In this document: positions 1-51,290 of the stretch, one piece after another
How positions within the stretch are numbered: position 1 is the stretch's first letter
How the letters are laid out: every line of letters begins with the position of its first letter
Source: an uncultured Roseibacillus sp.
GTDB lineage: Bacteria > Verrucomicrobiota > Verrucomicrobiia > Verrucomicrobiales > Akkermansiaceae
Reading direction: 5' to 3'
Assembly: GCA_937949965.1 (NCBI GenBank)
Contig: CALFBF010000099.1
Coordinates: 1 to 51,290, forward strand
DNA: 51,290 nt
Notes under the pieces: model-generated
Told to the model about the DNA's origin: nothing
The model's input: only the letters and a program-made list of their open reading frames with translations
Database searches by the model: none
Translations under genes and position numbers: made by a program

Positions 1-2
1 AC

Positions 3-105
3 GCAGGTTACCCGATGGAAATCAGGAGGGCAACCACGGCGCTCACGGATAGCTCCCCGTCAGCCCCTGCAGGTTACCCGATGGAAATCAGGAGGGCAAT
101 CACGG
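3..105. CRISPR. Possible tail of a CRISPR array (two 37-bp repeats, one 29-bp spacer)
   Basis: A 37-bp unit at 3-39 recurs at 69-105 with one difference (C at 34, T at 100). The spacing gives a 66-bp period, as in arrays with 36-37 bp repeats and 29-30 bp spacers. Each unit carries imperfect inverted ends, GGTTACCC near its start and GGGCAACC (GGGCAATC in copy two) near its end. The similarity stops after 105, and the degenerate copy is the last one, as expected of the leader-distal end of an array. Only two copies are inside the window and no cas gene is visible, so a plain tandem repeat remains possible. Confidence 0.45.
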
Positions 106-157
106 TAGAGAACTCATCTTTCCAATTCATCAGCTACCTCACCTAACAGCAAAGCAA

Positions 158-583
158 TCACCGACTTGGACCGTATTGAGCCAAAAAGTCAGCTGGGGTG
201 AGAAACGGAACAGGCGAAGTACGAAAATCCTTTTTATCTCTGGTTATAATAGATTGTGCTCCAATATTTTCCGCGCAAGCAACCTGCATCGCATCCTCGA
301 AATCCTGCACTCCATACTTCAATGCTTTCCGCATGAGAGGTGTCGAAAAAGAAGCAATTTCAAACTGATCACAGATCAGGCCAAGCATCTGAAAAGTTGC
401 TTCATTCCCAATTTGCTTTCTTCCAACGTAATGGACAATCGAAGGTGTGTGAGCAGAAATCCAAGCCTCAAAATAGGGCTTCGAATCAAAAACTTCGAAG
501 CACTCTATCGCATTTTTAGCGCCTTCTCTCCCAAGCACCAAATCTAGAATAACATTCGTATCAACCAAGTAATTCTGGCGCAT
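158..583 (-). CDS. PIN-domain ribonuclease toxin, VapC-like
   Basis: This 141-residue protein has the layout of a PIN-domain toxin, a Mg-dependent RNase that is the toxic half of many type II toxin-antitoxin modules. It opens with a hydrophobic strand ending in an acidic residue (LVDTN, D8). The other expected acids are D97 in the DFEDAMQ helix and D116 in the ITRDKKDF strand. The start codon overlaps the 3' end of the upstream small gene by 23 bp, typical of translationally coupled antitoxin-toxin pairs. The family call is based on the spacing of these motifs; the RNA target cannot be read from the sequence. The ATG has no Shine-Dalgarno box. Confidence 0.8.
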   Translation of the reverse strand: MRQNYLVDTNVILDLVLGREGAKNAIECFEVFDSKPYFEAWISAHTPSIVHYVGRKQIGNEATFQMLGLICDQFEIASFSTPLMRKALKYGVQDFEDAMQVACAENIGAQSIITRDKKDFRTSPVPFLTPADFLAQYGPSR

Positions 584-821
584 GTTTGTCTAAAATAGCT
601 TCTAGGATTAGGCCATCTTCAGCATGCTTTTCGGCCCCTTTGAGAATCCCCTTATTTTCTCTGGCCCATTGTCCGAGTGTTTTCTCGGCCTTTTCCCGAG
701 GTTTGGTAGCAACAGTCACAACGATGTGCGCGATCCCGTCCTCTGAAACAGTCGCAACGAAACCCTTACCCGCTTCAAAAGGAAGGTCGGAGACTGGGAT
801 ATCAAGAACTTGTTCGGCCAT
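561..821 (-). CDS. Putative antitoxin partner of the PIN toxin
   Basis: The 86-residue product is acidic to neutral and I do not recognise its family. Its first 40 residues look beta-rich (VLDIPVSDLPF, GFVATVSEDG, HIVVTVATK). The second half is helical and charged (REKAEKTLGQWARENKG). Its place immediately upstream of, and overlapping, a PIN toxin gene is the main reason to call it an antitoxin. The reading frame is open upstream to 926, but a near-consensus promoter lies inside that extension, so I place the start at the ATG at 821. The corresponding mRNA would have only 3-4 untranslated bases. A non-antitoxin accessory role is possible. Confidence 0.65.
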   Translation of the reverse strand: MAEQVLDIPVSDLPFEAGKGFVATVSEDGIAHIVVTVATKPREKAEKTLGQWARENKGILKGAEKHAEDGLILEAILDKHAPELLG

Positions 822-830
822 TACATAAGA

Positions 831-859
831 ATTGTAATCATTATGAACGTTTTTGTCAA
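831..859 (-). promoter_or_regulatory. Sigma-70-type promoter of the toxin-antitoxin pair
   Basis: On the minus strand TTGACA (859-854) is followed after exactly 17 bp by TACAAT (836-831). This is a near-perfect housekeeping promoter. The expected start of transcription near 824 lies only a few bases before the ATG at 821, giving an essentially leaderless mRNA. Confidence 0.75.
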
Positions 860-941
860 AACCGCCATGAGAAGCGGAAAGGAATCCTAAAAAGGGTTGA
901 TGGCTTTTAAGAAACAACGAAGTCAAAATCTTCCCTAAGCC

Positions 942-3032
942 CTAAGCCAGTCCACTACGCACCATGAGGGCGGTGAGGTCGGGGTCGCGGCCCATGAACT
1001 CGCGGAAGGATTCGTCAACGGGGCGGGAATTCCCGCGCGAGAGGATGCTGTCACGAAAGGCTCGGCCAGTGGATTCGTTCATGACTCCTTCCTTCTGAAA
1101 ACGAGTGAAGGCGTCGGCGTCGAGGACTTCGGCCCATTTATAGGAATAATATCCTGCGGCGTATCCAGTGGGTGAGGAGAACAAGTGGCTGAAGCTACGG
1201 GCGCGACTGGGAGCCTCACTGGCAAGGGTTGGTCGGTAGCCGGCTAGGATTTCCCGATCCACTTCATCGAGGTCACGATCGAGGTATTGTGGGGTGTTGA
1301 CGTGGAGCTCGAGGTCTAATTTCCCAAAGGCAAGCTGGCGCATACACGCGGTGGCAGACATGTAGTTGCGAGCGGCGAGGAGCTTTTGGAAGAGGCCTTC
1401 GGGGATGGGTTCATCGGTCTCGTAATGACGGGCGAAGAGATCTAATGAGGCCCGATCCCAGCAAAAGTTTTCCATTATCTGGGAAGGTAACTCGACGAAG
1501 TCCCAGGGCACGCTGGTACCAGCGAGCGATTTGACGGGGACTTCGGAGAGGAGCTGATGAAGGAGATGGCCGAACTCGTGGAAGATGGTCTCAACCTCGC
1601 GATGGTTGAGGAGGGCGGGCTTGTCTCCGACCGGCTTGGTCATGTTTCCTATAATTAAGCCTAAGTGAGGTTGGCGTGGCTGGCCGTTCTGAGGAGGAAG
1701 GCCGACTTCGAGGCAATTCATCCAGGCTCCTCCACGCTTACTCTCACGCGGATGCCAATCGGCATAGAAGGAGCCGAGGTGCTCTTGACTAGTGGTATCG
1801 CGGATCTGATAGAATTTGCATTCGGGGTGCCAGACCTCAGCGGCCTCGCTTACGGACTGGCTTGGGGCCTCGTGGTAGATAGAGTCTTGTTCGGAAATCT
1901 CGATGCCAAAGAGCTGGGAGGTGATGGTGAACATGCCGCTCATCACCTTCTCAACGGGGAAGTAGGGGCGGAGCACTTCGTCGTCGAAATCGTAGAGTTC
2001 ATGGCGTTGCTTCTCAGCCCAGTAACCGACTTCCCAAGGCTGCAAGGGGCCAGCGGGGGTATCAGTCTTCTTGGCCTTGTAGGCCTCCAATGCGGCGGTC
2101 TCTTTTTGGGCTGCTGCCTCGATGCGATCGTGGAGGTCTTCCACGAAGGCAAGCGCGCTGGCGCCATCCTTGGCCATGCGACGCTGAAGTGTCAGGTCAG
2201 CGAAACTAACAAAACCTAACAAGACGGCTTTTTCTTGGCGCAATTTGACGATATCCCAGATGAGGGTGGTATTGTCGTAATCCCCTTCCGAGGCGATGCG
2301 GGAGGAGGCAGTCCAGAGTTCACGGCGCAAGTCGTCGTCATCGGCATGTTGCAGAACCGGTAATAAGGAAGGCATCTGGAGGGTGAAGCGCCATTGACCG
2401 GCACGGCCCTTGACCTCTGCTTCTTCGGCGGCGGCGGCCTTGGCGCTCTCTGGCAGACCCACAAGACGACTCTCGTCTGTTAGATAAAGTTCAAAGGCAT
2501 TAGTGGAATCGAGAACGTGCTCAGAGAACTTCTGTGTTAGAAGAGCTAGCTGGGAAGAGACCTCTGCCATGCGCGCTTTGGCTTCTGGAGCTAGATCTGC
2601 GCCCGATGAGATGAATTCATGACACGTTTCGTCAACGAAACGTTGCTGCACAGAAGAGAGATTTTCTCGGTCAGCGGACTCGGAAAAGAGCTTCAACTTC
2701 TCCCACAAATCGCCATCTAGAGAGATGGACGAGAAGAAGGAGGAAACCGTTGGTAAGAGTTCATTGAGAGCGGCGCGTTGGTCATCATTATTAGCAACTG
2801 AGTCGAGATGGTTTAACCGTCCCCAGGCTCTTTCAAGGGAGTTGGTCGCGTTCTCAAGGGCGCCAAAAGTGTTGTCGTAGCTGACTTCAGCTGCCGGAAC
2901 AGTCTTGATCGTATCTAGAGCGGAGCGAGCTTCTTCAATCGCAAAATTGATATCAGGGGCTACTTGATCTGCAGTGAGGGTGGACCAACGGATCAGAAAA
3001 TCCTCGGAAAGAAAAGGGTGAGAATTGGACAT
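942..3032 (-). CDS. prlC: M3 family oligopeptidase (oligopeptidase A / thimet type)
   Basis: This zinc metallopeptidase of the M3 family degrades short peptides, usually in the cytoplasm. The active-site HEFGH motif is at residues 485-489 counted from the ATG at 3032 (TIFHEFGHLLHQ). A third-ligand glutamate is available about 25 residues later in the VELPSQIMENF segment. The length of about 696 residues fits the family, and no signal peptide is visible. The frame extends to a GTG at 3065, but family members begin close to the MSNSHPFLSEDF segment, so the ATG is preferred. It is transcribed divergently from the gene at 3185. The motif supports the catalytic class strongly; which of OpdA or Dcp-like specificity applies is inferred from length only. 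Confidence 0.92.
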   Translation of the reverse strand: MSNSHPFLSEDFLIRWSTLTADQVAPDINFAIEEARSALDTIKTVPAAEVSYDNTFGALENATNSLERAWGRLNHLDSVANNDDQRAALNELLPTVSSFFSSISLDGDLWEKLKLFSESADRENLSSVQQRFVDETCHEFISSGADLAPEAKARMAEVSSQLALLTQKFSEHVLDSTNAFELYLTDESRLVGLPESAKAAAAEEAEVKGRAGQWRFTLQMPSLLPVLQHADDDDLRRELWTASSRIASEGDYDNTTLIWDIVKLRQEKAVLLGFVSFADLTLQRRMAKDGASALAFVEDLHDRIEAAAQKETAALEAYKAKKTDTPAGPLQPWEVGYWAEKQRHELYDFDDEVLRPYFPVEKVMSGMFTITSQLFGIEISEQDSIYHEAPSQSVSEAAEVWHPECKFYQIRDTTSQEHLGSFYADWHPRESKRGGAWMNCLEVGLPPQNGQPRQPHLGLIIGNMTKPVGDKPALLNHREVETIFHEFGHLLHQLLSEVPVKSLAGTSVPWDFVELPSQIMENFCWDRASLDLFARHYETDEPIPEGLFQKLLAARNYMSATACMRQLAFGKLDLELHVNTPQYLDRDLDEVDREILAGYRPTLASEAPSRARSFSHLFSSPTGYAAGYYSYKWAEVLDADAFTRFQKEGVMNESTGRAFRDSILSRGNSRPVDESFREFMGRDPDLTALMVRSGLA

Positions 3033-3184
3033 AAGAAGAGACTGGAAGCTCTCTTGGAATTGCACAAGAGAAGAAGCTCACCAAGCAGGGCCTCACTATG
3101 AAAGAGTGCAAATTGCATGAAACTATTGATGCTTGCCGATAATTAACAATTCGGAGCTAAATGTAGTTTCAGACCCCCCCTTCC

Positions 3185-5683
3185 ATGACGAACGCAAGCT
3201 GTGCCGACTGTGGGCGAATAGTCGCCTTTCGAACTCAGGACTCCTCGGAGATCGCTGAGTGTCGGAGTTGTGGAATCTGGGTGAAACGTTCTGCAGAAAT
3301 GCCCGGAGTGGCTGTTTCGGTAAAACAAAATGGTCCTGTCGCTAAGAAGACTGCGCTGCCACCCCGCAAGGATGAGGTTACAAGCGTCCCTCGCAACCCT
3401 GTCGTCAATACCCAAAGAAGCGCTGCCACACGTCCGGATGACCTCGTGGAGACGATCTATGCTGGAGGGGCAAACGGAAACCAACATGGAGGCTCAATCA
3501 CTGCGGCCTCTGTCTATGCTGCCGTACGCGATTTACAGAAATCGGTACGGGATTTGCGAGCAGGTCAAAAACGTCTCATTGCAGACCAGAAAACGCTCCA
3601 GACGGACCAGCAAGTTCTCAAAGATGGGCAGGATACTTTACACGGAGGACAGCAACAGCTTTTCAAGCAATACCAAGAGGTCCAAAACGGGCAAAACCGA
3701 TTGTTTGACCGACTGCAGTCCTTGCCTGCCCTTCCAGTAGGAGAAACGACTACCCCAACTGCGGAACCGACGAGCTTGGCCGTATCTCCTCTAGAAGCCC
3801 TTGAGCAAGGCACTCCCGCTCAAGTCGGGTTCTGCACCACCCCTTTCAGCTCGCTTAAAATTCCTCTCATTCCTTTCCGTTTAGAGGATCTCGACATCGA
3901 GCCCCAGTTCACAGAGCAAGGAAGCGTGCCGGGTATCCCCGCCCACGAACGCACGGATCGGGTGAGCCTTATCGAGAATCCTCTCCCTGAGCCTCCCCCT
4001 TACACCGCACCGGCAGAAACTCATCCCAAGGTCGACCCGGCAGGAGAGGCTCCTCCGGGGGAGGAAGAAGATCCTTTCGCAGAAACCCCCGGTGAAAATC
4101 ATTTCGCGGAGCCAACGGAAGCCGATCCGTTCCTTTCGGACATCGCTCACGAATCTCCTTTCAAAGTCGAGGGACCGCCCGAAAAGCCTTTCTCCATCGC
4201 TGGGGAGGAAACAGCAGCAGCTCCCTCTACTCCGATAGAGACCGCTCCGCCAGCCAACCAAGCAGGCTTCGGTTCGTCTCTCTTCCGGGCAACGCCTCTT
4301 CCCTTTGGAACGAAGGAATACACCCACGAACCCCACGAGATTGACAATCCCTTCTCCGATGCAAACGCTGGCAAACCAGCCCCTGCAGAGCCAGGAGCAG
4401 AAACAGAATTAGAAACTCCCGACAACGTTGAGACTTCGGAAGCTTTCTCGGAGACTCCTGTGGAGAAGGACGTCTTCGCCGAGGAAATCTTTCCCCAAAG
4501 TCTGTCTGAGCAAATCGCAGATGCCAAGGAGAGCCAGGAACGCAATCCTTATGAGGAGGATTCCAGTTCCGAAGACCTCATGGAGGCGAGCGACACGACA
4601 CGGAAGTTTCCTTTCCTAGGTTTTCTCCTCTTACTCCTTGCCGCAGCCGCAGCCGCTCTTTTCTTTTTCACTGATTTCTTCAAAAAAGAGCAAACCACTC
4701 CTCCAGACAAAGAAGCTATTCTTCTCGAGCTGCCTCCTCGGGGTATCATCCTCTCCGAGGCGGATGAACAAGTGTCGGAAGCCGAGAAAATTGCACAAGC
4801 CTTTCTCGCCGCAAAAACCCAAGATGAGGTCAAAAAAACAGTCTTGCCAGTGCACTCGTCTCTCCTCAAAAACTTTTGGGAACCTCTCAAAGCTCCCACT
4901 ATCGAACGCTTCTTCCAAGGTCGTCTGTTAGAAAATGACCGGGTTGAAGTCGATTTCATAATCAAAGACTTCGGTCGGAAAGAGCGCTTGCTTTCTCTGA
5001 TCAAAGTAGGAGCGTTACCCTTCCGAGTGGACTGGAAAAGCTACCGTGAATGCGAAGAAGTCACCCTTGATGGTCTAGCACAGGGGCCACTCCTGCTAGA
5101 CAATGGGGCAACTATCGAGCAGGGAAAAATCCGAACATGGATTCAAAACGACAAGCAAATCGGAGCAAAGCTCAAACTCGGAAACTTCGCTGGCTTCAAG
5201 CTCCATGATTTTTCCGAAAAAGTCGAAGCCTTCGCAGTGGTTCGTAAAGAATCCCCACATTTTGGACGCCTGTTAGAAGCCTTGGCCAATACTAAGATTA
5301 AACATAAAGGCAAACCCGCTATCCAGGCCATTCTCGAAGTAAAACACATTGCAGGAGAAGACAGCGCAAACGGTAAACCAGCTCGGCTTGAAATTCTGGA
5401 CGTGATTGCTACTGATTGGCGGAACACAAAGGCTAAAAAGGCGAACGAACATTCACCTGCGCAATCGGTCAAACCTACTCGTCCCGAGCAACAGCGACCG
5501 AAAACAACTCCCGTCACTCCCGATCCCGTCCAGTCAAATCAGCAGCAAGAACGGTCAGAGCAATTACCCCCAGTCCCTTCCGAAGGAGATCCCCTGGCCC
5601 TACATCGAGAGCATGTCAAGGAGCTCCAGAGACTACGGATCCGTCCCAGGGAAACCCCAGTTCTAGAGGTTAACTTCGAATAG
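3185..5683 (+). CDS. Zinc-ribbon, coiled-coil, single-pass membrane protein of unknown function
   Basis: The 832-residue product has a clear modular build but no family I recognise. Residues 6-29 hold two CxxC pairs (CADC, CRSC), a small zinc ribbon. Residues about 105-180 form a coiled coil made of a degenerate heptad rich in QK, QKTLQTDQ and similar units. Residues 180-470 are an acidic, proline-rich, probably disordered linker with repeated DPF, NPF and EDPF phrases. Residues about 475-497 are a hydrophobic Leu/Ala/Phe segment that should cross the membrane. The remaining 330 residues form a folded mixed alpha/beta region ending in a Pro/Gln-rich tail. If the ribbon is cytoplasmic, the C-terminal domain is periplasmic. 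Divergent from the oligopeptidase gene; no Shine-Dalgarno box. Confidence 0.75.
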   Translation: MTNASCADCGRIVAFRTQDSSEIAECRSCGIWVKRSAEMPGVAVSVKQNGPVAKKTALPPRKDEVTSVPRNPVVNTQRSAATRPDDLVETIYAGGANGNQHGGSITAASVYAAVRDLQKSVRDLRAGQKRLIADQKTLQTDQQVLKDGQDTLHGGQQQLFKQYQEVQNGQNRLFDRLQSLPALPVGETTTPTAEPTSLAVSPLEALEQGTPAQVGFCTTPFSSLKIPLIPFRLEDLDIEPQFTEQGSVPGIPAHERTDRVSLIENPLPEPPPYTAPAETHPKVDPAGEAPPGEEEDPFAETPGENHFAEPTEADPFLSDIAHESPFKVEGPPEKPFSIAGEETAAAPSTPIETAPPANQAGFGSSLFRATPLPFGTKEYTHEPHEIDNPFSDANAGKPAPAEPGAETELETPDNVETSEAFSETPVEKDVFAEEIFPQSLSEQIADAKESQERNPYEEDSSSEDLMEASDTTRKFPFLGFLLLLLAAAAAALFFFTDFFKKEQTTPPDKEAILLELPPRGIILSEADEQVSEAEKIAQAFLAAKTQDEVKKTVLPVHSSLLKNFWEPLKAPTIERFFQGRLLENDRVEVDFIIKDFGRKERLLSLIKVGALPFRVDWKSYRECEEVTLDGLAQGPLLLDNGATIEQGKIRTWIQNDKQIGAKLKLGNFAGFKLHDFSEKVEAFAVVRKESPHFGRLLEALANTKIKHKGKPAIQAILEVKHIAGEDSANGKPARLEILDVIATDWRNTKAKKANEHSPAQSVKPTRPEQQRPKTTPVTPDPVQSNQQQERSEQLPPVPSEGDPLALHREHVKELQRLRIRPRETPVLEVNFE

Positions 5684-5721
5684 CGCTGGCCGTTTTCCAA
5701 ATCTAGCCGATAATACTAGTG

Positions 5722-6843
5722 ATGAGGCAATTGATAGGACTCTTGATGGTAACGCATTCCTTATTGGCGGAGGAAATCGACCTAACACTCACGATCCAAC
5801 CTGGCTCGCAGACCAACATTACCTACCGGATTGGGACCCAGCTCACAGCACTACCCTTCCCTTCGCCGACACAAGACATCTTTGAAACCAACCTCATCTA
5901 CTCTGGCACGATCGAAGCCCGGGCAAATGTCAACTCAGGCACGGGCCAGCTAGAAACCATCGAGTTTACAGGCGGGGAAATTCGCACCTCTGACACACAA
6001 GCAATACTATCGGTCACTGTAGGGACTGTCCCCTTCACAACTACGTTCCAAACCTCTGGGATCACCCGTACGGCATCTAGCTCCGAGATGGAAATCCTAG
6101 CAGGCTCTTTCCCCGATGGGAATCTCCACTTCACAGCCTTAACTGGTGGTCGCCTTACCCTCTCAAACTTTCAGACCAATCTAACAACCTCGTCTGTTTC
6201 GCAGTCCTTTGATTTTACAACTGACGGAAGTGAGCTCATTGCTAATGAGAGCCTATTTCCTTCCGGCATGGGAGCGGTGTCTATCGGTTCTCAAACAGTC
6301 TCCAGCGACCTGTTTGCTCGGGAATTTATGGTGGAAATGTTCAGTCTTATTACCGTGCCAGTTTTGTCTCCGGACGCCACAATTCCAGTCGCAGGCCTTC
6401 CTTCTGGACAATCATTCCGACAACGTTACTTCGAAGCAGGCTCCCTCACTGCGACCGGCAATTTCACCCTTCTAACAGACTTCGGCCAATACACAGCAGA
6501 TAATGGACTCACCCTCGTCACTGGCGAGGAGGTCAATGAGGCGGGTCTTCCTTTCGCGCTTTTATTCGCGCTCGGATTACCAGCCGATTCACTCACCATT
6601 CCGGTAGAGTTCTCTCGTTCTCAACCGGTTACAGCCCGTCTACCGGTACCTACAGCAGGACTCGGCTTCAGTATTGGAGTCGAGTTCTCACCCGACCTAG
6701 CCACCGACTTCGAGCCCATTGATGCGAGCTTCATCACCGGCGGGTCCAATCGCTTGCTCGCGGGTAATGTCGATGATGTTGAAATCGTTTTCCCTGATTC
6801 TCTCTCCCAAGGATTTCTTCGCTTCACCGTCGATTTGCCTTAA
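5722..6843 (+). CDS. Secreted beta-rich protein of unknown function
   Basis: The product begins with a short signal peptide (MRQLIGLLMVTHSLLA, cleavage expected before EEIDL). The rest is dominated by alternating Thr/Ser/Val/Ile strands with few charged residues, as in exported beta-sandwich proteins. I do not recognise a family. The open frame starts at a GTG at 5719, but the adjacent ATG at 5722 is more likely. A GATAAT hexamer at 5709-5714 could give an almost leaderless transcript. The stop codon TAA (6841-6843) is part of the inverted-repeat end of the following mobile element. The original C-terminus may therefore have been altered by the insertion. It lies 35 bp after the zinc-ribbon gene and may share its transcript. 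Confidence 0.7.
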   Translation: MRQLIGLLMVTHSLLAEEIDLTLTIQPGSQTNITYRIGTQLTALPFPSPTQDIFETNLIYSGTIEARANVNSGTGQLETIEFTGGEIRTSDTQAILSVTVGTVPFTTTFQTSGITRTASSSEMEILAGSFPDGNLHFTALTGGRLTLSNFQTNLTTSSVSQSFDFTTDGSELIANESLFPSGMGAVSIGSQTVSSDLFAREFMVEMFSLITVPVLSPDATIPVAGLPSGQSFRQRYFEAGSLTATGNFTLLTDFGQYTADNGLTLVTGEEVNEAGLPFALLFALGLPADSLTIPVEFSRSQPVTARLPVPTAGLGFSIGVEFSPDLATDFEPIDASFITGGSNRLLAGNVDDVEIVFPDSLSQGFLRFTVDLP

Positions 6844-6979
6844 GAGCACCCTCCGGCCACCTCAGCTCTTTGCTGGATTGAAACCTGATGAACTCATCTA
6901 ACGGGCTTTCAAATCGCTTCCATTTGAGAAAATTTGAAATCATTTTTTCTCGAAAGTAAGTTCCCGAAGGTGCTCTTAA
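6840..6979. mobile_element. MITE-like element A (140 bp, TTAAGAGCACC inverted ends)
   Basis: The stretch is bounded by TTAAGAGCACC (6840-6850) and its exact reverse complement GGTGCTCTTAA (6969-6979). Both outer edges read CTTAAG with the flanking bases. It is too short to encode a transposase. Its right 60 bp resembles the right end of the element at 17618-17738, sharing the TTGAGAAAATTTGA and TTTTTCTCGAAAG phrases. The ends also match the termini of the decayed IS at 41574-42220. It is probably a miniature element moved by that IS family, inserted across the stop codon of the preceding gene. Confidence 0.7.
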
Positions 6980-7051
6980 GACTTAACGTCTTCCCTATTG
7001 TCAGCAGACTCGTTCCTCGCTTCCCTTGGATAACTCTGCTTCACTTTCGAA

Positions 7052-7984
7052 ATGCTCACTTCCGGTCTCCTTAGCTCTTCACAAAGCTATCTTGTGGCTC
7101 TGTCGGGAGGTCGCGATTCCGTCTATCTGTTAGAAAAACTTCTCGCTGAAGGTTATTCACATCTCCACCTGGTGCACCTGAATCATCAGCTGCGAGGAGC
7201 AGAGTCTGATGAAGATGCTACCTTCGTGCAGAATCTTGCTCGCAAACACGATCTCCCCCTCACCCTAAAAACAGCCGAGGTCGCAACCTTGGCGGTAGAA
7301 CATAAAGAATCGATCGAGACCGCCGCTCGTAGAGCACGGCACCAACTCTTTGCCGATGCGGCTCGTGCAACGGGATGCGCCAAGGTGTTGCTAGCACACC
7401 ACGCTGATGACCAAGCAGAGACCTGTCTCTTTAATCTATTAAGGGGTTCTTCCGGGATCAAAGCCATGGTCCCTCATAAGGTCATCCACAACGATGGGCA
7501 GGAACTCGCTCTCATTCGCCCCCTGTTAGACACTCGCCGATCTGAGATTAATACTTACCTCGCCCAACATCAAATCACTTACCGTGACGATTCCAGTAAC
7601 AACGAGTTAGCTTACACCCGGAATCGGATTCGGCAGGAAGTAATCCCACTCATCGGAGAAGTCTTGCAGCGCGACTGTGTCCCGAGTCTTTTGCGAGCCG
7701 AGCAAGCAACCCGCGAGAGTGAGGAAATCGCGCGGGACCTTCTAATCACTCTTGAACTACGCGACCCACAAGGACGCCTCTTCCTGCCCAAGCTACGCAC
7801 ACTCTCGCACACGCTCCAACGTGCGTGTGTGAAAACCTATCTAATCGAAAATAACGTCCCCGAAATCAGCCGAGCCTTGTTAGAGCAGGCCCGCGAACTC
7901 ATTTCTCCCAAAGGGCCACCCGCGCTGAACTTGCCTGGAAACAGACACTTACGCCGTCGAGAAGCCCGCCTTTTCCTCAGCTGA
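7052..7984 (+). CDS. tilS: tRNA(Ile)-lysidine synthetase
   Basis: TilS attaches lysine to cytidine 34 of the CAU-anticodon tRNA-Ile, so that it reads AUA instead of AUG; it acts in the cytoplasm and is normally essential. The N-type ATP pyrophosphatase loop SGGRDS is at residues 18-23. It is followed by the conserved HLNHQLRG and LLAHHADDQAET segments that line the active site. At 310 residues it is shorter than E. coli TilS (about 430) and lacks most of the C-terminal tRNA-binding region, as in other short TilS forms. The N-terminal ATG lies just before the first strand, so the start is well placed. No Shine-Dalgarno is visible. Confidence 0.93.
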   Translation: MLTSGLLSSSQSYLVALSGGRDSVYLLEKLLAEGYSHLHLVHLNHQLRGAESDEDATFVQNLARKHDLPLTLKTAEVATLAVEHKESIETAARRARHQLFADAARATGCAKVLLAHHADDQAETCLFNLLRGSSGIKAMVPHKVIHNDGQELALIRPLLDTRRSEINTYLAQHQITYRDDSSNNELAYTRNRIRQEVIPLIGEVLQRDCVPSLLRAEQATRESEEIARDLLITLELRDPQGRLFLPKLRTLSHTLQRACVKTYLIENNVPEISRALLEQARELISPKGPPALNLPGNRHLRRREARLFLS

Positions 7985-8087
7985 AAACTTTTTTTCATAT
8001 TCCAGTGACCATTTGTGTCTACGTGCTGTCTTAAGGGTCGGATGGTTCATGGAACAATCTACTCCCCCCTTACAAATTAAAAGATTT

Positions 8088-8306
8088 ATGAAAATTATCA
8101 CTTCAATCGCTTTCGTAATCGCTGGATGTGCTCTCTCTTCTTGCGGCACGGCTCGTTCAATCGGTGACGCAGCAGGTAGTGCAGTCCGCGCAACTGGTAA
8201 TGCGGTCGGTAATGCCGCCACTGGAGCGATCGACACTGCTAGCAACGTAGGCGGAGCAGTTAGCAACGATCTTTCTAGCGCTGGCCGAGTGGTCACTGGC
8301 AACTAA
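8088..8306 (+). CDS. Small Ala/Gly-rich lipoprotein
   Basis: A 72-residue precursor with a lipoprotein signal peptide: MKIITS, a hydrophobic stretch, then the lipobox LSSC with the acylated Cys at about residue 19. The mature part is a low-complexity chain of Ala, Gly, Asn, Thr and Val with repeated GNAVGNA and GAVSN phrases, compatible with an amphipathic helix lying on a membrane. This is reminiscent of entericidin-like small lipoproteins, but no specific family is claimed. The frame is open from a TTG at 8013, but only the ATG at 8088 puts the signal peptide at the N-terminus. Two strong hairpins follow downstream. Confidence 0.75.
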   Translation: MKIITSIAFVIAGCALSSCGTARSIGDAAGSAVRATGNAVGNAATGAIDTASNVGGAVSNDLSSAGRVVTGN

Positions 8307-8391
8307 CTTTCCCCCACCCCAGACCCCTTTTCGGCCTTCCCCCTAGATCGCCCCTAGATTCCCCCATCTTCTAAAGCCGAATTCCCCACTT

Positions 8392-8422
8392 GAAACCAGG
8401 AGTTTCCCCAGCTCCTGGTTTC
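8392..8422. other. Perfect 11-bp hairpin downstream of the lipoprotein gene
   Basis: GAAACCAGGAG (8392-8402) pairs perfectly with CTCCTGGTTTC (8412-8422) around a 9-base loop. On the plus strand it is followed by CTAAAAAAA rather than a T-run, so it is not a classical terminator by itself. It precedes the stronger terminator that starts 4 bp later. Confidence 0.6.
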
Positions 8423-8425
8423 CTA

Positions 8426-8474
8426 AAAAAAGCGGTTACCAGCTCACCCCCATAGAGCTGGTGCCGCTTTTTGT
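8426..8474 (+). terminator. Intrinsic terminator before alaS
   Basis: AGCGGTTACCAGCTC (8431-8445) pairs with GAGCTGGTGCCGCT with one bulged base, and the stem is followed by TTTTTG. An A-run lies on the 5' side, so it may also act on the opposite strand. It separates the tilS/lipoprotein transcript from alaS. Confidence 0.8.
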
Positions 8475-8603
8475 CTTTCCTAGCGCCTGTGCTTTCATCC
8501 TACTTCATTGATATTCGAGTCGCAAAAGTTTGCCCGGCACTCTGCACCCGTGAGCTGATTTTCATTTTCTAAGCGCTCTGTTCATGTTCAAACCTCCTGC
8601 GAC

Positions 8604-11378
8604 ATGACGAGCGCCGAGATCAGACAATCCTTCCTCGATTTTTTCCAAGAGAAGCAGCACACCATCGTGCCGTCTGCTTCTCTCCTCCCGCAGTCTCCCG
8701 GACTCCTTTTCACTAATGCTGGCATGAATCAATTCGTGCCTTACTTCCTCGGTGAACAAGCAGCGCCCTACGCTCCCCCTCGCGCTGCTGATACCCAGAA
8801 GTGTATTCGTGCAGGCGGCAAGCACAACGACCTCGAAGACGTCGGCTACGATACCTATCACCACACCCTCTTCGAGATGTTAGGCAATTGGTCCTTCGGC
8901 GATTACTTCAAACAAGAAGCTATCGACTGGGCCTGGGAACTCCTCGTGGATCGCTGGGGCTTCCCTGCGGAACGCCTTTATGCCACCGTTTATTCCCCTG
9001 CGGAAGGCGATCCTTCTCACTTTGATCAAGAGGCCTACGACTTTTGGAAAGCTAAGTTCGAAGCTAAGGGTCTCGATCCTGCGATTCACATCGTGAATGG
9101 CAACGTCAAAGACAACTTCTGGATGATGGGCGACACTGGCCCATGCGGACCATGCTCCGAGCTCCACGTTGATATGACACCCGCCGGTGATACCCAAGGC
9201 CGCTTGGTGAATGCCGACAGTGATCTCTGTATCGAGATCTGGAACCTCGTCTTCATCCAATACAACGCCGAGGCCGACGGCACCTTCCGCGATCTACCAG
9301 CCAAGCATGTTGATACCGGGATGGGCTTCGAGCGCGTGGTCTCCATCATGCAGAACACGAAGGGGTTCACCGACTTTTCTAACAAGCCGACGAACTACAA
9401 CACCGACACCTTCAGCCCTCTTTTCCAGAAGCTTGAAGAACTCACTGGAAAAACCTATCAAGATATTTACCCCAATACTGAAGGAGCTGACCAAGCGGTC
9501 TTGGCTGATGCCATTGCCTTCCGTGTGATTGCCGACCACATCCGTACTCTTAGCCTGTCGATTGCTGATGGCATTGCGCCCGGCAACACAGGGCGCAACT
9601 ACGTCTTGCGTCGTATCTTGCGACGGGCAGTTAAGTATGGCCGCAATCTTGGGTTCTCAGGAGAAAAGACCTTTCTCGCCGAACTCGTTGATACTCTTGT
9701 CGCCCAACTCGGTAGCATCTTCCCGGAACTAGCCGCCAAGCAAGACACGGTGAAGGTCACCCTGCAACGCGAGGAAGATAGCTTTAACCAAACCCTCGAC
9801 CGCGGGCTCAAACTCTTCGAGACGGTAGCGGCATCTTCGCCATCACCCTTCCCTGCGGGCGAGGCTTTCAAGCTCTCCGACACCTATGGCTTCCCCATTG
9901 ACCTCACTGCTCTTCTCTGCCGAGAGCGGGGGCTCGATCTCGACGAAAGCGCGGTAGAAGCACTCTTCGAAAAAGCGCGCAAACTTTCACAAGAGAATCA
10001 GCAAACAACCGTAGTTGCGGCACTCGATGTCAAATCCGATTCTACTACAAACTTCGTAGGTTTCGAGAAGGACGAATGCGAAGCCACGGTTCTCGAACTC
10101 CACCCTACCGAGGACAAGCTCCTCGTGATCACGGACAAGACCCCCTTCTACGCCGAGATGGGCGGACAACAAGGGGACGAAGGGGAACTGCTACACGCAG
10201 AGAGCGATGCCGAATACTTGGTCTCTGGCACGCAACAGATTGGCAATGCACGTGGACACCTCGTGCCTCCACAAGCGCAACTCAAGGTCGGCGACTCCGT
10301 CACTTTACGCATCTTCGCTGAACGGCGACGGCCCATTGAAGCTCACCACACTGCGACTCACCTTTTACATTGGGCGCTTCACGAAGTTGTGTCTCCAGAA
10401 GCGACTCAACAAGGCTCTCTCGTCACACCCGATCGTCTTCGCTTCGACTTTACCTCCAGCGCCTTGTCAGACGAACAACTCGCGGAGATTGAGGACGAGG
10501 TCAATGCCGCCATTCAAGAGGCTCAACCCGTCTCTTGGAAAGAGGTCCCTCACGCTGACATCAAGGGGCGAGAAGACATCATGCAGTTCTTTGGCGACAA
10601 ATACGGCGACTTGGTCCGCGTTGTCCAGATCGGCGGTCAGCCGGAGCAACTCGACGGTTATTCGATGGAACTCTGTGGTGGCACCCACTCGCGCAACACC
10701 AGCGACCTCGGACAATTCATTATCAAGAAGGAGGAAGCAATCGCCTCTGGAGTTCGTCGTATTGAGGCTGCTGTCGGTGAGGCTGCACAAACTTACATTG
10801 ACGAACAAGTAACTGCACTTAAGAAAGACATTACGCAAGCTGCGGACAAATTGACGACCGCAAATCAGGCCCTAGCAAACCTAGAGCAGGCTCCGGTTGC
10901 CGAAGTTGCGGTTCCCCCGAACCAATCTCTTCCTCTCCTACGCGCGACCTTGATTGCGACGCAGTCCGCTGCCGCTGACGCAGAGAAATCCTTGAAAAAA
11001 GCGCAGACTGCCAATGCCGCTCGTGCCGCCGACGCCTTCTTGGCCGAGCTAGCCGAAAAGGGAAAACTCTCCGGCAATATCGCGCAAGCTCTGGAAGGGC
11101 CCGCTAACCTTTTGCAAGAACTCATGAATGGACTGAAGAAGCTTCACTTCACCCAGGCAGCTTTCTTCATCGTTGACGATGGGAGTAAACTCCATCTCGG
11201 AGCCCTGTGCGGTAAAGAAGCTCACGACTCCGGACAGGGAGCCGGCAATCTGATCAAAGAGCTCGCCCCGATCGCAGGAGGCAAGGGTGGTGGCAAACCA
11301 GATATGGCACGCGGAGCAGCCCCCAAACGAGAAAAGAAAGAAGAAGTCCTCGCTAGGGCAATCGCCATTCTTTCCTAA
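8604..11378 (+). CDS. alaS: Alanyl-tRNA synthetase
   Basis: AlaRS charges tRNA-Ala with alanine in the cytoplasm. The N-terminal class II catalytic core is recognisable by SAEIRQSFLDFF, FTNAGMNQFVPYF, KCIRAGGKHNDLEDVG and the HTLFEMLGNWSFGDYFK segment. The central editing domain has the zinc-binding HTATH (residues 582-586) and CGGTH (691-695) motifs. The C-terminal C-Ala domain ends in GGGKGGGKPDMARG. At 924 residues it is slightly longer than E. coli AlaRS (876), the usual bacterial range. The start is fixed by homology at MTSAEIRQ. Its 5' flank reads ACCTCCTGCGAC, the opposite of a Shine-Dalgarno. The next gene begins 8 bp after the stop, so the two are probably co-transcribed. Confidence 0.97.
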   Translation: MTSAEIRQSFLDFFQEKQHTIVPSASLLPQSPGLLFTNAGMNQFVPYFLGEQAAPYAPPRAADTQKCIRAGGKHNDLEDVGYDTYHHTLFEMLGNWSFGDYFKQEAIDWAWELLVDRWGFPAERLYATVYSPAEGDPSHFDQEAYDFWKAKFEAKGLDPAIHIVNGNVKDNFWMMGDTGPCGPCSELHVDMTPAGDTQGRLVNADSDLCIEIWNLVFIQYNAEADGTFRDLPAKHVDTGMGFERVVSIMQNTKGFTDFSNKPTNYNTDTFSPLFQKLEELTGKTYQDIYPNTEGADQAVLADAIAFRVIADHIRTLSLSIADGIAPGNTGRNYVLRRILRRAVKYGRNLGFSGEKTFLAELVDTLVAQLGSIFPELAAKQDTVKVTLQREEDSFNQTLDRGLKLFETVAASSPSPFPAGEAFKLSDTYGFPIDLTALLCRERGLDLDESAVEALFEKARKLSQENQQTTVVAALDVKSDSTTNFVGFEKDECEATVLELHPTEDKLLVITDKTPFYAEMGGQQGDEGELLHAESDAEYLVSGTQQIGNARGHLVPPQAQLKVGDSVTLRIFAERRRPIEAHHTATHLLHWALHEVVSPEATQQGSLVTPDRLRFDFTSSALSDEQLAEIEDEVNAAIQEAQPVSWKEVPHADIKGREDIMQFFGDKYGDLVRVVQIGGQPEQLDGYSMELCGGTHSRNTSDLGQFIIKKEEAIASGVRRIEAAVGEAAQTYIDEQVTALKKDITQAADKLTTANQALANLEQAPVAEVAVPPNQSLPLLRATLIATQSAAADAEKSLKKAQTANAARAADAFLAELAEKGKLSGNIAQALEGPANLLQELMNGLKKLHFTQAAFFIVDDGSKLHLGALCGKEAHDSGQGAGNLIKELAPIAGGKGGGKPDMARGAAPKREKKEEVLARAIAILS

Positions 11379-11386
11379 ATAAGTTC

Positions 11387-11965
11387 ATGAAGCTCATTCA
11401 AGATCCTCCTGCTGATGGACCTAAAAACATGCAGCGGGACTTGGAGTTGTTAGAAAGTCTCGGAGAAGAACTAGTCCTCCGAATCTACCAATGGACTCCT
11501 AACTGGATCAGCTATGGATACTTTCAAACAGAGGCGAACGCACAAAACCACTTCCCAGAAGCAGAACTAAACTTCGTCAAACGACCCACTGGTGGAGGAC
11601 TCGTTGATCATCGGCACGATCTTACCTATACCTTATTAATCCCGAAAACTCATCTCTTGGCTCAACTTTCGCGAAGTGAATGCTACTGCCGAGTCCATCA
11701 GATTATCCATCGGGCTCTCCTAAAAAGCCGAGTAGAAGCGAAGCTCTTTTCCATGGAAACAAGCCGAGGAATCGATTGCTTCCAATCCCCTGTTCCCGGA
11801 GACATCATTGATCCAAAAACTCACGAAAAGCTCGCCGGTGCGGCACAGAGACGAACACGTAAAGGACTTCTCCACCAAGGAAGCATACAATGTCCTGAGC
11901 TCAATAAGGATTACCTGATTGAAGAATTCAAAAAAATTGAGCTCTGCTCTCAGACTGAAATCTGA
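11387..11965 (+). CDS. Lipoate/octanoate protein ligase or transferase family (LplA/LipM-like), short form
   Basis: The 192-residue protein belongs to the biotin/lipoate A/B ligase fold that attaches lipoyl or octanoyl groups to lysines of dehydrogenase E2 domains. The acyl-binding segment KRPTGGGLVDH spans residues 65-75. The catalytic lysine is K148 in EKLAGAAQRR, and the HQGS turn follows at 163-166. C131 in the CFQSPVPGDI segment sits where LipM-type octanoyltransferases keep their acyl-cysteine. It lacks the C-terminal domain of full-length LplA. It is placed 8 bp behind alaS with no promoter between. Ligase and transferase activities cannot be separated from sequence; C131 tilts me toward transferase. 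Confidence 0.82.
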   Translation: MKLIQDPPADGPKNMQRDLELLESLGEELVLRIYQWTPNWISYGYFQTEANAQNHFPEAELNFVKRPTGGGLVDHRHDLTYTLLIPKTHLLAQLSRSECYCRVHQIIHRALLKSRVEAKLFSMETSRGIDCFQSPVPGDIIDPKTHEKLAGAAQRRTRKGLLHQGSIQCPELNKDYLIEEFKKIELCSQTEI

Positions 11966-11986
11966 AAACAGAACTCGGAAGAAAAA

Positions 11987-13462
11987 TTACTTAGTCTTAT
12001 AAGAACGAGACGAATCTAAGAGGGGCTCTTTCGTCCGCATCGCTTGAGCCATCAGCTCATTCTGAAGTTTTTCCGTCACTTCTTCATAACCAGGCTTTCC
12101 AAAGAAATTCACTAATTCGTCAGGATCTTCTTCTAGTGAAATTAGCCACGGCTTTTCCTTTCGATCAAGGACAAGCTTATGACGGCCATCTGTTGCGGCG
12201 ATCCAATCATTTTTCCGATAGTAGACGATACGCTCTTTTTTGACTTCTTTTTCCTCACTCACGAAGTCGGGAGCGGTATCTTCTCCATGAAAAGGATTTT
12301 CCGTTTTGATTCCGGCCAAACTAAGGAGTGTTGGGGTGAAATCAGCATTCGTATAGGCGGTATGAATAATTTTTCCTGCCGGAATTTTTGATGGATACTG
12401 AATTACGAAAGGAACTTTTGCGGAACCTTCATACGGGATTCCCTTATTCATGCGGTTATGTTCATGAAACATTTCCCCATGATCAGATGTGAAAATCACG
12501 ATTGTATTATCAGAAAGGCCATTATCTTCGATAAACTTCAGAAGCCGTCCCATACTATCATCAATGTGCTTCACCATTCCAAAGTACTGACGTAAAGCGT
12601 CTGCGTTAAATTCTGAAACATTATTGGTATCCCCTTCTTTATTACCGCCACCCCAGATAGGCCGTTTGGTGGCAAAGTCAGGGTCCATTGTCTTTGGGGC
12701 AGTAAATTGCATCTCATCATACATCGTATGGTAAGGAGGTGTCGCATAGTCAGGCGTGTGCGGGTCAGGGATCGAAAGCATAATGCAGAACGGCTTATCT
12801 TTATCCCTCTCAAGAATCTCCAAAGTTTTGTTAGTGAAATAATCAGTCAAGTGGATGAGTTCATCCTTAGGCACTTTGGCTGCCTGCGATTTGCCAACAC
12901 TCACCAACCCGTCCTCCGTAGTCTTAAAATAAGGAGCGTGCCCCCCAGTCATCATATAACGGTTGTCATCGAACCCGGCGTTATATTTGACATCAAACTC
13001 ATACTTCACGTGGCGACCTAAATGCCACTTCCCAACGTAAGAAGTCGAGTACCCGTTTTCTCGAAAAATATGTGCGAAGGTTTTCACATCTTCACTTAAT
13101 TTTTTCCCATTCTTGGGCGCCCCAGTGGCATGGGGATATAGGCCGGTCAACAAAGTCGCTCTCGAAGGAGTGCAGCTCGGACAAGCAGCGTAGTAATTAG
13201 CGCAGACTGCTCCATTCTTTGCAATCGAGTCGATAAAAGGGGTTTCTACAACAGCACCAGGACCCCAAACTTCCGCCTGGTCTTTTGAAATAAGGGCACG
13301 GTGTGCTCCAACTGTTCGGAAACTCTGTTCATCGGTATGAACAATTAATACGTTTGGTTTTTCCGCCTTCGCGCCAAGGGATGCAGTTAAAAAAATCAGG
13401 GCACATGTTTTCGCAACAGCCCTTTCTACTTTGCTAATTTTTACTCTCTTTGTTTCTCTCAT
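11987..13462 (-). CDS. Secreted formylglycine-dependent sulfatase
   Basis: A type I sulfatase hydrolyses sulfate esters, here probably of marine or mucin-type polysaccharides after export. The signature CTPSR (residues 97-101, C97 converted to formylglycine) is followed by the usual ATLLTGLYPH. Metal-binding acids lie in the NVLIVHTDEQ strand and in the TSDHGEMFHEHNRMNKG segment. The N-terminus has basic residues, a hydrophobic core and ASLGAKA, a Sec signal peptide. At 491 residues it has family length. No formylglycine-generating enzyme gene is in this window. It converges with the lipoate-ligase-family gene at a 21-bp gap without an obvious terminator. Confidence 0.93.
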   Translation of the reverse strand: MRETKRVKISKVERAVAKTCALIFLTASLGAKAEKPNVLIVHTDEQSFRTVGAHRALISKDQAEVWGPGAVVETPFIDSIAKNGAVCANYYAACPSCTPSRATLLTGLYPHATGAPKNGKKLSEDVKTFAHIFRENGYSTSYVGKWHLGRHVKYEFDVKYNAGFDDNRYMMTGGHAPYFKTTEDGLVSVGKSQAAKVPKDELIHLTDYFTNKTLEILERDKDKPFCIMLSIPDPHTPDYATPPYHTMYDEMQFTAPKTMDPDFATKRPIWGGGNKEGDTNNVSEFNADALRQYFGMVKHIDDSMGRLLKFIEDNGLSDNTIVIFTSDHGEMFHEHNRMNKGIPYEGSAKVPFVIQYPSKIPAGKIIHTAYTNADFTPTLLSLAGIKTENPFHGEDTAPDFVSEEKEVKKERIVYYRKNDWIAATDGRHKLVLDRKEKPWLISLEEDPDELVNFFGKPGYEEVTEKLQNELMAQAMRTKEPLLDSSRSYKTK

Positions 13463-13669
13463 TTTCTGATTTTCCTAGGCGATCTTACGAAAAACGAGAT
13501 CTTATTCTAGCAATAAAATAGCAATGTTAGGATTTGAAACAGGGCAGAATCGGCGACATGAATTCCACTGCGGAGTCAATTTATAATTGAGAGAAGCTTC
13601 TAATCCTTTCAAAGAAACTTACCCACTAGACAGACTCTAAACTCATGGCACTCTTTCCACCCGCACATT

Positions 13670-15172
13670 ATGAGCGCCCTTTCCCACACTGCCCTTCTCG
13701 TCGTTGGTCACGGTTCAACCGAAAATCCCGATTCCTCTAAACCTTATTTTGACCATGCTGCCGCGGTCCGGGCTCAAGGGATCTTTGCAGAGGTGCACCT
13801 CGCTTTTTGGAAGGAAGAACCTTCCTTACGCGAAGTCCTTTACCAAATCGACGCTCAAGAGATTTACGTGGTACCCGACTTCATTTCTGAGGGCTACTTC
13901 ACACAGGAAGTCATTCCTCGTGAACTGGAGTTAACAGGTGCTACGACTCAGGTCCACGGTAAGACCATCCACTACTGTCCCCCAGTGGGAGTCCATCCGA
14001 CTATGACCACGATTCTCTCCCAACGGGTAGAACAGGAAGCTCCTGAGGTGCCTCGAGAAGAAACCACTCTCTTCGTTGTGGGACACGGAACCGCCCTCAA
14101 TGACAACACCACTCGGGCCGTCATCGACCAAGCCAATCTCCTTGCCAAGCGTTTCCCTGAGTTCGCTGCCGTGCATGCCACCTTCATGGAGCAAGAGATG
14201 TTCATTGAAGATTGGGACAAGCACTGCGAAACTCCTTACGCAGTGGTGGTTCCTTTCTTCATCGCGGACGGTCTACACTCCTATCAGGATATTCCAGTGC
14301 TCCTTGGCTTTGAGGAGAATGAGGGGCTTCCGGCTTCGCAGAAAGATATTTTCCGCCAGAACCCCTATCAAATCCGAGGAAAAACACTCTATTACACCAG
14401 TGCCATCGGAATCGAGCCTGCGGTGGGAGAAGTCATTATCGATCAAGTGCACTCCTTCCGCGAGCAACATGCGGTTACCGATCCTGTCCCACCAACGAAG
14501 GGTCCTTCACTGGCTCAACGATTAGCAGATATCGTTGCCGGGGGGGTCAATCACATCGGCGAAATCGCCATTCTAACAGACCACGAGCAAGCTCCTTACG
14601 CACTTTGCCAATACCAAGATATTGCTCAGCAAGAGACCCTGAAAGTCTCACGTGATCCCTTTGAGGCTCACAAAATTGCCACGCTCGCGGCAGACGGGCA
14701 TTTCCGTTTTACGAAGGGTGAGCTTTCACTCAAGCGAGGCTGGCTCTTTCTATTAGAAAATGCCGAGGACCTGCGACAAGCACTCGACCTCTTTTATCCC
14801 GCTTCTTTCGCTCTCTGGATCGCCGAGCAAGAAGGACGGCTGCAGATCCAGAATCTACGCCCCAAGCTCCAACGTCAAACAGGGATGTACCGCTACGCGC
14901 ACACCATCTCGGACGAAGGAGCACAAAAGCTCATTCAAAAAGTGTGTGGACCCAGCAACTGCTGCGTGAAAAAAATCCTTTGGGCTCTTGACGAGAACAC
15001 TCCTCTTGTGGATTCCCCAGCAAACACATGGCCTGGCCATCTCTCTGGGGTAGATCCCCAAAAAACGATCCCTCTCTATTGCCGAGAAGCGTGTAATCAC
15101 TTCGTCTCGCAAGCTAGGAAAGCGGCCAAAGCGGAGGCCGATGCTGCTCGTGTTGAGAAGAACCCACACTAG
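13670..15172 (+). CDS. Tandem CbiX-type sirohydrochlorin chelatase with C-terminal DR2241 Fe-S domain
   Basis: Two CbiX-like chelatase modules occur in tandem, each opening with VVGHGS or VVGHGT (H14 and H138). They insert Fe or Co into sirohydrochlorin on the way to siroheme or cobalamin. From about residue 275 the protein continues into the region seen in Deinococcus DR2241. It ends in a cysteine cluster (C425, C430, C431, C470, C474) suited to an Fe-S cluster. The tail after 480 is a charged helix. The gene stands alone: its neighbours are a sulfatase and the anti-sigma gene, and no other tetrapyrrole gene is visible. Which metal is inserted cannot be decided. I saw no cobalamin-riboswitch-like structure in the 207 bp upstream. 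Confidence 0.88.
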   Translation: MSALSHTALLVVGHGSTENPDSSKPYFDHAAAVRAQGIFAEVHLAFWKEEPSLREVLYQIDAQEIYVVPDFISEGYFTQEVIPRELELTGATTQVHGKTIHYCPPVGVHPTMTTILSQRVEQEAPEVPREETTLFVVGHGTALNDNTTRAVIDQANLLAKRFPEFAAVHATFMEQEMFIEDWDKHCETPYAVVVPFFIADGLHSYQDIPVLLGFEENEGLPASQKDIFRQNPYQIRGKTLYYTSAIGIEPAVGEVIIDQVHSFREQHAVTDPVPPTKGPSLAQRLADIVAGGVNHIGEIAILTDHEQAPYALCQYQDIAQQETLKVSRDPFEAHKIATLAADGHFRFTKGELSLKRGWLFLLENAEDLRQALDLFYPASFALWIAEQEGRLQIQNLRPKLQRQTGMYRYAHTISDEGAQKLIQKVCGPSNCCVKKILWALDENTPLVDSPANTWPGHLSGVDPQKTIPLYCREACNHFVSQARKAAKAEADAARVEKNPH

Positions 15173-15199
15173 GAAGCCGGAGCTGCCTACACCGCGAGT

Positions 15200-16603
15200 T
15201 CAAAGACCAGCTAACATGCGCGTTTCAATAATTAACTCCAAGACTTCCTTTGTCGCGGAGTCCGCTTCAGGGTGTTCCAAGAGAGTCCGACGGGCAAGGG
15301 ACTCAACCCATTCAAAATTCAAGCTCCCCTTATACGGAGAATCTCGTAGACATAGTGCGTAAGCTGCCACCGTAGCGGCAGTTCGGAACGAATTTGAGCT
15401 ATCCAGCCAACGGCTCGGAATCGCAGGGACATCTAACTGACGAGAGGTAGAAATCCCAAACTGTCCACTCACACGGAGGGCAACCTTTCCGAGTGAAGTT
15501 TCATCAAAGGAAAAGTCATTGGGGCGAATCTCATAAAATACGTATGTCGAATTCCCAGCTGCGAGTGGATGCGAAGCGTCGGCCCCGTCGAATATCTCAC
15601 CATCAGGTTGAGCGAAGCCAAGGAGGCGATACTCAGCAACTCGCTCTTGATCAACGCTGAGTTGAACAGCTACTTCTTCTCTGTCAGCAGTGCCCGGATC
15701 ACGCTGGAGGAGGAGTCCGAGCAAAAGGCAATCCGGATTCCAAGGACATGGAACGAGTTCGCTGGTAAGGGCTACCCCTCCGACCTTGGCCTGGGCATGC
15801 TCTTGATAATCGGGGTAATTCACGAGTTCCTCAAGACGAACAGCATCTCGTGGAGGCAGTTGGCCTCGTTCACGTAAAAAACGTTCTACCCAGGCAAAAC
15901 TGGTTCGCCCAGCCATCACAGGCACAGTCGTGCGCGCATTCTCACTACTCGAAAGATAATCATTCTCTTGGAGAGGAATAAAGGACTCTGCAGCGGGCAA
16001 ATGATGCTGCCTTGCAGTAAGTTCCGCTGAAGCAAAGAAGCGCTGAGGATCATTCAAAATCCGTTCTGTAAATTCTTTCCGAGCTACTTCGCTCTTATCC
16101 CGATCACCAGCACTGGCTCTATCAGAAGGAGTTTCGGAGGAACCACCACCATCAAAAGCACCTCCCCAATTGACCAAAGCAGCAGGGCCTAGGACAACTT
16201 CTAGCTGAAGCTGCTCTGGTGAAGCGTCTGCGAGTGAAGTGGGACCGCTACTCACTTTAGTCTGCGAGAGAACAAAAAGCGCGAAGATGACGGCAGCAGC
16301 AGCGGTGGTGATCACTGATACCGTCCAGAACCATTCCTTCCGGCGGCGGGCATTCCGCAAAGCGCGAATCTGGGCCTTTTGATCGACTCGTTTGGCCACC
16401 GTGCGTTGAACGGGATGAAGAGGGAGATTTTGCGTCTCGTACGTCTCTGCGAGAAGACGCCCAAGAGCTTGGGTCTTGACGCTTTCTTCAATCAACTCCG
16501 CATCACCCTGAACGCGGTCTGTGATTAGCTCCTGGTCTTTAGGAGTGAGTTCACCGAGTGCGTAAGCCGTGTAACGTGGGTCATCAGGTTGCAACTCCCT
16601 CAT
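15200..16603 (-). CDS. Membrane anti-sigma protein of YfbK type lacking the VWA domain
   Basis: Residues 1-85 form a cytoplasmic part beginning DPRYTAYALGELT, a start typical of anti-sigma-like YfbK proteins of PVC bacteria. Residues about 92-112 are a membrane helix after an arginine-rich stop. The exported part has the N-terminal flank of YfbK proteins: FLRERGQLPPRDAVRLEELV at 242-261, then ELVPCPWNP at 282-290. Instead of the roughly 190-residue VWA domain with its MIDAS site, it passes within about 15 residues into the C-terminal DUF3520-like region (EVAVQLSVDQERVAEYRLLGF, 310-330). It lies 1 bp behind the ECF sigma gene, so its job is probably to hold that sigma factor at the membrane. 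The missing VWA leaves sensing open. Confidence 0.8.
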   Translation of the reverse strand: MRELQPDDPRYTAYALGELTPKDQELITDRVQGDAELIEESVKTQALGRLLAETYETQNLPLHPVQRTVAKRVDQKAQIRALRNARRRKEWFWTVSVITTAAAAVIFALFVLSQTKVSSGPTSLADASPEQLQLEVVLGPAALVNWGGAFDGGGSSETPSDRASAGDRDKSEVARKEFTERILNDPQRFFASAELTARQHHLPAAESFIPLQENDYLSSSENARTTVPVMAGRTSFAWVERFLRERGQLPPRDAVRLEELVNYPDYQEHAQAKVGGVALTSELVPCPWNPDCLLLGLLLQRDPGTADREEVAVQLSVDQERVAEYRLLGFAQPDGEIFDGADASHPLAAGNSTYVFYEIRPNDFSFDETSLGKVALRVSGQFGISTSRQLDVPAIPSRWLDSSNSFRTAATVAAYALCLRDSPYKGSLNFEWVESLARRTLLEHPEADSATKEVLELIIETRMLAGL

Positions 16604-16604
16604 T

Positions 16605-17126
16605 TTAAATACTTTCCAATAAATCCTCAGGTAGAAGAGAACGCATTCTTTTCAAACCGGTATGAATCAGGAACCCCACATTGCCTGTTGTTAAACCAGT
16701 GACTTCACTGATTTCTTTGTAACTTAATCCCTGTTGAAATTTGAGACGGATCACTTCTCGCTGGTTATCAGAAAGCCGTTCTAAGCATTGCCCAACCTGT
16801 TGCACTCGTTCTTCGAGATCGGTCATCGCACGAGGAGAAAGCCCTTCGGCTTCCCATTTTGCAAAACCTTCCTCATCAGTAACAACTGCTCGACCCTCTT
16901 TGCGAAGGACGTCGAGGGCTCGATTCCGACAAACAGTGTAAAGCCAAGTCTTCAGCCCTTTGCTAACTTTCTCAATATCTTGCTGATAGAGTCTGACGAA
17001 AGTGTCTTGCACGATGTCGCGAGCGCGCTCGTGGTCGCGCACGATACCGCTTGCGTAGCCGATCAGTGGTGCCTCGTATTCAGCCAAGGCGTTGGCCACA
17101 AATTCGTCTCTTGCAGGTAGGTTCAT
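16605..17126 (-). CDS. ECF-type RNA polymerase sigma factor
   Basis: The 173-residue protein has the two-domain layout of extracytoplasmic-function sigma factors. Region 2 holds the -10-recognition segment RDIVQDTFVRLYQQ. Region 4 ends in the helix-turn-helix LSYKEISEVTGLTTGNVGFLIHTGLKRMR, read here as two adjoining segments. No extra regulatory domain is present. It is the first gene of a two-gene operon with its anti-sigma partner, which starts 1 bp after its stop, so the two products are probably made in fixed ratio. A TACAAT hexamer at 17149-17144 could serve as -10 with a leader of about 11 bases. The target promoter cannot be deduced. Confidence 0.93.
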   Translation of the reverse strand: MNLPARDEFVANALAEYEAPLIGYASGIVRDHERARDIVQDTFVRLYQQDIEKVSKGLKTWLYTVCRNRALDVLRKEGRAVVTDEEGFAKWEAEGLSPRAMTDLEERVQQVGQCLERLSDNQREVIRLKFQQGLSYKEISEVTGLTTGNVGFLIHTGLKRMRSLLPEDLLESI

Positions 17127-17617
17127 TCGTTAGTCTAGTTAAGATTGTAGCCGTAATCTACTCTAGAAACGGCCGTTTGGGGAGCTTTCTTGGGGAAAAT
17201 TTTGTTTTTCTTTAAAAGGGGCCTCGTTTTCGACGAAAAGGACTCGAAAAATGCTTTAACAAAGTCGAGGGCGAGCCACCCGGCCCGCCCTCTGTTCTCT
17301 TTCGATGCCTCCCCGTCAGGGGAAATCAGAAGAAGTCGTGACGAACAAACTCACACAAAAAAGTTTCTTCGCGACTCACTAACTCTATGTCATTTTATCG
17401 AAGTTTATCTTCGACTCTTAAATTCTACACAAGATTTCCAAAAAAACAAATCACATCTGATTTAAAATGTAATCACAAAGAAATTACTTTTCCCTTTCGG
17501 TTGAATCTTAAGAACTTATTACACTCACTTTCTAATGAGAGAACTTGGGAAACTTGTCAGATAAAGTCGCCGAAATCTGGCTCAGTTCTAAACAAACGGC
17601 TACTTGCTTGCCTCTTA
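17127..17617. other. Long intergenic region upstream of the ECF sigma gene
   Basis: I see no supported gene here. It contains the probable minus-strand -10 (TACAAT, 17149-17144) of the sigma operon. Close behind it is a perfect palindrome, AAACGGCCGTTT (about 17167-17178), that could be an operator. The remainder drifts from GC-rich to AT-rich towards the mobile element at 17618. One plus-strand reading frame at 17190-17465 has no family features and is not called. Confidence 0.5.
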
Positions 17618-17738
17618 TTGAGGGTGCCTCCGATAACCCCATTACAAGAAAACACTCCTCAATTGCCTCAACTCTTTTTGGGTTGAGAAAATTTGAGCAC
17701 ATTTTTCTCGAAAGCAGGTTGCCGAAAGCGTTCTTAAG
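17618..17738. mobile_element. MITE-like element B (about 120 bp)
   Basis: The left end reads TTGAGGGTGCCTCCGATAACC (17618-17638) and the right end AGGTTGCCGAAAGCGTTCTTAAG (17716-17738). Both are degenerate versions of the inverted ends seen at 6840, 41574 and 42220. Its last 60 bp aligns with the last 60 bp of element A, including the GAGAAAATTTGA and TTTTTCTCGAAAG phrases. No coding capacity. It appears older than element A because its left end has diverged more. Confidence 0.6.
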
Positions 17739-17791
17739 AAATCCAGTATCATTCACTTCAGTAAGATCATGCGATAAGTGTTCTCCTTGAT

Positions 17792-18460
17792 TTACGGAGT
17801 TTGGTGGGGAAAGGATTCAAAAAGTCCTAACATTCGTCCCGTACGACCTTTTTCCAGTCGGTAGCTGTAATGAGTTGCCAAGTCCACTCCGGTGCAAATC
17901 CCGCTATCCTGAAATTCTCCCACCCCGCAGTCGCATGCTTGCTCGGCAAGTTGGCGAGCAATATCAACCTCGTAGTGTGGAGGCCGAATACAGGGACCAA
18001 GGACGGCAAGAAGATCTCGTGGCCGGGTCCCAAACTCCTTACCCATCTGCGCCACGGCCTTGGGAAGAATTCCTCCTTCTGTTCCTTTTCGCCCCGAATG
18101 TAACAATGCAATTGAACCTGTCTCCCTATCTGCAAGCCAGATCAGACCACAGTCGGCAACATAGATCCCCAGAACGATTCCTGGTTGAGCGCACATCAAG
18201 CCATCGACGCCAGCAATAACTTGCGAACCACCCTGTGATTGATCGGTAATTGTCGCCAGCTCGATACCATGCACTTGTTCTGCACGCCACAGCTGGCTCC
18301 AATCGCGATCAAGTTTAGCAATCGCTTGGCGATGGTAAGGTTCCAGCTCTGCAAGAGCCTCATCCTTGTCGTAACTACCAGAGACTTCTGTAATACGCGG
18401 GACAAAGTCGGCCGTAAAACCCGCTCGGCGAAGGGGATCTAAAAAAGAAAAAAGTTCCAT
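17792..18460 (-). CDS. pgeF: Multicopper polyphenol-oxidase-fold purine nucleoside phosphorylase (YfiH/PgeF/LACC1 family)
   Basis: Members of this family cleave purine nucleosides and, in some bacteria, edit peptidoglycan precursors in the cytoplasm. The zinc site is visible: H64 in QVHG, C104 in VADCGL and H121 in LLHSGRKG, where most relatives have HAGWRG. Length (222 residues) is slightly below the usual 240-260. Homology reaches almost to the first residues (FSFLDPLRRAGF), so translation should start at the ATG at 18460. That ATG lies in the 3' arm of a perfect 14-bp hairpin followed by a U-run, so initiation or transcription across it is likely controlled. The MarR-type gene lies upstream on the same strand. 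Confidence 0.87.
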   Translation of the reverse strand: MELFSFLDPLRRAGFTADFVPRITEVSGSYDKDEALAELEPYHRQAIAKLDRDWSQLWRAEQVHGIELATITDQSQGGSQVIAGVDGLMCAQPGIVLGIYVADCGLIWLADRETGSIALLHSGRKGTEGGILPKAVAQMGKEFGTRPRDLLAVLGPCIRPPHYEVDIARQLAEQACDCGVGEFQDSGICTGVDLATHYSYRLEKGRTGRMLGLFESFPHQTP

Positions 18461-18484
18461 TATGCACGAAGCATAATGGAACTT
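18441..18484 (-). terminator. Intrinsic terminator or attenuator overlapping the pgeF start codon
   Basis: AAGTTCCATTATGC (18452-18465) and GCATAATGGAACTT (18471-18484) are exact inverse complements, 14 bp, with a 5-base loop. In the minus-strand RNA the stem is followed at once by UUUUUUCUUUUUU, a textbook Rho-independent terminator. Its 3' arm contains the AUG and first codons of pgeF, and the U-run encodes residues 3-7. It may end the marR transcript, and it also hides the pgeF start. Readthrough would be required unless a promoter lies inside the stem. Confidence 0.8.
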
Positions 18485-18611
18485 AAGTAAATTTGCTAGG
18501 ACTAGGGGAAATCCTGAGATTATTTTCCCCAGTCAACCAGATTGTCTCCAAAAAAGGTAAGCAACAGGGAGTAAAAGCGGGGGACTCCCACTGCGTGAGG
18601 GAAAAAAGCGT

Positions 18612-19061
18612 TTAGCTTTTGTTCATCGCACGACGAGCGTAGTCGATGGTCTCGGCCTCGTCTTCATCGGCCTCATCCATGATAGATGCAAGGTCAGTCG
18701 CGATTTCCTTCCGCATGTGAGCGACAAGCTCGGTTCCCTTTTGGGTGATGCGGACCATAATCTTACGACGGTCCTCGGCAGCGTGGACACGCTCGACGTA
18801 GCCAATCTTCTCAAGGCGGTCTACCAAGCCAGTAGCGGCAGCGGTAGAGTGGCCCATCTTCTTAGCGATATCTGACATGGTCAGGAATTCCTCGCTAGAG
18901 AGGTAGGTGAGAAGGAAGAACTGTGGGAACGAAATGTGACCCCGGTTCAACTCATTCGAGAGATTGAGGATACATGAGCGTTGTGTAAACAACACGAAAT
19001 CGGCCAAGCGGTCTGCTTCCGCCTGGACCGCACCTTCGCGGCTGGTAGTAGTGGTTTTCAT
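18612..19061 (-). CDS. MarR-family transcriptional regulator
   Basis: The 149-residue protein is a dimeric winged-helix DNA-binding regulator of the MarR type. The recognition region reads MSDIAKKMGHSTAAATGLVDRLEKIGY, here split at the turn near the TAAATG residues. It is followed by the wing with the conserved AAEDRRKIMVRITQKG segment, whose Asp-Arg-Arg is a family hallmark. The flanking helices form the dimer interface, and the ligand is unknown. A 15-bp palindrome lies about 36 bp upstream of the start and may be its own operator. The nearest downstream gene on the same strand is pgeF, but the terminator hairpin separates them. Confidence 0.92.
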   Translation of the reverse strand: MKTTTTSREGAVQAEADRLADFVLFTQRSCILNLSNELNRGHISFPQFFLLTYLSSEEFLTMSDIAKKMGHSTAAATGLVDRLEKIGYVERVHAAEDRRKIMVRITQKGTELVAHMRKEIATDLASIMDEADEDEAETIDYARRAMNKS

Positions 19062-19096
19062 TACTGGATTGGTTATGTTTTTGGAACAACATGGTT

Positions 19097-19111
19097 ACTC
19101 AGCAGCTGAGT
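19097..19111. promoter_or_regulatory. Candidate MarR operator
   Basis: ACTCAGCAGCTGAGT is a perfect inverted repeat with 7-bp arms and one central base, placed 36-50 bp upstream of the MarR start codon. Its length and position suit autoregulation by a dimeric winged-helix protein. No second copy was noticed in the window. Confidence 0.45.
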
Positions 19112-19264
19112 GAGAGAAAACTGCCCGAAAATTCAAAGAAAGTGAAGTGAAATCTTAAATTTTTATAAAAAATAATGCTCTCACTCATTGTCGACACCTC
19201 TGAGATGCCGTAAAATCAAGGATTTCCGGCTCTGAGGAAGACCAAATTTTTTTGAACTTATGGC

Positions 19265-19648
19265 TCACAAATCTTCACCTGCTTGTTCAAACGCTTCATT
19301 TAGGGCACGATTTGGTATCTTTGAGAGAACGACTACGTCACCCTTCCGTGGAAGATTCTCTTCTTTTGCAAAATCCGCTGCGTAGAAGCGCCCTAATTTC
19401 TCTGGACTTAGCTCTAAATGAGCAGCCCGGCGGCCATCTAAACTGCGAGTGCTAAGGACCCCGCCGGTCAACAATTGCCCGGGACCATAACGTCTAAAAA
19501 GGAGAAAGCCTTGTTCGGCATGAACACTCGTCACTTCTCCAACGACTTGGATTGCCTGTTTTTCGGACTCCGGCTGCTCTTCTTTCTTAAAAAAGCCACA
19601 TCCCCCTAATAAGAAGGAGGTCACAATCCACGTCATCAAATTTCGCAT
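19265..19648 (-). CDS. Small lipoprotein of unknown function
   Basis: The 127-residue precursor starts with a lipoprotein signal peptide: MRNLMTW, a hydrophobic core and the lipobox LGGC with Cys17 as the lipidated residue. A short charged linker (FKKEEQPESEKQ) leads to a compact domain with alternating strands (VVGEVTSVHAEQGFLLFRRY, and KGDVVVLSKI near the end). This hints at a small beta-barrel of the OB or SH3 kind, but I do not recognise a family. It sits between the MarR gene and the divergent radical-SAM gene, more than 200 bp from each. The envelope location is well supported; the function is not. Confidence 0.7.
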   Translation of the reverse strand: MRNLMTWIVTSFLLGGCGFFKKEEQPESEKQAIQVVGEVTSVHAEQGFLLFRRYGPGQLLTGGVLSTRSLDGRRAAHLELSPEKLGRFYAADFAKEENLPRKGDVVVLSKIPNRALNEAFEQAGEDL

Positions 19649-19883
19649 CCCAACAAGCTAACGAGGAAGCCCTGAACCTGCAACCCAGAGGAAAACTCCT
19701 CCTCACCACAAACTTTAATGACGCGAGAGATGGAAGGATGAGAATGAGGCTCACTCCCGTAGGCTGCAGATGAACATTTATTAGAGATTTAGATTTTTCA
19801 GCTTCTTTTAATAATCTTGGGACTGAAAACACTTGCCTTCCCCACCTCAAAAGAACATTGTTCATAAAAGCAATACTTCCACT

Positions 19884-21197
19884 GTGACCTTTCAAAGAAA
19901 ACTCTCCATCCTTGCCGATGCTGCTAAATATGATGCCTCTTGTGCAAGCAGTGGCACTGATAAACGCGACTCCTCAGGGAAGAACTCCTCTGCCCTCGGC
20001 TCTTCTGGTGGCGCAGGGATCTGCCACAGCTATGCCCCCGATGGGCGTTGTATCTCACTGCTCAAGATTCTCCTCACCAATGCCTGCATCTACGATTGTC
20101 ACTACTGTATCAACAGACGTTCGAGCGATACCCCTCGCGCACGTTTCACCGCGCAGGAGGTCGTTCAACTGACCCTCGATTTTTACAAACGGAACTACAT
20201 CGAGGGGCTCTTCCTCAGCTCTGGTATCATCCGCAATCCGGACTACACGATGGAGCAAGTTGTCGAGATTGCCCGCGCCTTGCGAGAGGATCACCACTTC
20301 CGTGGTTACATTCATCTCAAAACCATCCCCGAGGCCTCACAAGAACTCATCGAGCAAGCAGGTCGCTATGCCGATCGCATTAGCATCAACATCGAACTCC
20401 CCACCCAAAAGGGCCTCGAAACCCTCGCTCCCGAGAAAAATCTACGTCGTACACGGCAAGCCATGGGTGGCATTCGGCTTCGAATTGAAGAGAATAAAGA
20501 AGCGCGCAAAGACAAGCTCATCTCTGCAGCTAACAAACCAAAAGCCTTCTCCCCCGCTGGTCAGTCCACTCAAATGATCATCGGAGCCGACGAGGCAAAT
20601 GATCACGAAATTCTGCATCGCAGCAACGACCTTTATAGTAGTTACCGTTTACGCCGAGTCTACTACTCCGCCTACAGTCCGATCCCAGATTCTTCGCCCA
20701 TTCTCCCTGCCAAGTCCCCTCCCCTCATTCGTGAACATCGTCTCTATCAAGCCGATTGGCTCCTTCGCTTCTACGGCTACAGCGTGGGAGAGATTGCTAA
20801 TGAAGACAACCCGCACCTCGACTTGGACCTCGATCCCAAGCTCTCGTGGGCTCTGCGTAATCGGTCTCTCTTCCCAGTAGACGTTAACCGAGCACCCAAA
20901 GATGATCTCCTACGCATTCCTGGTATCGGAGTCCGTTCGGTAAGCCGTATCCTCTCCAGTCGTCGTCACCACCCCCTGCGTCTCCACGATTTGCAGACCT
21001 TAGGCATCTCTCTCAAAAAAAGCCGCCCTTTCCTAACCACTCTCGACTATCACCCTGCGCCCAGTCTGTTAGAAGGCGATCGGCTTCGTCAATTCTTCCT
21101 CCCTCCTCCCGATCAACTGGAACTAAATTTCAGCAAAAAGGTCGCTCCACAAACAAATCAAAGAATCGCCCTCAGCGCGGCTACCGGAGAATTCTGA
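19884..21197 (+). CDS. Radical SAM protein with C-terminal helix-hairpin-helix, UDG-linked family
   Basis: This is a radical-SAM enzyme of the family usually annotated as a putative DNA modification/repair protein linked to uracil-DNA glycosylase. The [4Fe-4S] motif C-x3-C-x2-C is at C68, C72 and C75 (numbered from the GTG at 19884), in NACIYDCHYCINRR. The N-terminal ILADAAKYDASCASSGT segment is typical of the family. The C-terminal third has a helix-hairpin-helix (LLRIPGIGVRSVSRIL), pointing to nucleic-acid binding. The frame is open from a TTG at 19833; I prefer the GTG because relatives begin just before the ILADAAKYD segment. The partner gene starts 12 bp after the stop. The chemistry it performs is unknown. 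Confidence 0.88.
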   Translation: MTFQRKLSILADAAKYDASCASSGTDKRDSSGKNSSALGSSGGAGICHSYAPDGRCISLLKILLTNACIYDCHYCINRRSSDTPRARFTAQEVVQLTLDFYKRNYIEGLFLSSGIIRNPDYTMEQVVEIARALREDHHFRGYIHLKTIPEASQELIEQAGRYADRISINIELPTQKGLETLAPEKNLRRTRQAMGGIRLRIEENKEARKDKLISAANKPKAFSPAGQSTQMIIGADEANDHEILHRSNDLYSSYRLRRVYYSAYSPIPDSSPILPAKSPPLIREHRLYQADWLLRFYGYSVGEIANEDNPHLDLDLDPKLSWALRNRSLFPVDVNRAPKDDLLRIPGIGVRSVSRILSSRRHHPLRLHDLQTLGISLKKSRPFLTTLDYHPAPSLLEGDRLRQFFLPPPDQLELNFSKKVAPQTNQRIALSAATGEF

Positions 21198-21209
21198 GCT
21201 TCTCAAACA

Positions 21210-22778
21210 ATGAAGTCCATCACGATCCGACCGACCCTTGCTTCCTGGCGCAAGGAGTCGCGTGGACTTTTGCAACAAGGCGTTGCTCCCGAGTATATCT
21301 TCTTTGATGACGGCACCCAGACCCGTTCTTTGTTTAGCGAAGAACAGCTTCTAACAGAAGACTATCCGACTCCGCATAAAGTAAAAAACGCAACTTCGAT
21401 CCGTATGCCGAAGTCCTTTCTTGGGCTCGCGGAATTGGTCGCCTGCAACCGCGAGAATGAGCGATGGCGACTTCTCTACGAAGCCATCTACCGTCTCAAC
21501 AACGGGGAAAAATCTCTCCTTAGTATCTCCACCGAGCCACTGGTGCGACGTCTCCAATCGTTAGCAAAAGAAGTCACTCGCGATCGGCACAAGATGAAAG
21601 CCTTTGTCCGTTTTCGCAAAGCGGGTGAAGATTCTCACTCTGGGCGCGAGCAATTCGTAGCTTGGTTTGAGCCCACACACTCCATTGTAGAACTCACCGC
21701 CCCTTTCTTCGCAAAGCGTTTTGCCTCCTTCGACTGGTCCATTCTCACCCCTGAGCGATGCGCTCATTGGGATGGAGATGAAATCACTTTCACCGAAGGA
21801 GTGGATTCTTCGCAAGCTCCCAAAGACGACGAACTGGAGGACTACTGGCGGACCTACTACGCCAGTATCTTCAATCCAGCCCGACTCAAGCTCAAGGCGA
21901 TGCAATCTGAAATGCCCAAGAAGTATTGGAAGAACCTCCCCGAAGCTCCTCTCATCGCAGAGCTAACCGCACGCTCTTCTCTACAAACAGAACAGATGAT
22001 TGAGCAGGGTCCTAACCGCGAACGCGAACACGTCTCTGCGAAAGTTCCTCTCGGAGCTCAGCATCCAGACACCGATCAAGCCGGGCTTTCTCCTCAAGAA
22101 GCGCTCGCTCGCATCGAAGAGCTTTCGTTCCGTCAGATTGATGAAGCTGCAGTCGCCTGCCGACATTGCCCCCTCTATGAAGAAGCGACTCAAACAGTTT
22201 TTGGTGAAGGTCCTCCTCATGCACGCCTTATGATCATTGGCGAGCAACCCGGTGACCAAGAGGACATCGCTGGACGACCCTTCGTCGGGCCTGCCGGTCA
22301 ACTCCTCGACCGCGCTCTCGCTCAGGCAGGTCTCGTGAGAGAAGAAATCTACCTCACAAATGTGGTGAAGCACTTTAAGTTCAAAACGCAAGAACGCAGC
22401 CGTCTCCACCAACGTGCCCATGCCGCAGAAATTCATCACTGCAAGCCGTGGGTCCTAGCCGAGATACTCAAAGTGCGTCCCGAAATCATAATCACCCTAG
22501 GGACTACTGCGGCACAGGCCCTCATTGATCCTAATTTCCAAATCTTAAGAGAACGTGGTCTCCAAGTAACAGAGCTTGCTCACCTTGCCCCGCGCGTTAT
22601 CGCCACCGTTCATCCCAGCTTTCTTCTGCGTCAGAAGGAATCTCGAAAGGCCGCGCAAGAGTTCTCTCTCTTCGTCAACGATCTCCAACTAGCGGCAATA
22701 TCCGATCCCTCAAAGCGACTCTCGCCATCGCCACGACAAACCGAATATCATCGCGATTCCTTTAAAAATGGGCGGTAA
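21210..22778 (+). CDS. DUF4130-UdgX fusion, uracil-DNA crosslinking glycosylase-fold protein
   Basis: Residues 1 to about 250 correspond to the DUF4130 domain that accompanies the radical-SAM family. Residues about 300-510 are a UdgX-type uracil-DNA glycosylase fold. Visible UdgX features are Fe-S cysteines C317, C320 and C411, the GEQPGDQEDIAGRPFVGPAG motif at 344-363, the histidine H400 in the RSRLH loop, and the HPS motif at 468-470. In mycobacterial UdgX the equivalent histidine, in a KRRIH loop, forms a covalent bond to the abasic site after uracil removal. Here the loop reads RSRLH, so the His is kept but the basic residues differ. It is expressed with the upstream radical-SAM gene, which suggests one DNA-processing pathway. 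Confidence 0.9.
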   Translation: MKSITIRPTLASWRKESRGLLQQGVAPEYIFFDDGTQTRSLFSEEQLLTEDYPTPHKVKNATSIRMPKSFLGLAELVACNRENERWRLLYEAIYRLNNGEKSLLSISTEPLVRRLQSLAKEVTRDRHKMKAFVRFRKAGEDSHSGREQFVAWFEPTHSIVELTAPFFAKRFASFDWSILTPERCAHWDGDEITFTEGVDSSQAPKDDELEDYWRTYYASIFNPARLKLKAMQSEMPKKYWKNLPEAPLIAELTARSSLQTEQMIEQGPNREREHVSAKVPLGAQHPDTDQAGLSPQEALARIEELSFRQIDEAAVACRHCPLYEEATQTVFGEGPPHARLMIIGEQPGDQEDIAGRPFVGPAGQLLDRALAQAGLVREEIYLTNVVKHFKFKTQERSRLHQRAHAAEIHHCKPWVLAEILKVRPEIIITLGTTAAQALIDPNFQILRERGLQVTELAHLAPRVIATVHPSFLLRQKESRKAAQEFSLFVNDLQLAAISDPSKRLSPSPRQTEYHRDSFKNGR

Positions 22779-22879
22779 GGACCAAGGAACACCAGATCTT
22801 CTCGATCAAATTTTCATAACAATAGTTATATTGTTTTTTACGATTAGACAGAAAACAGAAATCCCCCTATTTTCTTATT

Positions 22880-23539
22880 ATGAGGTGTCCGCTTATCGAA
22901 GTATGGGATCGAAGGCGTTTTCTAACAGGCATCGGATTAGGAGCAAGCGCTTTCCTGACTCCCGGAGTTTTTGCGGAAGCACTGCAAGCCACTCCTAGCC
23001 AGGCGGAAGGACCTTTCTTTCCCGATAAACTGCCGCTGGATACTGACAACGATTTGGTAATCGTGGGGGATCAGCTTACTCCAGCCGTGGGGCAGGTGAC
23101 TTATCTCCGGGGTACGGTGCGTGACTTACATGGCCAAGCAATAAAGAATGCTTTGGTCGAAATCTGGCAAGTTGATGGCAAGGGGGTCTACCTACATAGC
23201 GCCGCACCCAAGGAAGGGCAAGATCAGAACTTTCAAGGATATGGAAAGTTTTTAACTGATTCGAAAGGCGCCTACTACTTCCGGACAGTTAAACCGGTGA
23301 GTTATCCTGGCCGTGCTCCGCATATTCATATTGCGGTGAGTCAAAAAGGGCGTCGTCTCTTCACTTCACAGTGCTATGTCGCGGACGAGAAGGCAAATCG
23401 GAACGATTTTCTTTATCAGCAGTTAGAAGCCAAGGAACGCAAACACGTTACGGTTCAGTTCAATCCTCTTCCAAAAAGTCCGACCCAGGAGCTAGTGGCT
23501 CGCTGGGACTTAGTAATCGGTCTTACTCCGCAGAAATGA
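22880..23539 (+). CDS. Exported intradiol ring-cleavage dioxygenase (protocatechuate 3,4-dioxygenase-like)
   Basis: Intradiol dioxygenases use non-haem Fe(III) to open catechol-type rings. The four ligands are visible: Tyr in WQVDGKGVYLH, Tyr in KPVSYPGR and the two His of APHIHIAV, in the expected order and spacing. The N-terminus reads DRRRFLTGIGLGASAFL, with consecutive arginines and a hydrophobic core like a Tat signal, so the enzyme is probably exported already folded. The AEGPFFPD segment after the signal is typical of the family. At 219 residues it is a single-subunit form. There are no neighbouring aromatic-degradation genes, so the substrate is unknown. The ATG sits 100 bp after the UdgX gene behind an AT-rich stretch. 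Confidence 0.9.
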   Translation: MRCPLIEVWDRRRFLTGIGLGASAFLTPGVFAEALQATPSQAEGPFFPDKLPLDTDNDLVIVGDQLTPAVGQVTYLRGTVRDLHGQAIKNALVEIWQVDGKGVYLHSAAPKEGQDQNFQGYGKFLTDSKGAYYFRTVKPVSYPGRAPHIHIAVSQKGRRLFTSQCYVADEKANRNDFLYQQLEAKERKHVTVQFNPLPKSPTQELVARWDLVIGLTPQK

Positions 23540-23628
23540 GAATCCAATGAAAAAACATCTCTTTGCATAGTGATTAAATAAGGAAACAACAGTGCTTTTT
23601 CTGCTGTTTACAATACCGATTCCAAGGT

Positions 23629-23657
23629 AAAATCCTCCTATAGGGATTTTGATTTTA
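23629..23657 (+). terminator. Weak hairpin terminator in the 23540-23811 gap
   Basis: AAAATCC (23629-23635) pairs with GGATTTT (23644-23650), followed by GATTTTA. The stem is short and AT-rich. The rest of the 272-bp gap is AT-rich and holds no supported gene. A longer imperfect inverted repeat (AAGGGTT ... AACCCTT) lies near 23712-23754. Confidence 0.4.
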
Positions 23658-23811
23658 TACCAATTACTTTTCTTCAATGGACTCTGGACAAATTTCAATT
23701 TGTTAACACGGCCAAGGGTTGTAACCAGTCGCGTCATCAATCGAATAACCCTTAAGCAACCAGAAACGTTGTCCCTCTCGGAGCTAAGCAGCGATAAGAT
23801 CTCATCGTAAA

Positions 23812-24258
23812 ATGAATCAAATATTTTGGACAAAAATCCGCACTTGGTCAGCGCTGCCCATTTTTCTAAATCTATTGTTCGCGCTCTCTATTCAACCATC
23901 CGAACGAAAATTGCGCGAGAGAGACAGAGCAGCATTCAATCTCCAAGTCCTTCCGGAAGAGAATCTTGTCAGAAGTGCCGACTTACTGAGATCGAGGTTA
24001 ACTTCAGAGTTCCCTGAATCATCACGAGAACAGATTTGGAATTCTGAGGCTTTGACGGAACATAAAGTGACCTTGGAATCGTATGCAAGACGGCAAGTAT
24101 ATTTGGAGGAAAAAATCGAAGTTTATAAGCACAGTAGAAACCTCACAAGCATGGTGTTGGTATGTTTGTCTTTATTAGGAGCGGTTCTGCTTTTAGTTTC
24201 AGGATTCAAAGCATTCCCAATAAAAATCTGGAAGCCACAACAAAACTCGTTGCCGTAA
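23812..24258 (+). CDS. Small membrane protein of unknown function (two membrane segments)
   Basis: The 148-residue product has a hydrophobic segment near the N-terminus (WSALPIFLNLLFALSI). A central charged, helical region of about 85 residues (RSADLLRSRLTSEFPESSRE) follows, then a second hydrophobic helix (MVLVCLSLLGAVLLLVSGF) near the C-terminus. The middle part would face the periplasm if both ends are cytoplasmic. I recognise no family. Base composition is clearly more AT-rich than the flanking genes. It is followed 10 bp later by another orphan membrane gene, so the two look like a small acquired cassette. Confidence 0.6.
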   Translation: MNQIFWTKIRTWSALPIFLNLLFALSIQPSERKLRERDRAAFNLQVLPEENLVRSADLLRSRLTSEFPESSREQIWNSEALTEHKVTLESYARRQVYLEEKIEVYKHSRNLTSMVLVCLSLLGAVLLLVSGFKAFPIKIWKPQQNSLP

Positions 24259-24268
24259 GATTTGTCCT

Positions 24269-24667
24269 GTGAGTGTTAGCTTAAATGTTCCGCATCCTCA
24301 TCTAGTGAATAAATCATTATTTTTTCTGGGACTAGGGATCCTGATCTTAACGATGGGTTATGGCTTTATCAGCCATAGGCGATCTGAAAAACTCATGAAC
24401 TTGGAGCAGGCTTTATGGGTTACAGATTGGGAGTTAGAGACTCTTTATGCTCCTGGCTCTACGACTCAAAGAGCGATTACAGAACAGTTGCATCTGGGTG
24501 CACTAAATTGTTCCGAATATAAAGTTTCTGACTTTATTCTTTACCGCATGGGTGGAACGGCTGTCTCAAACCCGCGAGAAGGTATTTTTCTTTACAACTT
24601 TAACCCAGAATACCCAGAGATGATGAATTTACTTAGGGCGGGCAATGACAAAACCCAGCAAAGGTAA
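24269..24667 (+). CDS. Membrane-anchored orphan protein
   Basis: The 132-residue protein starts at a GTG. One membrane helix (SLFFLGLGILILTMGYGFI, about residues 16-34) is followed by a soluble C-terminal part with several aromatic residues (ALWVTDWELETLY, FLYNFNPEYPEMM) and one cysteine. Nothing identifies a family. The gene is AT-rich like its upstream neighbour and separated from it by 10 bp, so they probably form one transcript. The downstream NlpC/P60 gene is convergent and 90 bp away. The coding call rests on frame length, plausible topology and the tandem arrangement. Confidence 0.55.
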   Translation: MSVSLNVPHPHLVNKSLFFLGLGILILTMGYGFISHRRSEKLMNLEQALWVTDWELETLYAPGSTTQRAITEQLHLGALNCSEYKVSDFILYRMGGTAVSNPREGIFLYNFNPEYPEMMNLLRAGNDKTQQR

Positions 24668-24757
24668 GGCTGAAGACATCTTGCTCAGACTATTCTCTAT
24701 CTTGTCTCTTCTAGAATGTGCAGGTCTGAGAATCCGCAGGTGAAAGAGAAGAGATGG

Positions 24758-25627
24758 TTAGAATCCTCTCGGATGGCGAGGCTGGAAGCCTTTGAAACTA
24801 CGCTTCTCGGGTTTCCAACGGGGTCCCGTTCGGCGCGACGAGCCACCGGTATCGAGCCGAAGGCCACCGACGAAGATGAAAGTGTGGCCGTTCTTACTCC
24901 AAACTGTAATCCAATCTCCTTCTCCGGGCTCTCCGTAGGTTAGAAAACCGCTTGAGATGAGTTGATCCTTTAGTAAGCCAGCTTCTCGAAGGACGTAGCT
25001 GACGGCACCCGAGCAGTCGTAACCGGTGTCGTTGAGCTTGGCGTGTCCTCCGCCCCATTTATAAGGGAGCTTCTGGAGACGATTACCGGCGGCCACTGCA
25101 CGACGAACAGCTAGTGGAGCATCTGGCGGAGCCACCGCGAGGCCGTTGACAAGACGCACCTTCCCCCGAGTTGATGGGCGGATGGGGGAAGGTGGCGTCG
25201 CTGTCGAAGTGACGAAAACTTGTTTCACTGGCGAAACAGCACGCGGGGTAGCAGCTACCCTAACAGGTGGAGGAGTTGGAGCAGGGGTAACGTGATGTTG
25301 AGGCGAAGAACGACTACCACTGAGAGACTGGACCGGCTGCCCCCAGGACGGACGCGACTGGCGAAGCGCGGTCGCCTGGGGCACAGGCCGGGGATGGGGT
25401 ACTGGAACTTGGAAAGGGGCAGGAGGCCTCGCTACCGCAGCCGACGCCCACTGGGGCGCTGGAACTGGATGGGCGACTGGAATAGAGGCAGTCGGCCGCG
25501 GTGTGGCGTGGTTCACGGTGGAAATTTGCGAGAAAGTACGGGGGGCCCATTGGTCACTGACTCGACAACTGCTTAGGAAGAACGCAGTTGCCAAAATAAG
25601 AGGAACAAATGGGGATGAATTTTTCAT
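24758..25627 (-). CDS. NlpC/P60-type peptidoglycan endopeptidase lipoprotein
   Basis: The precursor has a lipoprotein signal with lipobox LSSC near residue 21. About 130 residues of Pro/Ala/Val-rich linker follow, and then a C-terminal NlpC/P60-like domain of about 110 residues. The catalytic cysteine is C205 in YDCSGAVSYVL and the histidine H248 in NGHTFIFVGG. These enzymes cut stem peptides of the cell wall. The linker has the length needed to reach peptidoglycan from the outer membrane. No SH3 or LysM targeting domain is seen. The end is rich in Arg, Pro and Gly. It is divergent from the kinase gene at 25783. Confidence 0.85.
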   Translation of the reverse strand: MKNSSPFVPLILATAFFLSSCRVSDQWAPRTFSQISTVNHATPRPTASIPVAHPVPAPQWASAAVARPPAPFQVPVPHPRPVPQATALRQSRPSWGQPVQSLSGSRSSPQHHVTPAPTPPPVRVAATPRAVSPVKQVFVTSTATPPSPIRPSTRGKVRLVNGLAVAPPDAPLAVRRAVAAGNRLQKLPYKWGGGHAKLNDTGYDCSGAVSYVLREAGLLKDQLISSGFLTYGEPGEGDWITVWSKNGHTFIFVGGLRLDTGGSSRRTGPRWKPEKRSFKGFQPRHPRGF

Positions 25628-25782
25628 TTAAGGAAAGCAGAATACTTAATGACGTAGACTGACAAAGAAGCTTGTTGTTCAAAGAAAATTAATTTATTCT
25701 TCGTTTCGAAATAATGCCTACCCGGCACTGACATATTTCCGCACAAGGAATTGAACCCCACTTCATTACCCCTATCCCTACC

Positions 25783-27723
25783 ATGAGCACTGAGCCCATT
25801 ACCGCCCCTACTTTGGAAGAACTCGCCCCTCTTTTCCCCAACTTTGCACTCAATAGCTTCATCGCTCAAGGTGGTATGGGCTCTGTTTATCTCGCCACTC
25901 AGATTTCTCTAGAACGACAGGTTGCACTCAAGATTCTCCCCCGTGAATTGGGCCGAGATGCTGAGTTCCGGGACTCCTTTGCCGCCGAAGCTAAAGCGAT
26001 GGCGAAGCTGAATCACCCCAATCTAGTTGGAGTCATCGATTACGGAGAAGTCGATGGCATGCCCTTCATCATTATGGAATATGTGCCTGGCAAGTCCCTT
26101 CATCACTCCGCAAATGGGAAGCAGATCGATGCAATGGAAGCGGCTCGCATTGTGCAAAAGACCCTCAACGGGCTCCATCATGCCCACACCCACAACATCC
26201 TCCATCGCGATGTCAAACCAGAGAACATTCTGCTCGATTCAGACAATGCGGAACCTAAGCTGGGGGACTTTGGTCTCGCGATAAGTTCATCCGAAGGAAG
26301 TAATGATAGCTTGCTCTACGGGACTCCAGGCTATGCCGCCCCCGAGGTCTATCAAGGACAGCCCGACGCCCGCTCAGACGTCTACGCTGCAGCAGTAGTT
26401 CTCTATGAATTGCTGACTGGTAAGATGCCAGAGTCTCCCTACCAGCATCCATCTAGTCTCTCTTCTTGCGATCAAAGGTTCGACGCGTTGATGGCCAAAG
26501 CGCTCCAACTAGAGGGTGACGCGAGATACCAAACGGCACAAGAATTTGCGGAAGCTCTAGCAACCATTCGCCAACAACCCTTAGTAACTAAACTCGCCAC
26601 TGGCCCCATTCTCTCTTCCCCATCGCAATCGTCAGCAACTAGGCCCTCTCTGACCAAGACCCGACCTACTCCTGCGAAAAGGGGAAATGGAGGACTCTTT
26701 GCAACCGTCGCCATCACGCTCGTAGCCGTAGTCGGCAGCCTCACTTTTCTCCTTACGAAAATGAAATCGGCCAATGCGAAGACTGAACAAGCTCTCATTG
26801 CTCAAAAACAATTGAGTGAAAGCTCTCCTGACGACGCAGGGTTGGTTTTCGCAACAAAGGAAGAGATGGCTAAAAAGGACGAGCTCGCTCCAAAAGCACC
26901 TTCTGCTACCCGTTACCAGAATATCCTCGCAGAGAAGCGAAGCTTAATTACCGAAAATTCAGGCGATCTCATCTCTCGGCATACTCAACATAACCAAGCT
27001 TTGCAGGATAATATTGAGCAACTCAAACAAACCGCACAAAAAGTTCTCGCGCAACAAGACGGTCTCTCCTCAACAGTCATTCAGAAAAGAGAGCAAGGTC
27101 TCGCCCAGCTCTCCACTCGTTTCACCAATCTAGGGAACCTTCCTGAAAAGCTCAAAGAATCTCTCCCTCCTGCGCTGAGAAATCTGAGTAACAACCAAAA
27201 GGAAATGCGAGCTATCGTTACTAAAGCCCTTGAATCCCAAGAACGGCTTAATCAAGAATTCGACAAGGCGCTGCAACCTCACCTCACCAAATATACACAC
27301 ACAATCCGACAAGAGGCAGAGAGAATGGAGCAAGAAGGGCACCTCTCCGATGCGGACTACTTAGAAAAAGAAGCCCTCGCTGCCGAGTCGAGCTCCACTT
27401 ACTTTCTCGCGATTGTTCTCAAAGATTACCTTCAAGTGGAGAAACCAAAAATTACCCAAAAGTCTCTCGCGAGCAAGCTCCTCGGCGACTGGGAAAACCG
27501 AACGAAGAAGTACTCTTTTTCTCTTCTCGAAAACGGCGTTGCTAAAAATAAGAATAGACAAGGAACTTGGGAAATTGCTGAACAAACAATCACGATCACT
27601 TGGAAGCAAAGAACCGATACATTGGAATTTACCGATGACCATTATAACAGGCTTAAAGGAACAAATTCTCTAGGGCGAAACTGTAACTACTCACGTGTCG
27701 AAAGTCTTGCTCACGCCAAATAA
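25783..27723 (+). CDS. Transmembrane Ser/Thr protein kinase with periplasmic coiled coil and small C-terminal beta domain
   Basis: A Hanks-type kinase occupies residues 25 to about 265. It has the glycine loop GGMGSVY, ATP lysine K50 (VALKIL), catalytic D143 in HRDVKPEN, D162 of DFG and the YGTPGYAAPEV activation-loop end. A basic Pro/Thr linker leads to a membrane helix (LFATVAITLVAVVGSLTFLL, about 305-324). The outer part is largely coiled coil. It ends in a WENRTKKYSFSLLENG to TITITWKQR segment that resembles small beta domains binding ligands or peptidoglycan fragments. The kinase is probably an envelope sensor. Downstream, 61 bp away, is the giant uvrA, but co-regulation is not shown. 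Confidence 0.9.
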   Translation: MSTEPITAPTLEELAPLFPNFALNSFIAQGGMGSVYLATQISLERQVALKILPRELGRDAEFRDSFAAEAKAMAKLNHPNLVGVIDYGEVDGMPFIIMEYVPGKSLHHSANGKQIDAMEAARIVQKTLNGLHHAHTHNILHRDVKPENILLDSDNAEPKLGDFGLAISSSEGSNDSLLYGTPGYAAPEVYQGQPDARSDVYAAAVVLYELLTGKMPESPYQHPSSLSSCDQRFDALMAKALQLEGDARYQTAQEFAEALATIRQQPLVTKLATGPILSSPSQSSATRPSLTKTRPTPAKRGNGGLFATVAITLVAVVGSLTFLLTKMKSANAKTEQALIAQKQLSESSPDDAGLVFATKEEMAKKDELAPKAPSATRYQNILAEKRSLITENSGDLISRHTQHNQALQDNIEQLKQTAQKVLAQQDGLSSTVIQKREQGLAQLSTRFTNLGNLPEKLKESLPPALRNLSNNQKEMRAIVTKALESQERLNQEFDKALQPHLTKYTHTIRQEAERMEQEGHLSDADYLEKEALAAESSSTYFLAIVLKDYLQVEKPKITQKSLASKLLGDWENRTKKYSFSLLENGVAKNKNRQGTWEIAEQTITITWKQRTDTLEFTDDHYNRLKGTNSLGRNCNYSRVESLAHAK

Positions 27724-27784
27724 TCTCCTGGCTCCAGAGGAACAAATCATTAGCCAAGAAGCAGGACACGGCTAGGCTACCGCC

Positions 27785-30700
27785 GTGCCAGCAAAAAAGA
27801 GCGTTCGCAAGAGAACTACCAAAACTGCAAAAAAGACTGCGGTAAGCAAAGAGCGGATGGACTCGATCCAAGTCCGTGGCGCTCGCCAGCATAACCTTAA
27901 GGGCTTCGATGTCGATCTTCCGCTCGACAAGCTCACTGTAGTGACTGGACCCTCAGGCTCAGGGAAGTCTTCCTTTGCCTTCCACACTCTCTACGCCGAG
28001 GGGCAAAGACGTTATGTAGAGACCTTTTCTCCCTACGTCCGGCAGTTCTTTGATCGCATGGATAAGCCTGCAGTAGATCGCATCGATCACATCCCCCCTG
28101 CGATCGCCATTGAGCAGAAAAATCAGATCCGAACCACCCGTTCAACAGTCGGTACTCTTACCGAGATTAACGACTACTTGAAGCTCCTCTTCCCGCGACT
28201 CGCAATTGGTTACCATCCCAAAACTGGTAAGGAAATTGCACCAGACTCTCCTAACAGCGCCACGGATTGGACGATAAAGCAGTTCAATAACGAAGCTGTT
28301 CTGATCACCTTTCCGGTGCCCATTCCGGAGCAGACTCCCAACGAAGAGCTCTTCCCTTTTCTGCAAGCACAAGGGTATCTCCGCATTCTCCTCCCAGACG
28401 GGACGGTGCAGCGAACTGACGATGACCTTAGTAGCAAAAAATTTCTAAGACAGAGATCGATCCGTGTGATTCAGGATCGAGTCAAGGCTACCACCCGCAA
28501 CCGTTCACGGCTCTTTGAGGCCTTTGAAGCGGCCCTCCGTCTCGGCAAAGGGGAAACTTCTGTCCACCTGTTAGGATCTGATAGTCATCACCACTTCTCT
28601 ACCAGTTGGGCGCCGCTCCAGAAACCCACCTCCGCTCTCTTCACCTTCAATAATCCACTCGGAGCCTGCCCAGAGTGCCGAGGTTTTGGGCGCGTGATTG
28701 GCATTGACCTTCAGAAGGCCGTTCCCAATCCCGCTCTTTCGATAGCAGAGGGATGCGTGAAGCCCTTCCAAGGAGAGCGCGGGGAGGAATGTCAACGTGA
28801 CCTCGAAAACCTTGCCCCGGAAGTTGGCATCGACCTACACGAACCCTACCGCGACCTCACCCCTGATCAACAGGACTGGATTCTCTATGGCGAAGGCGGC
28901 GGCACCACCAATCCCGATAGTCTATGGGCTGAAGGCAAGTGGTATGGTGTGAGAGGATTCTTCGATTGGATGGAGACAAAGTCCTACAAGATGCACGTCC
29001 GTATCTTCCTTGCGCGCTACCGCAACTACACCGAGTGCGTTGCTTGCCGAGGACGCCGTCTCCGGCCAGAGGCTCTTGCCTTCAAAATCCATCAAAAAAC
29101 TCTCCCCGACCTCTGGCGCCTCCCCATCGACGAGTTATCCCAGTTCATGGATCAACTCGCGGCACCCAAGGGCGATCGGACACTAGCTCTCATCCTAGAC
29201 GAGATAACAAGTCGCTTGACCTACTTACAAGAAGTCGGGCTCAGCTACCTCACCCTTGACCGACCTGCCCGCACACTGAGTGGTGGGGAAATTGCACGCG
29301 TCAACCTCACCACCTGTCTCGGCACTAGCCTCTCACAGACGCTTTTCGTGCTAGATGAACCGACCGTCGGACTCCATCCCCGAGACATCGACGCCCTTAT
29401 CCGAGTGATGCATGACCTTCGCAACAAGGGCAACACTTTACTCGTAGTCGAACACGACGAGGCTGTGATGCACGCAGCGGACAACCTCTTGGACATCGGC
29501 CCCCACTCGGGACAACATGGAGGAGAACTGGTCTACCAAGGCCAAGTCCCTAAAGGAAAGCGTCTGACCACAGCACAGAAAAAATCGATTACGCTCCCCT
29601 ATCTCTTGGGCGAAAAAGCCATCCCTCTACCCAAGCAGAGACGAACTCCTCAAGATTTTCTCAATCTAACAGGCATCAACAAGAATAACCTTCGCGACGT
29701 TGATTTCTCTCTCCCCCTCGGTCTCTTTTCCTGTCTCACCGGAGTATCGGGAAGTGGCAAGTCGACCCTTGCTCACGACGCTCTCTATCTGAATCTTTGC
29801 AAAGAACTCGGCCAAGATTGCGAAGAAGACCCGGCCCCGATCCGAGCTCTCGAATTTCCGCGAGGTCAGTTCCAATCCGTGCAACTCGTCGACCAGACCC
29901 CACTCGCCAAAACACCAAAATCAACCCCAGCCGTTTATCTGGGAGCCTTCGAGGCGATTCGACAGCTCTTCACTCTTACTCCGGAGGCTAAGGCGGCAGC
30001 TCTGAAGCCCGGCTTCTTCTCTTTCAACTCCGGGGCAGGTCGTTGCGAACGCTGCATGGGTAATGGCTTTGAGAAGGTGGAGATGCAGTTCCTATCTGAT
30101 CTCTACCTAACTTGTCCCGAATGCGAGGGCAAACGCTACCATCAAAGCGCCTTAGAATACACTTACGATTCACATAGTATTTCTCATATTCTGGAATTCA
30201 CTATCGACGAGTTTGTCACTTGGGCAGCCATTCCGAATGAGGAAGCGAGCAAAAGAGAGAAGACGCTTCTCGCAAAAGCGATCACGCTTTTACAACCGCT
30301 CATTGATGTTGGGCTTGGTTATCTCCGCCTCGGCCAACCGCTCAATACCCTCTCAGGTGGTGAGTCACAACGACTGAAGCTATGCCAACTGCTTGGCAAC
30401 CAACACAAGGGCCAACGCTCAATCCTCATTCTGGACGAACCCACGACTGGCCTACACTTCTCCGACATTGAACGCTTGCTCATTATCTTCCAGCGACTCG
30501 TCGAGAACGGGCACACCCTCCTCGTCATTGAGCATAATCTCGACGTCATTAAGTGCGCAGATCACCTCATCGACCTCGGGCCCTCCGCTGGAGTCCATGG
30601 CGGAGAGGTCGTCGCCACGGGCACGCCAGAAGAAGTCGCGATGCGAAAAACCTTCACCGGTCAATATCTCGCGCCACTGCTCGGAAAGAAAACGAAGAAC

Positions 30701-33322
30701 GCTCACACAAAAGCAAAAGGGACTCTCAAAAAAGCGCCCGCAGCCAAGAATGTCATCACCATCCAGGGCGCACGCCACCATAATCTCAAGGACATCACTC
30801 TCGAGATTCCTCGCGACGAGATGGTAGTGGTCACTGGCCTCTCAGGGAGCGGAAAGTCCACCCTGGCCTTCGATCTTGTTTTCGCAGAAGGGCAGCGTCG
30901 CTTCCTCGACTCCATGTCGCCCTATGCCCGTCAATTCGCGGAACAGTTAGAAAAACCAGACGTCGATAAAATCTCCGGTCTTCCCCCTACCGTCGCCATT
31001 GAGCAACGAGTATCGCGAGGAGGGGGTAAATCAACCGTTGCGACCATTACCGAACTCTATCACTTCCTTCGTCTTCTCTTTGCCAAAGTGGGCATCCAGC
31101 ACTGCCCGGTTTCGGGAGAACCGGTTATCACTCAGACCGAAGACACCATTCTGCAAAGACTGAAAGCAGAAGCCAAGAAAGGAAAGATAAGCCTACTCGC
31201 ACCCGTCATCCGTGGTCGCAAGGGCTATCACACCGACGTGGCGGCATGGGCTGGACGACAGGGATATACTAAGCTTCTCGTAGATAATCAGCTTAAGGAC
31301 GTGGAAGGATTCCAACGTCTCGAACGCTTTGTCGAACATGATATCGATGTCGTGCTCTACGAAGCAAAGACTTCCGCAACGAATAAAAAAGAAAGCGCCG
31401 AACTCGCCCAAAAACTCACCGAAGCGCTCCGAGTGGGAAAAGGAAGCTGCCGCCTTCTCACTGCCGACAAGAAACTCATCCCCCTCTCGACTGCACGAGT
31501 TTCCCCCACAACTGGACGCTCTTTTGAAGAACCAGATCCCAGTCACTTCTCCTTCAACTCCCCCCGAGGTTGGTGCCGTGAATGTCGAGGCTATGGCCAC
31601 ATCACCACTAGTCGAAACAGAATCGACACCGCAGCCTTCAACTCCGTCTCCGAGGCTGAGATTGATTATGATCGCAAACTCGACCGAACAGATGAAGATG
31701 AGCTCATCATCTGCCCCGGCTGTTACGGCACGAGACTTAACGAAGCGGCTCGACACGTCTATCTGCAAGGAACCCTCTCCCTCCCCGCATTAGCTTCCCT
31801 CTCGGTGGTGGAGGCAAAAGAAGCCATTGAGCAGCTCGCCTTCGCGGGACGAGACAAGCTCATTGCGCGCGATATTCTTCCCGAGCTGACTCAACGACTG
31901 CACTTCCTCGACGAGGTCGGGCTAGGCTACCTCTCCCTCGATCGTTCGGCAAATACGCTCTCGGGAGGCGAGGCCCAACGCATCCGGCTTGCCGCTCAGC
32001 TAGGGTCTAATCTGCGCGGAGTTCTCTACGTGCTCGATGAACCCACAATCGGTCTCCACCCTCGTGATAATGTAAAACTGTTAGAGACGCTACGGCTGCT
32101 CCAACAGAAAGGGAACTCCCTCCTCATCGTCGAACATGATGATGAAACCATGGCTCAGGCCGATCACCAAATTCACCTCGGCCCCGGCGCCGGTCGCCTC
32201 GGTGGCGAACTCATGCCAATCCCTCGATTGAACGAACACGCTCACGAACCTAACAACTCTTTTCCCAAAGCTCCACGACGCAAACTCCCAGCCGCTAACT
32301 CGCGCACTGGTTGGCTCAAGCTCAAAGGCTGCACTCATAACAATCTCAAAACAATTGACGCCGCCTTTCCCCTTGCTCGCCTCACTGTTCTCACAGGAGT
32401 CTCAGGATGCGGTAAATCTTCTCTGATGCGAGGGACACTGAAGCCGGCTTTTGACTCTCAGACCAAGAAAGCAATCAATAAGACGTGGAAATCCTTGAGC
32501 GGTTTCAACAGCATCAAGGCTTGTTACGAAGTAGACCAGACCCCGATTGGAAAGACCTCGCGTTCTTGCCCTGCAACCTACGTCAAACTCTTCGACGAAA
32601 TTCGTAAACTCTTTGCCCTACTACCAGAGGCCCGCATGCGAGGCTTCGAGGCCGGGCGCTTTTCCTTTAATAATAAAGAAGGTCAATGCCCCGATTGCAA
32701 AGGAAACGGGCGCATCAAGCTTGAGATGGACTTCCTCCCTGCCACTTGGATCGACTGCGAAGCCTGCCAAGGCGATCGCTACAATCCCGCGACTCTCGAA
32801 GTCTACTATAACAGCCGTAATATTGGGGAAGTGCTTCACATGACCATCGCAGAAGCGGCCGACTTCTTCGCTGCGGTTCCTAAGCTCAGCAAAACACTCC
32901 GCCTCCTCGCCGACACCGGGCTCGGCTACCTCCAGCTGGGTCAACCCAGCCCTACCCTCTCTGGCGGTGAAGCCCAGCGCATCAAGCTGGTCTCTCAGCT
33001 CATTAAAGGCCGCTCGCCCAAAGCCGCTCTCTCAGGAATCAAGCAGGCCAATCTCTATCTCATCGAAGAACCCAGTATTGGTCTCCACGCCGACGATGTC
33101 TCCAAGCTCATCGACGTCCTCCACCGTCTCGTTGATGAAGGGCACACCGTAGTCGTCATTGAACACCACATGGATCTCGCTGCTCAGGCCGACTACCTGA
33201 TCGACATTGGTCCCGAAGCTGGACTTAACGGCGGGACAGTCGTGGCCCAAGGCACTCCCGAAGAAGTAGCCCGATCTCGCTCCTCGCGAACCGCCCCTTT
33301 CCTCAAAAAATCTCTCGCTTAA
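27785..33322 (+). CDS. uvrA: Double-length UvrA (excinuclease ABC subunit A, four ATPase sites)
   Basis: At 1845 residues this is two UvrA proteins fused head to tail. UvrA finds bulky DNA damage and loads UvrB. Four P-loops are visible at residues 55, 653, 1018 and 1538 ([36 protein letters not shown]). Four ABC signatures lie near 498, 856, 1392 and 1725 ([27 protein letters not shown] twice). Paired CxxC zinc fingers occur in each half (CPEC/CVAC, CERC/CPEC, CREC/CPGC, CPDC/CEAC). The start is a GTG giving a lysine-rich tail; the ATG 24 codons later is an alternative. Long UvrA forms are known in some phyla. Whether it replaces or supplements a normal UvrA cannot be told here. Confidence 0.93.
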
Positions 33323-33370
33323 ACTGCTTTCCACTATCCAACTCCGGCCCCCCTCCCTAGATTCTCGACC

Positions 33371-34759
33371 ATGAAAGAAGGCTCCATTACTTGCCCCAAT
33401 TGCGACCACCGCTTCGAACTTTCCGATGCTTTACAGAGTGAAATCCGCGAACAGTTAGAAGGTCAACTTAAGCAGGAGTTCATTCAACGAGAAATGGAAT
33501 TGAAACAGCGTAGTAAAGCGCTCAAGAGCCAAGCCGCACAGCTCGCTGACAGTCAGGAGAAAGTCGACGAACTCGTGGCTGCTAAGCTGGAGAAACAAGC
33601 CCAGGAACTGGAAGCTGCTGCGGCCAAGAAGCTCGAAAGTAAATATGGGCAACGAATGAAGGAGCTTGAGACTTCGCTTAACGAACAAAGCGAAGAATCT
33701 AAAAAAAGATTAGCGGAAGCCGAGCAGAAAGCAGCTCTGAAAGCCTCGGAACACTTTCAGCATCAGCTCAAAGAACTGCAAGAAACAGCCGCCGAAAAAG
33801 ACGCGAGCTTGAAAGCACTGCGTGAACAAGAAGTGGCTCTTCGCAAGAAACAGCGCGAGCTCACCAAAGCAAGTGAAGAGGCAGAGCTAGCGCTCCAACG
33901 CAAGCTCGACGAAGAGAGAAAAGCGATTGGTAAAGAAGTGACCGAGAAACTGAGCGAACAGTATCGTCTCAAGGAACTTGAAAAGGATCAGATGATTCGC
34001 AGCCTGAAGAGTTCGGTCGAGGACATGAAACGAAAGGCCGAACAAGGTTCGATGGAAAGCCAAGGCGAAGCCCTCGAAATCGACCTTGAGGAGCAACTGA
34101 CGCAAGCCTTCCCACATGACGAAATCAAGCCTGTCTCCAAAGGAGTGCGTGGAGCCGACATCGTGCAAACGGTGCGCTCTCAACTCTCCCACGATTGCGG
34201 CATCATTCTCTGGGAAACCAAGAATACGAAGACGTGGAGCGACGCTTGGCTCACAAAGTTTAAGGACGATATGCAAGAAGCCCGCGCGGTGTTAGGCATC
34301 TTTGTCTCTGTTGTATTACCTCCTAGCATCAAGCGTTTCGGTCGGATTAACGGAGTCTGGGTTTCCGATCCCGCTTCCGCGCTTTCATTAGCACTCGCGC
34401 TACGGGAGCAGCTCCTCGTTGTGAATCGAGAGCAGCTGGCATCAGTCGGTAAAAACGAAAAAATGGAGATGCTCTATCAGTATCTCGCCGGCACTCAATT
34501 CCAGCAAAAGATCACTGGTATCGTCGAAGCCTTCGAATCGATGCAACTGCAAATCATCCGTGAAAAACGAGCAATGGAGAAGCAGTGGAAAGAGCGCGAA
34601 AAACAAATCGAGCGGGTCGTTAAAAACACCGTGGGACTCTACGGCGACATGCAAGGAATCATCGGAGGACAAATTCCATCCATCCCAGCTCTCGAACTAG
34701 ATGATACCATCGAAGAGCCTTCGCTTAAGAAAGCCGATTTCACCCTGGAAGGGCCGTAA
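33371..34759 (+). CDS. DUF2130 protein with N-terminal zinc finger and coiled coil
   Basis: Residues 8-11 form a CPNC knuckle with no obvious second pair. Residues about 25-225 are one long coiled coil (repeated Lys/Glu/Gln/Leu heptads such as KQRSKALKSQAAQLADSQEK). The C-terminal DUF2130 region includes SKGVRGADIVQTVR, GIILWETKNTKTWSDAWL and GRINGVWVSDP. The ETKNTKTW segment resembles the E-x-K motif of restriction-endonuclease-like nucleases such as RmuC, so a DNA-processing role is plausible but unproven. It lies 48 bp after uvrA on the same strand, which strengthens a repair or recombination link. It is followed by a clear terminator. Confidence 0.85.
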   Translation: MKEGSITCPNCDHRFELSDALQSEIREQLEGQLKQEFIQREMELKQRSKALKSQAAQLADSQEKVDELVAAKLEKQAQELEAAAAKKLESKYGQRMKELETSLNEQSEESKKRLAEAEQKAALKASEHFQHQLKELQETAAEKDASLKALREQEVALRKKQRELTKASEEAELALQRKLDEERKAIGKEVTEKLSEQYRLKELEKDQMIRSLKSSVEDMKRKAEQGSMESQGEALEIDLEEQLTQAFPHDEIKPVSKGVRGADIVQTVRSQLSHDCGIILWETKNTKTWSDAWLTKFKDDMQEARAVLGIFVSVVLPPSIKRFGRINGVWVSDPASALSLALALREQLLVVNREQLASVGKNEKMEMLYQYLAGTQFQQKITGIVEAFESMQLQIIREKRAMEKQWKEREKQIERVVKNTVGLYGDMQGIIGGQIPSIPALELDDTIEEPSLKKADFTLEGP

Positions 34760-34835
34760 ATGCTCCTTCCTCTGCCAGTTAGACTTCTCAGCGCCGAAAA
34801 AAGACAAGAATTCTAAGGAAAACATTACCTAGAAT

Positions 34836-34862
34836 CGCTCAGAAAGAAATGAGCGTTTTTTT
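34836..34862 (+). terminator. Intrinsic terminator after the DUF2130 gene
   Basis: CGCTCA (34836-34841) pairs with TGAGCG (34850-34855) across an A-rich 8-base loop, followed by TTTTTTT. It closes the kinase-uvrA-DUF2130 series. Confidence 0.85.
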
Positions 34863-35082
34863 CCGTTGCCAGAGGGTAGATTTGCTAGTGACGTAGGTCT
34901 TAGTCGGGGAAGGAGACTTCTCTGCCCTCGGCGAAAACCCAACATTCTTGCAAACAACCTCCGGCACTAGCGTTTCACAACGTTAGTGTCGGAAGCTCCT
35001 TTTAATAAAAATATTTTTCAATCTTTAAGAGCGAGGCCAACTGCAAAAATTTTCCGATTGAACACGTTCCTTCTTTAGAAAC
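34863..35082. other. Intergenic region with a long wobble-containing hairpin
   Basis: No gene is supported. The main feature is a hairpin at 34958-34995 with 17-base arms and a TCAC loop. Fifteen to sixteen of the 17 positions pair in plus-strand RNA, two of them as G-U. The same positions would be A-C mismatches in minus-strand RNA, so the structure favours a plus-strand transcript. A T- and A-rich run follows (TTTTAATAAAAATATTTTT). It could be a second terminator, a 5' leader element of the sulfatase gene, or a small RNA. Confidence 0.5.
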
Positions 35083-36504
35083 ATGCGTCTCATTTGTATA
35101 CTCCTACTATCCGCCCTCGGCCTCGCAGCTAAACCAAACATCCTCTTCATCTTCGCTGATGATCAGTGCTTCGATACTATCTCCGCCCTGAGTGATGAAA
35201 AGATCGAAACCCCAGCGCTCGACTCGCTCGTACGCGAAGGAACAAGCTTCACGAACACCTACAACATGGGTGCGTGGAATGGAGCGGTGTGCATCGCCTC
35301 CCGAACCATGATTCTCAATGGACGTACCCTCTGGCGCGCGGAGGAATTCGATAACAAAGAGGGCGCAGTCCGATTAATCGAAGGAGAACAAACTTGGCCG
35401 CAATTGTTAGAAAAAGCAGGCTACGAAACTTACTTTGCCGGTAAGTGGCATACCAAGGTCCCTCCCATCGCTATCTTTGATCACATCCGGAACCAACGCG
35501 GAGGGATGCCATTCGATGCTCCCGAGGGTTACAACCGCCCTCTCGCCGATGGTTCCGACACATGGGACCCTGCTGACCCAGCCTTTGGCGGTTTTTGGGG
35601 AGGCGGCAAACACTGGTCCGAAGTAGTGGCTGACGATGCCGAAGAGTATTTCAAAATCGCGGCAGGCTCAGACAAACCCTTCTTCTTTTATCTCTCCTTT
35701 AATGCGCCCCACGATCCACGCCAAGCACCACAAGAGTATCTCGATAAATACCCCGCCGACGAGATGATCCTCCCGGCCAACTTCCTCTCAGAATACCCGC
35801 ACATGGACTCCATGGGCATGATTCGAGAAGACGCGGGTCACACCATGTTGCGAGACGAAGCGCTTGCACCCTTCCCCCGCACCGAACACGCCGTCAAAGT
35901 CCACCGCCGTGAATACTACGCCCTCATTACCCACATGGATGCGCAAATTGGCCGCATTCTAACCGCGCTCGAAAAATCAGGAAAAAAGGAAGAGACCTAC
36001 ATCATCTTCACCGCCGATCACGGCTTGGCCTGTGGGCAGCATGGTTTGTTAGGGAAGCAGAACATGTATGAGCACAGTCTCAAACCCCCTCTCGTTCTTG
36101 TCGGAAAAGACATTCCTAAGAACGAACGCCGCGATGCCCTCGTGCACCTACAAGATGTTTTGCCCACTACGCTAGAACTCGCCGGACACGCAAAGCCTGA
36201 TTACATCGAGTTCGAAAGCCTTCTCCCGATAGCCAAGAGCGAGCCTGGTGCTAAGGGACGCGATTACATGCTGGGTTCCTACGTAGACTCGCAACGGATG
36301 ATCCGAGTCGGGGATTACAAACTGATCGTCTATCCCAAATCGAATACCCTACGCCTCTTTAACCTCACAGACGACCCTCTTGAAGTGAATGATCTCATTA
36401 ACGAGGAAAGCCAAAGCAAACGAGTTAAAGACCTCTTTGGACAACTACAAAAGCGACTCAAGGAGCATGGTGATCCCCTCGATCTGAGCTCAGTTAAAAT
36501 CTAA
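35083..36504 (+). CDS. Secreted formylglycine-dependent sulfatase
   Basis: Type I sulfatase with the modified-cysteine motif CIASR (residues 70-74, C70 the formylglycine precursor), the variant CxAxR form rather than CxPSR. The N-terminal metal-binding strand reads PNILFIFADDQCFD, and the second metal/active-site region reads IFTADHGLACGQHGLLGKQ. The precursor begins with a short signal peptide (MRLICILLLSALGLAAK). Length 473 residues is normal. It differs from the other sulfatase in this window in motif and in overall sequence, so the two probably act on different sulfated sugars. It follows a leader containing a strong hairpin. Confidence 0.93.
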   Translation: MRLICILLLSALGLAAKPNILFIFADDQCFDTISALSDEKIETPALDSLVREGTSFTNTYNMGAWNGAVCIASRTMILNGRTLWRAEEFDNKEGAVRLIEGEQTWPQLLEKAGYETYFAGKWHTKVPPIAIFDHIRNQRGGMPFDAPEGYNRPLADGSDTWDPADPAFGGFWGGGKHWSEVVADDAEEYFKIAAGSDKPFFFYLSFNAPHDPRQAPQEYLDKYPADEMILPANFLSEYPHMDSMGMIREDAGHTMLRDEALAPFPRTEHAVKVHRREYYALITHMDAQIGRILTALEKSGKKEETYIIFTADHGLACGQHGLLGKQNMYEHSLKPPLVLVGKDIPKNERRDALVHLQDVLPTTLELAGHAKPDYIEFESLLPIAKSEPGAKGRDYMLGSYVDSQRMIRVGDYKLIVYPKSNTLRLFNLTDDPLEVNDLINEESQSKRVKDLFGQLQKRLKEHGDPLDLSSVKI

Positions 36505-36541
36505 CGATTCTCTTGCTCAATGCGATTAGCGAGCTGTCAAG

Positions 36542-37363
36542 TTAAGCGCGCTTACGACGGAAGAGAATAACTCCAGCCATGGTAAGAAGGTAAAGGGCCG
36601 AGCTCGGCTCGGGAACTGCATTCGTAGTAGGTGATGCAAGCTGAGTCTGAATACTCTCTTCGATAGCATCGAGAGCGGCTTGCGGTCTCGTCCCTCCTTG
36701 AGGGCTACCAATCACTGCAACTGTACCATTAGCTCCACTAACAGCGCCTACAATATTCTCTTCATAAAAGTCAGTAACTCTTTGCTCTTGAAACTCAGCA
36801 TCGAAGACAACGCTGTTGATCACATCGACAGAAGAAGCTAATGCGGTATCTCTTGCCGCACGTGTACTACTAGGATTTGCTTCAAAGAATCCCGTGCCAT
36901 CGTCGATCAAAGTTAATTGGCGTACCGTTCCTTCGAAAGCGGAGGAAGCAATCTCTGCTGCCCCTGCAGCAATCGCACCAGCATAGTCCACATTTCCCCC
37001 CTGATTAGACCGTGTTACATTCCGCACACTGGTAGCAAAGTTCTGCAAATCTGCGGCAGAAGACAACTGGGTGGCGGCAATCTCAATCGTTTGCGTATTT
37101 CCGTTATTAAAGAGCACAAGCGAGGCCGCAATACTCCCATTAGCTCCTGCCGCGACGGTATCGATGAAAGACTGCTGCTCAAAAGTGCGCGCAACTCCAT
37201 CTAAGATTAAGTCGAAATCGGATAGCGAAGAGGTCTGGGCATCAACCAGAATAACAATCTCAGAATCGACGTTAATGGCCTTTAGCGAACCGATGCCTAG
37301 GGAGCAGGCAATAGAAGCACACAACAGAGTGGCCCGAGATGTGGAGAAGATACGCTTTGTCAT
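36542..37363 (-). CDS. PEP-CTERM protein with DUF1194 (VWA-like) domain
   Basis: The precursor has an N-terminal signal peptide and a C-terminal PEP-CTERM sorting tail: VPEPSSALYL, a hydrophobic helix and RRKRA. It is therefore a substrate of the exosortase system and probably ends up on the cell surface. The body matches the DUF1194 group of VWA-like proteins (DSEIVILVDAQTSSLSDFD). The metal site expected as D-x-S-x-S reads D41-A-Q-T-S, so the first serine is replaced by glutamine and metal binding may be weakened. Segments such as GNVDYAGAIAAGAAEI and RQLTLIDDG fit the fold. No exosortase gene is present in the window. Confidence 0.85.
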   Translation of the reverse strand: MTKRIFSTSRATLLCASIACSLGIGSLKAINVDSEIVILVDAQTSSLSDFDLILDGVARTFEQQSFIDTVAAGANGSIAASLVLFNNGNTQTIEIAATQLSSAADLQNFATSVRNVTRSNQGGNVDYAGAIAAGAAEIASSAFEGTVRQLTLIDDGTGFFEANPSSTRAARDTALASSVDVINSVVFDAEFQEQRVTDFYEENIVGAVSGANGTVAVIGSPQGGTRPQAALDAIEESIQTQLASPTTNAVPEPSSALYLLTMAGVILFRRKRA

Positions 37364-37447
37364 AAATCACGGAAATCTTAACCGTTATGACAAATTAATC
37401 AATTTATTTTTGAACAAAATGCATTTTCCTATGTCGGATCAGGAAAT

Positions 37448-38176
37448 TCACCGCCTCGCGTTTGGGTTAACGAAAGGGTTATTCATCCCATAGAGGGCCC
37501 AAGGACCTCGTTTCACATTCGGGAATTCCACAAAGCGCCAGTGAACTTTTTGACCGCTTTTGATGCCTAGATAATCACGCACTGCGGGAGAGATATCGAT
37601 GCCAGCCTCATTGTTTTTGCGATTCCGTACCTTCTTATTCTGGAAAACAAACTCCCAATTGGTGGTGCTGAAAGGCCCGCAATCTTCCCACTGTGCAAAG
37701 CAAACCTTGCCATTACGCGCAATCTCGACCCAACGGCCTTTGCACACGGTCTGTCCCGGGCGCGGGTTGTAGCGCTTGAACCAAGGGATGACCTTCGAGG
37801 CCTCGGGCTTATGCTGACGATGGTTCAGAACATCATTATAAGGCAAAGCGACGTAGAAGGGATTCTGTTTGGGGGTAAAGGCTTTCGGCAAGTAACCGCG
37901 ACGGGCTTTGGGGTCGGGGTTATCAAAGCCGCCATAGTTTTGCAGCCAGCGGGTATCCCAAGAGGACTTGTGATTGGGCGTCGGGTTGCGAGGAGTAGGC
38001 TTCTCCCCAATCCAAAAAATTGTGACGGTGGTGCCCAGATGCCAAGGGTACCTCGGAATCGCTCCGGCTGCGCTCCGTCGCTGAGTCGGAGCCACTACGG
38101 TAGGACCATGAGCTTGCGCACTGGCTTGCCAGATGAGACCGAAAGTGACTAAGAGGAAAAGTTGACGCGAACACAT
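37448..38176 (-). CDS. Secreted protein with RlpA-like double-psi beta-barrel features
   Basis: The 242-residue precursor has a signal peptide ending in ASAQA. The C-terminal part contains WEDCGPFSTT and GIDISPAVRDYLGI, the two phrases that in RlpA and expansin-type double-psi beta-barrels hold the catalytic Asp and a conserved strand-helix turn. This suggests binding or cleavage of peptidoglycan glycan strands in the periplasm. Two cysteines (CKGRW and CFAQWEDC areas) could form a disulfide. The N-terminal 130 residues are rich in Pro, Asn and aromatic residues and are not recognised. It is divergent from the cytochrome lipoprotein gene with only 40 bp between the starts, so promoters overlap. 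Confidence 0.6.
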   Translation of the reverse strand: MCSRQLFLLVTFGLIWQASAQAHGPTVVAPTQRRSAAGAIPRYPWHLGTTVTIFWIGEKPTPRNPTPNHKSSWDTRWLQNYGGFDNPDPKARRGYLPKAFTPKQNPFYVALPYNDVLNHRQHKPEASKVIPWFKRYNPRPGQTVCKGRWVEIARNGKVCFAQWEDCGPFSTTNWEFVFQNKKVRNRKNNEAGIDISPAVRDYLGIKSGQKVHWRFVEFPNVKRGPWALYGMNNPFVNPNARR

Positions 38177-38216
38177 GCTGCTCTGAAAGTGCGGTAAAGG
38201 TTAAAAGCGAGAGTTC

Positions 38217-38648
38217 ATGAAAGCAAGCTCCCTCACCGCTTTTGCCAGCGCTCTTCTTCTCGCATCTTGCGGTCCTTGGGGAGAAACACGTAAGCCCCAT
38301 AGTAGACAGCCTGTGTTGGACTCCCTCACCCAAGCTGAAACCGCTAGTCGCATCGACTTTGCGCGACATGTTCGCCCAATACTCACCAAGCGTTGTGTCT
38401 GGTGTCACCAAGAGAACGAGATCGGGAAACTCTATCTTCTCACAAGCAAGGAGGAAGCTTTTCACAAACAACGAATCATCCCCGGCAAACCAGCGCAAAG
38501 CCCCTTCTACCTCGCGACCACTGGACAGCATCCCCAGCTCAAGGAATATCCCAAAGGGGTCCAAATCGCGAAGAGCGATCGCAAGGTCTTGGAGCGCTGG
38601 ATTCTCTCGGGAGCAGTTTGGCCTGCAGGTCAGGCTGGACAATTATAA
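38217..38648 (+). CDS. Lipoprotein with a planctomycete-type cytochrome c haem motif
   Basis: The 143-residue precursor has lipobox LASC near residue 19 after a short signal peptide, so it is anchored in a membrane facing the periplasm. The haem motif CVWCH is in the segment DFARHVRPILTKRCVWCH, the typical opening of PSCyt1-like domains found in PVC bacteria. The later LERWILSGAVWP fits the family end (a helix with a tryptophan close to a Gly). A likely distal ligand is in the GQHPQL region or a methionine elsewhere, not certain. Its function may be electron transfer to a partner; no partner oxidoreductase is adjacent. Confidence 0.85.
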   Translation: MKASSLTAFASALLLASCGPWGETRKPHSRQPVLDSLTQAETASRIDFARHVRPILTKRCVWCHQENEIGKLYLLTSKEEAFHKQRIIPGKPAQSPFYLATTGQHPQLKEYPKGVQIAKSDRKVLERWILSGAVWPAGQAGQL

Positions 38649-38669
38649 AGGCAACAGCATCTTGTCGCC

Positions 38670-38966
38670 ATGTCTGCTGTATCCCTGACCAACACCGCCG
38701 TTATGGGGCAAGAGCTCGCCCTCGCCTGGAGTGACGGTGAGGAGAGTTATTTCTCCTTCGAAGCCCTCAGACGCGCCTGCCCCTGCGCCAATTGTCAAGG
38801 AGAGCCCGATGCCCTCGGACGAGTCATTCGCCCCGAAGTGCGCTTTGGCTCCCGTGCCTTTGAGCTCGCCAGTTGGGAGCAGGTCGGCGGCTATGCATTA
38901 CAGCTCCGCTGGGGCGATGGTCACTCTACTGGACTCTACTCCTTTCACTACCTCCGAGCTCTGTAG
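38670..38966 (+). CDS. DUF971 protein (GBBH-like N-terminal domain)
   Basis: This 98-residue single-domain protein matches the DUF971 family, also found at the N-terminus of gamma-butyrobetaine hydroxylases. The cysteine cluster RACPCANCQGE is the family hallmark and may bind zinc or an Fe-S cluster. The C-terminal WGDGHSTGLYSFHYLRAL is also typical. Homologues are often near Fe-S cluster or Mrp-type genes, but here the neighbours are a cytochrome lipoprotein upstream and an alpha/beta hydrolase 6 bp downstream. The start ATG at 38670 is 21 bp after the preceding stop, so the three genes are probably one operon. Confidence 0.87.
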   Translation: MSAVSLTNTAVMGQELALAWSDGEESYFSFEALRRACPCANCQGEPDALGRVIRPEVRFGSRAFELASWEQVGGYALQLRWGDGHSTGLYSFHYLRAL

Positions 38967-38972
38967 GGAACA

Positions 38973-39770
38973 ATGTCGTTGTCGTTTTATGAGAGAGGCT
39001 CGCCTTCTGATCCTCCGTTTCTTTTTCTTCACGGTCTCGGAGCCAGTTGTCACGAAACGGTTGCGGTTTTTTCTCTGTTAGAAGGGCGACGCCTCATCGC
39101 GCCGGACCTCCCTGGGCACGGTCATTCTCTCGATTTTGATCCCGCGCATTTTTCCTTTTCCTTTTTCGCTGACCAAATTGCGGATTTGTTAGATCATTTA
39201 GAACTAGAGACTATTACTCTTGGTGGTCAATGTCTGGGAGCAGGAGTCGCGCTCAACTTCGCTCTCCGTTATCCTGAATATGTGCGCAAGCTCGTCCTCT
39301 TACGACCGGCATGGCTCTCACACCCTCGTCCTCGCCATCTCGCCCTCTTCGCCAAAGTCGGTGACTGGTTACAAGAAGGTGATGAAGAACGAACTACTAT
39401 GAAACTAGCACTTCACCCCGCCTACCAGACCCTGACAAAGAGCTGCCTAGCACAGGCGGAAGAAGTAACCGCCCTTCTCGACCGGCGCAAAGACGTTGTC
39501 AGCACCCAAGTATTAGCAAAGATGTGGTCCAGTTACCCTTTCGAAGACCTAGCTGAACTGGCTAGCTGCACTCCGCCCACTCTTGTTCTCAGCACTTCCA
39601 AAGACAGCTTCCATCCCGAAGAAGTATCCCGCACTCTTGCCAGTCACCTCCCAAAAGCCCGCCTCGCGACCCTTCCACCTCGTTACCAAGAGGCCATCGC
39701 TTACCAGCAGGCACTCACTGAGCAAGTGGAGAGTTTCCTAAGCGCCACTTCTTCTTCATGCCTTAAATAA
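38973..39770 (+). CDS. Alpha/beta-hydrolase-fold protein with an atypical catalytic site
   Basis: The fold is clear: oxyanion-loop HGLGA after strand 3, the APDLPGHGHS segment, and a nucleophile elbow GGQCLGAG (residues 84-91). The nucleophile position is cysteine C87 where most relatives have serine. The acid is probably the Asp in STSKDSFHP. Near the C-terminus, where the catalytic histidine normally appears, the sequence is LPPRYQEAIAYQQ with no histidine. The protein may therefore be a non-catalytic or thiol-dependent member. A GGGA stretch just upstream of the ATG is one of the few Shine-Dalgarno-like sites in the window. It starts 6 bp after the DUF971 gene. Confidence 0.85.
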   Translation: MSLSFYERGSPSDPPFLFLHGLGASCHETVAVFSLLEGRRLIAPDLPGHGHSLDFDPAHFSFSFFADQIADLLDHLELETITLGGQCLGAGVALNFALRYPEYVRKLVLLRPAWLSHPRPRHLALFAKVGDWLQEGDEERTTMKLALHPAYQTLTKSCLAQAEEVTALLDRRKDVVSTQVLAKMWSSYPFEDLAELASCTPPTLVLSTSKDSFHPEEVSRTLASHLPKARLATLPPRYQEAIAYQQALTEQVESFLSATSSSCLK

Positions 39771-39830
39771 ACAACTGCCATAGATCTCTCTTCCGAGAAA
39801 AAGAGCCCCTTTTCATCCTACTCCGACACC

Positions 39831-40688
39831 ATGAACACTGACGAGGCACTGAGATTGTTAGAAAACAAGCTCACCGAACACGGTCTAACAGCGCAAGGCT
39901 GGACTGGCTCTCTCGACAACGCCGAGCGACGCTTCGGGGTCTGCCGACCTGCGAGCAAGGAAATCTCCATCAGCCGCACCTTGAGTGCACTCAACTCAGA
40001 GGAAGAAGTTCTCGATACCATTCTCCACGAAATTGCCCATGCCCTAGCCACTATCGAGTACCGGGACAACTGTGGTCACGACGAACGCTGGAAGACGATC
40101 TGTCGCCGCATTGGTGCGCGCCCCGAGCGTTGCTACGATGGCGAGGAAGTCACTGCTCCGGATGCGCCGTGGGTGCTCTCTCATCGCAAGACTGGAGAAG
40201 TCTTTTGTCACTACCACCGCAAGCCCAAGAACGATCTCTCGCAAACCTTCATTCGCGGTCGCAAAGCTGAAACCTTGGGTCAGTTAGAGGTGCGAGCGAA
40301 TCCCCACTTTATAGAGGCTGGCATCGACTTTTTTAACCGCACAACAATCCTGAGTTTACAGGAAAAGTTTCTCGAACAGTTAGAACCATTCGCAGAAGAA
40401 TTAGGGCTCACTCTCAAACCCGGTAAAAGCCAGTTTTCTTCCTCAGAAGCCACCATCGGACTGCGGTTAGAAATACCAATCAAGGACGGGCTCTCTCCTG
40501 AAGAACGCCTTTTCCAAGAGACCGCCCCTTACTTCGGCCTTACCTTCGAAGACTACCGTCGCCCTTTCCAAAGCGGGGGCGAAGTCTTCCAACTCACCGC
40601 CCTCAAACCACGCAACCGGAAGTATCCCGTCATTGGTCAAAACGCCCAAGGCACCTCCTACAAGTTCCCGATCGAAGTCCTTACATAA
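39831..40688 (+). CDS. SprT-like zinc metalloprotease with C-terminal domain
   Basis: The catalytic HEIAH is at H66-H70 and a further ligand is supplied by the GHDERWK segment about 17 residues later, as in SprT/Spartan proteases that remove DNA-protein crosslinks. A partial treble-clef region follows (GEVFCHYHRKPK), with fewer cysteines than the usual four-ligand ribbon. The second half, to residue 285, contains LRLEIPIKDG and PRNRKYPVIGQ segments that recur in SprT-like proteins but have no assigned function. The ATG lies 61 bp after the hydrolase, behind a weak hairpin, so it may or may not share the transcript. The repair role is inferred from the family. Confidence 0.87.
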   Translation: MNTDEALRLLENKLTEHGLTAQGWTGSLDNAERRFGVCRPASKEISISRTLSALNSEEEVLDTILHEIAHALATIEYRDNCGHDERWKTICRRIGARPERCYDGEEVTAPDAPWVLSHRKTGEVFCHYHRKPKNDLSQTFIRGRKAETLGQLEVRANPHFIEAGIDFFNRTTILSLQEKFLEQLEPFAEELGLTLKPGKSQFSSSEATIGLRLEIPIKDGLSPEERLFQETAPYFGLTFEDYRRPFQSGGEVFQLTALKPRNRKYPVIGQNAQGTSYKFPIEVLT

Positions 40689-40704
40689 GGGCCGGGAGTA
40701 GGAA

Positions 40705-40722
40705 GGGCACCTCCGGTAACCT
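40705..40722. repeat. Solo terminal inverted-repeat remnant
   Basis: GGGCACCTCCGGTAACCT matches the inner part of the inverted ends of the mobile elements at 6840, 17618, 41574 and 42220. No partner end is found nearby, so it looks like a single relic 17 bp after the SprT stop. Confidence 0.45.
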
Positions 40723-40759
40723 GAATAAGGAAAACAGAGTCCCGCGATGAGGAAAGCTG

Positions 40760-41416
40760 CTAGGCCGTCTTCTTACGCTGACGGCGGGTGACAACCCCAG
40801 CAGCACCAAGGGCCAGAAGCGCGAGACTGGAAGGCTCAGGCACTGCGACTAATGCCGCTAATTCTGCTGCCGTTGCTGCAGAACCGAGCACTCTGGGGTT
40901 CATCCCGTCAATTTGCTCTGCGGTAAGTAAATTCACGTCAACCACCACTCCCGTGCCATCATCAAACACGATAGAATCCAGCGTCACTCCCCGAGTCGGG
41001 CCCTGGCCCCCAGCAGTAACAAATAAAAGAAGGTCAGCCGATTCCCTCAATGTAGTAAAAGACAATCTGAACGCACCCCGCGTTTGGCCCCCAATCATGG
41101 AAGCAGAAACAGAATCAAAAGAAGACGGAGCAATAGCCCGCACGGTATAGGAATTAGAGGTGGCTCCGGCAAAACCAAGGATCCCAAGAGGAGCAACCCG
41201 GGCTAGGTAGCTATTACTCCCCGGGAGGTACGAAACAGTACCAAAGAGCTCATCCGATAGCAGACGACCAGCCCTCCAAGCCGCATCAATAAAAGCCCCC
41301 CCGGCTGTTACTGAGGTGTTACCGATGAGGTTCACCTGGACCAACGCGCCCTGTGTGCTCGCGGTAGCGGCAAGTCCTATCAGCCATTGGGCTCCCTGTC
41401 TTTCTGTTGTCTTCAT
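40760..41416 (-). CDS. PEP-CTERM surface protein of unknown function
   Basis: The C-terminus carries the sorting tail VPEPSSLALLALGAAG, then a basic end RRQRKK, so an exosortase system is expected to process it. Near the N-terminus a hydrophobic stretch (WLIGLAATASTQGAL) is the probable signal peptide. The frame is open to 41503; I choose the ATG at 41416 because it places the signal properly, with the ATG at 41425 as an alternative. The mature part is Ala/Gly/Ser/Thr-rich and beta-rich with no recognised domain. A conserved-looking VDVNLLTAEQIDGMNP lies just before the tail. It is an orphan beside a decayed insertion sequence. Confidence 0.8.
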   Translation of the reverse strand: MKTTERQGAQWLIGLAATASTQGALVQVNLIGNTSVTAGGAFIDAAWRAGRLLSDELFGTVSYLPGSNSYLARVAPLGILGFAGATSNSYTVRAIAPSSFDSVSASMIGGQTRGAFRLSFTTLRESADLLLFVTAGGQGPTRGVTLDSIVFDDGTGVVVDVNLLTAEQIDGMNPRVLGSAATAAELAALVAVPEPSSLALLALGAAGVVTRRQRKKTA

Positions 41417-41573
41417 CAATTCCATGATATTATTATTGTTTAATAAGCTCATCGCGGAGAACACGCGCCCAAAAGGCCACTTGCAAAGCTCACTATCTAA
41501 CAACCAACCCTTCTGCGAGAAAAAAAAGTTTTGGCCTCAAATTCATCGCATTTTTAACCATAAGATAATGAGT

Positions 41574-42220
41574 TTAAGAGCACCTCCGACAACCTCATTC
41601 CAAGAAGGCGTAACGATCTGCGTTGTAGAATCACCCGCTTCAGATCGATACTTCTCACGTAAGTCCATGCCCAGTCACTTCATACGGCCGAAGACATCTT
41701 ATACCTCGACTTGGATCCAACTCACGCCGCATTATTAAAAGGCTCTCCCGCCGGGTTTAGCAACTTGTTGTGATAGACTTTGCGTATCAAGAACTCCTCG
41801 GCGCGGCATTCTAACAGATATCCTTTATGGATCTCGGAATAATGGACGTTGTCGGTGAGAACTGCCTTGCCACTCTCGTTAACAAGGGCTTTAATTTTCT
41901 TGTTCTGCTCACGGATATTACGCTGGCGAGGGGCATCGACAAAACCGACATCGATGATGTTGCCTTCTTTAACAATGACGCCTTCACCGCGAAGAGAATG
42001 GTGTGAAAGGTCATAAGGAGTCTCCCGCTGCCATCACGTTTGTCTTTTTCGATCAACTCCTTGAAGTCCCAGATGGTGTTAACCTAGCTAATGATTTCTT
42101 CGAGCACCGGATGGAAGCTTTCCCCGTCGATGTTACGATATTTTCCATCCTCAATTTCCCCAAGTCTAGCCCTATAAGGAAATTCTAAATTCTTTCGTGG
42201 TGACCGGAGATGCCTTTCAA
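41574..42220 (-). mobile_element. Decayed IS5-family-like insertion sequence (about 647 bp)
   Basis: The left end reads TTAAGAGCACCTCCGACAACC (41574-41594) and the right end GGTGACCGGAGATGCCTTTCAA (42199-42220). In opposite orientation the two agree at about 15 of 22 positions. Between them lie transposase remnants on the minus strand. The length is about half that expected for a full element. The stop codon of the following 965-aa gene (42217-42219, TGA on the minus strand) lies inside the right end. The ends match those of the two MITE-like elements in this window. Confidence 0.7.
41722..42190 (-). pseudogene. Broken transposase, IS5-family-like
   Basis: In the minus-strand reading, a first fragment (about 42186-42001) gives ARLGEIEDGKYRNIDGESF, then an in-frame TAG at 42086-42084, then NTIWDFKELIEKD. 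A frameshift near 42000 leads to GEGVIVKEGNIIDVGFVDAP, the strand that carries the first catalytic Asp in IS5-type transposases. The following sequence jumps to VLTDNVHYSEIHKGYLLECR and IRKVYHNKLLN, corresponding to the late VYADSAY and RNKPL-type segments, so about 60-80 codons are missing between. It ends at a TGA at 41722-41724. It cannot make an active enzyme. Confidence 0.75.
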
Positions 42221-45111
42221 TATAACTCTTTCCGTACTCGATGCATATTAGGATCAATAACAGCCTGCATCGCTTCCAACTGGTCTTCGACACCAAGGAA
42301 GGTGGCAAGCTGACCGAGCAGTCGAGCCGGTTGGTGGACAAGTGCCAGATAGCTGAGCGACAAGGTCGGGATCTCATGATGATCGATCCACTTGGCAGCG
42401 TGGTCGACTTGCTGTTGATATGCTTTGGAAACATTTCCACTGGGCTCGGCTTTTCCAAGACGCTTCAACATGGCGGATTGGCTTGTGAGAATCTCCTCCA
42501 GATCGCGCTCCATGAAGAGAATGCGGTAAGAGATCTCCTCACCGCCTTTAACTTCCTTTGGCAGCGAGGCGAGGAGCGGGGCAACCACTTTGAGGGCATG
42601 CCCTTTCGCACCGGTGAGCCAAGAGCGGTCGCCCGGTCTGAGAAGACCGCTGACGAGATCGTGCTCGTAGTATCCCTTGGTATTGGAATCATCAGCGACC
42701 CGATTGCCATCGGTGAAGGCGGGGATGCCAACGGCCTCTAGGATCTGCATCATGAGGCTCGTGCCAGATCTCGGCAGACCAGAAACAACGGTAATGATAG
42801 CTTCTGTCGAAGTAGACTCTCGCTCGACAAAGGAAGGATAGGTCAAAGAAACAAAACCCTTGGTTTTGATCTGACTCATCTCGGGTGCTTTTAACTCTTT
42901 GAGATCTTTCTGACGTTGGCGAGCTTCTCTGGCCTGCTCTTTGAAGAAGGTGATCTTGCTAGGATCACGGAAATGAAACTGGGCAATCTGAGCGAGCATG
43001 CGCCAGGCGGCGGCGGCAAGTGGAGTCTGACGGGTGGTGAGGAGAAAGGCTTGCTCGGCCTGCTCGAACTCACCGAGACGATAGTGAGCCATGCCAATAA
43101 GATAGTGCGCTCGAGGTTGGAAGAAGAGGAGACCAGCGGAGGTGCGAGCTTCCTGAATAGCCTCGCGGTACTGTCCCCGATGGAGATAGACCCGAGCGAG
43201 CCCGAGAAGTGGTTCTGGAGTCTCACGATCGATAACTAACGCCTCTTGGTAAGCGGCCTCGGCTTCATCCCAGCGCTGCAGACGGGTGAGAGTCTGCCCC
43301 CGGAGGCTGAGAGCCTGACGGCGGGAGCCAAAATCGGTATCGAGTTCAGCGATTTTCTCAAGAGCATCTTCATACTTCTTCTCCGCGAAGTCAGCGGTGG
43401 CCTCATAGTAACGAAGGGCAAAAAGATTCGGACGAGCGCGGGTGAAAAGATCGCAACGTTCCTTGGACAATTTCTTTTGTTCCTGCGCGCTGAGTTTTTC
43501 AATCTGCTCCTGTTCCTCTTTTTGAGCCTCTTGGCTGTCGAGCTTGAGGGCCTCGATCTCTTTAACCGCTTCTTCAGCATCCTTGAGACGACGCTCGATC
43601 ACAGTGGAGATCACAGCGCGGAGTTCGGAAGTATGACCAAGGGATTGATAACAGGTGGCGAGCTTGAAACCAAAGCGATGCTCCATGGGCCACTTCTCGT
43701 GGAGACGCTTCAGGATGGCGATGGCTTCGGTATAAATGCCGCCATCCATCCAAGCTTGTGCAAGGTTGTATTCCAACTCGCGCACGGTCTGCTCCACTGC
43801 TTTGGATTGATCCGGATGAGGTTCATCAATGTAGCCGAGAGCGACGAGTTGATCGAGAGCGGCCTTGGAGTCCTCGGCAGAGATCTGCTTATCAGGCGGA
43901 TGCATCCCGTGATCACCCTCGACTTCATCCCAACTGGGAATGCGAGTAACCTCTGCGGGCTCCTCATAGAGATCTAGGAGGACCTTCCCGTCCATGTCTT
44001 CGCCGACAGGCAAGCCGAAGCGGTGAAGAAGAGTGGGACAGATATCTATGAGACTGGCGCCGTAAATACGGGCGTCTTTCTTAATACCAGGACCATTTGC
44101 AACGAGAATACCAAACTGACGATGCTCGGCGGCGGGACCAGCGGGTTCATTCGGGATATCCGTCAGGCGGAGATCATCTGGATGAAAACCGTGATCGGAA
44201 AGAAGAATAATGGTGACATCCGGATGCTTCTGCCGAGCGAGGTCAACAAGAACGCCGAGAAGCATATCATGATAAAGATAGCCCGCCTCATTCACGTAAT
44301 TGAAGAGACGATAATCCCAATCATCAATACCCTCTCGCTGCGGCGGATGATATTTCATGAAGGCATGACCAAAGTGATCGATGGCGTCGTAGTAAACGCT
44401 CATCAGATCCCAAGGCTCATTCGCGAGTAAAGCTGTCGCCGCAGAGTGGATACTTGTGCAGTCCGCGATGATCTTCATGAGAGACTGCACACGTGGATCC
44501 TTGGCAGCCTTATCAAGTTCCTCCTGACTCATACCCTGAAGACCGGGCATAAAAGGAATGAGATCATTTCCCTCAAGCTCGGCAGGGTGGAAACGGATTT
44601 GCTTAAGTTGCTCGGTGAGGCGTTCGGGATACACGGTGCCCGGCTTCATGGGCCAGCTATCTGGCTTGTCAGGATCGTACTCATAACCCTGGGCGATTTG
44701 ATAGTCATTCGAGACCATGACACCACGGCTGAGAGGTTCGGCGGGATTGGAGGGCCACCACCCAACGGTGATAGTAGACTTCTCTTCCTGATTGAGGATA
44801 TTCCAGATCGCCTTGGTGGAACGGGAAAGGTTGGTCACTGGACGGATACCGCCAGTGACAGGATCAGGCTCAGAAAAACCATGGATACCATGCTTATAAG
44901 GCCTCTTACCAGTAGCAATGGAAGTCCAGAGTGTGGGTGAAAGCACAGGTTGTAGAGTAGCGATATTACCCATCGTCCCACCTTCCATGAGAGCTCGAAG
45001 GTTGGGCATTTTCCCAGCGTCGATCAAAGGATTAATCACTTTCCAGTCAGCAGCGTCCCAACCGATAAGTAGGGTTGGATGTTTTTTAAAAGACGAAGGC
45101 ATATTGTTCAT
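42217..45111 (-). CDS. Phosphodiesterase/alkaline-phosphatase-fold, TPR and sulfotransferase fusion
   Basis: Three parts are visible in 964 residues. Residues about 10-400 are a type I phosphodiesterase/nucleotide pyrophosphatase-like domain, with the WDAADWKVI metal strand, the threonine nucleophile region SPTLWTSIATGK and the SDHGFHPDD metal motif. Residues about 430-720 are tetratricopeptide repeats (NLAQAWMDGGIYTEAIAIL, RARVYLH-type pairs). From about 770 there is a sulfotransferase-like domain with a PAPS-type P-loop, GLPRSGTSLMM. No signal peptide is seen, so it is probably cytoplasmic, or membrane-associated through a partner. The frame opens at a TTG at 45114; the ATG at 45111 is chosen. 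The C-terminus ends inside a mobile-element terminus. Confidence 0.85.
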   Translation of the reverse strand: MNNMPSSFKKHPTLLIGWDAADWKVINPLIDAGKMPNLRALMEGGTMGNIATLQPVLSPTLWTSIATGKRPYKHGIHGFSEPDPVTGGIRPVTNLSRSTKAIWNILNQEEKSTITVGWWPSNPAEPLSRGVMVSNDYQIAQGYEYDPDKPDSWPMKPGTVYPERLTEQLKQIRFHPAELEGNDLIPFMPGLQGMSQEELDKAAKDPRVQSLMKIIADCTSIHSAATALLANEPWDLMSVYYDAIDHFGHAFMKYHPPQREGIDDWDYRLFNYVNEAGYLYHDMLLGVLVDLARQKHPDVTIILLSDHGFHPDDLRLTDIPNEPAGPAAEHRQFGILVANGPGIKKDARIYGASLIDICPTLLHRFGLPVGEDMDGKVLLDLYEEPAEVTRIPSWDEVEGDHGMHPPDKQISAEDSKAALDQLVALGYIDEPHPDQSKAVEQTVRELEYNLAQAWMDGGIYTEAIAILKRLHEKWPMEHRFGFKLATCYQSLGHTSELRAVISTVIERRLKDAEEAVKEIEALKLDSQEAQKEEQEQIEKLSAQEQKKLSKERCDLFTRARPNLFALRYYEATADFAEKKYEDALEKIAELDTDFGSRRQALSLRGQTLTRLQRWDEAEAAYQEALVIDRETPEPLLGLARVYLHRGQYREAIQEARTSAGLLFFQPRAHYLIGMAHYRLGEFEQAEQAFLLTTRQTPLAAAAWRMLAQIAQFHFRDPSKITFFKEQAREARQRQKDLKELKAPEMSQIKTKGFVSLTYPSFVERESTSTEAIITVVSGLPRSGTSLMMQILEAVGIPAFTDGNRVADDSNTKGYYEHDLVSGLLRPGDRSWLTGAKGHALKVVAPLLASLPKEVKGGEEISYRILFMERDLEEILTSQSAMLKRLGKAEPSGNVSKAYQQQVDHAAKWIDHHEIPTLSLSYLALVHQPARLLGQLATFLGVEDQLEAMQAVIDPNMHRVRKELY

Positions 45112-45268
45112 CAAGGCTTTGGAAGAAAGCTCTGCTCTAGGCGATTTCTTTTAAATTGTAACGTGATATATAGTATGTCATTAGAAAATTTTCTGAAACT
45201 CCTTTGAGCCAACCAAAGCAGAAAGAGAAACTACCCTGATAGTAAAGCAGACGACAAACGTGCCACTG

Positions 45269-46105
45269 TCAATGCCGATGCCCCACTTGCCTCCACTCGC
45301 GAAGATGTCGCACAAGAACGGCGGCTAAGAAGATGAAGCTGAGGACAAGAACCATGAAAGCTCCGACGGGTTGATCGAAGATGTTAGCTCCTAAAAAACC
45401 GAGACCCGCGCCCACTGCTCCGGTGACTCCGCTCCAGAAGAACAGGCCTCGCGCGGAGCCAATAACCTGTCGCACGGCCGCTGCGGGGGTGACGATGAAA
45501 CCCAATGCCAAAATCGCTCCCACAGCCTGTAAGGTAGTGACTAGCACTAGAATCAGGAGGGCGAATAAACCATAGTTCAACCACACCGTGCGCACTCCTA
45601 GAGTGGCGGCCACATCGGGCTCAAAGAGGTTGATTAGAATGGGACGACGTAGGATCGCGAGGGTTCCAACTGAGAGTAATCCAACCCCATAACTCATCCA
45701 GAGATCACCATCGGACATTCCGACGATATTCCCCATCAACCAATCCTCAAGACCGCCAGCTCCCTCGTAGCGCTGCAGCATCATTACCCCTGCGGCGAAG
45801 GCTCCAGTCATCAACACTGCCAAAACAGTATCTTCCCCCACCCGCGATCGCTTGGCAAAAAAGACGGCTCCGAGCCCCACCAAAGCAGCAGCAGCAAGGG
45901 CTCCGAGGTAAACTCCCACCGTTGACAAACCTGCTAACAACACGACCGCAGCAATACCGGGAAAGACGGAATGACTGAGGGCTCCAAGCTTGAGAGGGCT
46001 ACGATGAAGGACAACAAAGGCACTGACAAAACCATTCGTAAAACCAATCATCACCGCCGCGACAAAGGCTCTTCTCAGTAGGGGCAGCTCTAGTAGTTCA
46101 AACAC
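45269..46105 (-). CDS. Metal ABC transporter permease (ZnuB/MntB family)
   Basis: This integral membrane protein of about 278 residues forms the channel of a zinc or manganese ABC importer. It has many hydrophobic segments and the family segments HSPLKLGALSHSVFPG (near residue 35) and GAILALGFIVTPAAAVR (near 200). I start it at the GTG at 46105, which overlaps the stop of the ATPase gene by 8 bp (GTGTTTGA). The open frame extends upstream to 46165, but that would overlap the ATPase by 68 bp. It is the last gene of the operon. The metal cannot be decided from the permease itself. Confidence 0.92.
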   Translation of the reverse strand: MFELLELPLLRRAFVAAVMIGFTNGFVSAFVVLHRSPLKLGALSHSVFPGIAAVVLLAGLSTVGVYLGALAAAALVGLGAVFFAKRSRVGEDTVLAVLMTGAFAAGVMMLQRYEGAGGLEDWLMGNIVGMSDGDLWMSYGVGLLSVGTLAILRRPILINLFEPDVAATLGVRTVWLNYGLFALLILVLVTTLQAVGAILALGFIVTPAAAVRQVIGSARGLFFWSGVTGAVGAGLGFLGANIFDQPVGAFMVLVLSFIFLAAVLVRHLREWRQVGHRH

Positions 46106-46865
46106 GAGACCCTCCTTCCACCAGACCGAGAGTCTTCCGCACCTTCTCTTGGGCCATAACCTCACTCACCTCCCCAAAGGCGAGCTGATGTTTCTGTAAA
46201 ACTAGCGCTTGATCAAAAATAGCCTCTACGGTGGCGAGGTTATGATGGGAGGCAATAACGAGATGACCCTGCTTACCCAGTTCTTGCAAAGTCTCGGACA
46301 GCTCGGCTCCACTCTCGACATCCAATCCGGTGAAGGGCTCGTCTAACATCACAATGTGTGCCTCTTGGGCCAAGGCTCTGGCCAAAAAAGCGCGCTGCCG
46401 CTGCCCGCCGCTCAAGGCATCAATCTGGCGATGAGCTAAGTCCTGTAACCTCATGGCCACAATCGCCTCATCGACCTTCTCCTCATCGATGGAACGCAGT
46501 TTCTTCCAAAAACCGACATGTGGTAACCTCCCCATTGCCACCACCTCGCGAACACTCACTGGAAAACCCTCGCGATGACGGTCTAACTGAGGGAGATAAG
46601 CAATCTCTCGGGTGGTTCCTCGCAAATCTTGCTCCCGCCAGAGGATGGAACCTCGCTCTGCTTTGAGTAAACCCGCAAGGGTCCGGATGAGGCTACTTTT
46701 ACCCGCTCCATTAGGACCAAGGAGGGCTAAACGATGGCCGCAGGTGGTCTTAAAATTAACATCGCAGAGTGCGGTTACCGAACCGTAGGTCACACAAAGA
46801 TCCGTTACCTCCAAACGATGAGGTTCGTGCCCTGGTTCATAATGATGATCGCAGCACTCACTCAT
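46098..46865 (-). CDS. Metal ABC transporter ATP-binding protein (ZnuC-like)
   Basis: The 255-residue ATPase has a Walker A GPNGAGKSS, signature LSGGQRQR, and Walker B HIVMLDEPFTGLD, followed by the switch histidine in SHHNLATV. It powers uptake through the downstream permease. The N-terminus before the fold is unusually rich in metal ligands (MSECCDHHYEPGHEPH), with two Cys and five His in sixteen residues. Such a tail could sense or chaperone the metal, but this is inference. It starts inside the end of the upstream 141-aa gene (8-bp overlap) and its stop overlaps the permease start. Confidence 0.94.
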   Translation of the reverse strand: MSECCDHHYEPGHEPHRLEVTDLCVTYGSVTALCDVNFKTTCGHRLALLGPNGAGKSSLIRTLAGLLKAERGSILWREQDLRGTTREIAYLPQLDRHREGFPVSVREVVAMGRLPHVGFWKKLRSIDEEKVDEAIVAMRLQDLAHRQIDALSGGQRQRAFLARALAQEAHIVMLDEPFTGLDVESGAELSETLQELGKQGHLVIASHHNLATVEAIFDQALVLQKHQLAFGEVSEVMAQEKVRKTLGLVEGGSRV

Positions 46866-47283
46866 GAAAGTTCAACTCCAGCTCCTCTAACAATTCTCCT
46901 TCACCCCAGAGGGTAAAAACGTTTTCGGGTAAACTCCCGGGCCAAAGCCGGACTTTCAAAGCGGTCTCTGGAGTCCCTTCCGGGAAAGAGGCAACTACGG
47001 TAACCACTCCGCCGTGAGTTGGCAGCTGGCATTCAAACTCTCCTTCACGAGCAGGACCGGTCACCCGCCCTAGAACCCGATCCCCGATCCGAAGCTCGGC
47101 ATAAGAAAAGTCGTGAGCAGCTTGCAACTCGACATCAGTGAACCACTGACCATCCGAAGACTGAATGGCGACTACAGCCTCTGCGGGCGAAGCAGGCTCG
47201 CCGGTTACCGAAGCAAGAGGCCAGGCCATCAGCCCTAGTCCCCCTAATAGGAGGAATCCCTCTCGCAGCGGCGCATCCTTCAT
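46858..47283 (-). CDS. Exported accessory protein of the metal-uptake operon
   Basis: A 141-residue protein with a hydrophobic N-terminus (FLLLGGLGLMAWPLASVTG) that is a signal peptide or membrane anchor. The following part is acidic and beta-rich (QWFTDVELQAAHDFSYAEL, GVVTVVASFPEG, and LWGEGELLEELELNFHE). I do not recognise a family. It is translationally locked into the operon: its ATG overlaps the stop of the binding-protein gene (TAATG arrangement) and its own end overlaps the ATPase start. The position suggests a periplasmic accessory to metal uptake, perhaps a metal chaperone or a permease partner; histidines are few, so direct metal binding is uncertain. Confidence 0.75.
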   Translation of the reverse strand: MKDAPLREGFLLLGGLGLMAWPLASVTGEPASPAEAVVAIQSSDGQWFTDVELQAAHDFSYAELRIGDRVLGRVTGPAREGEFECQLPTHGGVVTVVASFPEGTPETALKVRLWPGSLPENVFTLWGEGELLEELELNFHE

Positions 47284-48167
47284 TATAACTTTGTTAACCC
47301 ATTGACGATGGCGGCTACGTTTTGCTGCATCATTCGCTCGTAGTTACTCGCTCCACCGTCAGCAATCAAGGCTGAACCCATCTTTGCGCCCGCTTGTTTG
47401 GCTATTTGGGCAAGGACCTTGGGATTGGAATTCTTCTCAGGAAAGACCGATTTAATGCCCTCGGCTTGCAGTTTGGTTACTTCCTTAGCCAATTCCCGAG
47501 CGGGAACATCGTGGTCACCTGACAAGCCTAATACAAAGATCGGCTCCATACGATAGGCCTTACAAAAATAGCCGAAGGCTGCGTGAGCCGTGACCAACTT
47601 GCGCTGACCTTTAGGAATGGTCGCAACTTGAGCCTTGACCCAACGATCGAGAAATTGATAGCGCTCGCGGGTAGATTTGCTACGTTCTTTATAGTAGTTT
47701 TTTCCCTCTTCATCCATACGGACAAGTTGCTTCTCCACCACTTTCACCGCCCGCTCCATATTCGCGACATCATGCCACCAATGCGGATCCACACTTCCCT
47801 TGGCATGGGTCGGGCAACAGGCATAGAGAGACTCCCCTCCCGAAACCGTGCGCGACGGGATCGAGCGCCCAATTTCTAAAATCGGAATCCCTCCCAACGA
47901 ATCTACGAGAGCAGGCAGATATTGCTCCAGACCCTTGCCGGAAGCGACCACAAGATGGCTACTTGCCATCGCGCGTAAGTCTCCTGCCGAAGGCGCAAAA
48001 GTGTGAACGTTCATCCCTGGCTTGCCGATATCAATGAGCTCGACCCGATCTCCTCCTACTTGACGCACGAGGTCCCCCATCAGGGGATGTAGGCTAGCGA
48101 CTTTGACCTGAGCAGAGAGAGCCATGCTTAATGAAAAAAGGAAGAGGGAGAGCAATTTCATGGTCAT
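47283..48167 (-). CDS. Periplasmic metal-binding protein of zinc/manganese ABC importer (ZnuA/TroA family)
   Basis: The cluster A-I solute-binding protein captures Zn or Mn for the permease. Ligands in the family order are visible: H57 (NVHTF), H131 (DPHWWHD), H197 (VTAHAAF) and D272 (ADGGAS), numbered from the TTG at 48173. The long helical backbone between the two lobes is present (ERAVKVVEKQLVRMDE). The signal peptide is MKLLSLFLFSLSMALSA. The extra loop YACCPTHAKG (residues 117-125) adds two Cys and one His near the binding region. I use the ATG at 48167; the ATG at 48161 is equally possible. It lies 84 bp behind the porin-like gene. Confidence 0.93.
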   Translation of the reverse strand: MTMKLLSLFLFSLSMALSAQVKVASLHPLMGDLVRQVGGDRVELIDIGKPGMNVHTFAPSAGDLRAMASSHLVVASGKGLEQYLPALVDSLGGIPILEIGRSIPSRTVSGGESLYACCPTHAKGSVDPHWWHDVANMERAVKVVEKQLVRMDEEGKNYYKERSKSTRERYQFLDRWVKAQVATIPKGQRKLVTAHAAFGYFCKAYRMEPIFVLGLSGDHDVPARELAKEVTKLQAEGIKSVFPEKNSNPKVLAQIAKQAGAKMGSALIADGGASNYERMMQQNVAAIVNGLTKL

Positions 48168-48256
48168 GAGCAAAGTTGGTGGATGAGGGAAATCTGTGCC
48201 GAAAAGGAACAGGGCGCAAACGAAAGCTACTAAAACCCTGTCCCGTTAACAGCTTA

Positions 48257-49420
48257 TTAGCGGACTTCAGGTCCACCCCAGTCGAGGCCGACTTGCAAGA
48301 AAATGCTTTGCTCATCACCATCGTCCAAATCGTCAAAGTTGACCTGAACACGAGTCAAAGCACTGAAATCCTCCGCAATCTGAATCCGCTTACCAACGTT
48401 AGCTGATACCCGGTGGCGCTCGCCAAGAGAGAAGATGGCATCCCCACCGACTGGTCCAGACTCTTCGCCTTCCAACCAATCGTAACGAAGACCTGCTTCC
48501 CAACCGTTGCTCCAAGCAACGGTGGCCGACGCTACTGCGCCCAAGTGATCGGCTTCATCGCGGAAACCGCTGTCTTCATCCTCTACCTCCACCTCGCGGT
48601 AGTAGATTTCTCCTCCCACGGTAAGATCGTACCCTCCGGTCTCAAAGCCGTTACTACGATAAGTGTAGTAATAATCAGCAGAATAAACGAAAGTATCGCG
48701 CCCGTAACCATTCTCACCAAAGCCGAAGTTGAGGCCCCACTGATGACGGTGGAAGTCGTTCACATCCCAACGGACTAACCAGCGTGCACTGTAAACTGTC
48801 CTCGCAAAGAAAGCCTCTTCGATGCCTCCTTCTTCTTCCTCTTCCCCTTCTTCCCCCTCTTCTTCGGTGACCGCTTCACCCACTTCAAAAGTGAACGCAG
48901 ACGTGACTGGTCCTTCCCAGATCCAAGTGATGTCCCCCCCGTCAGACAAAAGTCCCTCTTCTCCTAAGAAAGTAGATGTTACGAGATTCGAGTCCACAAA
49001 GTCCCAGCCGTGCAAGTGAACTGCATTCTGCTGGCCAAAACGGTGTAAGCGCCGACCTCCGCGTAATTCAAAACCTCCAGGGAGATCCGCTAACTTCAAA
49101 AATCCTTCCTCGAATTCAGCATCCAATTCGTCCTCCAGATCGCGGAAAATATTCACCGAAGTGTATCCTTGGATATGATCATTTAAACGTAAACTGGCTG
49201 AAACTTCGAAACCCTGCACGGCGAGTTCTTGATTGGGGTCATGCCCAAATGTAGCCAACTCACTTAATTCACCCGTACTTCCTCCGTAGGAAACCCGAGC
49301 ATGAGCAGCGATATCTAACCACTGTTCACGGTCGTAGAGAGCCCAATCTGCAAAGAGAGTTGTCGAGGAAGCCAGTGTGAGGCTGAAAGTAAGAATTCGC
49401 ATAACGCCGTTTTGTTGCAT
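48257..49420 (-). CDS. Outer-membrane beta-barrel, probable metal-uptake porin
   Basis: A 387-residue precursor with a signal peptide (MRILTFSLTLASSTTLFA after an N-terminal extension; the second ATG at 49402 is an alternative start). The mature part is a series of amphipathic strands of alternating aromatic and polar residues ending in a C-terminal strand, as in outer-membrane porins. One loop near residues 185-205 is a run of about a dozen Glu with Gly (EEEGEEGEEEEEGG), suitable for binding divalent cations. As the first gene of the zinc/manganese operon behind a palindromic operator, it is likely to let the metal cross the outer membrane. Family identity is not certain; the barrel call rests on strand pattern. 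Confidence 0.7.
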   Translation of the reverse strand: MQQNGVMRILTFSLTLASSTTLFADWALYDREQWLDIAAHARVSYGGSTGELSELATFGHDPNQELAVQGFEVSASLRLNDHIQGYTSVNIFRDLEDELDAEFEEGFLKLADLPGGFELRGGRRLHRFGQQNAVHLHGWDFVDSNLVTSTFLGEEGLLSDGGDITWIWEGPVTSAFTFEVGEAVTEEEGEEGEEEEEGGIEEAFFARTVYSARWLVRWDVNDFHRHQWGLNFGFGENGYGRDTFVYSADYYYTYRSNGFETGGYDLTVGGEIYYREVEVEDEDSGFRDEADHLGAVASATVAWSNGWEAGLRYDWLEGEESGPVGGDAIFSLGERHRVSANVGKRIQIAEDFSALTRVQVNFDDLDDGDEQSIFLQVGLDWGGPEVR

Positions 49421-49444
49421 TAAAGAATTCGCAGACGCAAGCCC

Positions 49445-49467
49445 TTAATGCAATAAAAGTGCATTTA
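49445..49467. promoter_or_regulatory. Candidate Zur/Fur-type operator of the metal operon
   Basis: TTAATGCAATA-A-AAGTGCATTTA (49445-49467) is an AT-rich imperfect palindrome with 8 of 11 arm positions matching. It sits 25-47 bp upstream of the first gene of the metal-uptake operon. Its layout is like metal-dependent repressor sites, but no regulator gene is in the window to confirm the match. Confidence 0.5.
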
Positions 49468-49481
49468 TGGAAAATGTTCAA

Positions 49482-50501
49482 CTATCTTTCTTCGCTCGCT
49501 GCGCGTCGCAAGCGATCCATCATAGCCACTCCGACTCCGGTCTCTGTGAGAGATTCGACCAAGATGACCTCTGGTTCGGCGTCATCTAACTTACGAAGAA
49601 GATGGAAGAGGCGGACTCCGGCCTCAGCGAGCTTGCCACTGCCCGGGCTCAGCGCCTCTTGTGCAACCCACTCATGGGCCTCTTCCCACTTACTGTCTCC
49701 CCGGTAGGTCAAGAGAGCATACTTCACTCCAGCCTCGGGTTCAAAGTCTTGATCCTTAGCTAGGATAACGACCTTTGCTCGCGGAGCATAATGACTAGGG
49801 GTCTGCCCGGGTACCTCGACTTCTTGATCCTTAGACGGACGTGCTTTTTTGACGGTTCCGAACTTACGCAAGTCCTCGCGGGTCACGGGACCAGGTCGCA
49901 GGACTGTGATAAGAGGTTTCTTTTCCCCTGGCTCGATCTTGATGATGGTGCTTTCCAAGCCATCCCGGCACGCGCCACCGTCGATGATGAGAGGGATCGC
50001 TCCACCAAGCTCTGCCACAACTGCGGAAGCACTGGTCGGACTGATCTTTCCAAAGAGATTAGCGCTTGGAGCGGCAATCGGTCCCAGCTTTTTGGCAACC
50101 TCGCGCATGACCTCGTGGGCACTCACGCGCACTGCGACTGTGGGGAGACCAGCGGTTACCGCATCGGAGACATTCTCTTTTTTTGGGAGCACAAGCGTGA
50201 GAGGTCCTGGCCAGAACTCTTGCGTGAGTTCCCGGACAGAATCCTCAATTTCGGCAGGCACTTCGGCCACTTTGCGAATATCACGCCAGCTACCGAGATG
50301 GACGATGAGAGGATCAAAAGAGGGTCGCCCTTTGACCTCAAATACCTTCGCTACCGCCTCTTCATTGAGAGCGTCAGCTGCTAATCCGTATACGGTTTCG
50401 GTGGGCAACGCGACAAGCTCGCCAGCCTGCAAGAGCTCTACTGCCTCGCCTGCCAACTCGCGCCAGTCTTCGAAGTCTGCTACTTCAACCCGTGTCTCCA
50501 T
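49482..50501 (-). CDS. sua5: Threonylcarbamoyl-AMP synthase, Sua5 type
   Basis: Sua5/TsaC makes threonylcarbamoyl-AMP from Thr, bicarbonate and ATP for t6A37 of tRNA. The catalytic YrdC-like domain is recognisable from VALPTETVYGLAADALN (residues 33-49) and KGRPSFDPLIVHL, then the KISPTSASAV segment typical of the nucleotide-binding pocket. The extra C-terminal Sua5 domain (from about residue 225, after PGQTPSHYAPRAKVVIL) makes the protein 339 residues, longer than the 190-residue TsaC. It is divergent from aroK with a 112-bp gap. The ATG at 50501 fits the family start. No Shine-Dalgarno is visible. Confidence 0.92.
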   Translation of the reverse strand: METRVEVADFEDWRELAGEAVELLQAGELVALPTETVYGLAADALNEEAVAKVFEVKGRPSFDPLIVHLGSWRDIRKVAEVPAEIEDSVRELTQEFWPGPLTLVLPKKENVSDAVTAGLPTVAVRVSAHEVMREVAKKLGPIAAPSANLFGKISPTSASAVVAELGGAIPLIIDGGACRDGLESTIIKIEPGEKKPLITVLRPGPVTREDLRKFGTVKKARPSKDQEVEVPGQTPSHYAPRAKVVILAKDQDFEPEAGVKYALLTYRGDSKWEEAHEWVAQEALSPGSGKLAEAGVRLFHLLRKLDDAEPEVILVESLTETGVGVAMMDRLRRAASEER

Positions 50502-50613
50502 AACCGTCGTTAGCTCTTCATCACCGTTTTTTCAATCTCCGATGATAAGGTTCCGCAATTTCACGTTTTAAGTTTCGCCTCTCTCTTCCATTCGTTATGG
50601 TTCGAGGGCGCGA

Positions 50614-51144
50614 ATGTTGAAAAATTTGATATTGGTAGGATTCATGGGCTGTGGGAAATCGACGATTGGACGTCAACTTTCGAAAGCGCTCGGCTACCCA
50701 CTCATCGACACCGACGCTCGCATCGTTGCCCAACAGAAGCGTTCCATCGCGGACATCTTTGAACAAGAGGGCGAAGAATCCTTCCGCGACTTGGAAACGC
50801 AAACCCTACAAGACCTCCGCGACGACCGTTGCCACAAGCGCATCATCGCCACTGGCGGTGGCACCGTTCTCCGGAAAGAAAACCAAGACCTCCTCCGCGA
50901 ACTCGGCTTTGTGGTCTGGCTAGTGGCTCAGCCGGAAACCATTCTTGAGCGCACCTCGCGGAACAAAGAACGTCCTCTCCTACAAACAGAAGACCCCGCT
51001 GCGACCATCGCACAAATGCTACAAGAACGAGACGAGCACTACCGGAAGAGTGCTCACCTCGTGTTGGAAACCACTAGCCTCGACTTCTCCGAAATCACGA
51101 CAGGGATCATCGAGTGCGCGCGCTACCACTACGGAAGCCAATGA
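50614..51144 (+). CDS. aroK: Shikimate kinase
   Basis: AroK phosphorylates shikimate at the 3-hydroxyl, the fifth step to chorismate and the aromatic amino acids. The Walker A is GFMGCGKST (residues 9-17). The shikimate-binding residues lie in DTDARI (32-37) and ESFRDLETQTL (55-65), and GGG follows at 81-83 (ATGGGTVL). The lid Arg is in RNKERPLL. At 176 residues it is the usual length. The ATG is supported by a GAGGG sequence a few bases upstream, one of the rare Shine-Dalgarno-like stretches here. It is divergent from Sua5. Confidence 0.96.
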   Translation: MLKNLILVGFMGCGKSTIGRQLSKALGYPLIDTDARIVAQQKRSIADIFEQEGEESFRDLETQTLQDLRDDRCHKRIIATGGGTVLRKENQDLLRELGFVVWLVAQPETILERTSRNKERPLLQTEDPAATIAQMLQERDEHYRKSAHLVLETTSLDFSEITTGIIECARYHYGSQ

Positions 51145-51168
51145 GAAGGCTCGAGGAAATCCCTTCCC

Positions 51169-51290
51169 CTACGCTTTCTCGTAAAGCTCGTACCAATGCT
51201 TACTCTCGGGCGTCGCTAGAAACTTGTGCTCCCCATAATGAGGAAGATCGGCCTCTTTGAATCCTGCGGCGGGAAAAGCTTTGTCAGGAT
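51169..51290 (-). CDS. 3' end of an unidentified gene (partial)
   Basis: The minus strand is open from the window edge to a TAG at 51171-51169. It gives at least 40 codons with a plausible aromatic-rich end (HYGEHKFLATPESKHWYELY then EKA). It converges with aroK across a 24-bp gap. The fragment is too short to assign to a family. Codon use matches the neighbouring genes, which supports its being coding. Confidence 0.6.
   Translation of the reverse strand, partial: PDKAFPAAGFKEADLPHYGEHKFLATPESKHWYELYEKA

Follow-up and report, generated by a model that had tools for sequence, protein, structure and literature searches.

A radical-SAM/HhH and DUF4130 gene pair with an attached UdgX domain in an uncultured Roseibacillus sp.

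The locus described here, in a 51,290-nucleotide stretch of contig CALFBF010000099.1 (the window), is a recognised DNA-repair pair of uncharacterised biochemistry, a radical-SAM/HhH protein and DUF4130, with an attached DNA-crosslinking uracil-recognition domain, UdgX. In the genomes searched, the radical-SAM protein and DUF4130 form a strictly paired core, and UdgX is optional. We think it rather likely that the locus is an SOS-type DNA-repair module, in which the pair is the obligate core and a standard UdgX serves as an optional uracil-directed covalent tether. Its features are as follows.

19853..19863, no strand assigned: GAACATTGTTC, perfect 11-bp palindrome, LexA-box-like (GAAC-N3-GTTC), 20 bp before the GTG start
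19884..21197, + strand: radical-SAM/HhH protein, TIGR03916 (rSAM_link_UDG), 437 aa; ORF list and profile matches
19941..20051, + strand: N-terminal cysteines C20 (19941), C47 (20022) and C56 (20049), candidate auxiliary Fe-S ligands
20085..20108, + strand: radical-SAM motif C68-x3-C72-x2-C75, reading CIYDCHYC, invariant in aligned members
20877..20972, + strand: putative helix-hairpin-helix motif, residues 332-363; HHH_3 matches across the family
21210..22778, + strand: DUF4130-UdgX fusion, 522 aa; ORF list and profile matches
21228..21947, + strand: DUF4130 / TIGR03915 domain, residues 7-246; profile match
22128..22697, + strand: UdgX domain, about residues 307-496; phmmer and Foldseek
22239..22253, + strand: motif A GEQPG (344-348), then D349 and D352; 81/81 fusions
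22395..22409, + strand: R-loop RSRLH (396-400), aligned to KRRIH of Mycobacterium smegmatis UdgX
22611..22631, + strand: motif B HPSFLLR (468-474); H468 in 80/81 fusions (one masked), R474 in 81/81

A strict pair and an optional third domain

The radical-SAM reading frame runs from GTG 19884 to 21197; the ORF list also holds a longer frame from TTG 19833, and we prefer the GTG because relatives start near its equivalent. The fusion starts at ATG 21210, 12 bases after the radical-SAM gene, and ends at 22778. The first protein matches TIGR03916 over its full length (582.6 bits, cut-off 343.5), and the second matches both TIGR03914 (UdgX; 254.9 bits, cut-off 189.95) and TIGR03915 (216.6 bits, cut-off 112.25), DUF4130 being matched over its full length, with Pfam scores of 138.7 bits for DUF4130 (PF13566, cut-off 27) and 123.2 bits for UDG. 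Judged by these profile scores, the family matches of both genes are far beyond chance. The radical-SAM protein pairs with DUF4130 and shows no notable difference from the TIGR03916 family, while the fusion keeps the invariant residues of the TIGR03915/DUF4130 family and carries a C-terminal UdgX, as do 80 other loci. The initial annotation had paired a radical-SAM/HhH protein with a DUF4130-UdgX fusion and called the co-occurrence of the families recognised; the reading frames, family matches and 12-bp spacing agree with the former, and the existence of NCBI models for all three families (TIGR03914, TIGR03915, TIGR03916), together with the occurrence of the radical-SAM and DUF4130 genes in the same genomes, with the latter.

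Among 58 genomes of relatives, the 28 with a radical-SAM gene scoring over the TIGR03916 cut-off are also the 28 with a DUF4130 match. Across 288 genomes of the phylum, a draw that overlaps with the first, TIGR03916 and TIGR03915 exceed their cut-offs together in 31, and neither does in 257. The two genes lie on different contigs in some relatives (G015, G042, G049) and other phylum genomes (G177, G204, G306), and in R. persicicus they are separated by 5.7 kb. Caulobacter vibrioides, which is easy to work with in the laboratory, also has both over their cut-offs. UdgX is fused in 11 of the 28 relatives and 7 of the 31 phylum genomes with the pair, meaning that 17 and 24, respectively, have no fused UdgX. 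A single product of an obligate trio, as had been implied, is therefore not borne out, since in the genomes searched strict pairing holds only for the radical-SAM protein and DUF4130. As a fused UdgX is missing from most relatives that have the pair, the core probably carries out its reaction without the uracil crosslink. The trees point to a fusion repeatedly gained or lost: in the radical-SAM tree, which covers 54 class-1 rows, there are six changes of fusion state, at least three of them forced by starred branches, and in the UdgX tree fused and stand-alone domains are intermixed, with six changes, two of them forced.

This distribution bears directly on the proposal that the UdgX-His-AP-DNA crosslink is a substrate which the radical-SAM enzyme would reverse or process, the three proteins making up one crosslink-and-release cycle. 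The genes adjoin, UdgX is fused to the obligate partner of the radical-SAM protein, and a covalent adduct would be expected to require a resolving step. However, the pair so often persists without fused UdgX, at least five genomes (G066, G074, G153, G196, G220) have a stand-alone UdgX and no radical-SAM match at E 1e-20, and no radical-SAM column tracks the presence of UdgX; indeed, no radical-SAM or DUF4130 column splitting fused from unfused rows at >85% in both was found. Distribution and lack of co-varying columns thus disfavour such a cycle, which we regard as quite improbable.

A wider conserved operon was also considered and rejected. When neighbouring ORFs at 80 loci were clustered, two clusters on the plus strand (in 62 and 60 loci) were taken as the pair, and no further one appeared in more than 17 loci, two of 17 on the minus strand being taken for antisense frames; this absence is a weak negative because long ORFs were chosen greedily in GC-rich DNA. 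Anti-phage defence was likewise set aside, with no PADLOC match. PHROGs gave one weak match per protein (E 0.00043 and 1.8e-5), and among the 50 matches listed from a viral fold library there were only UDG-type, polymerase, unnamed or low-quality ones. The radical-SAM gene was matched in 158 plasmid records and 10 phage records; of two phage records examined, one is without annotation, and the annotated one (L159) looks bacterial in character and has glyS, glyQ and a gene named aidB.

The UdgX domain and its R-loop

The UdgX domain matches M. smegmatis UdgX with a phmmer E of 1.7e-51, and the 30 best Foldseek matches of the predicted fusion all belong to UdgX (6iod, for example, with TMt 0.87 and rmsd 1.5), so that the fold match of the model is confident. 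Like M. smegmatis UdgX (PDB 6ail, 6iod), the domain has motif A GEQPG, the functional residues including the equivalent of R184, and the fold; unlike it, the domain is fused to DUF4130 and lies beside a radical-SAM gene. The accessible text of PMC10776899 assigns function to M. smegmatis D56, D59, F65, N91, K94, R107, H109 and H178, and the equivalents of all of these residues are kept in the window, while that of PMC10359453 recognises a UdgX by the equivalents of R107 and H109 in the R-loop. The window domain has D349, D352, F358, N384, K387, H468, R474, R398 and H400. Candidate [4Fe-4S] ligands are C317, C320 and C411, invariant in 62 sequences, and the nearly invariant H388. TIGR03914 is also used in PMC13212565, whose accessible part adds nothing further for this UdgX.

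The initial annotation had noted that H400 and the GEQPG motif are kept, and both are indeed invariant in 81/81 fusions, as is R398 (R398 and H400 corresponding to M. smegmatis R107 and H109). It had also singled out the loop, reading RSRLH where KRRIH is usual, as a change that could alter crosslinking efficiency. The loop does differ, and is two residues shorter than the M. smegmatis loop region, but the differing positions vary throughout the family around a fixed R398 and H400. Positions 396, 397 and 399 drift among the 81 fusions, even inside the genus, and alignment with relatives shows that RSRLH, far from being lineage-wide, is not even genus-wide. Position 397 is R in 70 fusions, K in 3, T in 2, F in 2, S in 1 and A in 1, with others in the remainder, and elsewhere in the same family also I, Q or E. 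Since the residues that matter in published mutants are invariant and 396, 397 and 399 are variable, the alignments mark the loop as ordinary variation.

We accordingly give very little credence to a functional loop variant with altered crosslinking. In its favour, S at 397 occurs in the window only among the 81 fusions, and the UdgX end branch of the window is longer than that of a relative (G001; 0.28 vs 0.17), the radical-SAM end branches of the two being equal (0.074 and 0.077). Against it, besides the range of residues at 397 and the invariance of R398 and H400, silent changes relative to R. persicicus are many and amino-acid changes few: pN and pS are 0.184 and 0.802 for UdgX, 0.092 and 0.808 for the radical-SAM protein, and 0.218 and 0.689 for DUF4130, given without a ratio because synonymous sites are saturated for the radical-SAM protein, linker and UdgX. 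This comparison indicates purifying selection on both genes.

The radical-SAM protein and DUF4130

C20, C47 and C56 are invariant in all 57 aligned radical-SAM members and in 54/54 class-1 rows, fused and unfused, and are perhaps ligands of an auxiliary Fe-S cluster; residues 20-48 have a pLDDT <50 in the predicted structure. HHH_3 scores E 0.0066 and 17 bits in the window protein alone, under the Pfam cut-off of 27, and with E allowed to reach 1 it is found in 56/57 aligned members; weak PDB profile matches of the same region are RuvA and a ComEA-related protein (E 0.021). A second class of TIGR03916 relatives, scoring 245-306 bits (cut-off 343.5), occurs in 48/288 phylum genomes. The seven examined share the radical-SAM core, C20 and an HhH-like region with the window protein; in contrast to it, all seven have C22 and are without C47 and C56, and class-2 genomes are without DUF4130 over cut-off.

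In DUF4130, H127, R134, F135, E154, R170, W213, R225, M235, P236, Y239, W240 and E245 are invariant in 53/53 fused and unfused rows. No fold relative of this domain was found among the top 50 listed of each Foldseek list (the queries being full-length predicted proteins), and no PDB relative by sequence search; an enzyme and an adaptor are therefore both possible.

It was suggested in 2013 that DUF4130-associated radical-SAM proteins are SplB-like, and the core could thus be a photolyase repairing thymine photoproducts. The accessible text of PMC3765255 calls the partner SplB-like, suggests thymine modification, and states what is shared with spore photoproduct lyase, namely radical SAM and a DNA-repair context; the window protein combines a radical-SAM core with a DNA-binding motif. 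But spore photoproduct lyase is absent from the family models of the 57 members (among the best 25 of 44 families), from the 20 PDB matches listed and from the 50 Foldseek matches listed, each a weak argument, and the nearest radical-SAM folds among those 50 for the predicted structure are HydE, HydG, PFL-AE and lipoyl synthase. We find a SplB-like core improbable.

A probable SOS link and the proposed working of the module

The GAAC-N3-GTTC palindrome occurs at two sites in the window. The lexA promoters of the genus carry GTTC-N4-GAAC, then N3 or N4, then GTTC. TGTTC-N4-GAACA fits the window promoter only with two mismatches, with no exact box, and such two-mismatch sites are no commoner in the window than chance (20 found vs 24.2 expected). 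A search for LexA patterns in the genome itself gave no enrichment (8 and 7 sites vs 9 and 16 in the reversed control). As a LexA box, the palindrome is suggestive only. At the family level, GTTC-N7-GTTC on either strand is present in 66/67 promoters of loci L013-L082, which are mostly alphaproteobacterial, and in 32/7789 control windows, and a verrucomicrobial LexA-type box in 12/35 promoters and 9/2000 controls; the promoters are related to one another, so these counts are not independent. GAAC-N3-GTTC joined the verrucomicrobial pattern after the window and lexA promoters had been seen, and without it the count is 11/35 and the window does not match.

TIGR03916 is presumably the same family that appears in the literature as COG4277. 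The boxes are in line with the accessible text of PMC8565304, which reports a COG1573-COG4277 operon under SOS regulation. The same text regards that operon as a putative base-excision repair system and connects it with the misincorporation that SOS polymerases cause, and these SOS-type promoters would also suit a plain uracil base-excision module, in which UdgX/DUF4130 recognises dU from error-prone synthesis and the radical-SAM enzyme repairs the site. Such a module leaves the persistence of the pair without fused UdgX unexplained, however, and the genome has a second UDG-family gene (G000:C75); we hold it to be unlikely, if worth keeping in mind.

In the SOS-type module that we favour, DNA damage would relieve LexA repression, as the box statistics suggest for the family, as the palindrome hints in this genome, and as reported for the phylum. 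The UdgX domain would bind dU in DNA, excise the uracil and form a bond between H400 and the AP-site C1', R398 with D349/D352 holding the loop; the residues are present here, and the reaction is modelled on that of M. smegmatis UdgX. The tethered DUF4130 and the HhH-bearing radical-SAM protein may then work on nearby DNA, where the [4Fe-4S]/SAM cluster at C68-C72-C75 would generate a 5'-deoxyadenosyl radical, with C20, C47 and C56 assisting, perhaps through an auxiliary cluster.

More speculatively, TIGR03916-DUF4130 might be a class of radical-SAM DNA-repair enzyme that has gone unrecognised and differs from spore photoproduct lyase, with DUF4130 as an essential subunit and a chemistry set by the N-terminal cysteines (C20/C47/C56 with DUF4130, C20/C22 without), which UdgX would have joined repeatedly as a self-crosslinking address tag parking the radical enzyme at uracil-containing DNA. 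The radical-SAM protein and DUF4130 are a strict and probably SOS-linked pair for which we found no tested function in the literature surveyed, in agreement with the earlier statement that the chemistry of the radical-SAM partner is undescribed. A tether is a plausible role for UdgX, given its dispensability and repeated gain or loss, and for the same reason the radical-SAM-DUF4130 pair is worth studying alone first.

Two genes and their crosslinking loop

Reading of the open reading frames and a check of their motifs confirmed the two genes, their 12-bp spacing and the motifs described in the initial annotation:

19884-21197, forward strand, radical-SAM/HhH protein (rSAM)
21210-22778, forward strand, DUF4130-UdgX fusion

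In NCBI profile searches, the rSAM protein matches TIGR03916 (582.6 bits) and the fusion matches both TIGR03915, the DUF4130 family (216.6 bits), and TIGR03914, the UdgX family (254.9 bits), all above the curated cut-offs. The locus, which lies in a 2.73 Mb genome of the same genus as Roseibacillus persicicus, belongs to three known families and is well formed.

The loop RSRLH (fusion residues 396-400) had been singled out as a notable variant, an interpretation that our alignment does not bear out. Among 81 full fusions, meaning that of the window and the 80 best of 584 matching GTDB loci (10 from Verrucomicrobiota and nearly all others from Alphaproteobacteria, a sample narrower than the whole family), GEQPG, D349, D352, F358, R398, H400 and R474 are invariant in 81 of 81, while the other loop positions vary: K 71, R 5 and others 5 at position 396; R 70, K 3, T 2 and F 2 at position 397, with S in the window only; and I 41 and L 36 at position 399. 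Nor is RSRLH lineage-wide, or even genus-wide, since the window and its three congeners carry four different loops (RSRLH in the window, RRLH in R. persicicus, KRRLH in G002 and GRRLH in G003); KIRLH, KQRLH, KERLH, RRRKH and KRRLH occur in further relatives. The R.H pattern is kept by all 11 stand-alone UdgX domains examined, including that of Mycobacterium smegmatis. Published mutants (PMC10776899) ascribe UdgX function to D56, D59, R107, H109, N91, K94, F65 and H178, and the UdgX signature used in PMC10359453 consists of R107 and H109; equivalents of all these residues were found in the window fusion. The UdgX domain shows a pN of 0.184 and a pS of 0.802 against R. persicicus. The predicted model is confident at the loop (pLDDT 93-95, residues 391-410), and its UdgX matches the M. 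smegmatis UdgX structure with ssDNA, 6iod (TMt 0.87, 1.5 A). One observation counts against an ordinary loop, namely the longer end branch of the window on the UdgX tree (0.28, against 0.17 for R. persicicus), but we conclude that the loop is ordinary.

Pairing of rSAM with DUF4130

The two core families co-occur. Of 58 relatives, the 28 with a DUF4130 match are the same 28 with TIGR03916 over cut-off, and in an overlapping draw of 288 genomes of the phylum both families exceed their cut-offs in the same 31 genomes and neither does in the remaining 257. Those 257 include one genome (G090) with a 34.8-bit DUF4130 fragment and 48 with weaker, class-2 rSAM relatives (245-306 bits, below the NCBI cut-off), none of which has DUF4130 over cut-off. 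Adjacency is not universal, the two genes being on separate contigs in G015, G042, G049, G177, G204 and G306.

In R. persicicus (L155, 4444-9230), four antisense ORFs separate the rSAM gene from the DUF4130-UdgX gene; named by eye, they resemble hydroxyproline catabolism (amino-acid oxidase, aldehyde dehydrogenase, proline-racemase-like and DHDPS-like), although the fusion is followed by the same gene here and in the window. A record labelled Acinetobacter phage (L159, CAKLQH020000003.1) holds an rSAM gene together with one named "probable DNA metabolism protein" that is presumably DUF4130; glyS, glyQ and an aidB-named gene lie alongside, and the record looks bacterial.

The seven class-2 proteins examined (L143-L148, L156) keep C20 and CxxxCxxC and have C22, and they lack C47 and C56. 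These two cysteines thus track DUF4130, which, at the level of sequence, suggests a candidate auxiliary cluster or partner-dependent site. A family-4 UDG gene adjoins the class-2 rSAM gene in G148; by eye, none is adjacent in the other class-2 genomes with a UDG position among the matches listed (about 26). The second UDG-family protein of the window's own genome (L002, G000:C75:4881-5504) lacks an R-loop and has GDTPG where family-4 UDGs have GE(A/G)PG.

Among the matches listed, the nearest folds of rSAM, whose model has low confidence at residues 20-48, are HydE, HydG, PFL-AE and lipoyl synthase, and spore photoproduct lyase is absent. In DUF4130, 12 residues are unchanged across all 53 rows compared, and no fold match to it is among those listed. 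A literature search, thin on subscription journals, found no tested function for the pair among the papers listed.

LexA-type boxes in the promoters

We scanned 200 bp upstream of each rSAM start plus 10 bp. GTTC-N7-GTTC occurs on either strand in 66 of 67 promoters of a nearly all alphaproteobacterial set (L013-L082, 3 of 70 being left out for a partial match or short upstream DNA); of 7789 overlapping control windows taken from these loci, 32 hold it. In Verrucomicrobiota (36 promoters chosen, 1 dropped), GTTC-N4-GAAC or GAAC-N3-GTTC was found in 12 of 35 (control 9/2000), the second form having been added after the window and lexA promoters were seen; without it the count is 11/35 and the window has no hit. 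Boxes occur both with and without UdgX (6/15 fused, 6/20 unfused).

Across the window's genome (G000), its three congeners (R. persicicus, which is G001, with G002 and G003) and G031, GTTC-N4-GAAC is present in all five lexA promoters, with an extra GTTC 3 or 4 bases further, in 2/5 for recA, in 0/5 for the best-scoring Y-family polymerase gene, and in 5/5 for a weaker-scoring one. For this last gene the motif lies at most 60 bp from the match in two genomes (G000 and G002) and 0.9-1.3 kb upstream in the other three (G001, G003 and G031). Three half-sites, GTTC-N4-GAAC-N3/4-GTTC, are seen in the lexA promoters (L163-L167) and the rSAM promoter of G031 (L114), an arrangement that may be an extended operator in these Verrucomicrobiota. 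A TGTTC-N4-GAAC search of the window's own genome recovers the lexA site and one polymerase site; with 8 forward and 7 reverse hits it finds fewer than the reversed-pattern control (9 and 16), which means no genome-wide enrichment. PMC8565304 assigns COG1573-COG4277 to SOS networks predicted for Bacteroidetes, and gives SOS regulation of this UDG system as reported in Verrucomicrobia and Alphaproteobacteria.

UdgX as an optional attachment

Scored by a single match spanning both domains, fused UdgX is found in 11 of the 28 relatives and 7 of the 31 phylum genomes holding the core pair. Stand-alone UdgX occurs in at least five genomes (G066, G074, G153, G196, G220) that gave no match to rSAM at E 1e-20, and G021 carries a stand-alone UdgX as its second copy. 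A quick rSAM tree of 54 class-1 rows, of which 34 are fused and 20 unfused, requires the fusion state to change 6 times, and starred branches force at least 3 of these changes; on this tree G031, which is without UdgX, neighbours the window's genus. A tree of UdgX domains built likewise (39 fused, 11 stand-alone, 4 family-4) requires 6 changes of the fused or stand-alone label, 2 of them forced.

Four stand-alone UdgX genes are on plasmids (L189, L190, L192, L193), beside, for example, CBS-domain, DUF2934, DUF3175, trehalose/glycogen and sigma-70 family factor genes, a setting unlike the SOS-type one of fused UdgX.

The rSAM and DUF4130 alignments hold no column splitting fused from unfused proteins at >85% on each side. 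Together with the distribution and the trees, this indicates that the pair's function, whatever its nature, is probably exercised with or without UdgX. The useful result concerns not the loop but UdgX, a movable attachment to an SOS-type core in which rSAM and DUF4130 are strictly paired.
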